Part shown: piece after piece, positions 1 through 64,000 of the stretch | How positions within the stretch are numbered: position 1 is the stretch's first letter | Layout: each line of letters opens with the position of its first letter | Assembly (NCBI RefSeq): GCF_029784135.1 | Contig: NC_073745.1 | Location: 246,121,993 to 246,185,992 of the forward strand | Direction: 5' to 3' | Length of the DNA: 64,000 nucleotides | DNA from: Toxorhynchites rutilus septentrionalis | Lineage: Eukaryota; Arthropoda; Insecta; Diptera; Culicidae | Notes under the pieces: generated by a model | Told to the model about the DNA's origin: nothing | Databases searched by the model: none | Seen by the model: only the letters and a program-made list of their open reading frames with translations | Translations under genes and position numbers: made by a program

Positions 1-289
1 TAACTGCCAACACATTTTATGTTTCACCTCTACTATAGTGTATTTTTATACGTACATCATCAACAATGCTTACGTGAGAATCAAATCTAATGGTATAAAA
101 ACCGGCGATGCACGGAACCCAAAACAGCTTCCGCATTAATCCGCTCCAAAGTTTCCTTAACGTTGTTGTACAAATCTGAATGACTTTCAGCGCACCTCTT
201 TCCATGGCTAACAATTCCATATTGAACCCTGTCGCATATAAACGGTCCACAAATCTCGTTACAGGAGTCGATTCCACATTGTGAAAATA
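1..289. other. Unassigned AT-rich DNA
   Basis: Only short overlapping reading frames without recognisable domains occur here. I see no gene, RNA or clear repeat before the MITE at 290. Confidence 0.5.
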
Positions 290-624
290 CAGTGGAACCT
301 CGATTATCCGCGAGCGGATGATCCGCGGTGTGGATTATGCGCGACAGCGAGTTCCATAGTAAATCCATAGGCCTCCCCAGAATTTGTCAGTGAGTGATAG
401 ACTCATGCACTTTTGTTTTGATCACTGTTTTTACATTATCTAAATACTGGTCTACACGTCCTTCTAGATGAATAGTTTAATAATTTCTGTGTTGATTAAA
501 CATAGTTCTCATGAAGAAATTTCTTTTTCTTCGTGTTTGGAACTCATTTTTAGTCCTTTATTGCGTTTTCCGCGATTTTCGTTATTCGCGGTGAGCTATT
601 CCGCGGATAATCGAAGTTCCACTG
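290..624. repeat. pogo/Tigger-type MITE, copy 1
   Basis: The left end reads CAGTGGAACCTCGATTATCC just after a TA dinucleotide (288-289), and the right end is its imperfect inverted copy ending GTTCCACTG at 624. This terminal sequence is typical of pogo/Tigger-like Tc1-mariner elements. The inside has no coding potential, so it is non-autonomous. A diverged second copy lies at 17693-17985 and shares the internal segment around CATAGTAAATCCATAGGCC. The right TA has been lost, as expected for an old copy. Confidence 0.7.
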
Positions 625-3116
625 TGCGCAAACTAAACCCCGCACCAATTGGAATCGGCAGTCGGGAACATTCATTATTGACACTGTTTATTTGATTAAA
701 AAAAATGTTTTTTGGTATGGTGAAATATTTCTTGTTGTATTCGCACTTAATGCGCGTAAAGTTTTTTTTTAAGTTTGCGAGAATTTTTGCGTATTTTTTC
801 CGCCAGCCAATCAGAACAATGTGCGATATCACTCACGAAAAAGCGAAATAGATAGAACTTCCCAAGCTTTTAATGCGAAACAATACGATGTCGCGGTGCT
901 TTAACAGAAGCCTCTGCCTACATCGGAAAGTTGGAACAAGACAATCTAGACGAGTGCAACAAGATATAAAAATTTGCGCTCAGTTTCACATCGATGGAAC
1001 GAGGTAGGGCTGATGGAGATAAGACGGACATGTTAAAGAAACTTCAATTGTATCTGTTCAATATTTACCTGAAATATGAAATGAAATTTAATTATAAATA
1101 TGTACATACTCACCTACACGATGCACTCATCATACACCTAGAAAATAAGATACAATAAAATGAAATACTTACCAGTTTTTACACGCCGTACACACTGTGC
1201 GAACCGAACGGCTGACAGCTAAACACGTATTGTTTACCATACACAAATCAACACAAAACAATTGTAAATAGAAACACAAGAGAGAAAAAAGTAATATACA
1301 AATAGACGTGAAACAAGTTGAATTACCAAAGCGAACGGATGATTTTTGAGAAGTTTAATTCGCGAAGGAAAGGTTTTCGGGATTTTGTGGATGTGTTCCG
1401 AGCCGAACGAAAATAATTCACGTTCAGTTGAAGGTAAAAGAAGGTGCAGCAATTAATAAATCAGTACTGCGGTAATCAGTACGGCAATCAAAAATTTTGT
1501 AGATCTTAAAATTTTTAACTCAAATATTTTCGAAAAAACTTGAAATTTAAAAAAACTTAAAAACTTAAAAATTACAGAATTTTGATCAGACAAAAAATAT
1601 AGGAAAATTTTTAAGGTTTTATTTAAAAAATGGTAAACAATTTATCAAAAAAAAAGTTTGAAAATTAAAATTGGTTTTTTTAAATTCTGAACGAAAATTA
1701 TATGAATGGTCCATGCAACTACCAACAAGTCTCCTATACACTGTTACTTTTGGGATTTCTTATGGAATTTTAAACATACATTTTTGATAGAAAGGAATTT
1801 CAATTTTTTTCCAACGTAATTTGAAAAAAATGCATTTTTTATGAAAATTTCAACAATTTTCTAACTTTTATTCTTTGACCAAAAAACTATTGGCCCTTTT
1901 CAAAAAGTAGTTATTTTTTGGAGATTTTAAGTATGCACAGTTGCTCTAATGATCAATGTATTTCACCCACAACGTTTCATTGCAATCTGAGATGGTGTTG
2001 CCAACTCCTAAGACGAGTTGGCATGAGATTCGTCCATTGAAAATGTGTACGTTATATCGAAGTTCCTCTGTATTACGAAAGAGAGAATTTGCAATTCCAA
2101 AATCAGTGTATATTCACGTTGAAAATAGTTTCACAATAATCAAAGTGAAATTCTTCTAAATAACACATAACACAATAACACTAAATAACACATGAAGAAT
2201 ATGAAAAAAACTTGTAGAGGAAACTACATATCGTTATTTCTCCTAGCAGAGCTTGTTTCCTAGTTCCACAAGAAAAATTATTATTATTGAATCTGAATAA
2301 CAAATTTATTGAATAACGCCCACCACAAAGTTTTATTTCCGAACGACAAAACAGAATTTCATGGTATCAAAACAACTCAAAATCATCGAAACAAGTTTGG
2401 GGTCAGAAGTTCAGCCAGCCAGCCAGCAAGATAAGCATCGACGGTGTGCACAAAAATGAGCATCACACAATGGAGAGCCTCTTATACTAGGAACGACTCG
2501 AGTGGTCCAATTGAGGATGGCGTGTGTGTGTCTATATAAACCCGAGAAAGAGATGATGAATACGGATGGAAGTCGATACTGACCGTAGAGCTTTGGGATG
2601 GTTTAATGAATGGAGGGAAGAATGAATGAATTTGTTCAACAATTCTTGTTTGCACCGTGCCAACAGTCTTCGGAGAACTCGTCCCCTTCGTCTTCCTCGT
2701 TTGTTGGTTTGTTTCGTTTCCATATATTTTTACTATGCGAGGCTTACACTAAAACTTTGAATACATGGCACTTATCGTGACGTATCGCGCAAGAGATCTG
2801 GAGCTTTGAAACCACACACTCTGACCGGAGGAACTCGCACCTTCGTGATCGTCGGACAGAACTAGGTAGAAAGATGTTTGCAAATCCTATGTTGGCTGGA
2901 ACTGGTTTCATTGATGAAATGGACACGTTTATTTTTTCGCGTTCCATCGAAGCGTCCGGTGGCCGCCTTCCCATATAGATCTCTGCTGTGTATGGGTATG
3001 TGTTTGAATACTATTTTTGGCCTTTCTGCCCTTGTCGCTCAGCCTAATTTGCATACCGCGCTGTTTGACAGCCAAATTACAGAAGTTATTGAGTGTTTGG
3101 ATTATTTCAACCGTTT
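625..3116. other. Intergenic, no recognised gene
   Basis: About 2.5 kb of AT-rich sequence. The part at 1490-1900 is rich in A/T runs and resembles the AT-rich foldback material at 10.0-10.7 kb and 49.9-50.3 kb, so it is probably old repeat DNA. The reading frames are short and unlike known proteins. Confidence 0.5.
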
Positions 3117-3322
3117 TCTTTTTAAATGGCACTAACGTTGCTAGAAGAACATCACCATCTCAACGTAGTGTTACTTGCGCATTTTTTCAATCAGTACTTA
3201 GTTGAGATTTCTATGTCAAATACTAGGTCTTGAGTGCATTTGGGTGACAGGTTCGAAAACACATGGGAAGTCGGAAGAAAAGACCCCGACCAGATTGAGA
3301 ATCTTAAACGATGGGACCTAGT
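3117..3322 (-). repeat. tRNA-derived SINE fragment (family 1)
   Basis: Reads like the better preserved family-1 SINE at 27003-27275. The tail motif AATGGCACTAACGTT, the CATCTCAACGTAG block and the TACTTAGTTGAGATTTCTA block occur in the same order. The tRNA-like head is badly decayed. The hAT MITE at 3331 was inserted beside or into it. An old copy. Confidence 0.6.
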
Positions 3323-3330
3323 ACAGACAT

Positions 3331-5116
3331 TAGGGTGCCAATGAATGTATGGGAAAAAATCGACCCTAAAATTTCGAAAAGTTACCCTATACAAAATGTT
3401 CACCACCTCGAAAAACACCCTATGCCAAATATCAACTCAATCGGACTTAAGGGAGAGTGGCGCAAAGCGGTCAAAGTTTGAGTTTTCGGGGTTTTCGAAA
3501 AAAAAATTTTGATGCCAATTGTCTTAAAATTGCGTGAAACGTCGAGATCATGTCATCTCGAAAAATTTTTTTGTTAAGAATCGACACTCTGGGACTTAGT
3601 TTTTTTTCGGCATGCGAAACGAAATGTATGGTTTAGGGTGCCAATAAAAATAGTTATCTCGGTTTTTCATTCGGAACTTGCTACGAAATGTTGATTTGCA
3701 CAATAATATACCCTATGCAAAATATTGGCTCATTCGGACTTCATTTATTAGTGTCGCAGACGTTAAAATTTTAGTTTTTTTGAAAATCGAAAAATCAGGG
3801 GGAAATCGGGGTTTTTTAGAAAAAAAAGTTTGATGCCAAAAGTCTTAAAATTGCATGACACGTTAAGATTTACAGTTATCTCAAAAAAAATTTTTTTTCC
3901 AAAAACCTATTTTTCAGACAAAAAACGACCAAAAAGCATTTTTTTTGAAAAAAAAAAATTCGAGATAACTGTAAATCTCGACGAATAATGCAATTTTAAG
4001 ACATTTGGCACCAAAACATTTTTTTTAAAACCTCGATTTTCGGTGATTTTTCGTTTTTCAAAAAAACTCAAATTTTAACGTTTGTGACACCAGTAAATGA
4101 AGTCCCAGAGTGTCGATTTTTGACAAAAAAAAATTTCGAGATGACACAAGATCTCGACGTTTCATGTAATTTTAGGACATTTGGCATCAACAACTTTTTT
4201 TTCGAGACCCCGATTTCCTTTACTTCCCCCTTGAGTGATTTTTCGATTTTCAAAAAACTCAAACTTTGACCGCTTTGCGCCACTCTCTCTTAAGTCCGAT
4301 TGAGCTGATATTTGGCATAAGGTGTTTTTTCGTGGTGGTGAACATTTTTTAAGCTCTCGATTATCCCTAAGGTTAGCCTCAAACCATGGTTCAAAAGTCT
4401 GGACTTGAGTCGGGACTTTATTCGCACCTTCTCCCGACTCATGTCCAATCACTGTTCGTTAGACGCGCTACTCTTTCGTTTCAATCTGGCCGGCAGCAAT
4501 ATCTGCGTTTGTGGCCGAGGTTACCACGACATCGAACACGTTGTTTGGTCGTGTGAGGTGTATCTTGTTGCCAGATCGAATTTAGAGAACTCCCTTCGGG
4601 CTAGAGGAAGGCAGCCCAATGTGCCGGTGAGAGATGTGTTGGCTCGGTTAGACCTTGATTACATGTCCCAAATATATGTTTTCCTTAAATCTATCGATGT
4701 TCGTGTGTGATTATCCTTATATCCTTATACCCTCCATTTCTTCCTTTGTGAGTAATTGGTCCGCTTGCTATAAGCAGGAGAATGAAATGTAAATTCACAA
4801 CAGATGTACGAATAGATTTAAGAATTGAGTGTGTGTGATTATCAACATTGTAATAATTTCCTTATACCCCATCCTTTTCCTGAGAAAATGTCACCCTTTT
4901 AATCTCGAGTCCACCACGAGTAATCGGTTTCCCACATTACTAACCATAGATTTAAGAAAATTGTTCATATATATAGTTTTAAAAATATATTTAAGATTTC
5001 GGCTCCTTTAAACTTATGTAACTGAGCCTGTAAAAATAAACGAATTTATTAAAAAAAAACATTTTTTATGGGGTAACTTTTTGAAACTCGAGATGACCAT
5101 TTTCATTGGCACCCTA
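3331..5116. mobile_element. hAT-type foldback MITE with 8-bp TSD
   Basis: The termini are TAGGGTGCCAATGA and its inverted copy ending TGGCACCCTA. An 8-bp direct repeat ACAGACAT flanks both sides (3323-3330 and 5117-5124). An 8-bp TSD with TAGGGTG-like ends is the hallmark of the hAT superfamily. Inside, the arms are inverted copies of each other around about 3925: the segment at 3440-3640 (GGAGAGTGGCGCAAAGCGG) returns inverted at 4090-4300. No transposase is present. A LINE fragment (4352-5057) interrupts the right arm; without it and its TSD the MITE is about 1.07 kb. Confidence 0.85.
4352..5057 (+). pseudogene. 5'-truncated LINE 3' end (LOA/I-like), nested
   Basis: An 11-bp target duplication AACATTTTTTA (4341-4351 and 5058-5068) brackets this insert exactly, and the insert ends in an A-rich tail. 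The open frame at 4405-4710 (upstream sense continues from about 4381) carries a C-terminal zinc-knuckle-like pattern CVCGRGYHDIEHVVWSC followed by a short tail ending at TGA 4708-4710. This pattern is seen at the C-terminus of I/LOA/Jockey-type LINE ORF2 proteins in insects. Downstream is about 350 bp of 3' UTR. The copy lacks endonuclease and reverse transcriptase and cannot be active. The exact clade is an inference. Confidence 0.75.
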
Positions 5117-5124
5117 ACAGACAT

Positions 5125-7028
5125 ATACAGCATAGTCTTGTTAGAAATCCATAATGTGCCTCTGACAAATCCCAGATTATATCTGAAATAAGTAATATGC
5201 AATATAATGAACACTACGTAATACAGTAAACCAATGTAAAGTAAATTATGTTTCTTTCGGTTGTTAATAAAGCACGTGGCTTCGACAGTCATAACGGTAA
5301 AGGCGAGGTTATAGAACCCCCGGCTATCATGTCAAACAGCGCCCTCTAATTCATTGTTGATTTACTAGAAACACCTTCCTTCTCCGCCGATAATTCCCAT
5401 GTAAAACTTCGAGCAGGTTCAAAATAATTGATTAATTGGTTTAATCGAGTCGAGCGTGAAGCAGTAATTTGCCTTAAGTCATATCCATTCAACTAGGGAT
5501 AACTCTGGCTTAATCCGACTCGGAATCGAAAGACCCCATGAGGGTTGCCTAGGGAACATATAATTTTGACGACCAGCAGCCGAATACCTATTTTATTACC
5601 ATTGTGCGTCGATCTTTCACTAACTTTCGAGCCGACATCGCACACAACAGTAATCTGTTAGTCATCCCCGGTGAGAGGTTACATTTTGATGGATTCAAGT
5701 TTTATCATGATCACCGTTCGATTGGAATTATTTCTTAGTGATCTATCCAATTTAGCATAACATGGCGTGGTTCTGTCTCGGGTGAAATTTCATCATTCGA
5801 TCACATTCGCATATGTGGACATCAATCTTCTCCTGCCAGTCGGCTTCCGGGAAAGCGATAAAAATATTGAATGAGATTTATTTGAACTAGCACCGGGCCA
5901 GGGGCTTAACACAACGAATAGATCAGCGGCGCGGCGGCCCAGAAACCGACTATCGAATATTGGCCTATCTTGGCACTTAAATCACGAAAGTGCGGTTGTA
6001 TGTATGTGGAAAGTGAGATAAATATGGAAATAGAGGCTCATTTAACATAATCCACCACTAGAAGGTCTCTTGAAAATTCCGAGAGTAGCAGGTGGCAGTC
6101 GTGCTACACAGGTCCAGTAAGGGTTTTATTCTTTTTTATGCTAACATGGCATGTGTGCGAAAATTCCACTTTGCACCCGAGGAAGTTTAGCGCTGGACTA
6201 TATTCGATAGCATGCAATCTCATATATGCATGGTATGTGCAGAAAACTTACAAAATATCAGCAAACATGTTTTGAATTATTGTGCTTTCAATGCTTACCG
6301 ACAAATTGTTTGTTATTGTTGTAACTAACAATGCAACAGGCATTCATCTTGATAAGTTAATGTTACGAATAGATTATGATTCCTACCGTTCTTGGATCTT
6401 AGTAACAAACGTCTCTTAAGTTCCAGAATTTTCATTGGCCGTGTGACCATAATGTAGGAGCAAAAGATTCACAGACCCAATAATCGAAAACATATCGAAA
6501 AGGAAAAGCACAAAAAGTCGATCTGTGGACTTTTTTTGACCTTCAGACATTTCAAACTTCTTTTCCTTTGTGGCGGTTAGCTCAAATCAGTGAAGCCAAA
6601 ATAAAAATCTGTTACTTTTAATCAAATATTCATTATGGGCTCTTTTGCTCATACTTTGAAATACATCTGAATTCACTTGAAATTCCATTAGACCATCTTT
6701 AGCACCTTGTTGTGATAAGCTTTTCCGGGAATGCATTGCAAGCGGCCCGTATCACACTCGCCGGAATCTTATTTCTTACTTTTTTTTAACGAAATCGCCT
6801 TTATATCAATTTTCATTGCATTGCAATTAGGGTTGTATTCAAGCCACGGCCGCATTGCTAACGTAGTACTGCGAAATTATCCCCTTATATATTTTGAATC
6901 ACCTGTTTATTTCTTTAAATATTATCTTAGAAGGAATCTACATTCAATTATTAACCCACAGCCGGATTACCATATCTATATTATAATCTTTTTGTGTCTA
7001 TTTCTACAAAATTTTCAAATCGTCAAAT
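5125..7028. other. Intergenic, no recognised gene
   Basis: Moderately AT-rich apparently unique sequence. The open frame at 6731-7120 is not similar to anything I know, and its 3' third is the truncated transposon that begins at 7029. Confidence 0.5.
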
Positions 7029-7290
7029 GTCAAATCGGAGGCGGACTTCAAGAGAAAATGGATTTCTGTTCAAAAAAAAACTACAACCTGACGTTGTACA
7101 GAACCTTATGGACGGGGTAAAGAGGAAGGTGCGAGCATACGGGCTTGGGCTCGAAGTATGAATAAAAAGAAAATGCCAAAAGTTGTTTAATAGTTTTTAT
7201 TTTACTGTCTAAAATTTTCAAAACGATCGGTCTACTGGGCGAATTTCTACAGCGTTTTTTCCGTGATGCAATTTGATGTGACACACCCTT
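7029..7290 (+). mobile_element. 5'-truncated DD37E Tc1/mariner copy
   Basis: This matches the last 262 bp of the DD37E transposon at 49203-49464 with only two differences noticed. It holds the C-terminal transposase codons, a short 3' UTR and the complete right terminal inverted repeat ending CACACCCTT, followed by TA (7291-7292). No left TIR is present upstream. The A-run in the transposase C-terminus has nine A's, one more than the frame needs, exactly as in the other copy. Confidence 0.9.
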
Positions 7291-7292
7291 TA

Positions 7293-7647
7293 GTGTGACG
7301 TTCTGCTTTCTCACGTTTGAAAGGATGCAAAACACTGCGTCATCGTTTAGCGTTACATGAAATAAAAAAATACAATTAACTGTAAATCAGCATTGTGAGC
7401 TAACGCCCGAATTTAGAAAACGATGGCTCGTTGCGTCGGGGAGTGTTTAGTGCAATCGAAAGAAGAGATACCCATTTAAATCGTCAAATTGTTATCTTTT
7501 TTTTTGCTATATTACCTGTTCATGTCTTAAGCAAAAAAAATTGCTGGATAAATTTCCTGTCTAATGGTATATAACACAATATATGTCGCAATAATGATAT
7601 TGGGTAATATGCGTTTGAAAACTCTTAATGAATCGTTACATTTTTCA
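7293..7647. other. Unassigned spacer
   Basis: AT-rich sequence between two repeats. Nothing recognised. Confidence 0.4.
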
Positions 7648-8301
7648 TAGAGTGACCTCCTATATAGAAATCAGAGACATAGTCCTATGTCAAAATGAAA
7701 AAGAACACATCTCTGATTTTTGAATATAAGCTTTTAATCTCAGCTTTCAAGAAACAATATTAAAAAAATATGGCGCCCCTGGTCCCGAAACCATGTCAAC
7801 AATCAATAATCACAAAAAATAAATTCATTTTCTTCGCAAATATTATATTTTTCTAAAGAATTCTAGCTTATTGACTTTAATTTGATGTGTCGATCATCTA
7901 AATCGGTGAACTAGTCCAAAAGTTATGAATTTTTGAGAATAGGAAAAAGTGGAAAACATTGATATTTCGAACTATCAGTTAACATTGAGAAACCGTAGCT
8001 TAAAAGAAAAACATCTCAACTTTCTACAAAAAATATAAAAACATATAGCGCCCTTGGTCTCGAGACCATGAAAACCACAAAAAATGAATACAGTCAATAA
8101 TAACGAAAACATAATTTGAATTTTCTGCTACTAAAGTATTTTAGTATGAAAAGACAAGGTGATTGGCTTTAATTTCATGTGCCAATCGTTAGAATCGGTT
8201 TAGTAGTTCAAAAGTTATGAATTTCAGAAAAAAATTATTTTGGGAAAAAAGTGAAAAAAAGTGATTTTTTGGACCACTCTAAAACGGAAATGGTCACCCT
8301 A
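7648..8301. repeat. MITE-like element with internal duplication
   Basis: The ends TAGAGTGACC (7648) and GGTCACCCTA (8301) are imperfect inverted repeats of hAT type. The interior holds two diverged tandem copies of a ~270-bp unit: GGCGCCCCTGGTCCCGAAACC near 7770 corresponds to GCGCCCTTGGTCTCGAGACC near 8050, each followed by a segment ending in CAAAAGTTATGAATTT. No target duplication was found, so the superfamily is an inference. Confidence 0.5.
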
Positions 8302-9050
8302 TCGACAAAAATAAAAAACGGGTCTGATTGTTTGCGATGAAAAACAAATCTACCACTTTTCACGTAAATCTGAGAACCACTATATTGGTTTGTCATGGAA
8401 TGGCTGAATTAAGGGTTTTCAAATGCTTATTACGCAATATTGTTTTTCCGATATATGTTATATTTTATATCATTAGATATGCAATTTTTTGGTTATATCC
8501 CAAACAGTGAAGATATTGAAACAAATAAACAATTTAATGAATAATGTAGGCATATTTTTTTAGATTCAACTCGCTGTTTGCACTGTGGGAGAATTGCAAT
8601 TCCATGGTAGAGATGGACAAATTGTTCACGAACGGTATGAAAGAACTAGTGACCCATTCCGTAAGGTTAGTCTCCCAAAACAAACAAATTTTAAAGTGTG
8701 TGAAATTATTAGTTGGATCCTAGGTAGGGAAAATATAATCTCAAAGGAAAGCGAGGAAAATTCATGAGAAGAACTAACATGAACATTAGAATATAGCTTT
8801 CTGCAACATGGTAAAATTCATATACAATACACTTTTTATGTTCAAAAATATGTTATTTATATAAAAGTTCAAAAATTATGTTATGTTCTATTGGCAAAGC
8901 AGGTTGAAAAAATGTTTTTTCGTTGCTTTTAATACATTATTTGGTCTATTGTGTGTACGGGTTATCGTAACAACCATGACCGGATTGTTTATGGAAATCG
9001 TAGAATGTCGTTACAGGATTCTTGTTCTGATTGAACTATTATTAAATACT
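8302..9050. other. Intergenic, no recognised gene
   Basis: AT-rich. A 60-codon frame at 8585-8767 has no recognisable motif and is not reported as a gene. Confidence 0.45.
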
Positions 9051-9051
9051 A

Positions 9052-9400
9052 GCTGACCCGGCAAACTTCGTCCCGCCCACAATTTATTTTTTGTTATCAA
9101 TACCTTCAAACATTTACGTTTTTTTACTAAACGCAAGTTCATGAGTGCAATCGCAGAACTGTTCATTGATTGATCTTCTAATCGACTCCGTTGAATTTAC
9201 CTTTTACAAAAAAAAATCCTAGTACTTCTACTAAAACTCATCATTATAATATCAGATTATTTTCAGACACAATTCTCGTTCAAGTTTTTTCAACCACTTG
9301 CAAATAACACGATTCTCCGTTACATGGAATAAATGTTTGATACAGAAAATATGATAGAATAAAGGCAGACCCCTCTCCTCTCCTCCCCTTAGAGAGGGAA
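9052..9400 (+). repeat. Interspersed repeat, CTGACCCGGCAAACTTCG family
   Basis: The segment starts CTAGCTGACCCGGCAAACTTCG and aligns over about 320 bp with the copy at 54190-54520. I have seen this start motif widely in insect genomes as the end of non-autonomous elements that abut microsatellites. No protein is coded. In this copy the segment runs directly into the tandem array at 9400, while the 54-kb copy runs into CAGACAGACAGACAG and a TA microsatellite. Confidence 0.65.
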
Positions 9401-10014
9401 GAGCAGAGTCTATTCACCATAGAAACGTTTCGTACCCCCTAAAATCTTCACATGCCAAATTTGGCTCCATTTGATTGATTAGTTTTCGAGCTATGCAGAA
9501 ATTGCACTCTAAAACCTCCACGTGCCAGATTTCGTTTCCTTTGCTTGCTTAATTCTCGAGTAATGCAGAAATTTGTGTTTCATTTGTATGGCAGCCCCTC
9601 CTTAAAGAGGGGGGGTGGAGAGTCTAAGCACCATAGAAACATTTATTGCACCCTAAAACCTCCATATGCTTAATTTGGTTTCATTTGCTTGATTAACTCT
9701 TGAGTAATGCAGAAATTTGTGTTTCATTTGTATGGCAGCCCCTCCTTAAAGAGGGGGGTGGAAAGTCTAAGCACCATAGAAACATTTATTGCACCCTAAA
9801 ACCTCCACGTGCCAGATTTCGTTTCCTTTGCTTGCTTAATTCTCGAGTAATGCAGAAATTTGTGTTTCATTTGTATGGCAGCCCCTCCTTAAAGAGAGGG
9901 GGTGGAGAGTCTAAGCACCATAGAAACATTTATTGCACCCTAAAACCTCAATATGCTTAATTTGGTTTCATTCGTTTGATTAATTATTGAGTAATGCAGA
10001 AATTTGTGTTTCAT
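9400..10014 (+). repeat. Tandem array, ~143-bp unit
   Basis: The phrase CACCATAGAAACATTTATTG recurs at 9629, 9772 and 9916, giving a period of 143-144 bp. Each unit also contains AATGCAGAAATTTGTGTTTC, a stretch for TATGGCAGCCCCTCC and a G-run of about 6-8 bases. The first unit is shorter and more diverged. The open frame at 9700-9960 simply reads through two units and is not a gene. Two further units occur alone at 58814-59095. Confidence 0.9.
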
Positions 10015-10720
10015 GATGTTCATCTAATTTTTTCTTTCGATTAATGTAAAAAACGAAGAAAAAAAATTTTAAAATTAAAATTCTTCGAAAACATGACATT
10101 TCAAAATTCTGAAAAATAGATGTGAATAGCCCATACAATTCCCTATAAACCCTTCATACAATCAACTTTTTCATATTATCTTTGAAAAAATTACACCTAA
10201 TCCTTATTTTGTTTAAAGTCAAGATAGCGGTACAGTGCGGTACAGTTCAACACTGTACCGATCTGATTAAAATATGAACTTTCGTCGAAGACGTCAACCT
10301 TTCTATCATTTATAGTCTCTGGAATATAAGGCATTTCTGTATGAAGACTTCTGAAAAAATTATGATTTACTCTTAACATTTTTGTATTTAAATTCACATG
10401 TTCTTGACATCTGTCTAAATGATTTTCTATTAAGTAAGCAGAGCATGTAAATCGCGATAATTTGTACATAAAAATGTTATGAATTAAACATTGATAGTAA
10501 TTTTTCAAAGAAAAACATGAAAATGTTGTGGTTCGAAAAACGTTTTCCCTGTTAAAGTGCCCATCTTCCCATGTATGGATGGTTTATTGGGAATTGTATG
10601 GGCTATTCATATCTATTTTTCAGCATTTTGAAAGAACATGTTTTCGAGAATCAAGAATTTTAATTTGCAATTTTTTTTTCGTTTTTTAAATTGATCGAAA
10701 GAAAAAAATTGATGAACATC
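10015..10720. repeat. AT-rich foldback element
   Basis: Left arm 10015-10160 and right arm 10570-10720 are inverted copies. GATGTTCATC on the left pairs with GATGAACATC on the right, and AATAGCCCATACAATTCCC pairs with GGGAATTGTATGGGCTATTC. The ~400-bp centre includes an unrecognised 103-codon frame on the minus strand (10197-10508). Related sequence is seen near 50.2 kb. The superfamily is unknown. Confidence 0.65.
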
Positions 10721-10904
10721 GATACGAGAAAACCAGAGAATGCAGAATTTACTGTTAATGTTGGATATCTATCTGATTTTTTCGGTTTACTATTGAAAAT
10801 AAAAAGTATCGATAATTGATGATTCCAGATTCTTTCTACCATTACAACTCTTACAATTTGTTTAAAGTCCAGTTCAGCTCATATAACACATGATTGTTCT
10901 AAAC

Positions 10905-11205
10905 CAGGGGTTTTCGAATGGTGTTCTGCAGGAAATTGGTACTCGCGAAGTTACAGCAAGTGTTCCTACTTGCAAACCCTCCTTGAAAAAAAAAATACTA
11001 TTTTAATTCCGCTGGGACAGCAAATTTACTTCGTTCACTCCGGGTCAGATGTCATATTACTGCGACGCGCAACCAAAAATAGAACTGTTCTCAGTTGAGT
11101 ACAGTCAAGGCAAACAGTATGTATTTAATTGATTAAAAAAAGTCAGGTGCTCCGCCAGTATTTTTGCTATAAAAAGTGCTCTGTCATGAGAATTTGAAAC
11201 CCATT
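10905..11205. repeat. Probable hAT-type MITE
   Basis: The left end reads CAGGGGTTTTCGAATGGTGT and the right end AAGTGCTCTGTCATGAG followed by AATTTGAAACCC, an imperfect inverted pair like the ends of hAT elements. There is no clear 8-bp target duplication and no coding content, so the call is moderate. Confidence 0.45.
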
Positions 11206-14200
11206 TTCTAGAGCTTTCTCTTTCTCTGAACAGTTACAAAATCTCTTTAACATCATGCAATTCAGAGGAGTATGAGAAAACCTTTTTATAATTTATTTTG
11301 TTTGTATTGATACGATTTTAACAAATCATAAATAAGAAAAATGAAATAAAAATAAACCTCTATTTTCATTTTTCCTTCAATTTTCGATACAGGTTTTTTT
11401 TGCTAAAAATACAGATATACAGATTAGTTCAACACACAAATTTGGCAACCATGTTTTAGAGGAATGGGGTGTAAATGACATGTTTGATTTTCTCGCCATC
11501 TACTCTTTCTTTTTATCATAACTTAGCTGCAAACACATTCCTAGCTGTATTTGACAATTTAGACGATAGATCAGAACCTCATCTATCGCTTTCTATAGTA
11601 AACACAAATTAAGACGTTTTTGCAGCAGAGTTTTTAACGAAATAAAAAGTTAATGAAAAGAGAATCGATCAAGTCACTTACACCCCCTTCCTCTGAGCCT
11701 CTCATTCCTAATAGCAACAAGTTCCGACATGTAGCTAAAAAACAGTACAGTCACACGCAACCAAGAAGGCAACATGTCCCAACGTGCAACCAAAAACAAA
11801 AGAAATAGAACGGTCATATAAATTGGAATCATCAGGATTTGAGTCCCTATTCACCGCATTTTTATTTAAATTATGTAGCGAAAACTATTTTTCGAAGCTA
11901 CTCGTGAAGCTTAGAACGATCTATTTTCTGCGATTTTTTGTGCGGTTCCCATCCGCCACACAAAAACAGGTTACCCTGTACCGTTGAATACACCTTATCT
12001 AGAAAAAATAAAGCATCCAAAATTGCGCTCTAATGATGGAAATCATTATTTAGGCTCTGGCTCGTACGCTTTTGTCATAAGAAACACTTGTTTTGGTACT
12101 TCGAGATGTGAAACTATTGTTAACAACCGTGCGTTTCACCCGATGAATTTTAACGGCTAACTAATGACCGCTAGCCATTTGCATATCTTAAATGTAGCAG
12201 TAATGTAGCTAATACACTCTAGATATGAATGTCCAATTTTAAATGTCACACATGAGATTTCACTTTCCTTGCTCGAACGTAACATTCCTCAACGCAACCT
12301 TGACACGACAGAAATTCCCTTCCCCCCGTTCCGATACTTATGTCTAATGACACGTTAATTTCAGTTTGACACCCAACTATACGACTGTGTCCGTGTAGAC
12401 GAGGAACTACATTTGCTTTGGAAGTCATTTTTAAAATGTACACTCAAGCTCATTTGACTGTCTATTGAATATGTAAATAAACCGTAAAAGTACGAAACAT
12501 TTTATGTTCATTTCAATCTAGGAACATTTGTTAAAGACAGATGAATTCCTCGCGGCCAATCAGTCCCGCCTCGGCTAATGTAGCAGAGTAGCAGTCAATA
12601 GAGTCACGAAATCGAGCCTTATTTTCGCGTATGAGTCATCCACACATGTTTGCATGTATACGGTTTTGACGTATGTAAATTATCACCATAAACGGCTTTA
12701 CATATTTCGGAGCTTGGGTGAAGTTTTCAACGTTAAACAGACCTTCAAACTTGTGATTTGTCACGCCATGAATAAGTCAATCACAGGTTATCTGAAAGGT
12801 CCCCCCACCCCCACGATTACGCAAGCCAATTCCGCGCGTGTATTATTATGGATGACTTCAGGATAAGTATTGTGTGAACAAATCTCGATCCCCAACGGCC
12901 AACAGGCGGGAAAAGTTAGTTTTAATCCCCCCCACCGGTTCCAAGGACTGTTGCTGCTGCCACAGAGATAAAGATCGAGTGACTCAGCGGCAGTCAACCA
13001 GGGCCGGGGAGAACGATCGTCATTGCTCATTTAATTCGAAAATTAAACCACCCACGTAATCTACGCTGGCTGGCAATCAGACGAAACGATGGCGAATGAT
13101 AGTTTAGCGCGGGGAGAAAACTCATCATTTCTGCTAGTTAAACGATATCTAATTTCTGTGATCAGCGAGGAAACCTTCGAGTAAGCAGTACGTCCCGAGC
13201 GCAATGGTGGCGTCTCTGGTCCCCGTGGGGTAATGCTGTTAATACGATGGTGTAATTGTGCAAACGATAGGTTTGTTCTGTGAGCGGGGAAATGAGTATT
13301 GCAGAAATGACAGTTTTTAAAGAAAGACGCGAATCATACTGTTAATTGATCCAACCAGCTCCAACCCCTCTCGGGTCGCGCTGCCAGCCACGTTTCAGAA
13401 AACATCATCACGATAAAAACACACAGATAATGCCTTCGAGGATTCCGTAATTATGAACACGTTCACATTCTTCGGCTAGGAGAATCTAAATACTGTCACC
13501 ACTCTCTGTGGGTGGATTATTAAAATTTCCGTACTGAAGCATCGACGGGGATCATGGTGATAAATTAAATTTAGCTTAGCAATTTAAATTCATTTATTCG
13601 ATCATCCGTAGTGCATATTATTAAGGGTGGCTGGCAGCAACTTGCTTCCAATTGCTGGATATTTTCTCGAAATGGCGTTCTATCAAACGAAACTTTCGTT
13701 TGATTGATTAAAAGCCATAGTGTTTTTCAAATATGTAGAATGGTTGTGAGTTGCTCTCAATTCGAAAAAAAAAGTGGGTTTCAAGAAGTTCGTTTTTCGC
13801 TTTGAAATAAATAACATTTCCATTTTCATGCGAAATGTATCAAATTAGCACCACTTTCTCGAGTATTTTGAATTTTTAAATGTAAATTGTCATGTACATG
13901 TCCAAAGCTGGATAAACACCATTCCCAATTTCCGCGACTTAGCTTGCATTTTCATATTTATGGAAGAAAAATGGCTTTCATGGTTTCATGGCTTTCGTAT
14001 TCAACCATTTGGTAAGGTTTTGGCTTCAAATGATAGCTTGGTTTATGAGCTACCACTTTCCATCAATTTCATTCAATTTTTGATAACGTTATAGTGTAAT
14101 AAGTTCGGCCAAAAGGTACTATATGCAGAAAGTGCATAACCTCACATAACCTAACAAAAAACAAAACCTGAAAAAAACTGAAACTTTTCTACAGTATCAC

Positions 14201-14667
14201 TTTGACAGAAGAACATGTTGAGAAAAAATAAGCCATTAGCATTAAAAAAATACTCATTTATTTACTACAAATACTACATTAACATTTGCAAGTCATTCGT
14301 GTATTTGATGATGCTTTAATATAGATTTTTTGAATATAGATTGCACACTATCATTTTTTTAAATTTTCGGGTTGCCACCACGATGTTTGACCAAATCCTT
14401 TGATCTCAAAATAGCGTTCATCGTTTCGTTGCTGAGCCGATTTCAAAACTCGTTTTTGTACTGATTATATTTAGAAAAAAATCACTCAACGGTTCCCGAG
14501 GAGTGAATGCTGTGAGAACGTTACAAACAAGGCATCGAAGCGCCGAAAAGTCGAGCGAACCGTCAATTCTTTAATAGGCATCCAATTTTTGTCCACCAAC
14601 CCTACACATGCTCGTTTTCTAAAATTGTGATTCCCTTACGGAGTAATTTTATCTTTAGGCTACAGAA
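11206..14667. other. Intergenic, no recognised gene
   Basis: A 3.4-kb stretch free of recognised coding or repeat features. The part at 12.8-13.6 kb is less AT-rich and lacks repeat signatures, so it may be older unique host DNA (regulatory or intronic). That is only a composition-based impression. Confidence 0.45.
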
Positions 14668-15250
14668 TTAACTCTCCACATCTTGTTCATTACCATTGTA
14701 GAATGTTGGAAACGCTTCTAACACAACGTTAATGCTAGGCCAATTGGGAAAGTTTCTGATATTTAACATTGCCGTAGACTTGAGCGTCGAATCATCACAA
14801 TCGAATCTTTTTCTCATTTGTTTGATCAGCTCCACGAAAAAACTGCGACAAATATCCTTTGAAATGATCTGCCTTTCGCTGTCCATTGTTCTGATAATTT
14901 CTTCTGCTGCTATTCCAATCTAAAATGCTTGTCACTTTTTAAATGATCTTTATATCTAATAGCATTGGACATTGAAACAACGCAGATTCCTCGCAGATAT
15001 TACTGAGAATGCATCGTGAATTCAGGTTCTTCAGCCTGGAACGAACGATTCAATCTGTTGATCTGGGGCAAAACATACGTCGCACCGTCCGACGCGAATC
15101 CTTCCAGGCGATCCTTGTAAGGAATTTCGTCCTTATGAAACTGATCAATCATTGCATTGTAAATGTTTATATGATCAGCAGCACCAAGCAATACTGCGGC
15201 GTAAAAGTATTCATGTACCTCAATTTTACTTTGTTCAAATGTAAGAAATT
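14668..15250 (-). pseudogene. hAT-like transposase relic
   Basis: On the minus strand the frame at 15250-15000 contains VHEYFYAAVLLGAADHINIY and then IPYKDRLEGFASDGATYV. The 'GF.SDGA' phrase plus a preceding 'F....IP' helix is characteristic of the central part of hAT/ZMYM-type (DUF4371-like) transposases. The frame at 14886-14668 (FFVELIKQMRKRFDCDDSTL) fits the C-terminal region of the same proteins. Stop codons and frame changes separate the two parts, and upstream exons are absent or disrupted by the MITE piece at 15258-15391. A decayed DNA transposon, not a functional gene. The family assignment is from motif memory. Confidence 0.55.
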
Positions 15251-15257
15251 TCACAAT

Positions 15258-15391
15258 TGGAAAAAATCTGTACCAATCTGTACTTTTTGACGTAAATCTG
15301 TACTCTGTATCGTACAGGATTTGTACCAAAAATAACGAAAAAATCTGTAACATTCCAGATAAATCTGAACGTGTGGCAACCCTACTTGCCA
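15258..15391 (-). repeat. hAT MITE fragment (GGTTGCCACACG end)
   Basis: On the minus strand the sequence starts TAGGGTTGCCACACGTTCAG and contains repeated TACAGATT words, as in a hAT-type MITE. Only one terminus is present. It splits the hAT transposase relic: the frame at 15505-15392 ends just before it and resumes at about 15250. Confidence 0.5.
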
Positions 15392-15505
15392 CTGTCTAAC
15401 GTCTTTTTCGGGATGTAAATTATTCCGCCAGTCCTGGAGTAATAAGCGTCTCGTTGTACTTGCCCTGTCCAACAATGCACGATTGGATCTGGTGTTAGAC
15501 ATCAA

Positions 15506-15899
15506 TTGAATATACGCTACCTAAAATCAAAACCAATATGGCGTCATTTGTTAAACCAACATATCATTTGCAAGGATTGAAATCGTCGAAATCACGGAGA
15601 TAGTAAAAATAAAGAAAAATGCGCTGCTTTATTTTTAACTGCATGAGCGATTTTCATATTTCGGTTTCACATGGAGGTGTTCACATTTAACATGGAGTTT
15701 AAAGTTAGCCACTATTCAACTATTTAACCGGACGTAGTTGTAAACAACAGTAATTGACAGAAAACCAAAATGTCAGTGAACCGCAGCAATATTGGGTACA
15801 CTGGCAATATGAGGGATTCGACGTTTTAATCAATTAAGAACTGTTGAGGTACATGAAGAACACTAAGCTAAGTGGCATGCAAAGCCCCGTAGTACTATG
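15506..15899. other. Unassigned spacer
   Basis: AT-rich sequence without a recognisable gene or repeat boundary. Confidence 0.4.
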
Positions 15900-16646
15900 T
15901 ACTGCCGTTCATCGCATAGTTGTCCCATGTTCCAAAATCAGCAACTGAGAAAAACGCAATTAAAGTTTTCTCGCATATTTGTCTACCAAAAGCTTTAAAC
16001 ATTTCAATTTAGCAATACACCGGGTTTTTTTATAAGCACTATACTATTGTTCAATGAAATGTGATGAGATCTCCTCACTGAATCAATCAAGTTTGATTAC
16101 GGGTTTAAAAATTCATGGTGGGACTGTTATGCCTGGAACATCAACATGGGACAATTGAACTTGATATTGTTTTTTAATATACTGGGAACAAACAATAAGT
16201 TTTTTTTTGTGTTTTTCCGAAAAATTATGCATAAAAACATCGTTTTATGAAGAAGGGAGTGATCTGCAACACCTTCGCCGAATATAAATCTCATTGTTAT
16301 TAGGCATTCGCTAACAAGATGTACACGTTAAACTTTTCCTTATTTGTTTGAGAATTAGTTCGTTCTTCCAAACCAGAAATGAGTGCATTATCCTCGCTGA
16401 AAGTGTGACATGAAATTCTTGTACTTTAACTGATTTATTCGTTATGGATCTACAAACATGGTGGGACAGTTATGAATAGAATATCAGCATGGGACAATTG
16501 AACTTGATGTTGTTTTTGTAAAAGCTGGGAACAAACTATAAGTTTTTTGTGTTTTTCCGTAATATTATGCATAAAAACAACGTTTTATGAAGAAAAGTGA
16601 AAATCGTCAAAAGGAACTTGGGACAACTATGCGTAGAACGGCAGCT
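15900..16646. mobile_element. Non-autonomous TIR element with internal duplication
   Basis: The left end CTGCCGTTCATCGCATAGTT and the right end AACTATGCGTAGAACGGCAG are inverted copies; the inverted repeats extend about 35 bp, to GTTCC/GGAAC. Inside, a ~150-bp segment is directly duplicated: 16118-16260 and 16460-16600 share GGGACAATTGAACTTGAT and TTATGCATAAAAACA. No transposase is coded. The flanking TA dinucleotides suggest a Tc1/mariner-type origin, but the exact termini are uncertain. Confidence 0.65.
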
Positions 16647-17692
16647 GTACTTCTCAAATATTACGTAACCCAAAAAATATTCTAAAATGTCATCTATCGC
16701 CTCACGTATTTTTGTATTCCTTATGTATTAAGAGTCAAAAAAAATACCTATCCGACCCCTCTTTGCCCTTTCTGCTGTGATGCAGAACATGACTTATTAT
16801 GTTCATTAAAAGTACATAAAATTGAATTGAATCACTTCAAAACCGCTAAATATATCGCTGATTTCTCGTTTGTTTGAGAAACCCTTTAAGTCCATCAACT
16901 TCAAAGCGTTATATGTTGATTTTGAACTGTTACATTGATGAAAAAGTGGGTTCAGCTTATATGTTCTGGGTGTATCAACAGAACCTGATACCAACAAATA
17001 GGAGGGCCAGGTCAAAGTTTTGAGAAAAACTCAAAACAAACGATTCATATAGTAAAACCATTGGATTTAACCTCCTACAGGATCCAAAGTGTAGGTTTCA
17101 GTAAATGTTTTTGTTTGGCGATTTTCAATTTTTTTGTCGTTTTGTCCGAGAAACGGAAGAACGGAAAAAGTCTTGAAAATTGAGGGTTTTGTAACGCTAA
17201 TAATCAAAATCACATCAACGGGTTTCGCTAAAAAAATAAACCGAGTAATTTAGTTACGTTTTTGGCTGAATTACTCTCCTCAGTGATTAAACCAAGTGGC
17301 ATAATTTTTTATGCACAAATTATTCTACATGAAATAGGTTTACATGCTTTTTTTCTGACTTTTCTTCTGGCAAGAATGTTGTTGCTTGGAAGCTCTCACT
17401 TCTTTATGCAGCATTGAAATAGATTCTGCCCCTCTGAGCCATTTCCATTTGAGTGAATAATGCCGCTTTCGATAATTACGTAAATGTCAGTTCATAGCTC
17501 TCAATTTTCAATTTCTAATACTTGTAATTGACGCTTACATATTCATTTTATCATACACTATTTTTCATAACATTAGATAGTATCTGGTTCTATAGTTGTG
17601 ATACGACGTTTTGTTTTTTCGAATATACCTCAACAAAACAAAAAAGTTCAAATAACTAGTCTTATAAAGATATTTATTATATCTTACACGGT
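16647..17692. other. Intergenic, no recognised gene
   Basis: AT-rich. Nothing recognised on either strand. Confidence 0.45.
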
Positions 17693-17985
17693 ATATGGTA
17701 GAACCTCGATTGTCTGCGAGCAGATAAACCACGATCCGAAAGCCAGTTCCATAGTAATTATATAGGCCTTCCCAAAATTGGTTCTCTTTCGTTCTGATCA
17801 TGACTTTCACTGACCACTGGCGTACACGATCTTACAGATAGATAATTTAATTATTTCGTTTTGATAGAAGATTAGTTTTCTTGCTAAAATATCTTTTTTC
17901 TTGTTTGCACCTCATTTTCAGCTCTTTATGGCGGTATTCGCGGTGACTATGCCACTGAATTCCGTGGCTAATCGGGGTTCTGCTG
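17693..17985. repeat. pogo/Tigger-type MITE, copy 2
   Basis: A diverged copy of the element at 290-624. GGTAGAACCTCGATTGTCTG starts it, CAGTTCCATAGTAATTATAT matches the internal block, and GCTAATCGGGGTTCTGCTG ends it at 17985, followed by TA. The divergence makes it older than, or from a different subfamily to, copy 1. Confidence 0.6.
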
Positions 17986-17987
17986 TA

Positions 17988-18435
17988 CATAATCTCAATC
18001 GAGCTCACTACCCGTTGAAATGCTTCAGTTCAATTGCAGTTCAACTCTTTTTCAGCTGAAATTGGACTAGTGGCAAGATGCCATGTCCGACCAGGAAAGG
18101 CAATCCACCTCATGCTACTCTACAAAAGGCAGTAGTCTCTTCCGTAGATACTCTTTCTGATAAGTTTTCTGGTAATACAAGTTCGGCTTTTCTGACCACA
18201 ACTGCAGATTGCTTGCAAGACAAGGTACTTTTCAGAGAATTCTTGATTCTACATTCATCCGGGGCACTCATCTGGTCATCCGAGGTGTCAGATTCCTTGG
18301 TCGAAAACTGCTAGGCAGTTCGCTTTGGTGTCCATGACCGCTATATATTGACTATCTTCGTTTATAAGACTATTTATTTGAACTTTTTGTTGACAAATTT
18401 TCGTACAGTTTCCTCGAGCATCTCTCAACAGTCTC
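17988..18435. other. Unassigned, upstream of mariner relic
   Basis: The 78-codon frame at 18078-18314 has no recognisable motif. It might belong to the 5' part of the mariner relic but I could not align it. Confidence 0.35.
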
Positions 18436-18960
18436 ATGCACCGGAAGTGTTTGAAGATGCCGAATTGCAAACATCTTTGGACGAAAACAATGGCCAAACT
18501 CAACAACAACACGTAGAACAATTAAAAGTTGACCAAACAACCGTTTCCCGAAGTTCGAAATCCGTGAGAAAGATCCTGAAGGCTGGATGATGAGCTCCAC
18601 ATGATTTGGTCGATAGACAACAAGAAACCCGAAAAATCATTTACCAAATGTTGCAACCCAGATCCAAAAGAAACTCATGTATTGTCTGTTACGACCTTAT
18701 GAAAAAACCGGAGAAGCTGTTAATAGTGGAAGTTTCTGTAAACAGTTGATCGAATTGAACCATGCCCTGTTCCAAAAACGACTGAAATATCAGAAAAATC
18801 AACACTAAGGTATTCTTCTTGATGTCAATGCCTCGTCACAACGAACAAGACTTACCAGGGCCACTGCTTGCTACACAGTTAGTATCAACTACCGCATGCG
18901 GCTTATTCATAAAACTTGACTTCTACCGATTACCGTTTGTATTCATCGAAAATTCCAGTT
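18436..18960 (+). pseudogene. mariner transposase relic
   Basis: Three frames together give a decayed mariner transposase. First come FEDAELQTSLDENNGQTQQQ and the helix-turn-helix-like QLKVDQTTVSRS. A second frame has RQQETRKIIYQMLQPRSKRN. A third has FCKQLIELNHALFQKRLKYQ and then ILLDVNASSQ, where active mariners have the second catalytic Asp in a 'LLHDNA.PH' setting. Later, TDYRLYSSK resembles the 'SDYHLF' phrase. Several stops and frameshifts make it inactive. No terminal repeats were found. The assignment rests on remembered family motifs. Confidence 0.6.
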
Positions 18961-19959
18961 TTTTAGGAAGCATTAATCATTTGTGATACGAAAATTCTTA
19001 ATGCAAAAAATCCGGTTTCGTGAGCAAATATCCTTTACTCGACTTTTTTTTAAAACAAAGTCAGTGATTTTGGATAAACTCTTAGCTAAGCTCGCAAACA
19101 AAATTGATCATATGTTAATGAAAAATATAGTTTCGGGTAACAGCCACCTTATGTGAACCGTTCCAAAAACATCGGAAAGAGTCGGGTAGCTGGTCGGGAA
19201 AGAATTGATCTTTTTCGAAATTGCTAAATCGCAAAAAAAAACGGTACAATATCTCGAAGGTGAACAGCTAAAAATACAGAAATGAAGCCGCCATGGTAAA
19301 ACAACCGGCAGCATCTCAACAATTGTGGAATCGATAAAGAATTCATAGTCTGAGTGGAGGAGTTCGCGACGATTTCTAAAAAAAGGAGCGATACTCATGA
19401 AGAACAATACGGGGCTTTTGACTTACACTACACGAATAACTACAATTGCAAAATGACGCAATCAGCCCTTGATTAGGAAAATAGAATCCCGCTGAGGAGT
19501 CCTATGTATATGAAGAGACATAAGTAATGCGAAGCTTTGCCACGAGTGACACGATTTCTAATAAGTCAATTCAAGTTCTGAGCTTCATTGGTACCTTCAT
19601 ATGAACACCGTAGAAAATAGGCTCTGCGTTGAGCATAGAATCGTTTTTAGTTATCAGACAACAACTTAAAACCTGTAAAGTGGGGTAAAGCTCGTGTGTG
19701 TTTATAAGAGGAACGGAAGGAACTAAACTAAAAGGGGAAATAAAGAAGACACCACACGACGCTTACCTCGAACTGCGGTCGCCAGTGGTCGACGGATTTC
19801 ACGCCTCTCTATCTGTGCGATCGGTGCAAAAGTGTCAGATGATCGTGACATATCAAAACGTTGTATCAGTTGCAAAGTGAGAAACGCTTTTATTTTTTCT
19901 TCTCTCCAGCAATGTGTTTGTTGACATTTTAACGATCATTACGAGCCGATTGAGATAGA
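18961..19959. other. Intergenic, no recognised gene
   Basis: The minus-strand 99-codon frame at 19108-19407 has no recognisable domain and sits in AT-rich sequence. Nothing else recognised. Confidence 0.4.
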
Positions 19960-20355
19960 TTTACTAGCATTATAACGCGTAGTACAATGCTCTCGACATC
20001 AATCGGACTCGACGGGACAACCCGATACCCGCCCGAGACGCTTAGCCGGTAAATCGATCAAAACTTTCTTCCGATTCATCTCGTGCCGTTGTTGTCCACT
20101 GTCCGCGCTCTACAAGGCTGAAAAATGAACGACTGTTTCGCTACAAGGCAGCTTGAGTGCGCTCTTAACGCAGTACCTGTTCAAGGTGTTTCCTCGTCCC
20201 TCCCCCCTTTTGACTACGACTAGGTGCTTTCGATTCGGGTGCTACTTGTTTGGGATACTCTGTCATCGCCGCCCGGAGTGGCACCGTTCCTCATCTCTTG
20301 GAGTGGCTTGTCGCCGTTGTCGTGTCGTGGAAAATTGTGTTTTTTTTTCGTCAAA

Positions 20356-20399
20356 ATGATGCCAGCCGTGAGAGTGGTGGACAACGGCCGGAGACAAGC
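20356..20399 (+). CDS. Possible first coding exon of an unidentified host gene
   Basis: An ATG doublet at 20356 and 20359 has a good insect initiation context (TCAAA before ATG). It opens a frame reading MMPAVRVVDNGRRQ before a strong splice-donor-like GTGAGA at 20400; reading through the donor meets TGA at once (20401-20403). The upstream ~400 bp (19960-20350) is clearly less AT-rich than its neighbours and carries no repeat signature, as would suit a promoter and 5' UTR. I do not recognise the peptide. No downstream exon can be tied to it in this window. It may equally be chance. Confidence 0.25.
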
Positions 20400-20730
20400 G
20401 TGAGAAAATAAACAATTGCGTAGGTCTCGGGTGGCTCTCGGGGTGCTCTATGGTCCAAACCGAGCCGATAGTGGACACATAATTTATCTTACTTTTGAAG
20501 GGGGAAAAGGGGAATCGGAGGGCCTGGAAGCGGGAATGTTGTTTTCACTAACATGATGAATAACTTTCGGAGGTAATTTGCATACTAACAAATAACGCCG
20601 ATGCTTGTTCAAGTTATATTGTTTTCATACGCGGAGAGTCTATGTTTCAAATGAAGTAGCAATTAGTGAAATTCCTGTCTTCTATCCACTATCCACTATA
20701 CGGGAAAGAGAAACAAACTCATCTCTTAGA

Positions 20731-20768
20731 TATCACATATGCATCACGGAAAAAGGCTGTAGAAAATT
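20731..20768 (+). repeat. Diverged DD37E-type terminal repeat
   Basis: TCACATATGCATCACGGAAA followed by AAGGCTGTAGAAAATT closely resembles the inner part of the DD37E terminal repeat at 41118-41166. No partner repeat or transposase was found nearby, so this is probably a remnant end of a related element. Confidence 0.5.
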
Positions 20769-23030
20769 ACACATTGGGTAATTAAGTCCAGTGAAGATTT
20801 TGTGATTTCTCTTCCTGATTTTCCAGGATTTCCCAGACTTTTTGGCACGTCCCCTGATATCGTGAGAAACACTCAATTTTGCCTGAAATGCCAGACAGGG
20901 ATCCAGAAATGATCCTGATTTTCCTGATTTTTGTTCTTTCCACTTTATCAGAAAGATAATTATCAATATTAAATATACTGTCAAGGGAAAAGGGAAATGA
21001 GAAGTGCACATGTGCCATCTCCGATGCACACATGTACAATGCTTACATTAAATTGAGTTCGCTTGATACAAAGCTGTACCTAATCGTTGCAAATCGAATG
21101 AATAAGCTTTTCCATAGCAAAAATCTCGAATTATTTTCACTACGCTCAAATGTTTCGATGCTTTTCGCAACAATGCTAAATAATACCATAAAAGCAAAAT
21201 ATCTAACGAATTTGAGAAACAATAATGAGATTAAGTTCGAGGAACAACATTATCTTGTATGATGTATATGTAAAAGCTTCAGCAGAGTTATTAATGAAAA
21301 AACTTTTAGAGAAACAACAACAGAAACAAGAAAAACTCTTTGAATTCAAAGTCACTATAATAAGATAACATTTACTCGTCAGATTAAAAGTAGAACCAAC
21401 TTTAATGGTGAATTATGGCAAATATACCTATAATCAAATCAAATAACATCAAAATTTTAAGAGCTTTCAACAATTCATACACTGCTTTCCTCATTTGGTG
21501 AGCAAAGATGCATTCTAAAGTATGGACAATGGATTAAAAAAATCTGAATATTAATTTGTCTGTATTTCACTGTAGTGACGCTGTAGGTTTTTGGGAAAAA
21601 TATAGACATCCATGGCCAGCATAAAAAATACCTTCAATAATTTTCAACAAGAAAACAAACATTTTCTGAAAGGATAGAACTTTTAACTACGTGGAAGATC
21701 GCGAAAGATTGTAGAACAAAATAATAAGAATGTACAATGTAGAATAAAATGGAATAAATTTAAATTTAAAAGAGAACATTTATTCTATTTCATTACGCTT
21801 TTGTTTTCCCAAAAATCGGCCCAAACTTTCCGGACAAGCCAATATGAGCTATCGTGATTTCTTCCTGATTTTTATATTCATTCTTCCATATTTTCTAGAA
21901 TTATAGTTGGCAACCCTGATCATCATTGTCCCGGACAGTTGCGTGTAAAAATAAACAGCCCTACTCAACCAGCAGCCCCCGGGCATTGTCGTTCATTTTT
22001 CTATTTAATGCCATCTCGAATTTCTGAGGGACCAATGTCGCCTGGCCCGTTAACATTTTGCATGTGCAACAATAATGAAAACCTCATAAATCATCTAAGA
22101 AACATGAAATGAGAATAATGGAGATTGACACATTACACATTATTTCACATTAGTTAGATGTCTAGTTTAGGGGTATTAGGGTATTAGTCGAATTTATATT
22201 TTCTTGAAAAAGAAACGATACATGCAAGATTATGAAGTTTTTTTTGAGAACTATATATAAATGTATTAACTTAACAATGTTTTTAATGTGATTTTTTAAC
22301 TTTTCATTTTTAACAAACAAAGATTTATTTACATGAGATTATTCAGATGACATAAGACACTTATTATTCAAATAACATGAGACATTTATGCAAACAGTAG
22401 TTCTGATACTGAAAAATGTTATGTTATGATTTTTGTCACGCATTTCTATGCATTCAACGCACTGTGCGCTGTATTTTGTGGGTGACTAGTTTGTTCGATA
22501 TTGAGTACCGTTATCTATTACTCATAGGAGCACCGTATTGATTCGTGAACAGGTCCACTAGACATCAAGCTTCGTTTAGGAGAAGCATTAACAGACACTT
22601 GGTTGAGTAAAATTTAAGATTAGCATGGTTTCTTGCTGTGGCTGTGATTAAAATTAACGAAAATTTAAAGAACACACATTTTCCTATCGTGTTCCCGTAG
22701 CCGAGTTACAATATTTAAATATCACTGCTAATCAGGTGAGCGAAAAACAGTCACTCGAAATGCAAATGCAGCATTTGTTCTCCGGAGAATGTGGGTAGAG
22801 TAAGTATTGCAATCTAAGCTCCGCTGTATTATATTCATTAAGTATAAACAGGCCATTCACGATTTCAAATTATAGTATTCACATTTTTGCAGTCACCTAG
22901 CGAACAGACGGCAACGAGGCTTTCGAAATGATCTTTCTCAAGACCGAGTGTTTAGATTACTTTTCCAAATTGGTTTTATTGAAGGTTAGAGGCGAATTAA
23001 CTGAGGAATTTTAAAGTCTCTACAATTCAC
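20769..23030. other. Intergenic, no recognised gene
   Basis: The stretch 20.79-20.93 kb has repeated TTCCTGATTTTC words and 21.85-21.92 kb ends GTTGGCAACCCTGATC, suggesting worn MITE ends, but no full element could be delimited. No gene recognised. Confidence 0.4.
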
Positions 23031-23056
23031 ATCATCATCATCATCATCATCATCAT
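23031..23056. repeat. (ATC)n microsatellite
   Basis: About 8.7 perfect ATC triplets in a row. No coding frame uses it. Confidence 0.95.
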
Positions 23057-23764
23057 TCAAGCCGTCTTGCTACAACTATCAGTCTTCTCAATGCTAATGT
23101 CACAAACAGCGGTTTTGCTCCATTCTAAGCGTAACCGTATTCTAAGCGTAACCGCAAAAACACTAATACTATCACAAAACCGTTGCGGCGCATCATCTCC
23201 ATCGAGCTACCGAATGAGGAATCTTACAACAGTGACTTTAGAATCGGCCGTACCCGCTCCGCCTTGTGTGTTTTATCTCATTCACATTCCATTATCGAGG
23301 CCCCGCGGCGGCCTGTCACTACAAAATTCGCGCGGGAGCGCCGTCCAGTGTGTTTCCACGCTAAGGAAGAATGAAAGATAGATATCGTACAGTATGAGGC
23401 ATTTTTTTCTATGAGGGCACCGTGTCGATTTGCATGTCGTCTGGTGAAGAGTACCTCGGTATTTTTGGATCACATCATAATTGAATTTGTACTGGGGTGT
23501 TAGTATAAAATTTCTAAAACGCATGCTTTTCGTTTGGGTAGCAAAGTTTTGAGCGTTAATAATTCTTTGTCGGTTGGACAGACTGGTATGTCAATCACTT
23601 CATTCAAATCATAAAAGATGTATGACTAATTCTGGTTACGTATTGGTCCCAAAAACTTTTTCAACAGTTCAAAACTGCTTCCAAAGCAAACAATTGATAT
23701 CACAAAAATCTATAAATATGACTATCTGCTTGAAAGTCCACCTTAGTCATGATTTGTCGATGCA
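23057..23764. other. Unassigned sequence left of the RAG1-like transposon
   Basis: Two overlapping frames at 23067-23381 and 23183-23374 on the plus strand have no recognisable motif. Nothing else seen. Confidence 0.4.
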
Positions 23765-23769
23765 TGTCG

Positions 23770-24098
23770 CACGCATACCAGGAACAATATTATTATAAAA
23801 CTTAGATGAACTTCAATTCTGCCTTCGCAGGGTTTTAGATCAAGGTCTACCCTGTCAGAAAAACATCGGTTCAAAATCTTCTATCGGTAAAAATTAAAAT
23901 AAATTACGATTTAAGATTTTTACCTTTTTCAGTAAAAAATGTTTATTTCTCAGTCGATCAAACATCGTTAAATTAACTCTAGTGACTCTCAACTTCAAAA
24001 TTCATAAAAACTTTATAAGTAGGACTTGTAGAGGATGAGATTTCCTAGAAGTCCTTCGAATACACCATTGTCCTATCTTAAACCGTATGCGGCGCTAG
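23770..24098. repeat. Left terminal inverted repeat of RAG1-like transposon
   Basis: The outer ~230 bp (through CACTAGAGTTAATTTAACG in the other orientation) match the right TIR essentially perfectly. The inner ~90 bp, up to about GGCGCTAGGG, match with scattered differences. Confidence 0.9.
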
Positions 24099-24201
24099 GG
24101 TGAAGAAAAGTTTCTATTGACGAATTTTCGGATAAATTTGGCTTTGAGAAATCATATAATGCAATATACATATAATAGAAAGTATAGTAACAACTTCAAC
24201 T

Positions 24202-24207
24202 TTTATT
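24202..24207 (-). terminator. Poly(A) signal AATAAA
   Basis: AATAAA on the minus strand about 60 bp after the stop codon of the RAG1-like gene, still inside the transposon and before its left TIR. Suitable position for 3' end formation. Confidence 0.5.
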
Positions 24208-24267
24208 TTGAAAGAATATAACAGAATAGAAAATATGTAAACATGGGTTCATTAACAAAAAAACTGC

Positions 24268-26284
24268 CTAAATATGGCTACTGTTATATGCCACCACAGC
24301 GCTTAGAAGTCTCTGCGAATATTTCGCGTGCATTTCTGGTACTTTAGAATTCTCCCAGGTTGCAGCAAAATCACTGTGGATGGCCTCTATCGTCTGCTCC
24401 GATGATCGTGAGAAGCCTTCACCAGCATGTTCACAATGTTCACTTATGTGAAACTTGGTTATGTGAAGTTTAGGCGTGATGGGCAGGTTTGCTAATATCC
24501 AGCTCTCACAAAATTTGTCAATGCAGGATTGATATCCTTCCATCAAATCAGTGCCGAAACAGGCATCCAACATATCCTGCAGGTTTTCTAGGACCGAAAA
24601 ATAAGAAAGTAATCCTTCATTCTTCAAAACTGAACGCTTTGCAACTAAGTAGCGACAGCGACGTCCAGTGAATCCGAACTGGGCGTGGCGTGATGTGTTC
24701 GCTGCTTTGGCCCAAGCGTCAGCCGATTCAGGATGGTTTGCTGAAATGTGGTCGTATATAGCATTCGTCAGTCCCAGAAACAGATGAAGAGATGGCGGCG
24801 GACATCCATAAACAATACTTGTACTTGCTTCCCCGTATAAAATAGGATGATGAACGCAATTGTAATAATCCTTCGCTTCTTTATCTTTCCCCCCTGACGC
24901 CAACCACGAATCAGCACAACTCTTCACAAATCCGATTGTTCGAGTGACTCCTTTAGTGGCACTCAACGAATTTTTATGCACTGTGCAATAAGCACAAGGA
25001 TGTGAAGAGCTGTTTGCCATTACTCCTGCCAGCATGTTGATGACTTTCAAATCACCTTGAATAACAATGCGAAAGCTAAATTAATTAAACAAAAGGTATT
25101 TAAATGTAACATACCTGCTACAATTGCGTTTAGATGGTTGAGCTGCAATTGGTTGATCCATATTTCGTGTATGTTTTCAAAATTTTCTTGGAAATTCGGC
25201 GCTAAGGCAATCACAAATGTGCGACGGACACCAGAATCTTTGAACTTGGAGTTCGTCGCTTGATCTGCATTACATTCTTCAATGCTCAGCGTAATTTTTA
25301 GTGAACCTTTTCCTCCGTCAATTCCGATCTTGTAACGCACTTCTTCAACATTTCGTCTGGCTTTGATATACTTTATAAGCCCAGGTACACTCGTGCATAA
25401 TACAATTGGACGCGATGATGAACTACGGGACTTTCCCTTCGTGGTGACTATATGTAATGACTTAACTTCATAAAAGTCGTCAAGTTCACGTACACGATTT
25501 CGGAGCGCTGGTTCAAGTCCAGATTGGATAGCTTTCCGATTGCTCCTACGAATATTCTGAGCGAGTTTGATGGTCTAGTAAAAAAAAGACACGACGAAAT
25601 GACAATTTTGGGATCGGAAGATCAAAGTAAACAGTGCATGAACCTACCTTCTTCATACTTAAGTTCAAATCTGACTTCCAGGCCAGAACTTCCTCATGTG
25701 TAATTGGTTTTGGATTCTCGTTTTGCTCAGATGCACTAACAATTTTTACTCGAGTTGGTTTACCGTATTGGTTAGACAGAGATACATGATCTGCCTCTGC
25801 AGATGATTTTTCCCGAATGACTTTAGCAGTCTCCAGCTATGCTCTCAATATTTTGTAGCTTTGTTCTCTTTGTGCATGTATGGCGCTTTCCACGGGAAAT
25901 AGCTGTAAGACAGATGGCACAAACCTTCGAAGGAATCGTTAAACTTTGTACCTTGCTTTGGCGTTTAGGGAAAATGGTCTGTCGTGCGACTTTACAAAGA
26001 TTGCAATTGCCATGGTCAGATGAACTTCTGGTTTCAATTTATTGATCTTCGGAGTAATCGTGTACTGAAAAACCCACTGGAGTTTTGCTTTTCGAGCACC
26101 TATACACCATGGCATAACAGCTTGAGCAGAGCACTTTGGGGAACATCGAGACTTTATCGCAATAGGAGAAGATGAAATTTTGAATAATTATAGATTTAAT
26201 CATTTTGGAAATAGGTTTCGCGGTAGCGGCCTTCTTGAAGCACAAAAGGCAAACTTTAATTCGATTTTCTTCGTGATTTCTCAT
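24268..26284 (-). pseudogene. RAG1-N-like zinc domain plus DDE transposase, three exons, broken
   Basis: Exons on the minus strand are 26284-25648, 25574-25115 and 25055-24268. The introns (25647-25575 and 25114-25056; 73 and 59 bp) have GT...AG ends and keep frame. Total about 628 codons. Exon 1 has zinc pairs in the order VCLLC, LCSSCYAM, then NCNLCKVARQT, KVCAIC and GKRHTC. This recalls the RAG1 N-terminal region (C..C, CHNCWSIM, CDICNTARR) and the molluscan N-RAG-TP transposon. Exons 2-3 look like an RNase H-fold transposase: IDGGKGSLK (candidate first Asp, codon 25319-25317), GDLKVIN (Asp 25053-25051, at the exon junction) followed by PCAYC, PKLHITKFH, and SSEQTIEAIHSDF (Glu 24399-24397), which resembles the RAG1 segment around its catalytic Glu. 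Two lesions break it: TAA at 26041-26039 and a one-base-type frameshift near 25830. The N-terminal start is the best supported ATG, but an upstream exon is possible. Confidence 0.7.
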
Positions 26285-26891
26285 GATTTCCGAAATGTTT
26301 GGCAAACACCAACTAGGAAAGACCAACTAGGTAAACAGCAAAACTAGGAAAGAAATGGCGTGCTATAGAACAAGCTACTAGCAGATCAACACAATACAAT
26401 GAGTTAATAGCATATGTGTGCGTGAGATGAAAGCAACTCAGATACACAATCATCATGTTATGCGATCCAATAGAGATTCTTATGCCTGATTTCACGAACA
26501 CTTTTGTCCAGTGTGTAATACGCACATAAGAAAATTAGAATAAGAAGATCGTGTTACGTCTATCGGTCATATCACGCATACTACACAGTGAATCCGGCAA
26601 TGTTACAACTACTAAAGCACGTATCCGACAATCTCACACGTGCTCATGGAAATCTCTATAGAGTGAAGCGATGTATTGCATATTATGGTGGAAGGAACTC
26701 ATTTGTCATTTGATTCGGTGTATTGCTATATCATTCCAGTTGAAGCTGAGTAATTTAAAAGCCTTTTGTACACCCTACCAGAACAAGAAGCAGAAGGTTC
26801 GTTGAAAGTAGATCGGTCGAAAAATCTCCCAACCAAGATATCGAAAGATAGTTAACTAAAGTGCTTCATGTACTGTGGTATATGGTTTCTA

Positions 26892-27502
26892 GCATCGTAT
26901 ACGTTAGAGATATGACAATGGTGTATTCGAACGACTTCTAGGAAATCTCATCCTCTACAAGTCCTACTTATAAAGTTTTTATGAATTTTGAAGTTGAGAG
27001 TCCCCCCCTTGAATGGCGTTAACGTTCCCTGTGGAACTTTTGCCATCTCAACGTATGCATTAACTAGCGTCATTTATTAATACTTAGTTGAGATTTTCTA
27101 AGCCAAATAACACGCCTTGAATGTATTCCGAGGGGCAAGCTCTAGAATACGCGTGGTCACAGTGCAAGTCGAAGGAAATTTCTTTGACGAAAAAATCCCC
27201 CGGCCAGAACGGGAATCGAACCCGAACACCCGGCATGATAATGTGAGACGCTAACCACTCGGCCACGGGTGCACCGAAGTTGAGAGTCACTAGAGTTAAT
27301 TTAACGATGTTTGATCGACTGAGAAATAAACATTTTTTACTGAAAAAGGTAAAAATCTTAAATCGTAATTTATTTTAATTTTTACCGATAGAAGATTTTG
27401 AACCGATGTTTTTCTGACAGGGTAGACCTTGATCTAAAACCCTGCGAAGGCAGAATTGAAGTTCATCTAAGTTTTATAATAATATTGTTCCTGGTATGCT
27501 TG
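26892..27502. repeat. Right terminal inverted repeat, split by a SINE
   Basis: The inverted counterpart of 23770-24098, interrupted at 27003-27275 by a SINE with its own target duplication. Without that insert it is about 325 bp. Confidence 0.9.
27003..27275 (-). repeat. tRNA-derived SINE (family 1), in the transposon TIR
   Basis: Read on the minus strand it starts GGTGCACCCGTGGCCGAGTG (A-box-like), followed by GGGTTCGATTCCCG (B-box), then a body with TTGAGATGGCAAAAG and a tail at TTCAAGGGGGG. A 13-bp target duplication GAAGTTGAGAGTC flanks it (26990-27002 and 27276-27288). It looks like a tRNA gene at first glance, but the sequence after the head and the TSD show a retroposed SINE. Older copies lie at 3117-3322 and 37570-37740. 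Confidence 0.9.
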
Positions 27503-27507
27503 TGTCG

Positions 27508-27689
27508 TTGACTATCAGTGAAAGTTCTCTAAATATTGTGCTCGCCCTGGTTTTTATTTATATTTTGTGTTGGACCATTTTTTCGCCGCAAAATGCATCT
27601 TCTGAATATGCAAGAAGCAAGCATAGTGTAAAGCAGAATCAAAGCAGAAGAGAAATATCCAATAGGATGTACATTGTCGAGATTGACGA
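27508..27689. other. Unassigned spacer
   Basis: Short sequence between the transposon TSD and the foldback cluster. No gene. Confidence 0.4.
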
Positions 27690-28690
27690 CATTGACGAGT
27701 ATCGACTTTCTCTTCCTCACAACCCTTCCATGTGCAAGCGATGAGATCAGGCTTTAGCACGCGAGCTTGGGATTGGCTCTTCCTCTTTTCTTTCATAAAA
27801 TTTTGAGAGGTTTTCAGACTTCCTGTGCGCGCGCTGCTAAATTTCGAGAGATGAGTCTTGATTTTCTCCTCCTCACAACCCCTTCATGTGCAAGCGATGA
27901 GACCGTGCTTTAGCACACGAGCCTGGGTTCAGCTCCTTCTCTTCTCTTTCGTAAAATATTGAGATGTGCTCAAGAATATTTCGTTGCACCTCAACATGAG
28001 TGATGCACATGTGTTGGTGCTCGCGAGACTTTCTCGTGTACCTGCCTCAAAGTGACATTTGGTGCTGTCGGGGGAAGTTGTGCTTCTGGTGTTAAAATTT
28101 TAATCTTCGTAATATGGCACGTAGAACAATTAGTGATGAAGAACTGTTTCACATAAATATCGCTGCTAAAGTCATCCAATCAATTCATTCATTTGTTGCA
28201 CACAGCTCGCAATGATTGTGTGAGATATGAGGCTGAATAGGGCAAAGCACATTGTCTTTTCTACGTGCTGTGTGAGATCTCAGAAGGCCTAACCAAATGT
28301 CATTTTGAGGCAGGTACACGAGAATGTCTCGCGAGCACTAATGCACGAGCATCTCTTCGTTTACACAACACATGTGCATCGTTCGCATCGAAACGCGACG
28401 AGACATTTCCTGAACACATCCCAAAATTTTACGTAAGAGAAGAGAAAGAGACAATCCTAAGCTCGCGTGCTAAAGCCCGGTCTCATCGCTTGCACATGGA
28501 AGGGATGTGAGGAAGAGAAAATCAATACTCGACTCTCGGAATTTCAGCGCGCACAGGAAGTCTGCTCGCTCAGCTGCCTTCTGACTCGCTCATTTATTGC
28601 AGACAGCTCCCAATGACTTTGTGAGATGCGAGACTGGATAACGCAAAGCACACTGTCTCTTTTGCGTGCTGTGCGAGATCTCGGAAAGTC
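27690..28690. repeat. Complex foldback cluster
   Basis: A ~110-bp unit containing ATGTGCAAGCGATGAGA and GCTTTAGCAC occurs three times: 27708-27810 and 27858-27978 direct, 28419-28530 inverted. The second and third belong to longer inverted arms (27815-28075 and 28300-28560) that include GACTTCCTGTGCGCGCG and CTCGCGAGAC...GTGTACCTGCCTCA with their inverses. The ~220-bp loop ends in a segment (TGTGAGATATGAGGC...GTGCTGTGTGAGATCTC) that is repeated directly after the right arm at 28590-28685. A short frame starting at ATG 28114 in the loop is unrecognised. No TSD found. Confidence 0.75.
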
Positions 28691-29874
28691 TAGTTTCCAC
28701 ACTGTGGAGATTCTAAGAATGGTTGATTTTATGCTTTGTCAAATAGATAAGGTAGTGGTGGAATAAATATATAATCGCCTGGAGTCGCACTGTTTGTAAA
28801 TATATTTTATATTTATTCAAAGCTGAAGGGAGCTTCTGTGAATTCAGTAGTACGTTTGGATTTCTATTGATGAGATGACGTTGTTTTGAATTATAGAAGT
28901 GTTAAGCTTTCTCAATTAATTCGCTTCGAGCATTGGAAAAAAAACAATTTGAAAAACTCAACTAAACAACGCCTTGAGAAATACCATTCGCTAGCTAGAT
29001 GACTGATTAATCGTCAATGGCTTATTTGTGATTTTTTCAATCGTTCACTTAATTTTCGAAATTTTAATCATTGTTTCCGGGTTGAGAGTTGTGTTCTTCG
29101 GTGGAAAATCGTAGATGAAAACTTGTTTACTTCTTTGGCCTCCGCCGCCTTCACATAGTTGTATCGGTTCCGATTTTCTGTCTTCTGAGATGTTGGAGAT
29201 ATAATTTTGCTAAGGGATACTGAAAAACTACTCGGATATTAAAGAAGATCAGTATTTCAGTTTCAGTGCAACGAGCAATCAACAGTAGGGGAAGACGAGA
29301 TAAGACGGCCACCCTAAGCATAGAGTACAATTAAACACTATGCATACAAAGTTGAGACATTTCATTATGTCAGCATCGATCTTTAGGATGTTTTCCGCAA
29401 TCACGTTGGCTTCCAAAAGTTTTCCTTTTCATTTCATAATGTTATATGATAAATTTAAAAAGGTATGAAAAAGGTGCTACTAAAATCATGACGGGTCAAG
29501 TTGGCCACCACTAAGGGTGAGATGGCAATATGAAATGACTTGTGAATCTAGGCGTATAGAGGATGATTGTATCCGGCAAAATTGTGCTACATATCAAGGT
29601 CGTTGTATTTTAGATCAAGCGTGACAAGAGTGGGAGGTGTTATTTTTCCTGAATTACCTATAACGTGCTTAATGTGCAACCCTTGCGAAATTATCATAAT
29701 TAAAAATTATTATATTTGGCACCTGAAAAATCATCAAATTTTTATGAATGCACTTTGAGTTATTCAACCAACAATTCAAGTGGTGTGATGTTCTCATTTA
29801 ATTCGTCAATTTATGGCAAATCACATCTCTTACAATAGAGGCCACCTTGCCCCCGCTATGAGTCAAGTAAAAGT
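28691..29874. other. Intergenic with MITE-like pieces
   Basis: No gene recognised. At 29285 CAGTAGGGGAAGACGA starts a MITE-like stretch with GGCCACC words. A similar inverted motif (TCGTCTTCCCCTGTC) lies at 35548, beyond the BEL element, so the retrotransposon may sit inside an older MITE. Confidence 0.45.
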
Positions 29875-30584
29875 TGTTGGCGACTAACAAAACACCCTTG
29901 CTACAACCCTGGAAGAAAAGTGTTGTTTACGTATGCAATTTGCAATCAATGACCCCGCAATGAACCTCATCAGCTGATTTCCAACAAAAGAGGATGCATA
30001 AACAAACCGGGATCAACTAACGGTATTAGTTGTAGTTATGGACATCAACCAGTGGGAGCGAGAACGCAAGTATTGTTGCGTAAAGCGCCGTCGATACTTT
30101 TCTCTCCTGTGCGAGCCGACCAGAGAACGTGATAAGGTGAAATCAAAGCTGGAGATCGGAACTCACCACTCTGTCGGAGCCGAACATCGCCCAGCGGAAC
30201 AATAGCAGCAGAAATTGTAATTCTACGGAGCGCAGACAGATCAAGATCGACCGCCACAGAATACGTTTAGTGATAATATTATATGTCGAAACTATGTCGG
30301 TGATCATTTTATGTTTGAATTGTAAATTGTAATATTGTGAATATATGTTATATGGTTAGATTAAACGTGTAATTAAATACCAGCTAGTGTATTATTTACG
30401 GGAAGAATATTCGTGCTGGTTGTTCGCTGAGTGTTGTTGCCGTTGGTGCTGCGTAAACGCAGTTTGATTTAATTGTTGTTCCTGCCGACGGCAATTGGAA
30501 TTCGTGTAGGCGAAATGGATTTCCCGTGCAGTGTTGGGTGCCTGTAATTTAATTGAGTTGTCGAAGGTGGTCAGGTACCCAACA
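29875..30584 (+). repeat. 5' LTR of BEL element 1 (710 bp)
   Basis: Starts TGTTGGCGACTAACAAAACA and ends ACCCAACA. Near-identical to 34504-35213. A minus-strand frame inside (30257-30045) is conserved in both LTRs only because the LTRs are copies. Confidence 0.95.
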
Positions 30585-30586
30585 TA

Positions 30587-30604
30587 TGGTCCTTCGAACC
30601 GGAT
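30587..30604 (+). promoter_or_regulatory. Primer binding site, tRNA-Tyr type
   Basis: TGGTCCTTCGAACCGGAT lies two bases after the 5' LTR. From memory the insect tRNA-Tyr acceptor end is complementary to TGGTCCTTCGAGCCGGAT, one mismatch. The same site occurs in BEL element 2 at 42011. Confidence 0.75.
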
Positions 30605-32086
30605 CCAAGGGATAAAAGGATTGGACAATTGTGGAACTGTGCATTGTGCCCGCGGTATTCTCTTATCGGGCGCCATTGGAACGGATAAGAAAAGGCGAAG
30701 GATAAATGGGTCGCCATAGAAACGCGAACTTGAAGACGTTGAATAGTGGATCGCCATAGTGGACCGTGGAAATAAAGACGGTTTTATCCCGCGGAACAAT
30801 CCCTTTGTGAACGATAAATGAAAAATTGTTTAACGCTACCATAATTGTGGGCTTGCGTAATTATTCGGACTGAATTTGTGAGACTTTACTGTGGACCTTC
30901 GAATCGAGCAGACGTGTTCGTTTGAACTAATTGTTAATTGTGGTGAACGTTTATTACTACCTTGTGCTGTGGACGAGTCACTTTATGTTGGAAGGAGCCT
31001 GTTGCATACTATTTTAAACTCAAGAATAGGAGATTGGAGGCAACCGGTCATTTTCATTCGGACATCAGACCTAAGCGGACGTTTTACGTGGGCATATGCG
31101 GAGCTGGCTGCTACACTTATCAGTGCGGAGCATTTTTTCTGAGGTAAATGCTATATTACTAGTGTATGTTCAGCTGAAGCTTGGTCAAATAGCATACTAA
31201 CACCCTATTTCGACGGTATTCTGTTGCATTCTATTGGAGCGACCTGGAATCGCACTCTGCTGGAACGTGTGGCCAACAACCTGGATTTTGGTTTTGCTTA
31301 CTGCTGTTGGACGGTTGGTGAGCCATCTCGGTGCAATTATCAGCGGCAGTATTTCCACAAAGGAAACATCCCAAGGGAGGTTTCAATGGCGGACACATCT
31401 CTGGTTGGCGCAGTTTCAAGCTAGACCGGTCGTGGGCGGCAAGAAGAGGAAGCGGAGTAATTTATTTGGTTCGTAAATTATAAAATCCTCTTCATTGACC
31501 TGACATACAATTTTGGGAAAACGTGATTGTGTTTAATTGGAAATCTGAGCAAATAATATGGAAGTGCTTATATCTCGACTGGAAATTTGTATGAAATGTC
31601 TACATTAATTGGTGAAGCGATTATCTACGTGGATTGAAAGTTGAAGTCGGAATTTGATGTTGCCGTTGATTGTTCAACGGAAAATTTGGCAATACGAATC
31701 TGTTCGATAGTTTGAGATCCATTCAACTTGAGCGGAAATATTTGTTGCGGATAATTATAGCTGTCCAGGTGAGACACTTAGTATATGGTCCGCCGGGCCT
31801 GGACTCGCTTGGGTACTACAAATTGGTGTTTTTAATCCTCTTTCTTCGGCGCTGAACATTTTTGAGCAAAATTCCCTTTCCATCACGCAATTGGATGCTC
31901 CATTGGTATGATACCACATTGTTGAGGAAGTTTGGTTAGCTGGTAGCTTATCCAGGACGAGTTCTTAATCAATTTGGGGCATCATTAACCGTTTCGTCAG
32001 GTAAAGCTTACAGTATATGCCTGGCGAAGCTAGGCCTTTTCGCTGAATGCTACACCGTTGTTTTCATTGCTGTATTTCGAGACACC
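30605..32086 (+). other. 5' leader of BEL element 1
   Basis: About 1.5 kb between primer site and gag. It contains three copies of a leader motif (CAGGT-like donor, spacer, then GTATATG and a GAAGC-like end) with ATGs at 31166, 31785 and 32017; the same motif surrounds the gag start in element 2. Short open frames here are not conserved proteins. Confidence 0.6.
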
Positions 32087-34123
32087 ATGCCTGCTCCAGC
32101 CGGATCTGTCATCACAAGGCCACCATCACTGAGGTTGTTGTTCGCCAAACTGAAGGACATCCAGTCGTCTGCTGGTGACATTCGACGTTTCATCGAGAAC
32201 TTTCGTGGTGACACCAGTACATCCAAGGTGGAGATTCGATTGGAGAAGCTGGATGAACTGTGGGAAAAATTCGGAAATACAGTGGTGGAGATCAGGGCCC
32301 AGGATGACTACGAAGAGTCAGCAGATCTTGAAAAGGAAAGGGAGGAATTCAGCGATAGGTATTATGAGGCAAAATCATTTCTCGTGGATAGGCTAAAGGA
32401 AAGGGAAACCAGAACTTCGCTTGAACAGCCTGTCAGGAACTTCGAGGTGTCGATGTCGAGCACATTTGAACATGTGCGGCTTCCCCAAATTAAACTCCAA
32501 ACCTTCAGTGGGGACATCGACGAGTGGTTAAGCTTCAGGGACTTGTTCAAGTCGCTCATCCACAACAAAACAGACCTGCCGGATGTTGAGAAGCTCCACT
32601 ACTTAAAGGGTTGCCTGCAAGGAGAGCCGAAGAGTTTGATTGATCCACTGCAGATAACGGCAGGGAATTATCAAATCGCGTGGGATTGCTTGCTGAAGAG
32701 ATATAATAACAGCAAGCAGCTTAAGAAGAGGCAAATTCAAGCGTTGATGAAGCTGCCAACGCTGACGAGGGAATCATCTGGTGAATTACACACACTAGTT
32801 GAGGGATTGGAGAGAACGATCAAGATATTGGACCAGATCGTACAGCCTGACGACTATAAGGATCTCCTCTTGATCAACATTGTTACAACGCGCCTCGACC
32901 CAGTGACTCGCAGAGGTTGGGAGGAGTTTACGGCTACTAAGGAGCAGGAAACCTATAGAGATTTGATCGATTTTCTCCAGCAGCGAGTTCAGGTGCTAGA
33001 TTCTTTACCTGCAAGGGCGGTTGAGGGAAGAAATCTGCAGCGTTCACCACTACAGGGAAGACCGAAACCAGCTGTTCTGAAAACGAGTTTTAACGTGGTT
33101 CAAGGGTCCGAGTTCCGCTGTTTCGTTTGTACAGGAAAACATTGGCTGAATCAGTGTGAGGTGTTCCGGAAAATGGAGATTGTAGAACAGGAGAAAATAT
33201 TACGAAAACATAACCTTTGTCGCAATTGTTTTCGAAAGGGTCATCGTGCGATGAATTGCTCATCTAAAATATCGTGCAGAAGATGCAAGGGTCGACATCA
33301 CACGCTGATGTGTTTCAGGACGGAGGAAAATATTCGGCAGATGGTTACGGCCGGCCCAAGTGGCTCAAATATGGTACAGTCTGAGGATAATCAGAATGCA
33401 TCAACATCAGCTTCATCGCCAGCGGTAAATTTGTCAGCAAATATGGTTTTGCCAACTGGGACAGCTTCCAATTCACCGTCACAAACTTTGCTGGCAACTG
33501 TTGTGGTAGTTTTAGAGGACGATGGTGGAAATAGGATTACTGCCCGTGCTCTCCTAGACTCTGGTTCGGAGAGTAATTTTATTTCGGTACGATTGAGTCA
33601 ACGTTTGAACGTGAATCGGGAAATGGTTGATATTCCTGTCATGGGAATTGACAAAACCGCTTCTAGAGTGAAGCAAAGGATACATGCGACAGTTAGATCT
33701 CGAAATTCAAATTTTGCTGAAGAAATGGGCTTCTTAGTACTTCCCAAAATGGACGTGAAACTTCCGACGGAACCAGTTAATATTACAACGTGGACAACTC
33801 CAGAAGGAATACGACTGGCGGATCCGTTATTCAGCGTACCAATGCCCGTGGATATCGTATTTGGTATAGAAGCATTCTTCAACTGTTTCGAGTCTGGCAG
33901 GAAGATTGGATTAGGGGAGAAATTACTCACATTGCATGAAACGGTTTTCGGTTGGGTAGTGTGTGGAGGTTTCGAATTTCAAGATCGGGTTACGACCACA
34001 ATCTGCAACATGGCTACAAGGAACAACTGGAGGTCAAATATAAATCGGAAGTTTAATGGAAATCGATTGATAGGAATGTCACGTAGCAGCGATTGGTTCA
34101 GTCGAACAGTCGAAGGGATTTAA
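32087..34123 (+). CDS. BEL/Pao Gag-protease polyprotein (678 aa)
   Basis: The protein forms the retrotransposon's capsid-like particle and carries a retropepsin-type aspartic protease. A coiled-coil-like N-terminal region precedes the BEL Gag core near residues 130-280 (QTFSGDIDEWLSFRDLF; DUF1759-like). Zinc-knuckle sequence lies near 377-408 (CRNCFRKGHRAMNC and CRRC..RHHTLMC). The protease motif ALLDSGSESNFIS is near residue 487, and the Peptidase_A17-like region reaches about 640 (TVFGWVVCGG). The last ~35 residues no longer match element 2 and lead to a stop, where the reverse transcriptase would begin. The ORF has no interruption. The start at ATG 32087 (GACACC context) is favoured over the leader motif ATG at 32017. 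Gag is clearly homologous to element 2 but well diverged, so they are different families. Confidence 0.9.
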   Translation: MPAPAGSVITRPPSLRLLFAKLKDIQSSAGDIRRFIENFRGDTSTSKVEIRLEKLDELWEKFGNTVVEIRAQDDYEESADLEKEREEFSDRYYEAKSFLVDRLKERETRTSLEQPVRNFEVSMSSTFEHVRLPQIKLQTFSGDIDEWLSFRDLFKSLIHNKTDLPDVEKLHYLKGCLQGEPKSLIDPLQITAGNYQIAWDCLLKRYNNSKQLKKRQIQALMKLPTLTRESSGELHTLVEGLERTIKILDQIVQPDDYKDLLLINIVTTRLDPVTRRGWEEFTATKEQETYRDLIDFLQQRVQVLDSLPARAVEGRNLQRSPLQGRPKPAVLKTSFNVVQGSEFRCFVCTGKHWLNQCEVFRKMEIVEQEKILRKHNLCRNCFRKGHRAMNCSSKISCRRCKGRHHTLMCFRTEENIRQMVTAGPSGSNMVQSEDNQNASTSASSPAVNLSANMVLPTGTASNSPSQTLLATVVVVLEDDGGNRITARALLDSGSESNFISVRLSQRLNVNREMVDIPVMGIDKTASRVKQRIHATVRSRNSNFAEEMGFLVLPKMDVKLPTEPVNITTWTTPEGIRLADPLFSVPMPVDIVFGIEAFFNCFESGRKIGLGEKLLTLHETVFGWVVCGGFEFQDRVTTTICNMATRNNWRSNINRKFNGNRLIGMSRSSDWFSRTVEGI

Positions 34124-34471
34124 GCATAATTTGGTGCGTTACGTAGGTAGATGAGATGAGAATGAAAATGAGGAATGAATAACGGTCAACAGAAAATACT
34201 TATGAAATGATTAGCTTGATTCACGACGGTGGGTGAGAGCAAGAGCAATATCCAAACTTTGCACAAGTCGTATTCTATGGGCAATATTTACTGGAGCCAA
34301 ATTTGTGAGAGTATTATCGTGATTTTATCACGATTAATACAGATGAAATTTATGGAAATTTAAAATTATGGATAATTTGGAAAATACGCAACGTAATCGG
34401 CTCAATGGAAACCCACTCCAATTCCTTTCCTTCCACCCATCCCAGAAGAAGAGGAATTTTATTCTATTTTC
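34124..34471 (+). other. Residual 3' internal sequence after the deletion
   Basis: About 350 bp of non-coding remnant between the truncated ORF and the 3' LTR. GCGTTACGTAGG at 34137-34148 matches the codons near the integrase C-terminus of element 2 (47947), hinting that the deletion ran from the end of protease to near the end of integrase. Confidence 0.4.
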
Positions 34472-34503
34472 AGAAATTGGAGCAATTTCTGGGTGGGTGA
34501 GGA
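34472..34503 (+). promoter_or_regulatory. Hairpin plus polypurine tract
   Basis: AGAAATTGGAGCAATTTCT (7-bp stem) is directly followed by GGGTGGGTGAGGA and then the 3' LTR. The purine-rich tract primes plus-strand synthesis. The same hairpin-tract arrangement precedes the 3' LTR of element 2. Confidence 0.7.
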
Positions 34504-35213
34504 TGTTGGCGACTAACAAAACACCCTTGCTACAACCCTGGAAGAAAAGTGTTGTTTACGTATGCAATTTGCAATCAATGACCCCGCAATGAACCTCATC
34601 AGCTGATTTCCAACAAAAGAGGATGCATAAACAAACCGGGATCAACTAACGGTATTAGTTGTAGTTATGGACATCAACCAGTGGGAGCGAGAACGCAAGT
34701 ATTGTTGCGTAAAGCGCCGTCGATACTTTTCTCTCCTGTGCGAGCCGACCAGAGAACGTGATAAGGTGAAATCAAAGCTGGAGATCGGAACTCACCACTC
34801 TGTCGGAGCCGAACATCGCCCAGCGGAACAATAGCAGCAGAAATTGTAATTCTACGGAGCGCAGACAGATCAAGATCGACCGCCACAGAATACGTTTAGT
34901 GATAATATTATATGTCGAAACTATGTCGGTGATCATTTTATGTTTGAATTGTAAATTGTAATATTGTGAATATATGTTATATGGTTAGATTAAACGTGTA
35001 ATTAAATACCAGCTAGTGTATTATTTACGGGAAGAATATTCGTGCTGGTTGTTCGCTGAGTGTTGTTGCCGTTGGTGCTGCGTAAACGCAGTTTGATTTA
35101 ATTGTTGTTCCTGCCGACGGCAATTGGAATTCGTATAGGCGAAATGGATTTCCCGTGCAGTGTTGGGTGCCTGTAATTTAATTGAGTTGTCGAAGGTGGT
35201 CAGGTACCCAATA
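34504..35213 (+). repeat. 3' LTR of BEL element 1
   Basis: Offset 4629 bp from the 5' LTR throughout. The final bases read CCCAATA instead of CCCAACA, so the canonical terminal CA is mutated or slightly trimmed. Confidence 0.95.
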
Positions 35214-36119
35214 ATTCTATTAAATGCTTGAAAAACATACCGTTTCCCATACAAACACACTTAACAGCCCTATGTTTTTACTATTGTAACATTGGTTTTA
35301 CAGGACATGTCCATATACACCACTGAAACACTAAATTTCTTGCATGCAAAATAACAAATCGGTGCACGTCGCCATCTGAAAAGTTAATTTTTATTGTTTA
35401 TCATGACGTTTCACCTACACACACGCAAAAATGGGTATATATGATTGAGTGTAATGCAATACACCAAACTAATGTTCAAAACTAAAATTGTCCAATAGTT
35501 GATTGTTTCAATAATCTAGAGAGCGGCCATCTAACCCCGGGTGGTCGTCTTCCCCTGTCCTTCCCTACAGGTTAATGCTTAAACAGAATTGATTTGACAA
35601 TGACAAAGACAAATCCTCACTCTGTGAGAGCATTCATTTATCGGCCCTTGTCATTACTATAAAATGTTTATATCAAACAGTTTTATTGTTAAATTTCTTT
35701 ATTGTTTGATCTTGCCGGCAATATTTTTGTACTCCTTTGTTAACAATGCGGTTGTGTCTTGGACATCACGCTTTTTTTATATATTTTTTTTGCATAACAC
35801 GTGGTTGTGGCCCCTATGGAATAAGGTTGAGTACCGCTATTTTAGAATGACAGGTTTGCGATCATACGTCGATGATCAGCTATTTCAATGTCAACTATTG
35901 GAGTCTTCCCATGATTCATTTTTTTTATCCCATTTATTTATTAAGGCTCATTAGCATTTAGCTGTAACAGAGCCGGGTTTAATCGTGTACATGTACATAT
36001 GTTTATGTTTCTATAAATTGTGAATTACACAGTAGTTAGTAGTAGCCATTTAGGCGTTAAGTTTTCTGTTCCATTACATTATGGTAAATTACACAGTAGT
36101 AGCCATTTAGGCGTAAGGG
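35214..36119. other. Intergenic, short tandem duplication at end
   Basis: No gene recognised; the 96-codon frame at 35664-35954 is AT-rich and domain-free. At 36022-36115 a segment with GTAGCCATTTAGGCGT is present twice in tandem. Confidence 0.45.
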
Positions 36120-36420
36120 TATTCTTTTTCTGTTCTTCCATTGTTCAGCAGACCGGACAGCGGAGACAGTTGATATTGATTATTGTTGAGTTATTTATAG
36201 AACAGCAGCCCGATGTTTCTTGCAGAGCAGAGCAGTTGTATGGATGATCGATCTTTGTTCCACCGTGGATCGATTTCCATCGCTGATGATGGTTGCGTGG
36301 ACGTAGTTATTCTATAACAACACAAAGATGGTCAATTGAGGGACCTGAGTTTGAACTCACGATCGATCGCTTGGTAAGCGAACTATGAACTATGAACTAT
36401 GATTCATTTGTTTGGTGCGA
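36120..36420 (-). repeat. tRNA-derived SINE (family 3)
   Basis: On the minus strand TTCGCTTACCAAGCGATCGA is followed by GTGAGTTCAAACTCAGG (B-box-like) and then a body with AACATCGGGCTGCTGTTC and CAACTGTCTCCGCTGTCC. I recognise this arrangement from Aedes repeats. The head end includes an ACTATGA triplication. Boundaries approximate. Confidence 0.6.
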
Positions 36421-36984
36421 TAGTTTGCAGAATCAAATGCTGGTTCAAAGATGATGAGGAATCGTTGCTCGTGTATAATGTAGTTGTTGAACATATGGGA
36501 TTATAACGTTTTTATTCTCTTTCTACAAATTACTTTAGAAAATCGAATACTCTTGTTCTCTGTAGCTCTGTCCTACTCGTTTGAATAGTGAAAAGGTTTT
36601 AGTATTGGTCAAAAATCATTTTGCATGAACCATTTCTACAATTTTGTTTAATTACAATAACATTTATAATTCATAACGAACATATTTTTTTGCGGGAGCT
36701 ACATTTTTAGTCCTTAATTACACCCGAAAAATAATTTACGTCCTCTGGATACATCAGGATTTCGTTCTAAAAATTCCACCAGGCAGGTAAACTTCTGTTT
36801 ATTTATACAAGACAAGATTCAAAATGATAGCAAAAAAAGAGTTAATAAATAAGAAATCCAACTTACTCTATTCCACGTGACTACACCCAAACTAGCGTTG
36901 GCAGAAAACATTTGATCTTTGGCAGAAATAATGCTTTTTCGTGTGCTAAAGGGTCAAATGCGCAAATAATGAAAAAGGTTTGTA
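36421..36984. other. Unassigned spacer
   Basis: AT-rich, no gene or clear repeat. Confidence 0.4.
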
Positions 36985-37262
36985 TGTGTGTGAGCATACA
37001 TATCTTTCTGTTTTCTTTTCTCATTTAATTTGGGATTGTGCCAAAAAAAAAAGTCCATGCGACGTCAATGGGGATCGAGCCAAGGCCGGCTGGAATGAAA
37101 GGCTGTTTAACACGAGCACACTATTCACATAGCTACTGGTACTTTTGCTTATATGCGTTATAATATTATACCACATTATAAAATGAAGTTGGGAAGTGTT
37201 CTCTAAGGGAAAAAAGAATAGCATAAACGAGAATCTATATCTTCCTCTGTCTGGGTCGTGTA
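36985..37262 (-). repeat. tRNA-derived SINE (family 2), copy A
   Basis: Minus-strand text CATTCCAGCCGGCCTTGG then CTCGATCCCCATTGACGTCG (B-box-like) matches copy B at 54665-54960 on the plus strand. Shared flanking parts are AACTTCATTTTATAATG upstream and CAATCCCAAATTAAATGA downstream. The head contains ATAGTGTGCTCGTGTT where a tRNA D-arm would be. Confidence 0.75.
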
Positions 37263-37569
37263 TTTGGGAAACTATACGGATAGCTTGAATACGTGCTTTC
37301 GTGAAATAGCATCTATATTATACAAATGATGTACAAGTACTGTGAGGTAGCGTATTTTATGTTATTCTACACATACGGTAGCAGCCGTAATAGGGTTGTA
37401 TACAATTCACTTCGTTTTCACCGTGAAGTGACATCCGTGATCAGTTTCATGATAGATACGTTTCATGATTCGCTAAACTTAATTTTTCATCATAAAACGA
37501 AATCATTATCAAAGATTTAATAAGTTTTAATAGAAGGGGGCGGTCACGCTACGCCACAGGATGTGGGAT

Positions 37570-37740
37570 ACTCTCTAATGTTACTAAAGGAACATCATCG
37601 TCTCAACGTAAAATTACTTGCATTATTTTTCAATTAGTATTCAGTCGAGATATTAATGCCAAACATCATATTTTCACTAGAACGGACATCGAACCCGGTC
37701 AACTTAGCTTTCGCCGTTCCATCAATTCTCACCCAAACTA
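37570..37740 (-). repeat. tRNA-derived SINE (family 1), old copy
   Basis: CATCATCGTCTCAACGTAAA, TAGTATTCAGTCGAGATAT and ACATCGAACCCGGTC align in order with the SINE at 27003-27275, with the middle part deleted. Confidence 0.6.
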
Positions 37741-40700
37741 CGAAACCCAGAATTGAACATTCACGACTCATAAGTGTCGGCAACGACTGTCAAAGATTGT
37801 GACCACAGATATCCATAAAACGCTTCCCGAACTCGAAAAAAGGGAAGCCTTCCCGAAGATAAATGATTTCAGAAGCGTTGAATAATATGAAAAAGTGGAC
37901 ACTTGTGTTCTTTTTCTCTTCATATTTCGTGCGGACAAGCAGCAGCAGCCACAGCATCCCACTGGCCGTGGCCGAAGAATGTGTTTCATCGGAACGCGCG
38001 AATGAGAAAGAATGTCTTATCGAGATGAAATTTACCTTTTACGGAACAACCGAACTTTTCTACCTGTAACTATAAATGGCCATAAACATGACATAATTTA
38101 CGATTATGATTTGTTATTGAGTTTTGACCTGGAACTTGTGCGTTCACGGCACGCCAGCTTCGTGGTAGGTTTCCGATCCGTTCCGAAGTGAAGCGTTGTA
38201 CGAATCCAGCAGGGATTTAGATTTTTTTCTGGATTTTTGCCGCCTGCCAGTGCCAAATGTGCAAAGGAGGTGTACGCATTTGCTTCCAGCTGACGATCAT
38301 CAAGAGGTGTTGTAATTGTCGATCGCCGATTTGGAGGCAACAGCATCCCGAGCCGCAGGACCGAAGCATATCTTACGCAGAGGGGTCTCTGGCTGGCGAT
38401 CATCGGATTTCGGTCGAACGCTATTATTATTTTATTGTTGTTATTATTGAGCCAGAGAGCGTTCGTGTGTACCATTCGCCGCTTCTTGTTGGTCACTTCG
38501 CATTTAATGATTAATAAAAAATGTAATTTATGCGTCAATAACTTTGGATTCTCATCCTTTGTTTCGTGTGTCGTTTGAGATTCTATTCACCTAACGTCGA
38601 ATCTTCTGTCCGTTTTGTGATGGTGTCTATCGAATTGGTAATGCGCGCAGGTGAACCGAACCATAATCGATATTTTATCAGATGTATTCTATAATTGACT
38701 CAAAAGCATCTAGATTCGTTCTTGCTTGCATGCTAGTTTATGATCATAACTATTTGATTTTAATAAGTTCTCAGTTGATGCACCATTTTTCCTTAATGAT
38801 TTTAAAATATCCACAAAAGTTACATGATAGATGTCCAAAAGTATCACACCCAAAATCTGGTGACTCAATCCAAACATTCCTAGATCTCCACGGCGAGTGG
38901 ATGAAATGATCGGAACGAGGTGCGAGGTATTTTATGATCACCGGATGACCCCCAGCGTCAGTATCTGTGTCGCACTGAGAGGTAGCCAGCCGGGGAGCGT
39001 TACATTTGCAGCGACTCTTTATCGTCATTCTCGCATTTTATGACTCGTAAATTTCGTGATAATTAATAAACATACATATAAAAATTGATAATAATAAGTG
39101 CCCTCTCCGGGTCAAGTCGGCCATCGCTTCTGCAAAATGGTTCACTCAAGATTATCGATATCAGTTCGATCCCCGATGTCGTGTTGTAAGCGAATAACAG
39201 TTTCGCCGCTATAGCTTTTCCATGAATACAGGCATTCCTTAAGCGTCCATGGATTCCCACATGACGTTCAATCAAGCCTCAGTCGCGATTAATCGCGATC
39301 ATCGTTGAAGAAAATATTCTAGTTACAACATTGTTAATTATGCAACTATACATATTGCACATTCTCTGCATGTCTATCTGACAAATCTCACCTTTCATCT
39401 ATTCCTGGCTAACAATATTTATTGCACACGATCGCGCCGAGATCTCAAAGCTAGATTCCCATTCTCGACTCATTAGCAAACCGCGTGTTCGACCGAGGTT
39501 ACATACCTCGCTAGCGTTTCCTTCGCAAAACCTTAATCTTTATGCATATGGAAGGCTCGAGTCGATTGTCTTGCTCCAACCTAAACATATATGAACATTT
39601 TCCGCTTGAGAAATCGAAGGCACTGTTTTATTTCTACGCTGCAAGTGGAATAACGCAGCTCGCGCCGCGCAACTAGACAGCGGTAATTCATATTTTCGCC
39701 TTCGAGTGCCGCGGCGAACCCCCCATAAACAAATCGATTTGTGAACCGCGTGTGAACTTTCGCTCTCTACCGGGCCACAAGCCGACATGCCAAAAGTTAA
39801 TTAAAGACGCAAATATAGCGTCCGCAATCTTCGGCCGCCACCGCCACCGTGATAACTATCAAAAGGGGACAACTGAGCTCCTGGCCCCGTCCAGGCTGGA
39901 CACGATCGGCGAGCTTGAAAACTAGCCAAACCAGATATTGGAACCTCGAGTATTTTGTGCCGGACCCCGAGTCCGCGGCGGTCATGCAGCACAACAAAGA
40001 TAAGTGAAATCAATCCCTGCCAGGAATATTCAAATCACTCATATTGGCGGCACGGAGTTACACCCGCGGAACTATTCGCTATCAGCCGCTATTCAGATTA
40101 TCGAAACGCCCCCTTTTCGCCATTGGCACTAGCCACTCGTCAATCGGTGTTCCAGAACATCCAGCGAGGGAAACACGTTGCTAGAAAACAATGTCTCTGT
40201 TGACACGAAAAGCGCAACAGAATCAGAAACGACATTCCATGTGGACACGAATGTCCAAAGTAAAGCGTTAAATATTGGAAATCGTGTGAGGCTACTTTGA
40301 GCATTGAACAAACTATGCGCACTTACAAAACAGTACGAACCATAAGGCACAAACCACGCCAGGATTAACAAAGCTGCTTGGGAGCGGCTTGTAAGACTTT
40401 CAACGCTGGGAGTCAACCGCAAAAGACGGATGAATTCAGTTTTGATGACTGGTTAGATGTCTTATAAATTTGGGCCAAAATGTATTTAAAGTGAGGTCAT
40501 TAAGCTCAGATTCTGAGAATGAAAAACAACAATCGACAACACAATTTATCTGACAGTGATTTCAGTACTAAGATAGAACAGAGATGCGAAAGTTTGTCAT
40601 AGTATTCCTAGTTCTCAGCAACAAAGTGTAAGTTAGAGTAACTTCCGTTCCGACTAACCAGTTTAGTAATTCACAGAAATTTCTCAATTGAAAAACGCTT

Positions 40701-40765
40701 CATTACTTTACAGTTTCTAATACATTATTACAAACCTGTCCATATTCCCCCCACTATATGTCCAT
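37741..40765. other. Intergenic, possibly unique host DNA
   Basis: About 3 kb with few repeat signatures and less AT bias, especially 39.4-40.0 kb. Long antisense-overlapping frames (38104-38538, 40129-40422) lack domains. It may be intronic or regulatory host DNA, but nothing specific can be shown. Confidence 0.4.
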
Positions 40766-40900
40766 TAGGGTGGCAGCGAAAATAGTCATGTCAAATTTCA
40801 AAAACCGACCATGTACATTTTGTATATTGGCCCAAAAAAAATTATCTGTGTAAAGTTTCAGCTCGATCTTGACGTAGGACTGTGATTGTTTGTAGTAATT
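40766..40900 (+). repeat. hAT MITE fragment (TAGGGTGGCAGCG end)
   Basis: Starts TAGGGTGGCAGCGAAAATAG and continues AAATTTCAAAAACCGACCAT, TTGGCCCAAAAAAAATTATC and AAGTTTCAGCTCGATCTTG, a mosquito MITE pattern I recognise. No right end found. Confidence 0.5.
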
Positions 40901-41270
40901 TGTAGTAGCATTCAAAAATGTGCACAAAATACCATAAAATTACCACCCTTTTCTTCTATTTATTTAATTATGCAGCAAAGGACAAGGAATCATCAATTTT
41001 TAAATAAAAATCTAGATAGTTTAGATTCACATAGATAAAAACCTAAGTATAATAAATTAATAACTACTGAAATATAGTATAGATAAAAAAATGTGATGCG
41101 GGTAAAATAATAACATAAAGGGTGTGTCACATCAAATTGCATCACGGAAAAAACGCTGTAGAAATTTAATTTTTAGGAATTATATCTTCAGCTTTCGCTT
41201 TAAAATCAGATAAGAGTGTATAGATCACGTTGGCTATGCTTCACTGTCAATTTTTCGTAAATTTGGAAAA

Positions 41271-41534
41271 ATGTCGTCGAACGAAAAAGAGCGTCGTGAA
41301 TTAATCCTGTGCACTCATTTCGAGAATCCGGAGTTGTCACATCGGGACATCGGTAAGATGCTGGGAATCGTCCAATCCACGGTCATCAGAGTACTAAAAC
41401 GATACTTCGAGAACCTAACCATCGACCGGAAGGTGAAGAACGGCAAAAATGGATGCTCCGTCAGTGAAAAAGATCACAAGCGCGTAGTTAAGCAGTTTGG
41501 ACGTGATCCGAGAAGTTCGGTCCGGGATGTCGCC
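41271..41534 (+). pseudogene. DD37E transposase, N-terminal part
   Basis: The first 88 codons of the transposase: the DNA-binding half with a helix-turn-helix (LSHRDIGKMLGIVQSTVIRV) and a second one beginning near VSEKDHKRVVKQ. It ends at codon SVRDVA where the BEL 5' LTR begins. The start codon ATG 41271 lies 105 bp inside the left TIR end, as in intact elements. The open frame that continues to 41615 is LTR sequence. Confidence 0.85.
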
Positions 41535-42008
41535 TGTCTGGAAATAACATTTAGAGGCAACCCTGTACAGGAGATAGTTGCTTTCCTTTTCGCATCGTTG
41601 TTTCGTAGAGTGTAAACAAGAGATCGCTATAAAAATTTAATTCCAACGAAGAGAAGAGAGATGACGTCATCCCCGTCGACGAAGAGCGAGGCAAACATGT
41701 TTTGAAACGAGCAGCTATCATTGTAGTTAGTTGGACCTAAGTATCCCAAATCCGCTGAGCTTCCCAGAGTTTTTGCCTAGCCGGTTTATGTTTTATATGT
41801 GTAGTTTTACGAGACAATGAATTGTAAATAAATTGTATATGTTGTGAAATGTTATATGAAGAACTTGAGCTGTGTAATATATTTATGGAGAAAAGTGCTA
41901 TGTACTGAGTGTCATCTATATCTATGTTGGAAGAACCAAACGGTGTATGCAGCAGGAAATAGGAGAGTTGCCGTCCAAATTATTCAACCCAATTTATGAT
42001 CCCCGACA
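41535..42008 (+). repeat. 5' LTR of BEL element 2 (474 bp)
   Basis: TGTCTGGAAATAACA...CCCCGACA. Contains a TATA-like box and an AATAAA (41827-41832), consistent with promoter and 3' processing functions. Confidence 0.97.
41628..41635 (+). promoter_or_regulatory. TATA-like box in LTR
   Basis: TATAAAAA about 94 bp into the 5' LTR, downstream of an AT/GC-mixed U3-like segment. The likely core promoter of the element; the start site is not defined. Confidence 0.5.
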
Positions 42009-42010
42009 TT

Positions 42011-42028
42011 TGGTCCTTCGAACCGGAT
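42011..42028 (+). promoter_or_regulatory. Primer binding site, tRNA-Tyr type
   Basis: TGGTCCTTCGAACCGGAT two bases after the LTR, identical to the site of element 1 and complementary, with one mismatch, to the 3' end of tRNA-Tyr as remembered. Confidence 0.75.
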
Positions 42029-42766
42029 TGTGATATATTTGGAGTAATTCTCGATGTCGGCGAGCGCCATACCAGGAATGAAAAGGGTATTCATTGGATC
42101 GAATTAGCTGCTAACAAAACCATCTTCGTAAACAATTGCTATTTGTTCGGAGTATTGGCAACCATTGTTCATGCTGCAAGTGGATTTATGCTGACTGATT
42201 TTTCAAATTGAACGACGGACGATACACTGGACCAGCAAGGATTTTGCTTCGGCAGCTCGTGACGTCACGCAACATAACGTTTCCTACTGAAGGAGGTGGA
42301 TTCTGTAGATGGATTACTGTTGGAAATAATCATTGAAGGACGAAGAGGAGGCGCATGCATACTTTTCCCAGGTTAGTGATAAGTATATGTCTACCGAAGC
42401 ATCAGAAAATACACAAATTAAAACAAAATCATCCTCTTCGATTATTTGCCAACATCCCTGTATACCCTGGGTTTTGAGACTAAGAACATCAATTTCACTG
42501 GAACATATGCATGTTACATTGTTGCGGCCTATTACGTTTTATGCTTAGGATGATGCTGTAGGTTTCTCCAGGTGAGCTACCACAGTATATGCCCAGCCGA
42601 AGGTTATTATTGAATACTACATATATATATGTTTGTCCTCCACGCGACTCATATTCCCATACGAGTGATTCTGGAATTGTTTAAGCCGACGTTTTATTCT
42701 GAGCGAACATCGCAAGGTCAAATTGGAGCGAAATAAAATAGTTTGTCAGGTCAGTGAGGACAGTAT
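42029..42766 (+). other. 5' leader of BEL element 2
   Basis: Non-coding leader with two decoy copies of the gag-start motif: AAGTATATGTCTACCGAAGC (ATG 42387) and CAGTATATGCCCAGCCGAAG (ATG 42589), before the true one at 42767. Each is preceded by CAGGT, a splice-donor-like word. Confidence 0.65.
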
Positions 42767-45700
42767 ATGTCCACCGAAGCAAGGAACGTTACCGAAATCT
42801 ACACCATAATCGATGACATTTGGCGTTATGTACAGGAGTTCAAAGAGGATGCTACAGCTTCACAAGTGGAAGTGCGTCTGCAGAATATCGACGATTTATG
42901 GAAGGATTTCCGAAGTATTCTGATCGAAATTGTATCCCACGACGATTTCGAAGGAGATGATGACGCGTACGAAAAGGACAGACTGGAATTCAGTGATCGG
43001 TACTTCCAAGCTAAATCTTTCCTAATGGAAAAACTGAAGAAAAGGATGGAAAACGAACAACTAAATCAATCCAACAGAGGCGATACTACGATGATGGCTA
43101 CTACTGAACATGTTCGTCTACCCCAGATTCAACTGCAGACCTTCAGCGGAGATATCGATGAGTGGTTGAGTTTCCGTGACCTTTTCACCTCACTTATCCA
43201 TTGGAAGGAGGATTTACCGGAGGTGGAAAAGTTTCATTATTTGAAAGGATGTCTCCAAGGTGAACCGAAAACCCTGATTGATCCCTTACCAATAACAAAG
43301 GCCAACTATCAGGTAGCTTGGGAGTTATTGATGACTCGTTACAATGATAGCAAACAACTGAGAAAACGCCAGATACAGTCACTATTCAATTTGCCTGCGC
43401 TTTCGAGAGAGTCGTTGATTGATCTCCATAGTCTCCTGGAAGGATTCGAGAGAACTGTTTCCACTTTAGATCAGATAGTGAAGCCGAACGATTACAAGGA
43501 TCTTCTCCTCATCCATATCTTAACCTCGCGTCTAGATCCGGTTACTCGCAGAGCCTGGGAGGAGTTTTCGTCAGCGTTGGAGCAGGATTCGTTGAAGGAA
43601 CTAACAGATTTTCTCCAACGGCGAATACGAGTTCTGCAATCTCTGCCACCACTGACTGTAGACAGGAATGTAAATCAACAGTTGGGTCCACAAAAGTCAA
43701 AATCAGCGGTAGTTAGGACTAGCTTTGGTAGTTTTCAAGCAACTAAGGGTAGATGCATTGCATGTTCGTCAGACCACCTGTTATACCAATGTGATGTTTT
43801 CCAAGGCTTGTCTGTTGCTGATAGGGATTCGTTATTGCGAAAACACAATTTATGCAGAAACTGTTTTCGTCGGGGACACCAGGCGAAGGAGTGTTATTCC
43901 AATTTTTCTTGTCGGAACTGTAAGGAGCGTCACCATACGTTAGTATGTTTCAAAACAGAGCGGCCAGGTAGTCCAAAGGTTATACCGTCTTCCGTCGCAT
44001 CAACGTCCAAGGATTCTCCAACTCCCATATCCAGCAAGTCCGCTACCAACCTCCAAGTGTCTGGTTCAGCTCAGCTGTGCACGTCTCAAGTCCTACTTGC
44101 AACCGCTGTTGTCATCGTTGAGGATGACTGTGGTAATCGTTTTCACGCTCGTGCTCTTCTAGATTCAGGATCGGAGAGTAATTTTATTACTGAACGGTTG
44201 AGTCAGCGTCTGAAGGTGTCTCGAGAGAAGGTGGATTTCTCCATCATTGGAATTGGACAGGCATCGACAAGGGTCCATCAAAGAATAACCGCTGTGGTAC
44301 GCTCACGGGTAGCCAAATTTTCACGAAGTATGAAGTTTCTGGTACTATCGAAGGTGACAGCAAATTTACCAACTAGCACCATAAATACAAACTGTTGGAA
44401 AATCCCAGATGGAGTAGAACTAGCGGACCCTTCATTCTGCATATCTCAAGGAGTAGACCTGGTTCTTGGGATCGAGTTGTTCTTCGAGTTCTTCGAAACT
44501 GGGAGGAAGATTTCTCTTGGAGACCAATTGCCCTTCCTGAAGGATTCCGTTTTCGGATGGATTGTGTGTGGTGGCCAATCAACCATGGATCAATCAACGA
44601 AGATCAACTGTAACGTGTCCGCATCCGAGAGGTTAGAAGATTTGATTGCCAAATTTTGGTCATGTGAGGAAATTGACTTAGTCAACTGCTATTCTCCCGA
44701 GGAAACTCGATGTGAATCCCAATTTATACAATCCGTACATCGAGAAGCAAACGGTCGTTACACTTTAGCGTTACCAATTAAGGTAGAAGCCGTACATAAA
44801 TTAGGCAAATCCAAGGATATCGCAATGCGGCGCCTGTTGGGAACGGAAAGGAGACTTGCAAAGGATACCGGTTTAAGAGAGCAATACGTGCATTTCATGG
44901 AGGAATACCTTCAACTCGGTCATATGCAAAACATAACCGGAATCGAATCTACTCACGATTCAACCGAACGATGCTACCTACCGCACCATCCAGTAGTAAA
45001 GGAAGCCAGTACTACTACCAAGGTTCGAGTGGTTTTCGACGCGTCCTGTAAAACATCCTCTGGAGTAGCTTTAAATGACGTGTTGTTGGTGGGGCCCGTT
45101 ATTCAAGAGGATCTACGCTCGATAATTCTTCGTTGTAGGACCAAGCAATTTATGTTAGCTACTGATGTTGAAAAGATGTTCCGACAAATTCAAATTCGCC
45201 CAGAGGACCGGCACTACCAATCCATCCTTTGGCGCCCATCACCGAGTCATGAGATTAATACCTATCAACTGAACACAGTCACCTACGGTACCAAACCGGC
45301 CCCGTTCCTAGCAACTCGAACGCTCAAACAACTGGCTATGGATGAAGGGATCAATTTTCCGCTCGCAGCCAAGGTCGTGGAGGAAGATACGTACATGGAC
45401 GACATCATAACTGGTACAAATTCCAAGGAAGAGGCGTTGCAGCTTCGAATCCAATTGAACGACATGTTAGACAGAGGAGGATTTAGACTTCGGAAATGGG
45501 CTTCAAATTGTCCGGAAATTCTAAACGGGATTCCTGAGGAGAATCTGGCAATACGGGACTCTATTGGAATCAATCTGAACCATGAGGCGATGGTGAAGAC
45601 CTTAGGATTGAATTGGTTACCTAAAACCGATGAATTTATGGTATCGTTTAATATTTCTCCACTGGATAGAACCAAACCTATCACTAAACGACAAGTTTTA

Positions 45701-48004
45701 TCAATCATCGCTATGTTGTTTGATCCATTAGGACTGATTGGAGCCGTCATAACAACAGCCAAGGTTTTCATGCAGCAAATATGGACGCTGCGCTGCAGTG
45801 ATAATCAACGATTTGATTGGGATCAGTCACTTCCCGCAACGGTGGGTGAGAGCTGGCACAAATTTCATGATCAGCTTCCCTGTTTGAACCACATAAGGAT
45901 AGAACGATGCGTTATTATTTCAGAAGCAGTTTCCGTTCAACTTCATTGTTTCTCAGATGCTTCAGAAAGAGCGTATGGGGGGTGCATATATGTCCGTAGC
46001 GAGAATTCGGAAGGGAAGATAAATGTGCGATTGCTGATGTCAAGGTCAAAGGTTGCTCCTCTAAAATGCCAGTCTATACCTCGATTGGAGCTGTGTGGAG
46101 CCCTATTAACCGCTCAATTATACGAGAAGGCCGTACAAGCAACTCGATTGAACGTGCCAACCTACTTTTGGACTGATTCAACGTGTGTGGTGCTCTGGAT
46201 TCGAGCAGTTCCAACTACATGGACAACTTTTGTTGCCAACAGGGTAGCCAAGATTCAGAGAATTACAGAAGGGTGTGAATGGAGACATGTGTCAGGAAGT
46301 CAAAACCCGGCAGATATTATATCGAGAGGAATTTTCCCAAAGGACATTCAAGAGAACGAAATTTGGTGGTATGGTCCTCGTTGGTTATCAGTGTCATCAA
46401 TTGAATGGCCTTTTTTGTCGGATAACACCCGGCGTGAAGAAGTGGATGAGGAACGTAGGAGTAAGGTCGTATCTATCCCTGCAACGAGTTCACCCATCAT
46501 CGAATTCAACGAATGGTATTTCGAGAAATTTACTTCGTATTCAGATTTATTGCGATGTACGGTTATTTGGTTGCGCTTAATGGAATATTTAGCTAAATCG
46601 CATGATAAGCAAACAGGGTTCATTACGACGGCTGAGTTGAACCGAGCTGAACAAGTACTAGTACGATGCGTCCAGAAAGAAGTTTTTGATGAAGAATGGA
46701 AGGCGTTGCTCAAGGGAGATGTGGTTCCGCGAAGGTCACCTCTCCGGTGGTTCAATCCATATATCTCTAAGGATCAGCTATTAAGAGTTGGCGGACGGCT
46801 GAGTAATTCTTCGGAGTCGTATGATTATAAGCATCCTATGGTATTACCATCCCGGCATCGGTTTACGCGGATGTTATTCAAACATCACCATGAACGTCTA
46901 CTTCACGCAGGGCCACAACTTCTGCTGGCTGCCGTTAGACTTCGTTTCTGGCCTCTAGGCGGACGGAGTGTTGCTAAACAGATTGTGCACCAGTGTATTA
47001 GATGCTTCCGATCCAAACCATCACTTGCTCAGCAGTTTATGGGTGATTTACCAACTCCACGAATTACGATATCCAGACCATTTTCTAAAACAGGAATTGA
47101 CTATTTTGGACCAGTTTATATCCGCCCCGGCCCCCGACGCACCGCGGTTAAGGCTTATGTTTCACTGTTTGTCTGTTTGTGCACCAAGGCTGTACATTTG
47201 GAGCTTGTGAGTGACTTATCAACGGATCGCTTTATACAAGCCTTACGCAGATTCATGGCGCGCAGAGGAAAATGCACCGATTTATATTCTGATAACGGCA
47301 CGAATTTTGTCGGAGCTAGGAACAAACTCCAAGAGTTCATACGTTTACTGCAGAACAAACAACACAACGACAAGGTAGCTAAAATGACCGCAGATGAAGG
47401 TGTTCAGTGGCACTTCAATCCACCAAGCGCTCCGCACTTTGGAGGACTTTGGGAGGCAGCAGTTCGATCAGCAAAATATCATTTATTGAGGGTAATTGGA
47501 GAAAACCCCGTTTCTATAGAAGACATGACAACTTTGCTAGCCCAGGTGGAAGCTTGTCTGAATTCCAGACCTATTACTCCCCTTTCAAACGACCCATCCG
47601 ATTTGCAGCCACTAACTCCTGCGCATTTTCTGATCGGCTCGTCATTACAAGAATTGCCAGAACCAAATTTGCTAGAGATTCGAACCAATCGGCTGCGTCA
47701 ATGGCAGCTCATTCAACAAAATTTGCAGAATTTTTGGAAAAGATGGCAGAGAGAGTATTTGTGCCAACTTCAAGGACGCTCAAAACGCTGGAAACCACCG
47801 ATACCTGTTCAAGTTGGCAAACTTGTCATAATAAAGGATGATAATATGCCTCCAATGCGTTGGAAGATGGGAAGGATCGAAGAGGTACATCCGGGAAAGG
47901 ATGGGATAGTGCGAGTTGTGACCTTGAAAACGGCAGCAGGTTCGTTACGTAGGCCGGTCGAAAAAGTTTGTTTTTTGCCAGAATCAACAGGAAGAATTGA
48001 TTAG
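42767..48004 (+). CDS. BEL/Pao Gag-Pol polyprotein (1745 aa), intact
   Basis: One frame encodes every retrotransposon function. Gag core is near residues 118-270 (QTFSGDIDEWLSFRDLF). Zinc knuckles near 362-392 (CRNCFRRGHQAKEC). Aspartic protease LLDSGSESNF near 465. Reverse transcriptase runs from VVFDASCKT (~755) with TYMDD at ~875-879. RNase H from CFSDASERAYGG (~1060) with PRLELCGALL, WTDSTCVV and SGSQNPAD. The integrase H2C2 zinc region is at ~1370-1412. The integrase core has Asp 1445 (GIDYFGP), Asp 1509 (YSDNGTNF) and Glu 1563 (GGLWEAAV). The C-terminus (~1640-1745) is the DUF5641-like tail of BEL elements. The ATG is within the third leader motif. No stop, frameshift or missing catalytic residue is visible, so it is probably functional. 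Confidence 0.96.
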   Translation: MSTEARNVTEIYTIIDDIWRYVQEFKEDATASQVEVRLQNIDDLWKDFRSILIEIVSHDDFEGDDDAYEKDRLEFSDRYFQAKSFLMEKLKKRMENEQLNQSNRGDTTMMATTEHVRLPQIQLQTFSGDIDEWLSFRDLFTSLIHWKEDLPEVEKFHYLKGCLQGEPKTLIDPLPITKANYQVAWELLMTRYNDSKQLRKRQIQSLFNLPALSRESLIDLHSLLEGFERTVSTLDQIVKPNDYKDLLLIHILTSRLDPVTRRAWEEFSSALEQDSLKELTDFLQRRIRVLQSLPPLTVDRNVNQQLGPQKSKSAVVRTSFGSFQATKGRCIACSSDHLLYQCDVFQGLSVADRDSLLRKHNLCRNCFRRGHQAKECYSNFSCRNCKERHHTLVCFKTERPGSPKVIPSSVASTSKDSPTPISSKSATNLQVSGSAQLCTSQVLLATAVVIVEDDCGNRFHARALLDSGSESNFITERLSQRLKVSREKVDFSIIGIGQASTRVHQRITAVVRSRVAKFSRSMKFLVLSKVTANLPTSTINTNCWKIPDGVELADPSFCISQGVDLVLGIELFFEFFETGRKISLGDQLPFLKDSVFGWIVCGGQSTMDQSTKINCNVSASERLEDLIAKFWSCEEIDLVNCYSPEETRCESQFIQSVHREANGRYTLALPIKVEAVHKLGKSKDIAMRRLLGTERRLAKDTGLREQYVHFMEEYLQLGHMQNITGIESTHDSTERCYLPHHPVVKEASTTTKVRVVFDASCKTSSGVALNDVLLVGPVIQEDLRSIILRCRTKQFMLATDVEKMFRQIQIRPEDRHYQSILWRPSPSHEINTYQLNTVTYGTKPAPFLATRTLKQLAMDEGINFPLAAKVVEEDTYMDDIITGTNSKEEALQLRIQLNDMLDRGGFRLRKWASNCPEILNGIPEENLAIRDSIGINLNHEAMVKTLGLNWLPKTDEFMVSFNISPLDRTKPITKRQVLSIIAMLFDPLGLIGAVITTAKVFMQQIWTLRCSDNQRFDWDQSLPATVGESWHKFHDQLPCLNHIRIERCVIISEAVSVQLHCFSDASERAYGGCIYVRSENSEGKINVRLLMSRSKVAPLKCQSIPRLELCGALLTAQLYEKAVQATRLNVPTYFWTDSTCVVLWIRAVPTTWTTFVANRVAKIQRITEGCEWRHVSGSQNPADIISRGIFPKDIQENEIWWYGPRWLSVSSIEWPFLSDNTRREEVDEERRSKVVSIPATSSPIIEFNEWYFEKFTSYSDLLRCTVIWLRLMEYLAKSHDKQTGFITTAELNRAEQVLVRCVQKEVFDEEWKALLKGDVVPRRSPLRWFNPYISKDQLLRVGGRLSNSSESYDYKHPMVLPSRHRFTRMLFKHHHERLLHAGPQLLLAAVRLRFWPLGGRSVAKQIVHQCIRCFRSKPSLAQQFMGDLPTPRITISRPFSKTGIDYFGPVYIRPGPRRTAVKAYVSLFVCLCTKAVHLELVSDLSTDRFIQALRRFMARRGKCTDLYSDNGTNFVGARNKLQEFIRLLQNKQHNDKVAKMTADEGVQWHFNPPSAPHFGGLWEAAVRSAKYHLLRVIGENPVSIEDMTTLLAQVEACLNSRPITPLSNDPSDLQPLTPAHFLIGSSLQELPEPNLLEIRTNRLRQWQLIQQNLQNFWKRWQREYLCQLQGRSKRWKPPIPVQVGKLVIIKDDNMPPMRWKMGRIEEVHPGKDGIVRVVTLKTAAGSLRRPVEKVCFLPESTGRID

Positions 48005-48089
48005 GAACAACCCAATTTAGGAACCATAACCAGTTACCAATCCGTCCCATTCCCGTTCCCATATGGTCGAAGAGGATATTCTATTTTTC

Positions 48090-48121
48090 AGAAATCGCCG
48101 CTATTTCTGGGTGGGTGAGAA
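48090..48121 (+). promoter_or_regulatory. Hairpin plus polypurine tract
   Basis: AGAAATCGCCGCTATTTCT (6-bp stem, loop sequence unlike element 1) then GGGTGGGTGAGAA immediately before the 3' LTR. Conservation of stem and tract but not loop suggests a function in plus-strand priming. Confidence 0.7.
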
Positions 48122-48595
48122 TGTCTGGAAATAACATTTAGAGGCAACCCTGTACAGGAGATAGTTGCTTTCCTTTTCGCATCGTTGTTTCGTAGAGTGT
48201 AAACAAGAGATCGCTATAAAAATTTAATTCCAACGAAGAGAAGAGAGATGACGTCATCCCCGTCGACGAAGAGCGAGGCAAACATGTTTTGAAACGAGCA
48301 GCTATCATTGTAGTTAGTTGGACCTAAGTATCCCAAATCCGCTGAGCTTCCCAGAGTTTTTGCCTAGCCGGTTTATGTTTTATATGTGTAGTTTTACGAG
48401 ACAATGAATTGTAAATAAATTGTATATGTTGTGAAATGTTATATGAAGAACTTGAGCTGTGTAATATATTTATGGAGAAAAGTGCTATGTACTGAGTGTC
48501 ATCTATATCTATGTTGGAAGAACCAAACGGTGTATGCAGCAGGAAATAGGAGAGTTGCCGTCCAAATTATTCAACCCAATTTATGATCCCCGACA
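48122..48595 (+). repeat. 3' LTR of BEL element 2
   Basis: Offset 6587 bp from the 5' LTR; no difference noticed by eye. Confidence 0.97.
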
Positions 48596-49335
48596 TTTTC
48601 ATTCATTCGTCCAGCGGACCAAGCAGCGGGAGGGCCTGCGTACATACAAGGTTCAGAAGGCTCCTAACCGCGACGAAAGGCAAAACATGGTGGGGAAGAC
48701 GCGAGCCCGGAAGCTGTATACCGAAATGCTGACGAAGCCGCATTGCCTGGTAATGGACGACGAAACCTACGTCAAAGCGGACTTTCGTCAGCTGCCGGGC
48801 CTGTTGTTCTTCTCCGCAGAGGACAAATTCAGCGTTCCGGAGGAGATTCGCAAGCAGAAACTATCCAAGTTTGCCAAAAAGTACATGGTGTAGCAAGCGA
48901 TCTGCTCTTGCGGAAAGCGGAGCGCCCCCTTCGTGATGACCGACACGGTAAACGGGCAGGTTTACCTTAAGGAGTGCCTACAGAAGCGCTTACTACCACT
49001 ATTGAAGCAGCACGAAGGCCCGACCATCTTCTGGCCGGATCTCGCTTCGTGCCACTATTCAAAGGACGTGTTGGAGTGGTACGAAGCCAATGGGGTCACC
49101 TTCGTGCCAAAGGAAATGAACCCGCCCAACGCGCCGGAGCTTCGCCCAATAGAGAAATATTGGGCGATTATGAAGCAGGCCCTCCGGAAGAACTCAAAAG
49201 TTGTCAAATCGGAGGCGGACTTCAAGAGAAAATGGATTTCTGTTCAAAAAAAAACTACAACCTGACGTTGTACAGAACCTTATGGACGGGGTAAAGAGGA
49301 AGGTGCGAGCATACGGGCTTGGGCTCGAAGTATGA
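48596..49335 (+). pseudogene. DD37E transposase, C-terminal part, two lesions
   Basis: Resumes after the BEL 3' LTR with HSFVQRTKQREGLRTYKVQ, then the catalytic region: first Asp in LVMDDETYVKADF, second Asp in FWPDLASCHYSK (codon 49038-49040), Glu in ELRPIEKYW (codon 49152-49154), 37 residues between the last two. TAG at 48891-48893 stands where family members have Trp (before QAICSCG). A nine-A run near 49246-49254 shifts the frame so that it ends at 49265; the original C-terminus (AYGLGLEV then TGA 49333-49335) is in another frame. Inactive. Confidence 0.88.
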
Positions 49336-49466
49336 ATAAAAAGAAAATGCCAAAAATTGTTTAATAGTTTTTATTTTACTGTCTAAAATTTTCAAAAGGA
49401 TCGGTCTACTGGGCGAATTTCTACAGCGTTTTTTCCGTGATGCAATTTGATGTGACACACCCTTTA

Positions 49467-52400
49467 ATTACTTCTAAGGAAGTCATACATGGGTAACATA
49501 ATATCAAGATCGCGACCACTTACGTTCTCATGATTTGACATGTGTGAGTATACTCTTTCGAACTTCTAAATCAGCAGCCAGTTAAATTCTTTATTTGCAT
49601 TTTTATTGCATTTGATTACCAAACAAAAAGCTCGATATCCCGATATCCTGGACCACAATTACATAAATCGTTCGAAGCAAGACCTACCAGATAAAAACGT
49701 GAATTGAGCACGAATTGATTGGATAACATACAATAGAATAACTGATAAATGCATGTTATCGGCAAATGAAGAATAATTTATTATACACATCGACTCACAT
49801 TGTGAGCTAATGCTCGAATGTAGGCAAAAAGGCGTTTTGGGGGAAAACGAGTGGTTAGTAAAATCGGAATAACATACCCATTTTAATCGTCAAATTGTTA
49901 ATGTTTTTTACTATATTCACTGTGAATTTCAAAAACGCATGTTTTCGAGAAATATTATTTTAATTTTCAAAATAATTTTTTCAATGTTTTTTTTAAATTA
50001 TTTGTTATTTTTTTTATGAAAACATAAATTATTTCCTACGTTTCACTCTTTGACTAAAATTTTATATATATAATTTAAACTAGAAGATCTACAAAATGTT
50101 GGTTAAAGAATAAAATGTAGCAAATTATTTAGGTTTTCTATAAAAAATATCAAACAAGTTTTTGAATAAAACCGTTTAAAAAAAATCCTTGAAAAATAGA
50201 TAGTAGTTCATACAATTTCCAATAAGTCACCCATACATCGGAAGATGGGCACCTTCACAGAGAAAAAGTTTCTCTGAAAACAACCTTTTCATGTTTTCTT
50301 TTAAAAATATTAAACAACTAAAAAAAAATACAAATCTCACAGAAATGGTGCAATACACAAAGCAAATATTGAAAATTAGACCACGTTGAGCCAAAATGAA
50401 TGAATGAGTATCACGAAAGTGAAAAAATATATATTTGGGAATCTTTGTTTACGTAAAGCTCAGCTTTTTTCGAAAATCAAATACAAAGGTATTCCCCCTC
50501 TTAAACCACAAACATCAAATTTCCAAGGATTTCGCATAAAAATTTACATTTGAAGTTTATTAGTGTTTTAGTATATTTTTTTTTCTTTCTAAGGAGTTGA
50601 ATGTCATTTGCTGGCGAAAAATTGAAAATCGATTCTGAATTTCAAAAGCTTCGAATGTTTCACAAGCAACAAATCAGAAAAATCGACATAAAAATGTATT
50701 TTTCAGACCACCGTTATTCATGATGTTGCACCCAAAGGGCCAACGACTTTATGATATTTCTCATATAAGCTTTTGCGAAGGCGAATAAATAGATTTAAAT
50801 TTTTTCAGTACATTCTTTTTACATAAGATTGTTTTGTAGTAAAACGAGTAAGTTTTAGAGACAATTTGTCGGACTATCGAAAGACTTTCACACTATTTTC
50901 AACGGTGTTTTTGAAAAGAGTATGATGATGAAATGATTGGCTTTCTTTCAAATGTCATCATCAAAATGACATAGAATTAATGGATTTTCAACATATTCTT
51001 CATTAAGCTCGATATGTTTTTGATAGTTCTACAAAAGCATGAGTTAATGAGCCCTAATAAAATAAACGAAAGAGATAAAAACTGAATTCATCCAATATTT
51101 GTTTACTTTTTATAAATGAAACTGGAGTTTTCAAGAAACATTGCATTCTCATCGTAACACATCTACATTAGTTTTTTTCGTTGCAAGTTGGAAAATACAT
51201 ACGAGTATGAGTCGAATTAATTTTCTTGAAAAGAAAACTCCATTTCGAATGAGAAACAAACCAAACTCACTCACCGAGATTAGTGTGAAGATCATTGACG
51301 CCGCTGACCGACGGCACAGATGACGTTTTTTCCAAAATCATTAGATCGCAGGAAAATTAAAAATCCGGAAAATGCATTTCATACACGATCCTTGTTCGAC
51401 ATGCTGAGTTCGAAAATTAAGAAAGACACTGGATATCATATTTGTTTGAATGTGTTGAATGTTTTTATGACTCAAACTTTGAATTAATAAGTTTCAACAT
51501 TGGAGGAGCAAAATTTATTTTTTTATCTGAATGGAAGATTCAGATAAAAATGAGATTTTTATATATTTTGTTGAATCGGAGTGATAATGACTTCATAATA
51601 TTTCTCATTTATTCTTTTCTAAGCGGACGAAGTATATAAGTTTACAAGTATCTAAAGAACGTCGGCTGGAATCTCAACGGGATTTTTGTTCGCCTTTGAT
51701 TTAGAATGAACAGCGAACTCGTTCTCGAAATTACATTTAATCGACACTGGAATTTTTGTATTCACTAACTTATACATTATTCTGCGCGAATGCTTCAATT
51801 CTGCATGCCACGTTTCCAAAATGTATTTTTTTTTTAATTGAAACCGCATCATATTTTTAGTTGAACATTCAACAGCAGCTTAGAAAAAAAGGCAGTTTTC
51901 CACAATAACTCAATCGATTGATGTTGATTTCTAACAAAAAAAAACGATTCAAAAAACGGCTGTTGATATCAAACCAGCAAAGAATATAGAACTGATAATA
52001 AATCTACCTGAGAATCAAACTTTTTCATGGCCCGAGGCATACTCTAATTTACGACAAAAACTACATAAACCAACGCCATAAAACAACTCGTTAACTAAGG
52101 CACAAAAAAGAGTTCCATTTATATCGCCTGCCATCGTCTAGCGGTAATAACTGTTTTTATCACAGCCATCACGGCGATGAACGACAATCTGATCATCTGG
52201 GTCATTTCGCGAAACGATTGATTGGATGACAAAAGTGCTAAAAATTTCGATTCCAATTCGATACCTGTTATTCGTGTTTTGGCTAGCGGTTTTGACCGCA
52301 ACAATTATCAGGCACAGTTATTACGACAAGCTCTAGTCATCGTTGTACTTCAAATGATTCTGCGCAGAGCAACAGCTTCTGCCAGCACAAGCTCTCGAAT

Positions 52401-54189
52401 GATCACAATTCTGTAGAGGCAATTAGCTATGATGGCTTGTCAACTTCCGTACAGAAGGCACTGCCGCCAACACTGTTTGGCCTCGACATTCGTGTTCTCC
52501 AACGAGTAGGAGATCACTTACAGGCATTACCCGCTCCGCTCGTGACGGGGAATCAGCCGGGAGTGAAAACTCTTGTCAGTCTGACACACACTCAACCCAT
52601 ACTCCATAAACCAATTGAGCAAAGAAGAGAACTCGGGGAAAAACAAACAAGCACCACATTATCGGCCGCTGTGACGAAAGGAGTTCCCCGTCCTGACAGA
52701 GGAGAGAGAAAAAAGTACATGAACGACGAGATAAAGACTTGAACTTGAACATGAATAAAGGGATTAAATAAATTAATAGCGACAGCGACCTACAAGACAC
52801 TCGGCGCTGCAGAGTGCAGATATTCGCAATGCCCCACGGGCTCCAAAGGAGAAGAAGAACAATTGGCTAATGACAGGGGACAGCCCGAGACATATCCGAG
52901 GGAACTTTATGGTTGTAAAGAAGATCTCCTCGCTCCAACTCTTCCGTTCTTCCGTTCGTATAGACCGGTGCGCGCGTGTGTCATCAATGGGGATCAGGGA
53001 GTTTGGGATTCGCAGAAAAATCACAGTTTTCTCCCACTCTCAGTTCCCCTTGTGAGGTTCGCTTTGACAGCGTGACGGTCGGGCTCTCTTGTGCACTGAT
53101 ATTGTCCCGCAGGGACAGGTAATCTTGGTACATAAAGCAGTATAAACGAAATATTTAGAATGATTACGATACGAGAAAGCGAAGACTGGTGAGGACAGTC
53201 TTCTTAGCGGGATGATCGCGACCCGAGAGACGGGATGCTGTTCGAATAGAATTCAAATTGTTCATTGTTTTTGAATATTGTTTTTAATCAATCCCACAAT
53301 TAATTGAACACTAAAATTTACTTTTTTTTTGTTATTTTTACATATATTTTAAATGAATATGTTTTTCTTATTTTATTTCAGGTACTTTCCCAACAATACT
53401 CCGCACTAGAATAGTTGAATTTGTGAGTATGTATTAGCTATTCAGCAGTATATTATAAACTTCAATTTAAATTATATACATTTCCACATCGCCTTCAATT
53501 GTTGACTATTATTATATAATTGAACAGACACTTTGATGTATCTGTAATAACAATATATTATTAGGCATTATTAAACATTGAAATGTAACGATCAAACTAC
53601 TTCCACTCTTGGTGACGAATCCCCAATCTTTGTCACTGTGAAGCGTTCGTATGAAGAATTTGATCGTATAAAAAAAATTAATCGTACTCGAAGGTAGGCA
53701 GCAACCTGGTGTTGCATCGGAAAACTTCGACGTGAATAAACTAATTATACAAAATTGTCAATTTTAGATTGACGCAACTACGGCCACTAGTTCAACCAGC
53801 GTTTTGTAAAATATCGCATTGCCATAATTGATCTTACTATCGAATGGTGTTAACAAATTGAGTCATTTGAAGACGTTAGAAAATAGTAAAAAAGCCTCGT
53901 AGTCCAAGATAAGTAGTCCGTAGACGTAGATATATGGATCATAAAAGAAATCTTTTTTTGATAATAAGAATCTACGTCTTTCCACAACCGATTAAGAGTA
54001 TTTTTATAACTTCACTCAAAACATAAATAATGAGAATTGTTTAAATAAAATTAATCAGATCGAGCGTCTGTTTCTACACCCAAAGCAAATTTTTAACACA
54101 TGTTATGGTATCCCGATTTATTACATTAAATGAGCCGAAAAATAACAGAAAATGGTCTACTCCCCAATACGTGTGTATCAGTTGTATAA
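49467..54189. other. Intergenic, no recognised gene
   Basis: 4.7 kb. 49.92-50.28 kb resembles the foldback DNA at 10.0-10.7 kb (GAAAATTATTTT-type runs, CATACAATTTCC and CATCGGAAGATGGGCACC). 52.1-53.2 kb is less AT-rich and may be unique host DNA; its 101-codon frame 52437-52742 has no domain. Nothing else recognised. Confidence 0.45.
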
Positions 54190-54556
54190 TATACTAGCTG
54201 ATCCGGAAAACTTCGCCCACCCAAAATTTATTTTTTGTTATCACATTCAAGTTTTTCTACTAAGCGCACGTTCATGAGTCCAATCGCAGAACTGTTCATT
54301 GATTGATTTCATAATCTATCCTTTAAAATTACCTATTACTATAAAGTTCCTAGTACTTCTATCAAAACTCGTCATTATAATATCAGATTATTTTCAGACT
54401 CAATTCTCGTTCAAGATTTTTCAACAACTTGCAAATAACATGTTTCTCCTTCACATGGAATAAATTATTGATACAGAAAATATGATAGAATAAAGACAAC
54501 CCTTAATATGAATCAGACAGACAGACAGAAATTCATTTATATACAAGCGCACGTTT

Positions 54557-54616
<60 letters not shown>

Positions 54617-54625
54617 TAGATATAT
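54190..54625 (+). repeat. CTGATCCGG-family repeat ending in TA microsatellite
   Basis: Starts ACTAGCTGATCCGGAAAACT, aligns with 9052-9365 and then ends AGACAGACAGACAGAAATTC and a (TA)n run (about 54563-54614). It lacks the 143-bp tandem units, so it is a short form of the same family. Confidence 0.7.
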
Positions 54626-54664
54626 ATGCTAGAGCCAAATTTGAACCAATATGAGCGAGCGAAA

Positions 54665-54960
54665 CAGGTGGAACATAGTTGGCCCAGACAGAGAAAAATA
54701 TATATTTTCGTTCATTCTTTTGTTTTTCCTCTTAGAAAACATTTTCCAACTTCATTTTATGATGAGGTATGATATTATCACACTTTTTAACACCAGCTAT
54801 ATGGATAGCGTGGTCGTACGAAACAGCTTTGCATTCCAGCCGGCCTTGGTTCGATCCCCATTGACGTCGTATGGACTTTTTTCTGGAACAATCCCAAATG
54901 AAATGAAGAAAGAAAAAAGGAAGAGATGTCTGCTCCCATACATACGAACCTTTTTTACAA
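54665..54960 (+). repeat. tRNA-derived SINE (family 2), copy B
   Basis: GGATAGCGTGGTCGTACG (A-box-like region), GCATTCCAGCCGGCCTTGG and GGTTCGATCCCCATTGACG (B-box-like). Inverted counterpart at 36985-37262. Frames across it (54651-54995) are not genes. Confidence 0.78.
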
Positions 54961-56769
54961 AAATATTGCATCTCTCTAATTCACTCAAATTCTAGCCACA
55001 AACCACAAAATTCTATATTCTAATAACCGACAAGGTTAGATCCAAAATAACAAGAACTTCTTAAAATGAGATTTATCAACAAACAACAAAGACAGTTTTA
55101 ATAAAATAAAAGTTATTTATTTCATTCAATAAAGTCTTGTTACAGAGTCAATGCAGTCCATGTCAAACGAATGTTGTAGACATAGCACAAAGTTTTCTTT
55201 CCATCGATCAAATAATAATTCCAAATATTTCGAGAAAACATTAGATCTGGCGAATACAACCCCTAATTGGTGACAACGATCAAGACGTGAGGAACACTAG
55301 GATTCCTTCCACTCGCTAGTTAGGCAACCGTAAGGCAACATTTTAATACAGTCCACCCTACAGTTCCCAGCAGACGGAACTTGGACCCCGACCAGGAAAA
55401 TCGAAAAATGGTTTTTTATTCTTTTTGCATTTTCCGGTAGCTTATAATCTCAAAAATATAAACGATACAAAAATATAAAGTAACTTATTTGTTAATAATT
55501 TGTTGCTTGAAGCCTGATTTTTCAACTTCGCTTACGGGAAGTTTGAATTTTCATGTTGGGTGAGCTAAATTTTTAGGGGTTGCTCCTCTTGCTTGAACAC
55601 CAGTACTATATCACACTCTGAAGAAATACAACAAATTTAGGTTGACCAAATTTTGATCGCTCCACCCCTTAACATCGAAGAAACGGGAACAAACATTCTT
55701 AAATTAAAGAGATTATGAAAACGTTCGCGGAATTATAGAATCAATCACTAATTTTCATCAAATTAAAAAAAAACATTTTTTTATTTATTTACAACAATTT
55801 ACAATTTATTTTTTATTTTTTTTTAAATTTACAACGATCGTAATTAGAAGACTCAAAGATTTCCACGGATAGTTTCTTCCTTCGAAATTAAATAATCAAT
55901 ATATTTTATATATTTAATAATATGTTTCAGGGTTAAACTATATTACTCGAAGACTTATTTGGAAGAGAGTGCTTTATACGTTATTGGCCCTATTTATTTT
56001 GTTGTGAAGTTCTGATACTCTGCGTACACAATTTTATCTTAGTGTGTTTAGGTGTAGTTGGCAACAATATCGGGAGGAAATAAAAAATCGATTTCTTCCT
56101 GTTGTGGACTAACAGACCTTTCCATACATATATATCTCCATTTGAATGGAAAAAAAATCATTTGAACGGAAAATTTTTTGGTCTTTGGTCACGAATGGTC
56201 CACTTCATTTGTCACATGTGTATATAGTTTACCAAATCAGATACTTCGAAGAGAATTTCAACAGCTTCTTCCATTTGAAACTGAATTCCGTTAGTGGCTT
56301 CGTGTAGCATTAGCGGACACGCATTTTGGCAACAATCTGCTTGCATTCGTCTTTAATCCGTTTTCAATCCGTATCGTTTTTTGTCCTTACGAACATCAAG
56401 TTGTATGGCCAAGTTCCACGTCGAAATTCGCGTTAGAATTCCGATTGAAATGAGCAATCATCGTTCTCTCGATTTTTGTGCATTTTTCCCGGTTTCCATT
56501 CAGTTCCTGGCATGTGCTTCACTGTCATCCCTTTTAATCTTTGAACGACCCATGAGAAGATCGAATCATGTATTTTAATCGATTTTTCCAAGGCGCGATG
56601 CGACAACCCAGGGTTTTGCTTGTGGGTGAAAAAAAAACTATCGCGAACGGTTTACTGGTTTTATTCCATCTCACCCGGAATTTCACTGACAACTGCCAAT
56701 CTGAGCGGATGTAAACACTCTAAGAAGAGACTAGGCAAAATAAGCTTATTTTCGGTTGTGGGAGGAAAA
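54961..56769. other. Intergenic, no recognised gene
   Basis: AT-rich, several A/T homopolymers near 55.75-55.83 kb. No coding or RNA feature recognised. Confidence 0.45.
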
Positions 56770-56810
56770 GGATCCGAAGATTGCAGGTTCGTGTCCTGTC
56801 ATGGTCGCCA
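56770..56810 (+). other. 3' half of tRNA-Arg with CCA, retro-copied
   Basis: The sequence from GGATCCGAAGATTGCAGG through GTCCTGTCATGGTCG to CCA matches the 3' half of insect tRNA-Arg(UCG) as I remember it: anticodon-loop end, anticodon-stem 3' strand, variable loop, T-arm and acceptor 3' strand. No 5' half precedes it, so it is not a functional tRNA gene. CCA is not encoded in insect tRNA genes, so the copy came from a mature tRNA. The T-loop reads TTCGTGT with T where A58 is expected (56792). Read on the minus strand it begins with an LTR-type primer site (TGGCGACC) but extends far beyond 18 nt. Confidence 0.65.
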
Positions 56811-57457
56811 TATGGGAAGAAAGGCTATTATTCACTGCAACACAATACTTAGAGTCGCGTTCATTTTATCACTTTATCGCAATCAAACCAATTTTATCTC
56901 GGAGTGCGGATTTCGGATAACAAATAGGTCCAAATCTCAACTTAAAACTAAACTCCTTTATTATTCATCGAATACTGTCTTAAGTACTAACTTACAAACT
57001 CTACACAACTTATTTGTAAATAGGACACGGGGCGTGGCTGCGTATGTTGCGAAAGTGGAACGCAACACAAACAAACAAAACAAAGCGTGAGAATTAAGGT
57101 CAGTTTATTAAAATGCGGGAATGTAAAACAAAACACATGTTTTGCTTTGAATTACGCTGTGCGTGGAAAACATTGTATGTAGAGAATTGGAACAGGTGTT
57201 AGTTTGAATTTATGAGGCGTGAAGTTGAAGATTGTTGTCTCCCTATTACACGGTGAAGTATGGAAAAAGTTTTCCAAGTTTGAAAGTGTCGTAATAATTA
57301 TGGACTTCCCCTTAGGTACCACATCCAGTGGTACCAGTTGTTTGTTTATTTATTGTGCTTAAATATGATAATTTCAGCTGTACAGTTTCTATAAGAGTAC
57401 TTCAAAATTCATAAGGATTATCAATGAAAAATTCAAAACAATCGGCTGATTTACATG
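56811..57457. other. Unassigned spacer
   Basis: No gene recognised. The 156-codon frame 56620-57090 crosses the tRNA half and has no domain. Confidence 0.4.
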
Positions 57458-57823
57458 TCAATAATTGGCATCTTTGCCATTTCGGCTAATAACCTGGAAA
57501 ATTCCTGTTAGGATAATATTTACCAAATGCTGTTGAACGAATTTCTCTATATTTTTCCATGTTTCCGGAATTGCGACTTTCAGCTCTTCAATCGGGGTGT
57601 ACCGTTTTCCCTCAGTGTAGATTCTGCCTACAAGGATCCCACTAATTTTTTTACGTGGAGCTCTTTCCTTCCTACCGTATTCTTGAGCATTCGTTAAATA
57701 ATTGAGCACTACTTGATGAGATCGTCCAATCCGACGAGAAATTTCTCTAATACCAACATTTTCTTAGTGAAATGCATCGATTTGTCTTTCTTTTCTCTCC
57801 GTGAGCACTTTTCCCTTCGGCAT
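57458..57823 (-). pseudogene. Tc1-like transposase, core deleted
   Basis: From ATG 57823-57821 the minus strand reads MPKGKVLTERKERQIDAF, a stop TAA, then IREISRRIGRSHQVVLNYL, the first helix-turn-helix of a Tc1 transposase. The text after RKERAPRKKISG jumps directly to a C-terminal Tc1-type segment (YTPIEELKVAIPETWKNI and GIFQVISRNG) ending at the stop 57460-57458. The whole catalytic DDE core is missing, probably by an internal deletion. It could at most encode a DNA-binding fragment. Confidence 0.65.
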
Positions 57824-58813
57824 TTTCCAGATTTATTGATCAAAACAACTAAAACAAGGCAAAATGTAACTGGTCTTATAGAAACTTGACACTTGAAAAA
57901 TACAAACCTTTGGTTTACGCTCAGCACTTGCAAGTTGGACAGAGTGTACACAGAAATGATACAAGTAAAATTTGTTAAAATTTACAACTGAGGGTCGTTC
58001 AAAAATTACGTAGCGCATTTTTTTTACTATTTTCTCTACATAACATGTAACAAATGGTCATTTGCATAAAAATGTCTAGACTAGCTGGATTTATTACTAA
58101 ACAAGTTTCCACAAAGCATCCCCTCCTCTATTTTTGGGTGCGTTACGTAATATTTGAATGTTTGAATGATCCCATAAACCTCATTAGTGGCCGTTTCGAG
58201 TGGCTCTACTCTGACATGAAAGCGTCTAAAATAGTATTCTTGATGATATTGTTTCATATATTAATTCCTAATATGTGGTGTCCATTTTGTGAGTATTAGA
58301 CTATTCCCCCACATCTTACGTGTACCAAAACCCTTTTCTTCCAAATGTATATATCTCATTCTTTCAATTTAGTGTTTCATAAATCAGTTGTAGATAGTTC
58401 AAAAGCAAAGCCACACATTAAACTCATGATAGTTCCGCATTTCAACTTACCCCGCTCTATGAGACAACGCTAAACAATGCATATGGAAAGTAAACATTTT
58501 AAAAGTTAATATTTTTCGAAACATCCATTGTGAATCCCTATTTTTCATCGAAAGTCACTTGTTCTACCTTGTGAATGCTGCAAACTGATTCATCATTAAC
58601 ATTGCTAATCATCGAAGCCATAAATAAACTTTTAATTGGTGTTGATAGTTGACAGATGTCAATAACTTTTTCAAATAACATTATATTTAATCGAAATACG
58701 ATAAATCATAAGAAAGTGATTCAATCCCAATTAGTCTCATAAAGCTCATCTCTCACCTCGAATTGCGATCACTATAGTTTTTAATTTTTTCTTTAGATTT
58801 AATTTATTTTTTT
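57824..58813. other. Intergenic, no recognised gene
   Basis: 57917-57960 (GCACTTGCAAGTTGGACAGA) may be the right end region of the Tc1 relic. The rest is AT-rich and unassigned. Confidence 0.4.
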
Positions 58814-59095
58814 AGAAACGTTTCGTGCCCCCTAAAATCTTCACATGCCGAATTCGGCTCCATTTGCTTGATTAGTTTTCGAGTTATGCAGAAATTTGTT
58901 TTTCATTTATATGGCAGCTCCCCCTTAGAGAGGAGGGTGGAGTATTTAACCACCATAGAATCATTCATTTACTGCACCCTAAAACCTCCAGATGCCAAAT
59001 TTGGTTTCGTTTGCTTGACTAATTCTCGAGTAATGTAGAAATGTGTGTTTCATTTGTATGACATTTGTATGGAAAACTGCATCATAAAATAGAGG
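58814..59095 (+). repeat. Two units of the 143-bp repeat family
   Basis: CACATGCCGAATTCGGCTCC, ATGGCAGCTCCCCCTTAGAG and CACCATAGAATCATTC match the array at 9400-10014, about two units, without the CTGACCCGG start. A fragment of the same family. Confidence 0.8.
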
Positions 59096-62000
59096 CCGAA
59101 GTTTCTATGAAGTGACGATTTTGTAACATCTGAGATCATGAACCGCAAGATTTACTCAACTATTCGCGCAATTTCCAAACTTTTAGAAATGTTGAAATGT
59201 TCAATCCAAGATGGGATTATAAAAACGAATAAAAACAATTGGAACGATATGCAATCGATTGATGTTTTATCATCAAAAAGGTATACATAAAACTGTTTGC
59301 ATCTGATATAATAAAACACTCTAAAAGCATGGCATTCGGAAAAGGTGAATCGTTATCGATCCTCATTTAAAAGCTAATAAATGTGATCCTCAATGATCCA
59401 AAACATAAAAGGGCTTTACCGAATCCAAATATTTTGATTAATGATGCTTGATTTGATCAATCACAGTCGGAAGCTGAAAGCTTCCAAAGGAACCGGTGAT
59501 AAAATGGTAATTAGACAAGATAAACGACATAGCTAGTAGATCTCCAAACGGGAAACTTTATGGAATTCACGCCACACAGATCAACGGTTCATTGCGTCAG
59601 TGCGTTGATGATGGCGAAGAAAAAAAATATGCTACACCTTTCGCCGCTCGACGTCCACTCGTTTCTGTCCATCACAGGGCAAAATTCCCATGTCTCGATC
59701 GCCGTACCATGCTCGGTAGAATGGATTAATTTAAAATCGATTAGACGTTGTCCCACGTCACACTATCGCGGGTCCTTGTGGCTCATGCTCACGCCGTTCC
59801 GGCTGGCCACCCATCAAGCGATCGATGGTTCAGATTTCGATTTTTTTTACTAACCCTCCCCGTCGGCTTATGATATATTATTTGCGGAAATAACTTGTCC
59901 CAAGAGCGAAGACGTTATCATTATGGGTCTTCACAAAGCCCCCCTCGGAACAATATTGCATTGTTTCAAGGAGAGGATCTCCGTTGGCCTCCACCAGAGC
60001 AGCACCAGACGCGGAGGAAAATAAGCCATAATTTTGTATCATCTTTCGCGAATGGGATACCTGTACCATACCGTCCGTATGGTCTCTCGTTGAGAGATGT
60101 GTTATTTATTTTTCTTGATACTTTCTTGTGCCCGGTTCGAATTGGTCGCGTGGGCGTTCGTATCCGGCTAAATGGATGAAGGCTATATACCAAAGGCTCG
60201 TTGCTGCAGTACTTCCACATGACAGAACAGAGAAACGGTCATCAAGCAAATTGTACCCCGAGCGCTAAAGCATGCCAGATAAGGGTGTGATTGGTTCTCA
60301 GAACAGTTGTGAGAGTTGAAAAGATTCTGTAAATATAATAATAAAATGATATGTTTTACTGAATGATTACGAACGTAATTACTTGATAATAATCTGATAA
60401 CAGGAAACAACGAATAGATAATGACTAATCCGAACTCGCGTGACTGTCGAAGCTACTTTCCGGCAGTAGCGGAATAAAATTACACATTTTTCGCATATAC
60501 CGACAATTAATCATTTATTAAACTGCCATAACTCGTGAACCCGTTGTTATTTGTCAAAAGGTAAACACTAGCTCTACAAATTATAGTGTGCGAAACACTA
60601 CCGTGACGACAAAGTTTACAATGGATCATTGGCATCGGGCTCGTTTCAATTTCTATCTATTTTTCCCACTAAACGAGTTTATTTTCTCTCTCCTCCATTA
60701 ACTACACCTCTTCCGCGGTAGATCTACCCAGGGTCCACACGACGAAATTCTTATCGCTACGGTTCCAAACGAGATACGATCCGAGATACGAACGGACTCC
60801 CATAAGACACGATGTAAATTGCGCGGTAGCAAAAGTAATCGAAGTTGTTGCCTCGTGACCTCCCCCTCCACTCTGGTATTCCACCAATCAAACCCTGCTG
60901 ACTCCGGCGGTAATGGCGTTTACATGCTGGAAGCCGAGGCACCAACACCCGAGCAGATCAATTACCAAAGCGTATTCAATCCAGAGCCATTGCCATCGAT
61001 AGCCGCCGGTGTCACACGGCAACAAAATATTTATATCCGTGGACTTGATACTGAGTCCGCACTGACCGCCCATAGAAAACAGATAATTCATAATTATTAA
61101 TTGTAATAGAGCAAACTGCGAGCCAATAATTCACGCTGGTACTGCGAGCATAGCAGAGCCTGTGGTTTCGCTATCTGAAATATGTCTGAATTCAATGGCA
61201 GTTCTAAAGCAGGAACTGAATGCTGGGGCTGCTTGTTGTGGCGCCCTTTTTGCCACAGTTCATCATCCGACAAATCACATCAGACAACACGGTGAAGGAT
61301 AGCTGAGGGTTTGTGAGGGTTTCGCTACAGAAATAGTACTTTAAATGTAGGGGCTCGATACTCAATGTCGAATGTCGGAATACCGCTCAGCATCATGACT
61401 CACGGATTGCCACGGCAGAGAATGATGTCGCTATTCTGTTTCCTTTTCTGTGAGGTTCTTGTCGAAATTACAAATTAAAATTAGTCCTTGAGCGACGACA
61501 GCACGCACGCATTTTAAACGAGTAGTGTTTTGCTCAAATATCAATACTTTGGATGATCGTTTTTTAGCCAGGAACCTCATATCGGCGAAGGCTACCCATT
61601 ATTAGTTTAGTCAGCAGGATTAGTTTTTTTTTGTAGCTGTGTTAAGCTGTGGTAATTACATTTTTTCCTAGTTGGTCTTTCAGATGTCGATTGGACTGTA
61701 CGATTTCAAAAATCGAATATTTTTCAATCTTTCTTAGATTGAACAATCTGAACGAGGCCAACGTTTACAAACTGCAATTTTCTAATATATGGTCCTAAAA
61801 GGAAATTTTTTATATTTCAAATTTTACATGCAAACTGTCTTCGAATGACTTTCAGAGCTTACTAATACAAACATTTTTCGATGCAGAACTTGTCAATATC
61901 TCAACTTTACTCAATGTTATACATATTTCTTCCCAAAAAACACGCTCTTTTCATTTGTTTGTCATTCTTTCTGAGGCAAACCTAAAATATGTTTGTTGAC

Positions 62001-62353
62001 GGAATTTGAAAGATTTCGATTTCGCTCTATATAATATGTAATTTTCAAAACTATGTTATTTTTTGTATTTGAGTAAATTAAAATTGAAATCATGAGTTTT
62101 TAGATGAAAACCCATCAATAATTTTGAGCAGGATTAAGATATACACATGTTCTGCATCGCAAAATGTTGGTATTGATAGGCTCTAAAAGTCGTACGAAGA
62201 CCATTATGATGTAGAATTTTAAATATATAAGTTAGAGTAAAAAAACCCGATTTTTCATAGTTACCCTAATGCAACTTTGATAGAAAGCGCAAAAAACAAC
62301 TTTGTGGGAGATATTTATAGTTTAGACAAAAACTATGTGCCAAAACAATCCGC
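59096..62353. other. Intergenic, no recognised gene
   Basis: 3.2 kb; 59.55-61.4 kb is less AT-rich and has few repeat signatures. Overlapping frames on both strands (59560-61100) lack domains. No RNA gene recognised. Confidence 0.4.
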
Positions 62354-64000
62354 TTTCGCAATGCGTTTGAAAACCTCGGCCTTAGTGGCGTTAACCAGCA
62401 ACCAACTCATTTTTATCCTGGTGGATGTTCGTTAATTGATTTGCTGATTACTATTTAATAACTGTGATCTTATTCTCAATTTCAATCAAGTTTCTGCACC
62501 TGGATTTTCGAAGCAGGATGTACTTTTTTCATCAATAAACATTTCTCGTGAAACTTTAATTGAACCTTCATTTTTCCGTGATTATGGACGTATTAATTTC
62601 GGTTCCTTGCAAAATGCCATGAACTCATTGGATTGGAGCTCTCTATACAGCATGAACGATTCAGATCTAGCAACTGACTTCTTAAATTCACGTCTATTAG
62701 ACCTTTCTGATAGGTTCGTCCCTGTACGTGTTTTAAGACAAAGACGTACGACTTTTCAGATGAATGATGAAATACTTAATACAATGATTTCCAGGAATAT
62801 AGCATTCAGACAATGGTTAACTACTAGAAATGCTTCTGACCACTCACACTATAAAAGACTTCGCAATCGTGTTACCCATCTGATCAATCAAGCCAAGTCG
62901 GATTATCTATCTTCGGTATTTAGGACTACTGATTCTAACAAAGTACTTTGGAAAAAAATTGAAAGAGATGAATGTTTCCTACTCTGCCATCAATAGTGAA
63001 CAACTCTCCAGCACGTGTGAGGAGATCAATGAACATTTTAGTGAAAATTTCACGCGTGATGATTAACCTTTGCCGATTCTTCCGATGAATGACAATGAGT
63101 TAAAATTCAACATGTGTGATGAGTTAGATGTGTCTTCTGCAATTTTTTCCATATCTTCTAATGCTGTTGGGCTAGATGGGTTACCTTTGAAGTTTGTAAA
63201 GCTAATCTTGCCATATGTCATTTCTCCTATTACTTACGTCTTCAACCTGATTATTTCAACTTCGAAATACCCTCGTATATGGAAATCTTCGAAAGTTATA
63301 CCAATTCGTAAACACCCCAGAGGTTACGATTTGAATAACCTTCGTGCGATAAGTATTCTTTGCTCCCTATCGAAAGCATTTGAGAAAACTGTTAAAATCC
63401 AAATTCAATCATTCATTAATCGCTTTGATTTGATCAGTCCCTACCAATCGGGTTTACGTTCAAATCATAGCACTACTACAGCACTTCTAAAAGTTCATGA
63501 TGCCATTCATCGAACCATTGAAAAGAAAGGAACAGCATTCCTGATACTCATTGATTTTTCCAGAGCATTCGACAGGGTTTCTCACGTAAAACTTCTAAAA
63601 AATTGTCCAGTCAATTTGGATTCTCTAGTGCTGCCGTGTCTCTCATTGAATCATACCTGTCTCGAAGGACTCATGTCGTAGAAAGTGACGGTAAGCTTTC
63701 AAGTCAAACTAACATACTATCAGGTGTTCCCCAAGGATCGGTCCTTGGACCATTATAATTTTCATTGTTCATTAATGACTTACCGGCCGTGCTAAGAGTG
63801 TGCATGATACACATGTTTGCTGATGACGTACATCTATACTTCAACGCTCTCAATTTATCTGTAGTTGAGATGTCTCAACTTATCAATGCTGACCTAAAAC
63901 AAGTTTTCATTTGGTCGAAGTGTAATCTTCTCCCCATCAACACGTCTAAAACTAAAGTAATGTTTATAACTCGACAGCAGAGGCCTTCAAGTTTGCCAAA
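62354..64000 (+). pseudogene. 5'-truncated LINE: endonuclease end and reverse transcriptase
   Basis: Starts inside the endonuclease domain (NQQPTHFYPGGCSLIDLLIT, then a frame change and PGFSKQDVLF). It continues through the linker (frame 62607-62996) and into the reverse transcriptase (63070-63681: NAVGLDGLPLKFVK, YDLNNLRAISILCSLSKAFE, PYQSGLRSNHSTTTALLKVH, LIDFSRAFDRVSH). Another frame then gives LSGVPQGSVLGPL, a TAG, FSLFINDLP and MFADDVHLYF. At least four lesions (stops or frameshifts near 62446, 62965, 63063, 63590 and TAG near 63756) make it inactive. It runs off the window. The clade (Jockey/CR1-like) is uncertain. Confidence 0.85.

What the first reader, a model, noticed from the sequence alone, without database searches (positions are those of the whole stretch)
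23770..27502. Mosquito DNA transposon whose protein joins a RAG1-N-like zinc module to a RAG1-type DDE core
In the sequence, spaced zinc pairs VCLLC, LCSSCYAM and NCNLCKVARQT appear in one exon upstream of a transposase-like region with IDGGKGS, GDLKVIN..PCAYC and SSEQTIEAIHSDF. From established knowledge, vertebrate RAG1 has C..C, FCHNCW and CDICNTARR in its N-terminal part and a catalytic Glu in a 'SEGNE' context, and Transib/RAG1, hAT and CMC share an RNase H fold with an inserted C..C. N-RAG-TP of molluscs and Chapaev-type elements are the nearest described parallels I know. The inference is that this is an insect member of a transposon lineage combining both halves of RAG1-like architecture, relevant to where the RAG1 N-terminal region came from.
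Basis: partly seen in the sequence, partly recalled or inferred. Interest (0 to 1): 0.9.

Follow-up and report, generated by a model that had tools for sequence, protein, structure and literature searches.

The report
Mosquito transposon with RAG1-type catalytic core
This is a slightly damaged cut-and-paste jumping gene from a mosquito-like genome whose cutting enzyme has the same core layout as RAG1, the enzyme that rearranges our antibody genes; a claimed match of its front zinc region to RAG1 is only suggestive, and the overall combination resembles jumping genes already described.

Summary
23770-27502 is a complete DNA transposon: inverted repeats of about 330 bp, a 5-bp target-site duplication (TGTCG), and a three-exon transposase gene on the minus strand (628 aa) broken by one in-frame stop and one frameshift. 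A SINE-like insertion later split its right repeat.

The catalytic half looks RAG1-type. RAG1's eight active-site and zinc positions have counterparts, several at equal spacing; those in exon 3 are conserved in its relatives. A model of exon 3 (pLDDT 69) retrieves RAG1 or RAG1-like chains as the first 36 Foldseek rows (35 RAG1, 1 RAGL), best E 1.2e-3. Sequence methods alone find no link.

The zinc half is not proven RAG1-like: Cys pairs in the same order, but 17 of 3000 shuffles reach the score, Pfam's RAG1 N-terminal model is silent, and BLAST prefers another register. "RAG1-N-like (Chapa) finger plus RAG1-type core" is already published for Chapaev and TransibSU.

The element fits the CMCT clade. 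Chapaev membership fails on duplication length and one terminus, in the single copy available; the search for other copies in its genome did not complete. New member of a known kind, lineage unresolved.

The parts
23765..23769 (.). Left copy of the 5-bp target-site duplication, TGTCG
   Evidence: Sequence; identical to 27503-27507. One copy of the element only.
23770..24098 (+). Left terminal inverted repeat, starting CACGCATACCAGG
   Evidence: 227-nt arm with one mismatch plus an inner arm of 100-115 nt at 93-96%.
24268..25055 (-). Coding exon 3: second Asp (D368), C387/C390, H457, H564/H569, E590 and stop codon
   Evidence: 13 relatives; fold match to RAG1/Transib.
25056..25114 (-). Intron 2, 59 nt, GT..AG
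   Evidence: P0013, a named gene model, reads LDAVVTGDLK across the junction that the window's exons form as LNAIVAGDLK; P0002, P0003, P0010 and P0012 leave the match just before GDLK.
25115..25574 (-). Coding exon 2 with first catalytic Asp (D299 in IDGGKG)
   Evidence: No relative of this exon was found, so D299 is not tested for conservation.
25575..25647 (-). Intron 1, 73 nt, GT..AG
25648..26284 (-). Coding exon 1: zinc region with four Cys pairs (from residues 12, 53, 94, 122 of the read-through protein) and linker; damaged by an in-frame TAA at 26041-26039 and a frame change near 25836
26889..27502 (-). Right terminal inverted repeat, interrupted by the insertion at 27003-27275; outer end reads CAAGCATACCAGG on the minus strand
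27003..27275 (-). Later insertion, 273 bp, flanked by a 13-bp duplication GAAGTTGAGAGTC (26990-27002 and 27276-27288): SINE-like
   Evidence: for the duplication; a related piece at 3122-3240, 72.6% over 124 columns. tRNA-likeness is my reading of the letters; ARAGORN and Rfam report nothing in the window.
27503..27507 (.). Right copy of the 5-bp target-site duplication, TGTCG
   Evidence: Sequence.

Best explanation
It is a recently inserted, now inactive copy of a cut-and-paste DNA transposon of the CMCT clade (EnSpm/CACTA, Mirage, Chapaev, Transib, RAG1). Shown here: its complete anatomy, a three-exon transposase with RAG1's active-site and zinc-site order and partly equal spacing, a RAG1/Transib-like fold for the last exon, and a family of relatives. 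Inferred: the transposase binds the long inverted repeats, uses D299/D368/E590 as a two-metal DDE centre, with C387/C390/H564/H569 holding a structural zinc inside the RNase H domain as in RAG1, cuts at CA..TG ends and inserts with a 5-bp stagger. By analogy with RAG1 and Transib, excision probably leaves hairpins on the flanking DNA. The N-terminal zinc region most likely serves DNA binding or oligomerisation; that it is the Chapa/RAG1-N finger is plausible (about even odds) but unproven.
Against: No sequence-only search links it to RAG1 or Transib: no transposase or RAG family in Pfam, two unrelated PDB rows for the A2 profile, hhalign against two RAG1 sequences 0.1%, and core-to-core alignment reached by 315 of 2000 shuffles. 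The model is of middling confidence (pLDDT 69; under 50 at residues 1-18, 20-39 and 223-230, which hold D368, the Cys pair and E590), covers exon 3 only, and no Foldseek match is under E 0.001. D1-D2 is 69 residues against 108 in RAG1. Termini and TSD rest on one copy.
Confidence: 0.85

Rival explanations
1. It is an ordinary Chapaev (or Chapaev3) element: Chapa zinc finger plus Chapaev transposase. The 5-bp duplication and the CAA terminus would then be a chance match and a mutation in this one copy.
For: C(2)C, LH and H(4)H, the three motifs called characteristic of Chapaev, are all present and conserved. Chapaev is reported among the mosquitoes of one study only in Culicinae (PMC7728395, passage), and the one named relative is from Aedes albopictus. 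Chapa is described in Chapaev and Chapaev3. Two-exon transposases occur in some Chapaev3.
Against: Chapaev is described with generally 3-4 bp duplications and invariable CAC..GTG ends, Chapaev3 with TWA; this copy has TGTCG and CAC..TTG. No Chapaev sequence was available to compare. LH and H(4)H also occur in RAG1, so they do not discriminate.
Confidence: 0.45
2. It is a separate CMCT lineage nearer Transib/RAG1L, keeping an N-terminal RAG1-like zinc region but without RAG2L.
For: 5-bp duplication and a CAC left end as in Transib and RAGL (PMC7204232, passages); fold ranking RAG1 first; Cys pairs in RAG1 order. Weak sequence likeness is no bar: HzTransib itself scores only E 0.069 against RAG1 by phmmer.
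Against: No sequence-level similarity to RAG1, whereas the amphioxus RAG1L scores E 1.2e-60 against RAG1. Right end is CAA. D1-D2 and LH-H distances are much shorter than in RAG1.
Confidence: 0.25
3. The catalytic core is RAG1-type but the zinc region is an unrelated insect zinc module, for example ZAD-like, acquired independently. (This can be true together with either rival above.)
For: zf-AD aligns residues 11-64 to profile 1-59 of 75, but far under cut-off (E 9.6, 2 and 0.24 with ever shorter queries); PF12560 RAG1_imp_bd is not listed for exon 1; BLAST puts its best alignment in another register, the window's fourth pair on RAG1's third, E 0.025.
Against: LCSSCYAM/FCHDCWSIM and NCNLCKVAR/SCDICFTAH are alike and in order. 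17 of 3000 (mouse) and 7 of 3000 (recalled human-like) full shuffles, and 86 and 28 of 3000 with Cys kept in place, reach the score.
Confidence: 0.3
4. The DDE part belongs to an unrelated superfamily such as hAT, P or Kolobok.
Confidence: 0.05

Closest known systems
Chapaev / Chapaev3 DNA transposons
   Same: C(2)C, LH, H(4)H motifs; a zinc-rich N-terminal region; reported from culicine mosquitoes (PMC4079192 and PMC7728395, passages; PMC4411706, section 6)
   Different: 5-bp rather than 3-4 bp duplication; right terminus CAA rather than CAC; sequence relation untested
Transib transposons
   Different: Canonical Transib has no identifiable domain other than the core (PMC4411706); no sequence-level match
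RAGL / TransibSU / ProtoRAG transposons and vertebrate RAG1
   Same: Order and partly equal spacing of active-site and zinc residues, core fold, 5-bp duplication, N-terminal Cys pairs in the same order
   Different: No second ORF of 100 aa or more that could be RAG2L; no RING family hit; shorter core; no significant sequence match
N-RAG-TP (Aplysia)
   Same: Proposed RAG1-N-like zinc sequence in a mobile element
   Different: Described as composed entirely of RAG1-N-like sequence (PMC8355894, one passage); this element carries a catalytic core

Membership tests
[quoted passage not shown]
   definition from PMC12730594
CMCT clade (EnSpm, Mirage, Chapaev, Transib, RAG1) | CA..TG termini in most cases and a 2-5 bp TSD | tested here: met
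   CA..TG with TGTCG, one copy
Chapaev | C(2)C, LH and H(4)H motifs | tested here: met
   definition
Chapaev | Generally 3-4 bp target-site duplication | tested here: not met
   5-bp TGTCG in the single copy available
Chapaev | CAC and GTG at the two ends | tested here: not met
   CAC at left, TTG at right in the single copy
Chapaev | Chapa zinc domain | tested here: inconclusive
   No Chapa profile at hand; RAG1-N comparison weak
Chapaev | Grouping with Chapaev transposases in a tree | not tested
   No Chapaev sequences were at hand
Transib / RAG1 core | RAG1/Transib fold with DDE and zinc residues in matching order | tested here: met
   (exon 3 model only, pLDDT 69; exon 2 with the first D was not modelled)
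Transib / RAG1 core | Recognisable sequence similarity to RAG1 or Transib | tested here: not met
   note that HzTransib against RAG1 gives only E 0.069
Transib / RAG1 core | 5-bp target-site duplication | tested here: met
   one copy
RAGL transposon | A RAG2L (kelch) gene beside RAG1L | tested here: not met
   Judged by ORFs only: no further ORF of 100 aa or more in 23770-27502
RAG1 N-terminal region | Match to the RAG1 N-terminal profile PF12560 | tested here: not met
   Mouse RAG1-N hits it at 1.9e-84; exon 1 does not appear at E up to 10, though HMMER's filters drop most matches above 0.1
hAT, P, Kolobok | Best fold match to that superfamily | tested here: inconclusive

The most novel reading that the evidence does not exclude
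An insect lineage of RAG1-type transposons, distinct from both Chapaev and Transib/RAGL, that keeps an N-terminal RAG1-like zinc region, a RAG1-like DDE/zinc core and 5-bp staggered insertion without RAG2, so that both halves of RAG1 were joined outside the RAGL lineage and can be compared in insects.
Probability: 0.2. Interest if true: 0.75.

Novelty: new member of a known kind. Interest (0 to 1): 0.45.

Why it matters
It adds an insect family with a RAG1-type catalytic core to the CMCT clade, with relatives that may include intact copies. If its zinc region proves to be the Chapa/RAG1-N finger, it would help to test whether finger and core were already joined in the common ancestor of Chapaev, Transib and RAG1, as PMC4411706 proposes. 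If not, it is one more divergent mosquito transposon.

Tried and rejected
Protein searches with the 628-aa read-through product found nothing (7995 candidates scored, none at E 0.01; 1504 candidates, none at E 0.1); the exon-3 search then found 13 of 234 candidates. P0013 was dropped before building A2, because its C-terminal part is unrelated sequence. Searches of viral contigs with exon 3, A2, exon 2 and exon 1 and of genome contigs with exon 3 and A2 gave pattern matches but no relative. PHROGs: 0 families for the 3 proteins given, the window's and 2 of 13 relatives. Single-sequence folding of exon 3 failed (pLDDT 36). Fold search in the viral library (50 of 142 rows shown) gave nothing I trust: best E 0.13; highest probability 0.69, a 185-aa Sylvanvirus protein at E 0.44. 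Pfam matches of single A2 members (YAcAr 2 of 13, best E 5.5e-4; TFA2_E-tether 3 of 13, best E 0.059; Cloacin_immun and GUCT 1 each) were not followed; I take them for chance. Weak Pfam rows for the read-through product (Glyco_hydro_44 E 0.14, Antimicrobial25, zf-AD) and for pieces of exon 1 (Antimicrobial25 best E 0.014, DZR_2, ZZ_ADA2) are below cut-off. PDB searches with exon 3, the read-through product and exon 1 gave unrelated rows only. The last line printed took the flanks three bases too far out and was not used. hAT was not among the VIA-align rows shown; that excludes nothing. Literature searches (listings with starts of abstracts) showed me no report of a mosquito element joining both RAG1 halves; they cover only open-licence PubMed Central papers, I read passages of few, and Repbase was not searchable. 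PMC1131882 is not held.

Full report
What is there. Inverted repeats begin at 23770 and 27502. They read CACGCATACCAGG and CAAGCATACCAGG from the outside, differ at one base in the first 227, and run on for about another 100 bases at 93-96% identity. Both sides are flanked by TGTCG, a 5-bp duplication; with the ends fixed, I reckon 1 in 1024 for that by accident. The right repeat carries a 273-bp insertion with a 13-bp duplication of its own and tRNA-like letters by my reading, though ARAGORN and Rfam list nothing. A related piece lies at 3122-3240, so I take it for a SINE that came later.

The gene. On the minus strand an ATG at 26284 opens a gene with two short GT-AG introns, 73 and 59 nt. 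Read through one in-frame stop and one frame change, both in exon 1, it gives 628 residues. Nearly identical inverted repeats and only two lesions suggest a young insertion (inference).

Relatives. Exon 3 finds 13 proteins among 234 candidates. Twelve come from Logan or ENA assemblies without names; one is 'uncharacterized protein LOC115259282 [Aedes albopictus]'. They are 40-82% identical. Intron 2 has support: that named gene model reads LDAVVTGDLK where the window's joined exons read LNAIVAGDLK, and four others (P0002, P0003, P0010, P0012) leave the match just before GDLK. No relatives of exons 1 or 2 were found.

The catalytic core. I compared positions with mouse RAG1, whose letters were taken from PDB alignments. 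RAG1 D600, D708, C727, C730, H795, H937, H942, E962 have counterparts D299, D368, C387, C390, H457, H564, H569, E590. Successive distances, RAG1/window, are 108/69, 19/19, 3/3, 65/67, 142/107, 5/5, 20/21. In A2 the LH, both His and the Glu are invariant in 13 of 13 rows; both Cys are present in 12 of 13 with one gap; D368 is present in the 5 of 13 rows that reach it. D299 could not be tested. I chose these residues by eye before counting, so the agreement is descriptive, not a calibrated test.

Results against. No sequence method links the core to RAG1: Pfam gives no transposase or RAG family, the A2 profile finds only two unrelated PDB chains, hhalign against two RAG1 sequences gives 0.1%, and pairwise alignment of the cores is matched by 315 of 2000 shuffles. 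The relation is at the level of fold and motif only. As a yardstick, with RAG1 as query the amphioxus RAG1L scores E 1.2e-60 and HzTransib only 0.069, so silence by sequence is what one would expect of anything beyond Transib's distance.

The zinc region. Exon 1 has four Cys pairs, starting at residues 12, 53, 94 and 122; RAG1 has three in the stretch compared. The best local alignment joins the second and third pairs to RAG1's second and third. Of 3000 full shuffles, 17 reach the mouse score and 7 the recalled human-like score; with Cys fixed, 86 and 28 do; in a first run 9 of 2000 did. Against a longer RAG1 stretch that includes the RING finger, 242 of 2000 shuffles reach it. PF12560 does not appear at E up to 10 while zf-AD does, far below cut-off. 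BLAST with composition adjustment prefers another register, the fourth pair on RAG1's third, at E 0.025. No PDB chain of RAG1 is found by exon 1, although the N-terminal chain 21wb_A is in that library. I call this suggestive and put homology at about even odds.

Comparison. PMC4411706 (passages; section 6) says that Chapaev, Chapaev3 and TransibSU carry the RAG1-N-like Chapa finger (truncated in TransibSU), two Chapaev subgroups also a RING. PMC4079192 (passages) defines Chapaev by C(2)C, LH, H(4)H, generally 3-4 bp duplications and CAC..GTG. PMC7728395 (passages) finds Chapaev only in the three culicine mosquitoes of its set. PMC7204232 (passages) describes protostome RAGL with 5-bp duplications and N-terminal fingers. 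PMC12730594 (passages) gives the CMCT marks. PMC8355894 (one passage) describes N-RAG-TP. The element meets the CMCT marks. It meets Chapaev's protein motifs but not its duplication length or one terminus; it meets Transib's duplication length but shows no sequence similarity. Since all terminal evidence is from one copy, I do not assign a superfamily.

Verdict. The novelty is smaller than claimed, because the combination is already known, and the zinc part remains unproven.

Noticed in passing
27694-28738: Right beside the element lies a dense foldback: 138-nt and 122-nt inverted arms (84-89%) plus direct repeats of 123 and 103 nt at 81-82%; probably a foldback or MITE-like element.
   Followed up: no
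42758-48004: A 1748-aa open frame of a Pao/BEL-type retrotransposon (Peptidase_A17, RVT_1, integrase zinc domain, DUF1759). A 727-aa frame with DUF1759 lies at 31940-34123.
   Followed up: partly
63067-63681: Reverse transcriptase fragment (RVT_1, E 2e-10).
   Followed up: no
25648-26284 (exon 1), residues 11-64 of the read-through protein: Weak likeness to the insect zf-AD (ZAD) domain, under cut-off. By eye RAG1's first two Cys pairs also look ZAD-like, but mouse RAG1-N did not list zf-AD.
   Followed up: partly
P0013 (Aedes albopictus LOC115259282): A predicted gene that fuses the exon-3 transposase piece to unrelated sequence that reads to me like an integrase C-terminal part; probably a mis-joined gene model or a nested insertion.
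   Followed up: no
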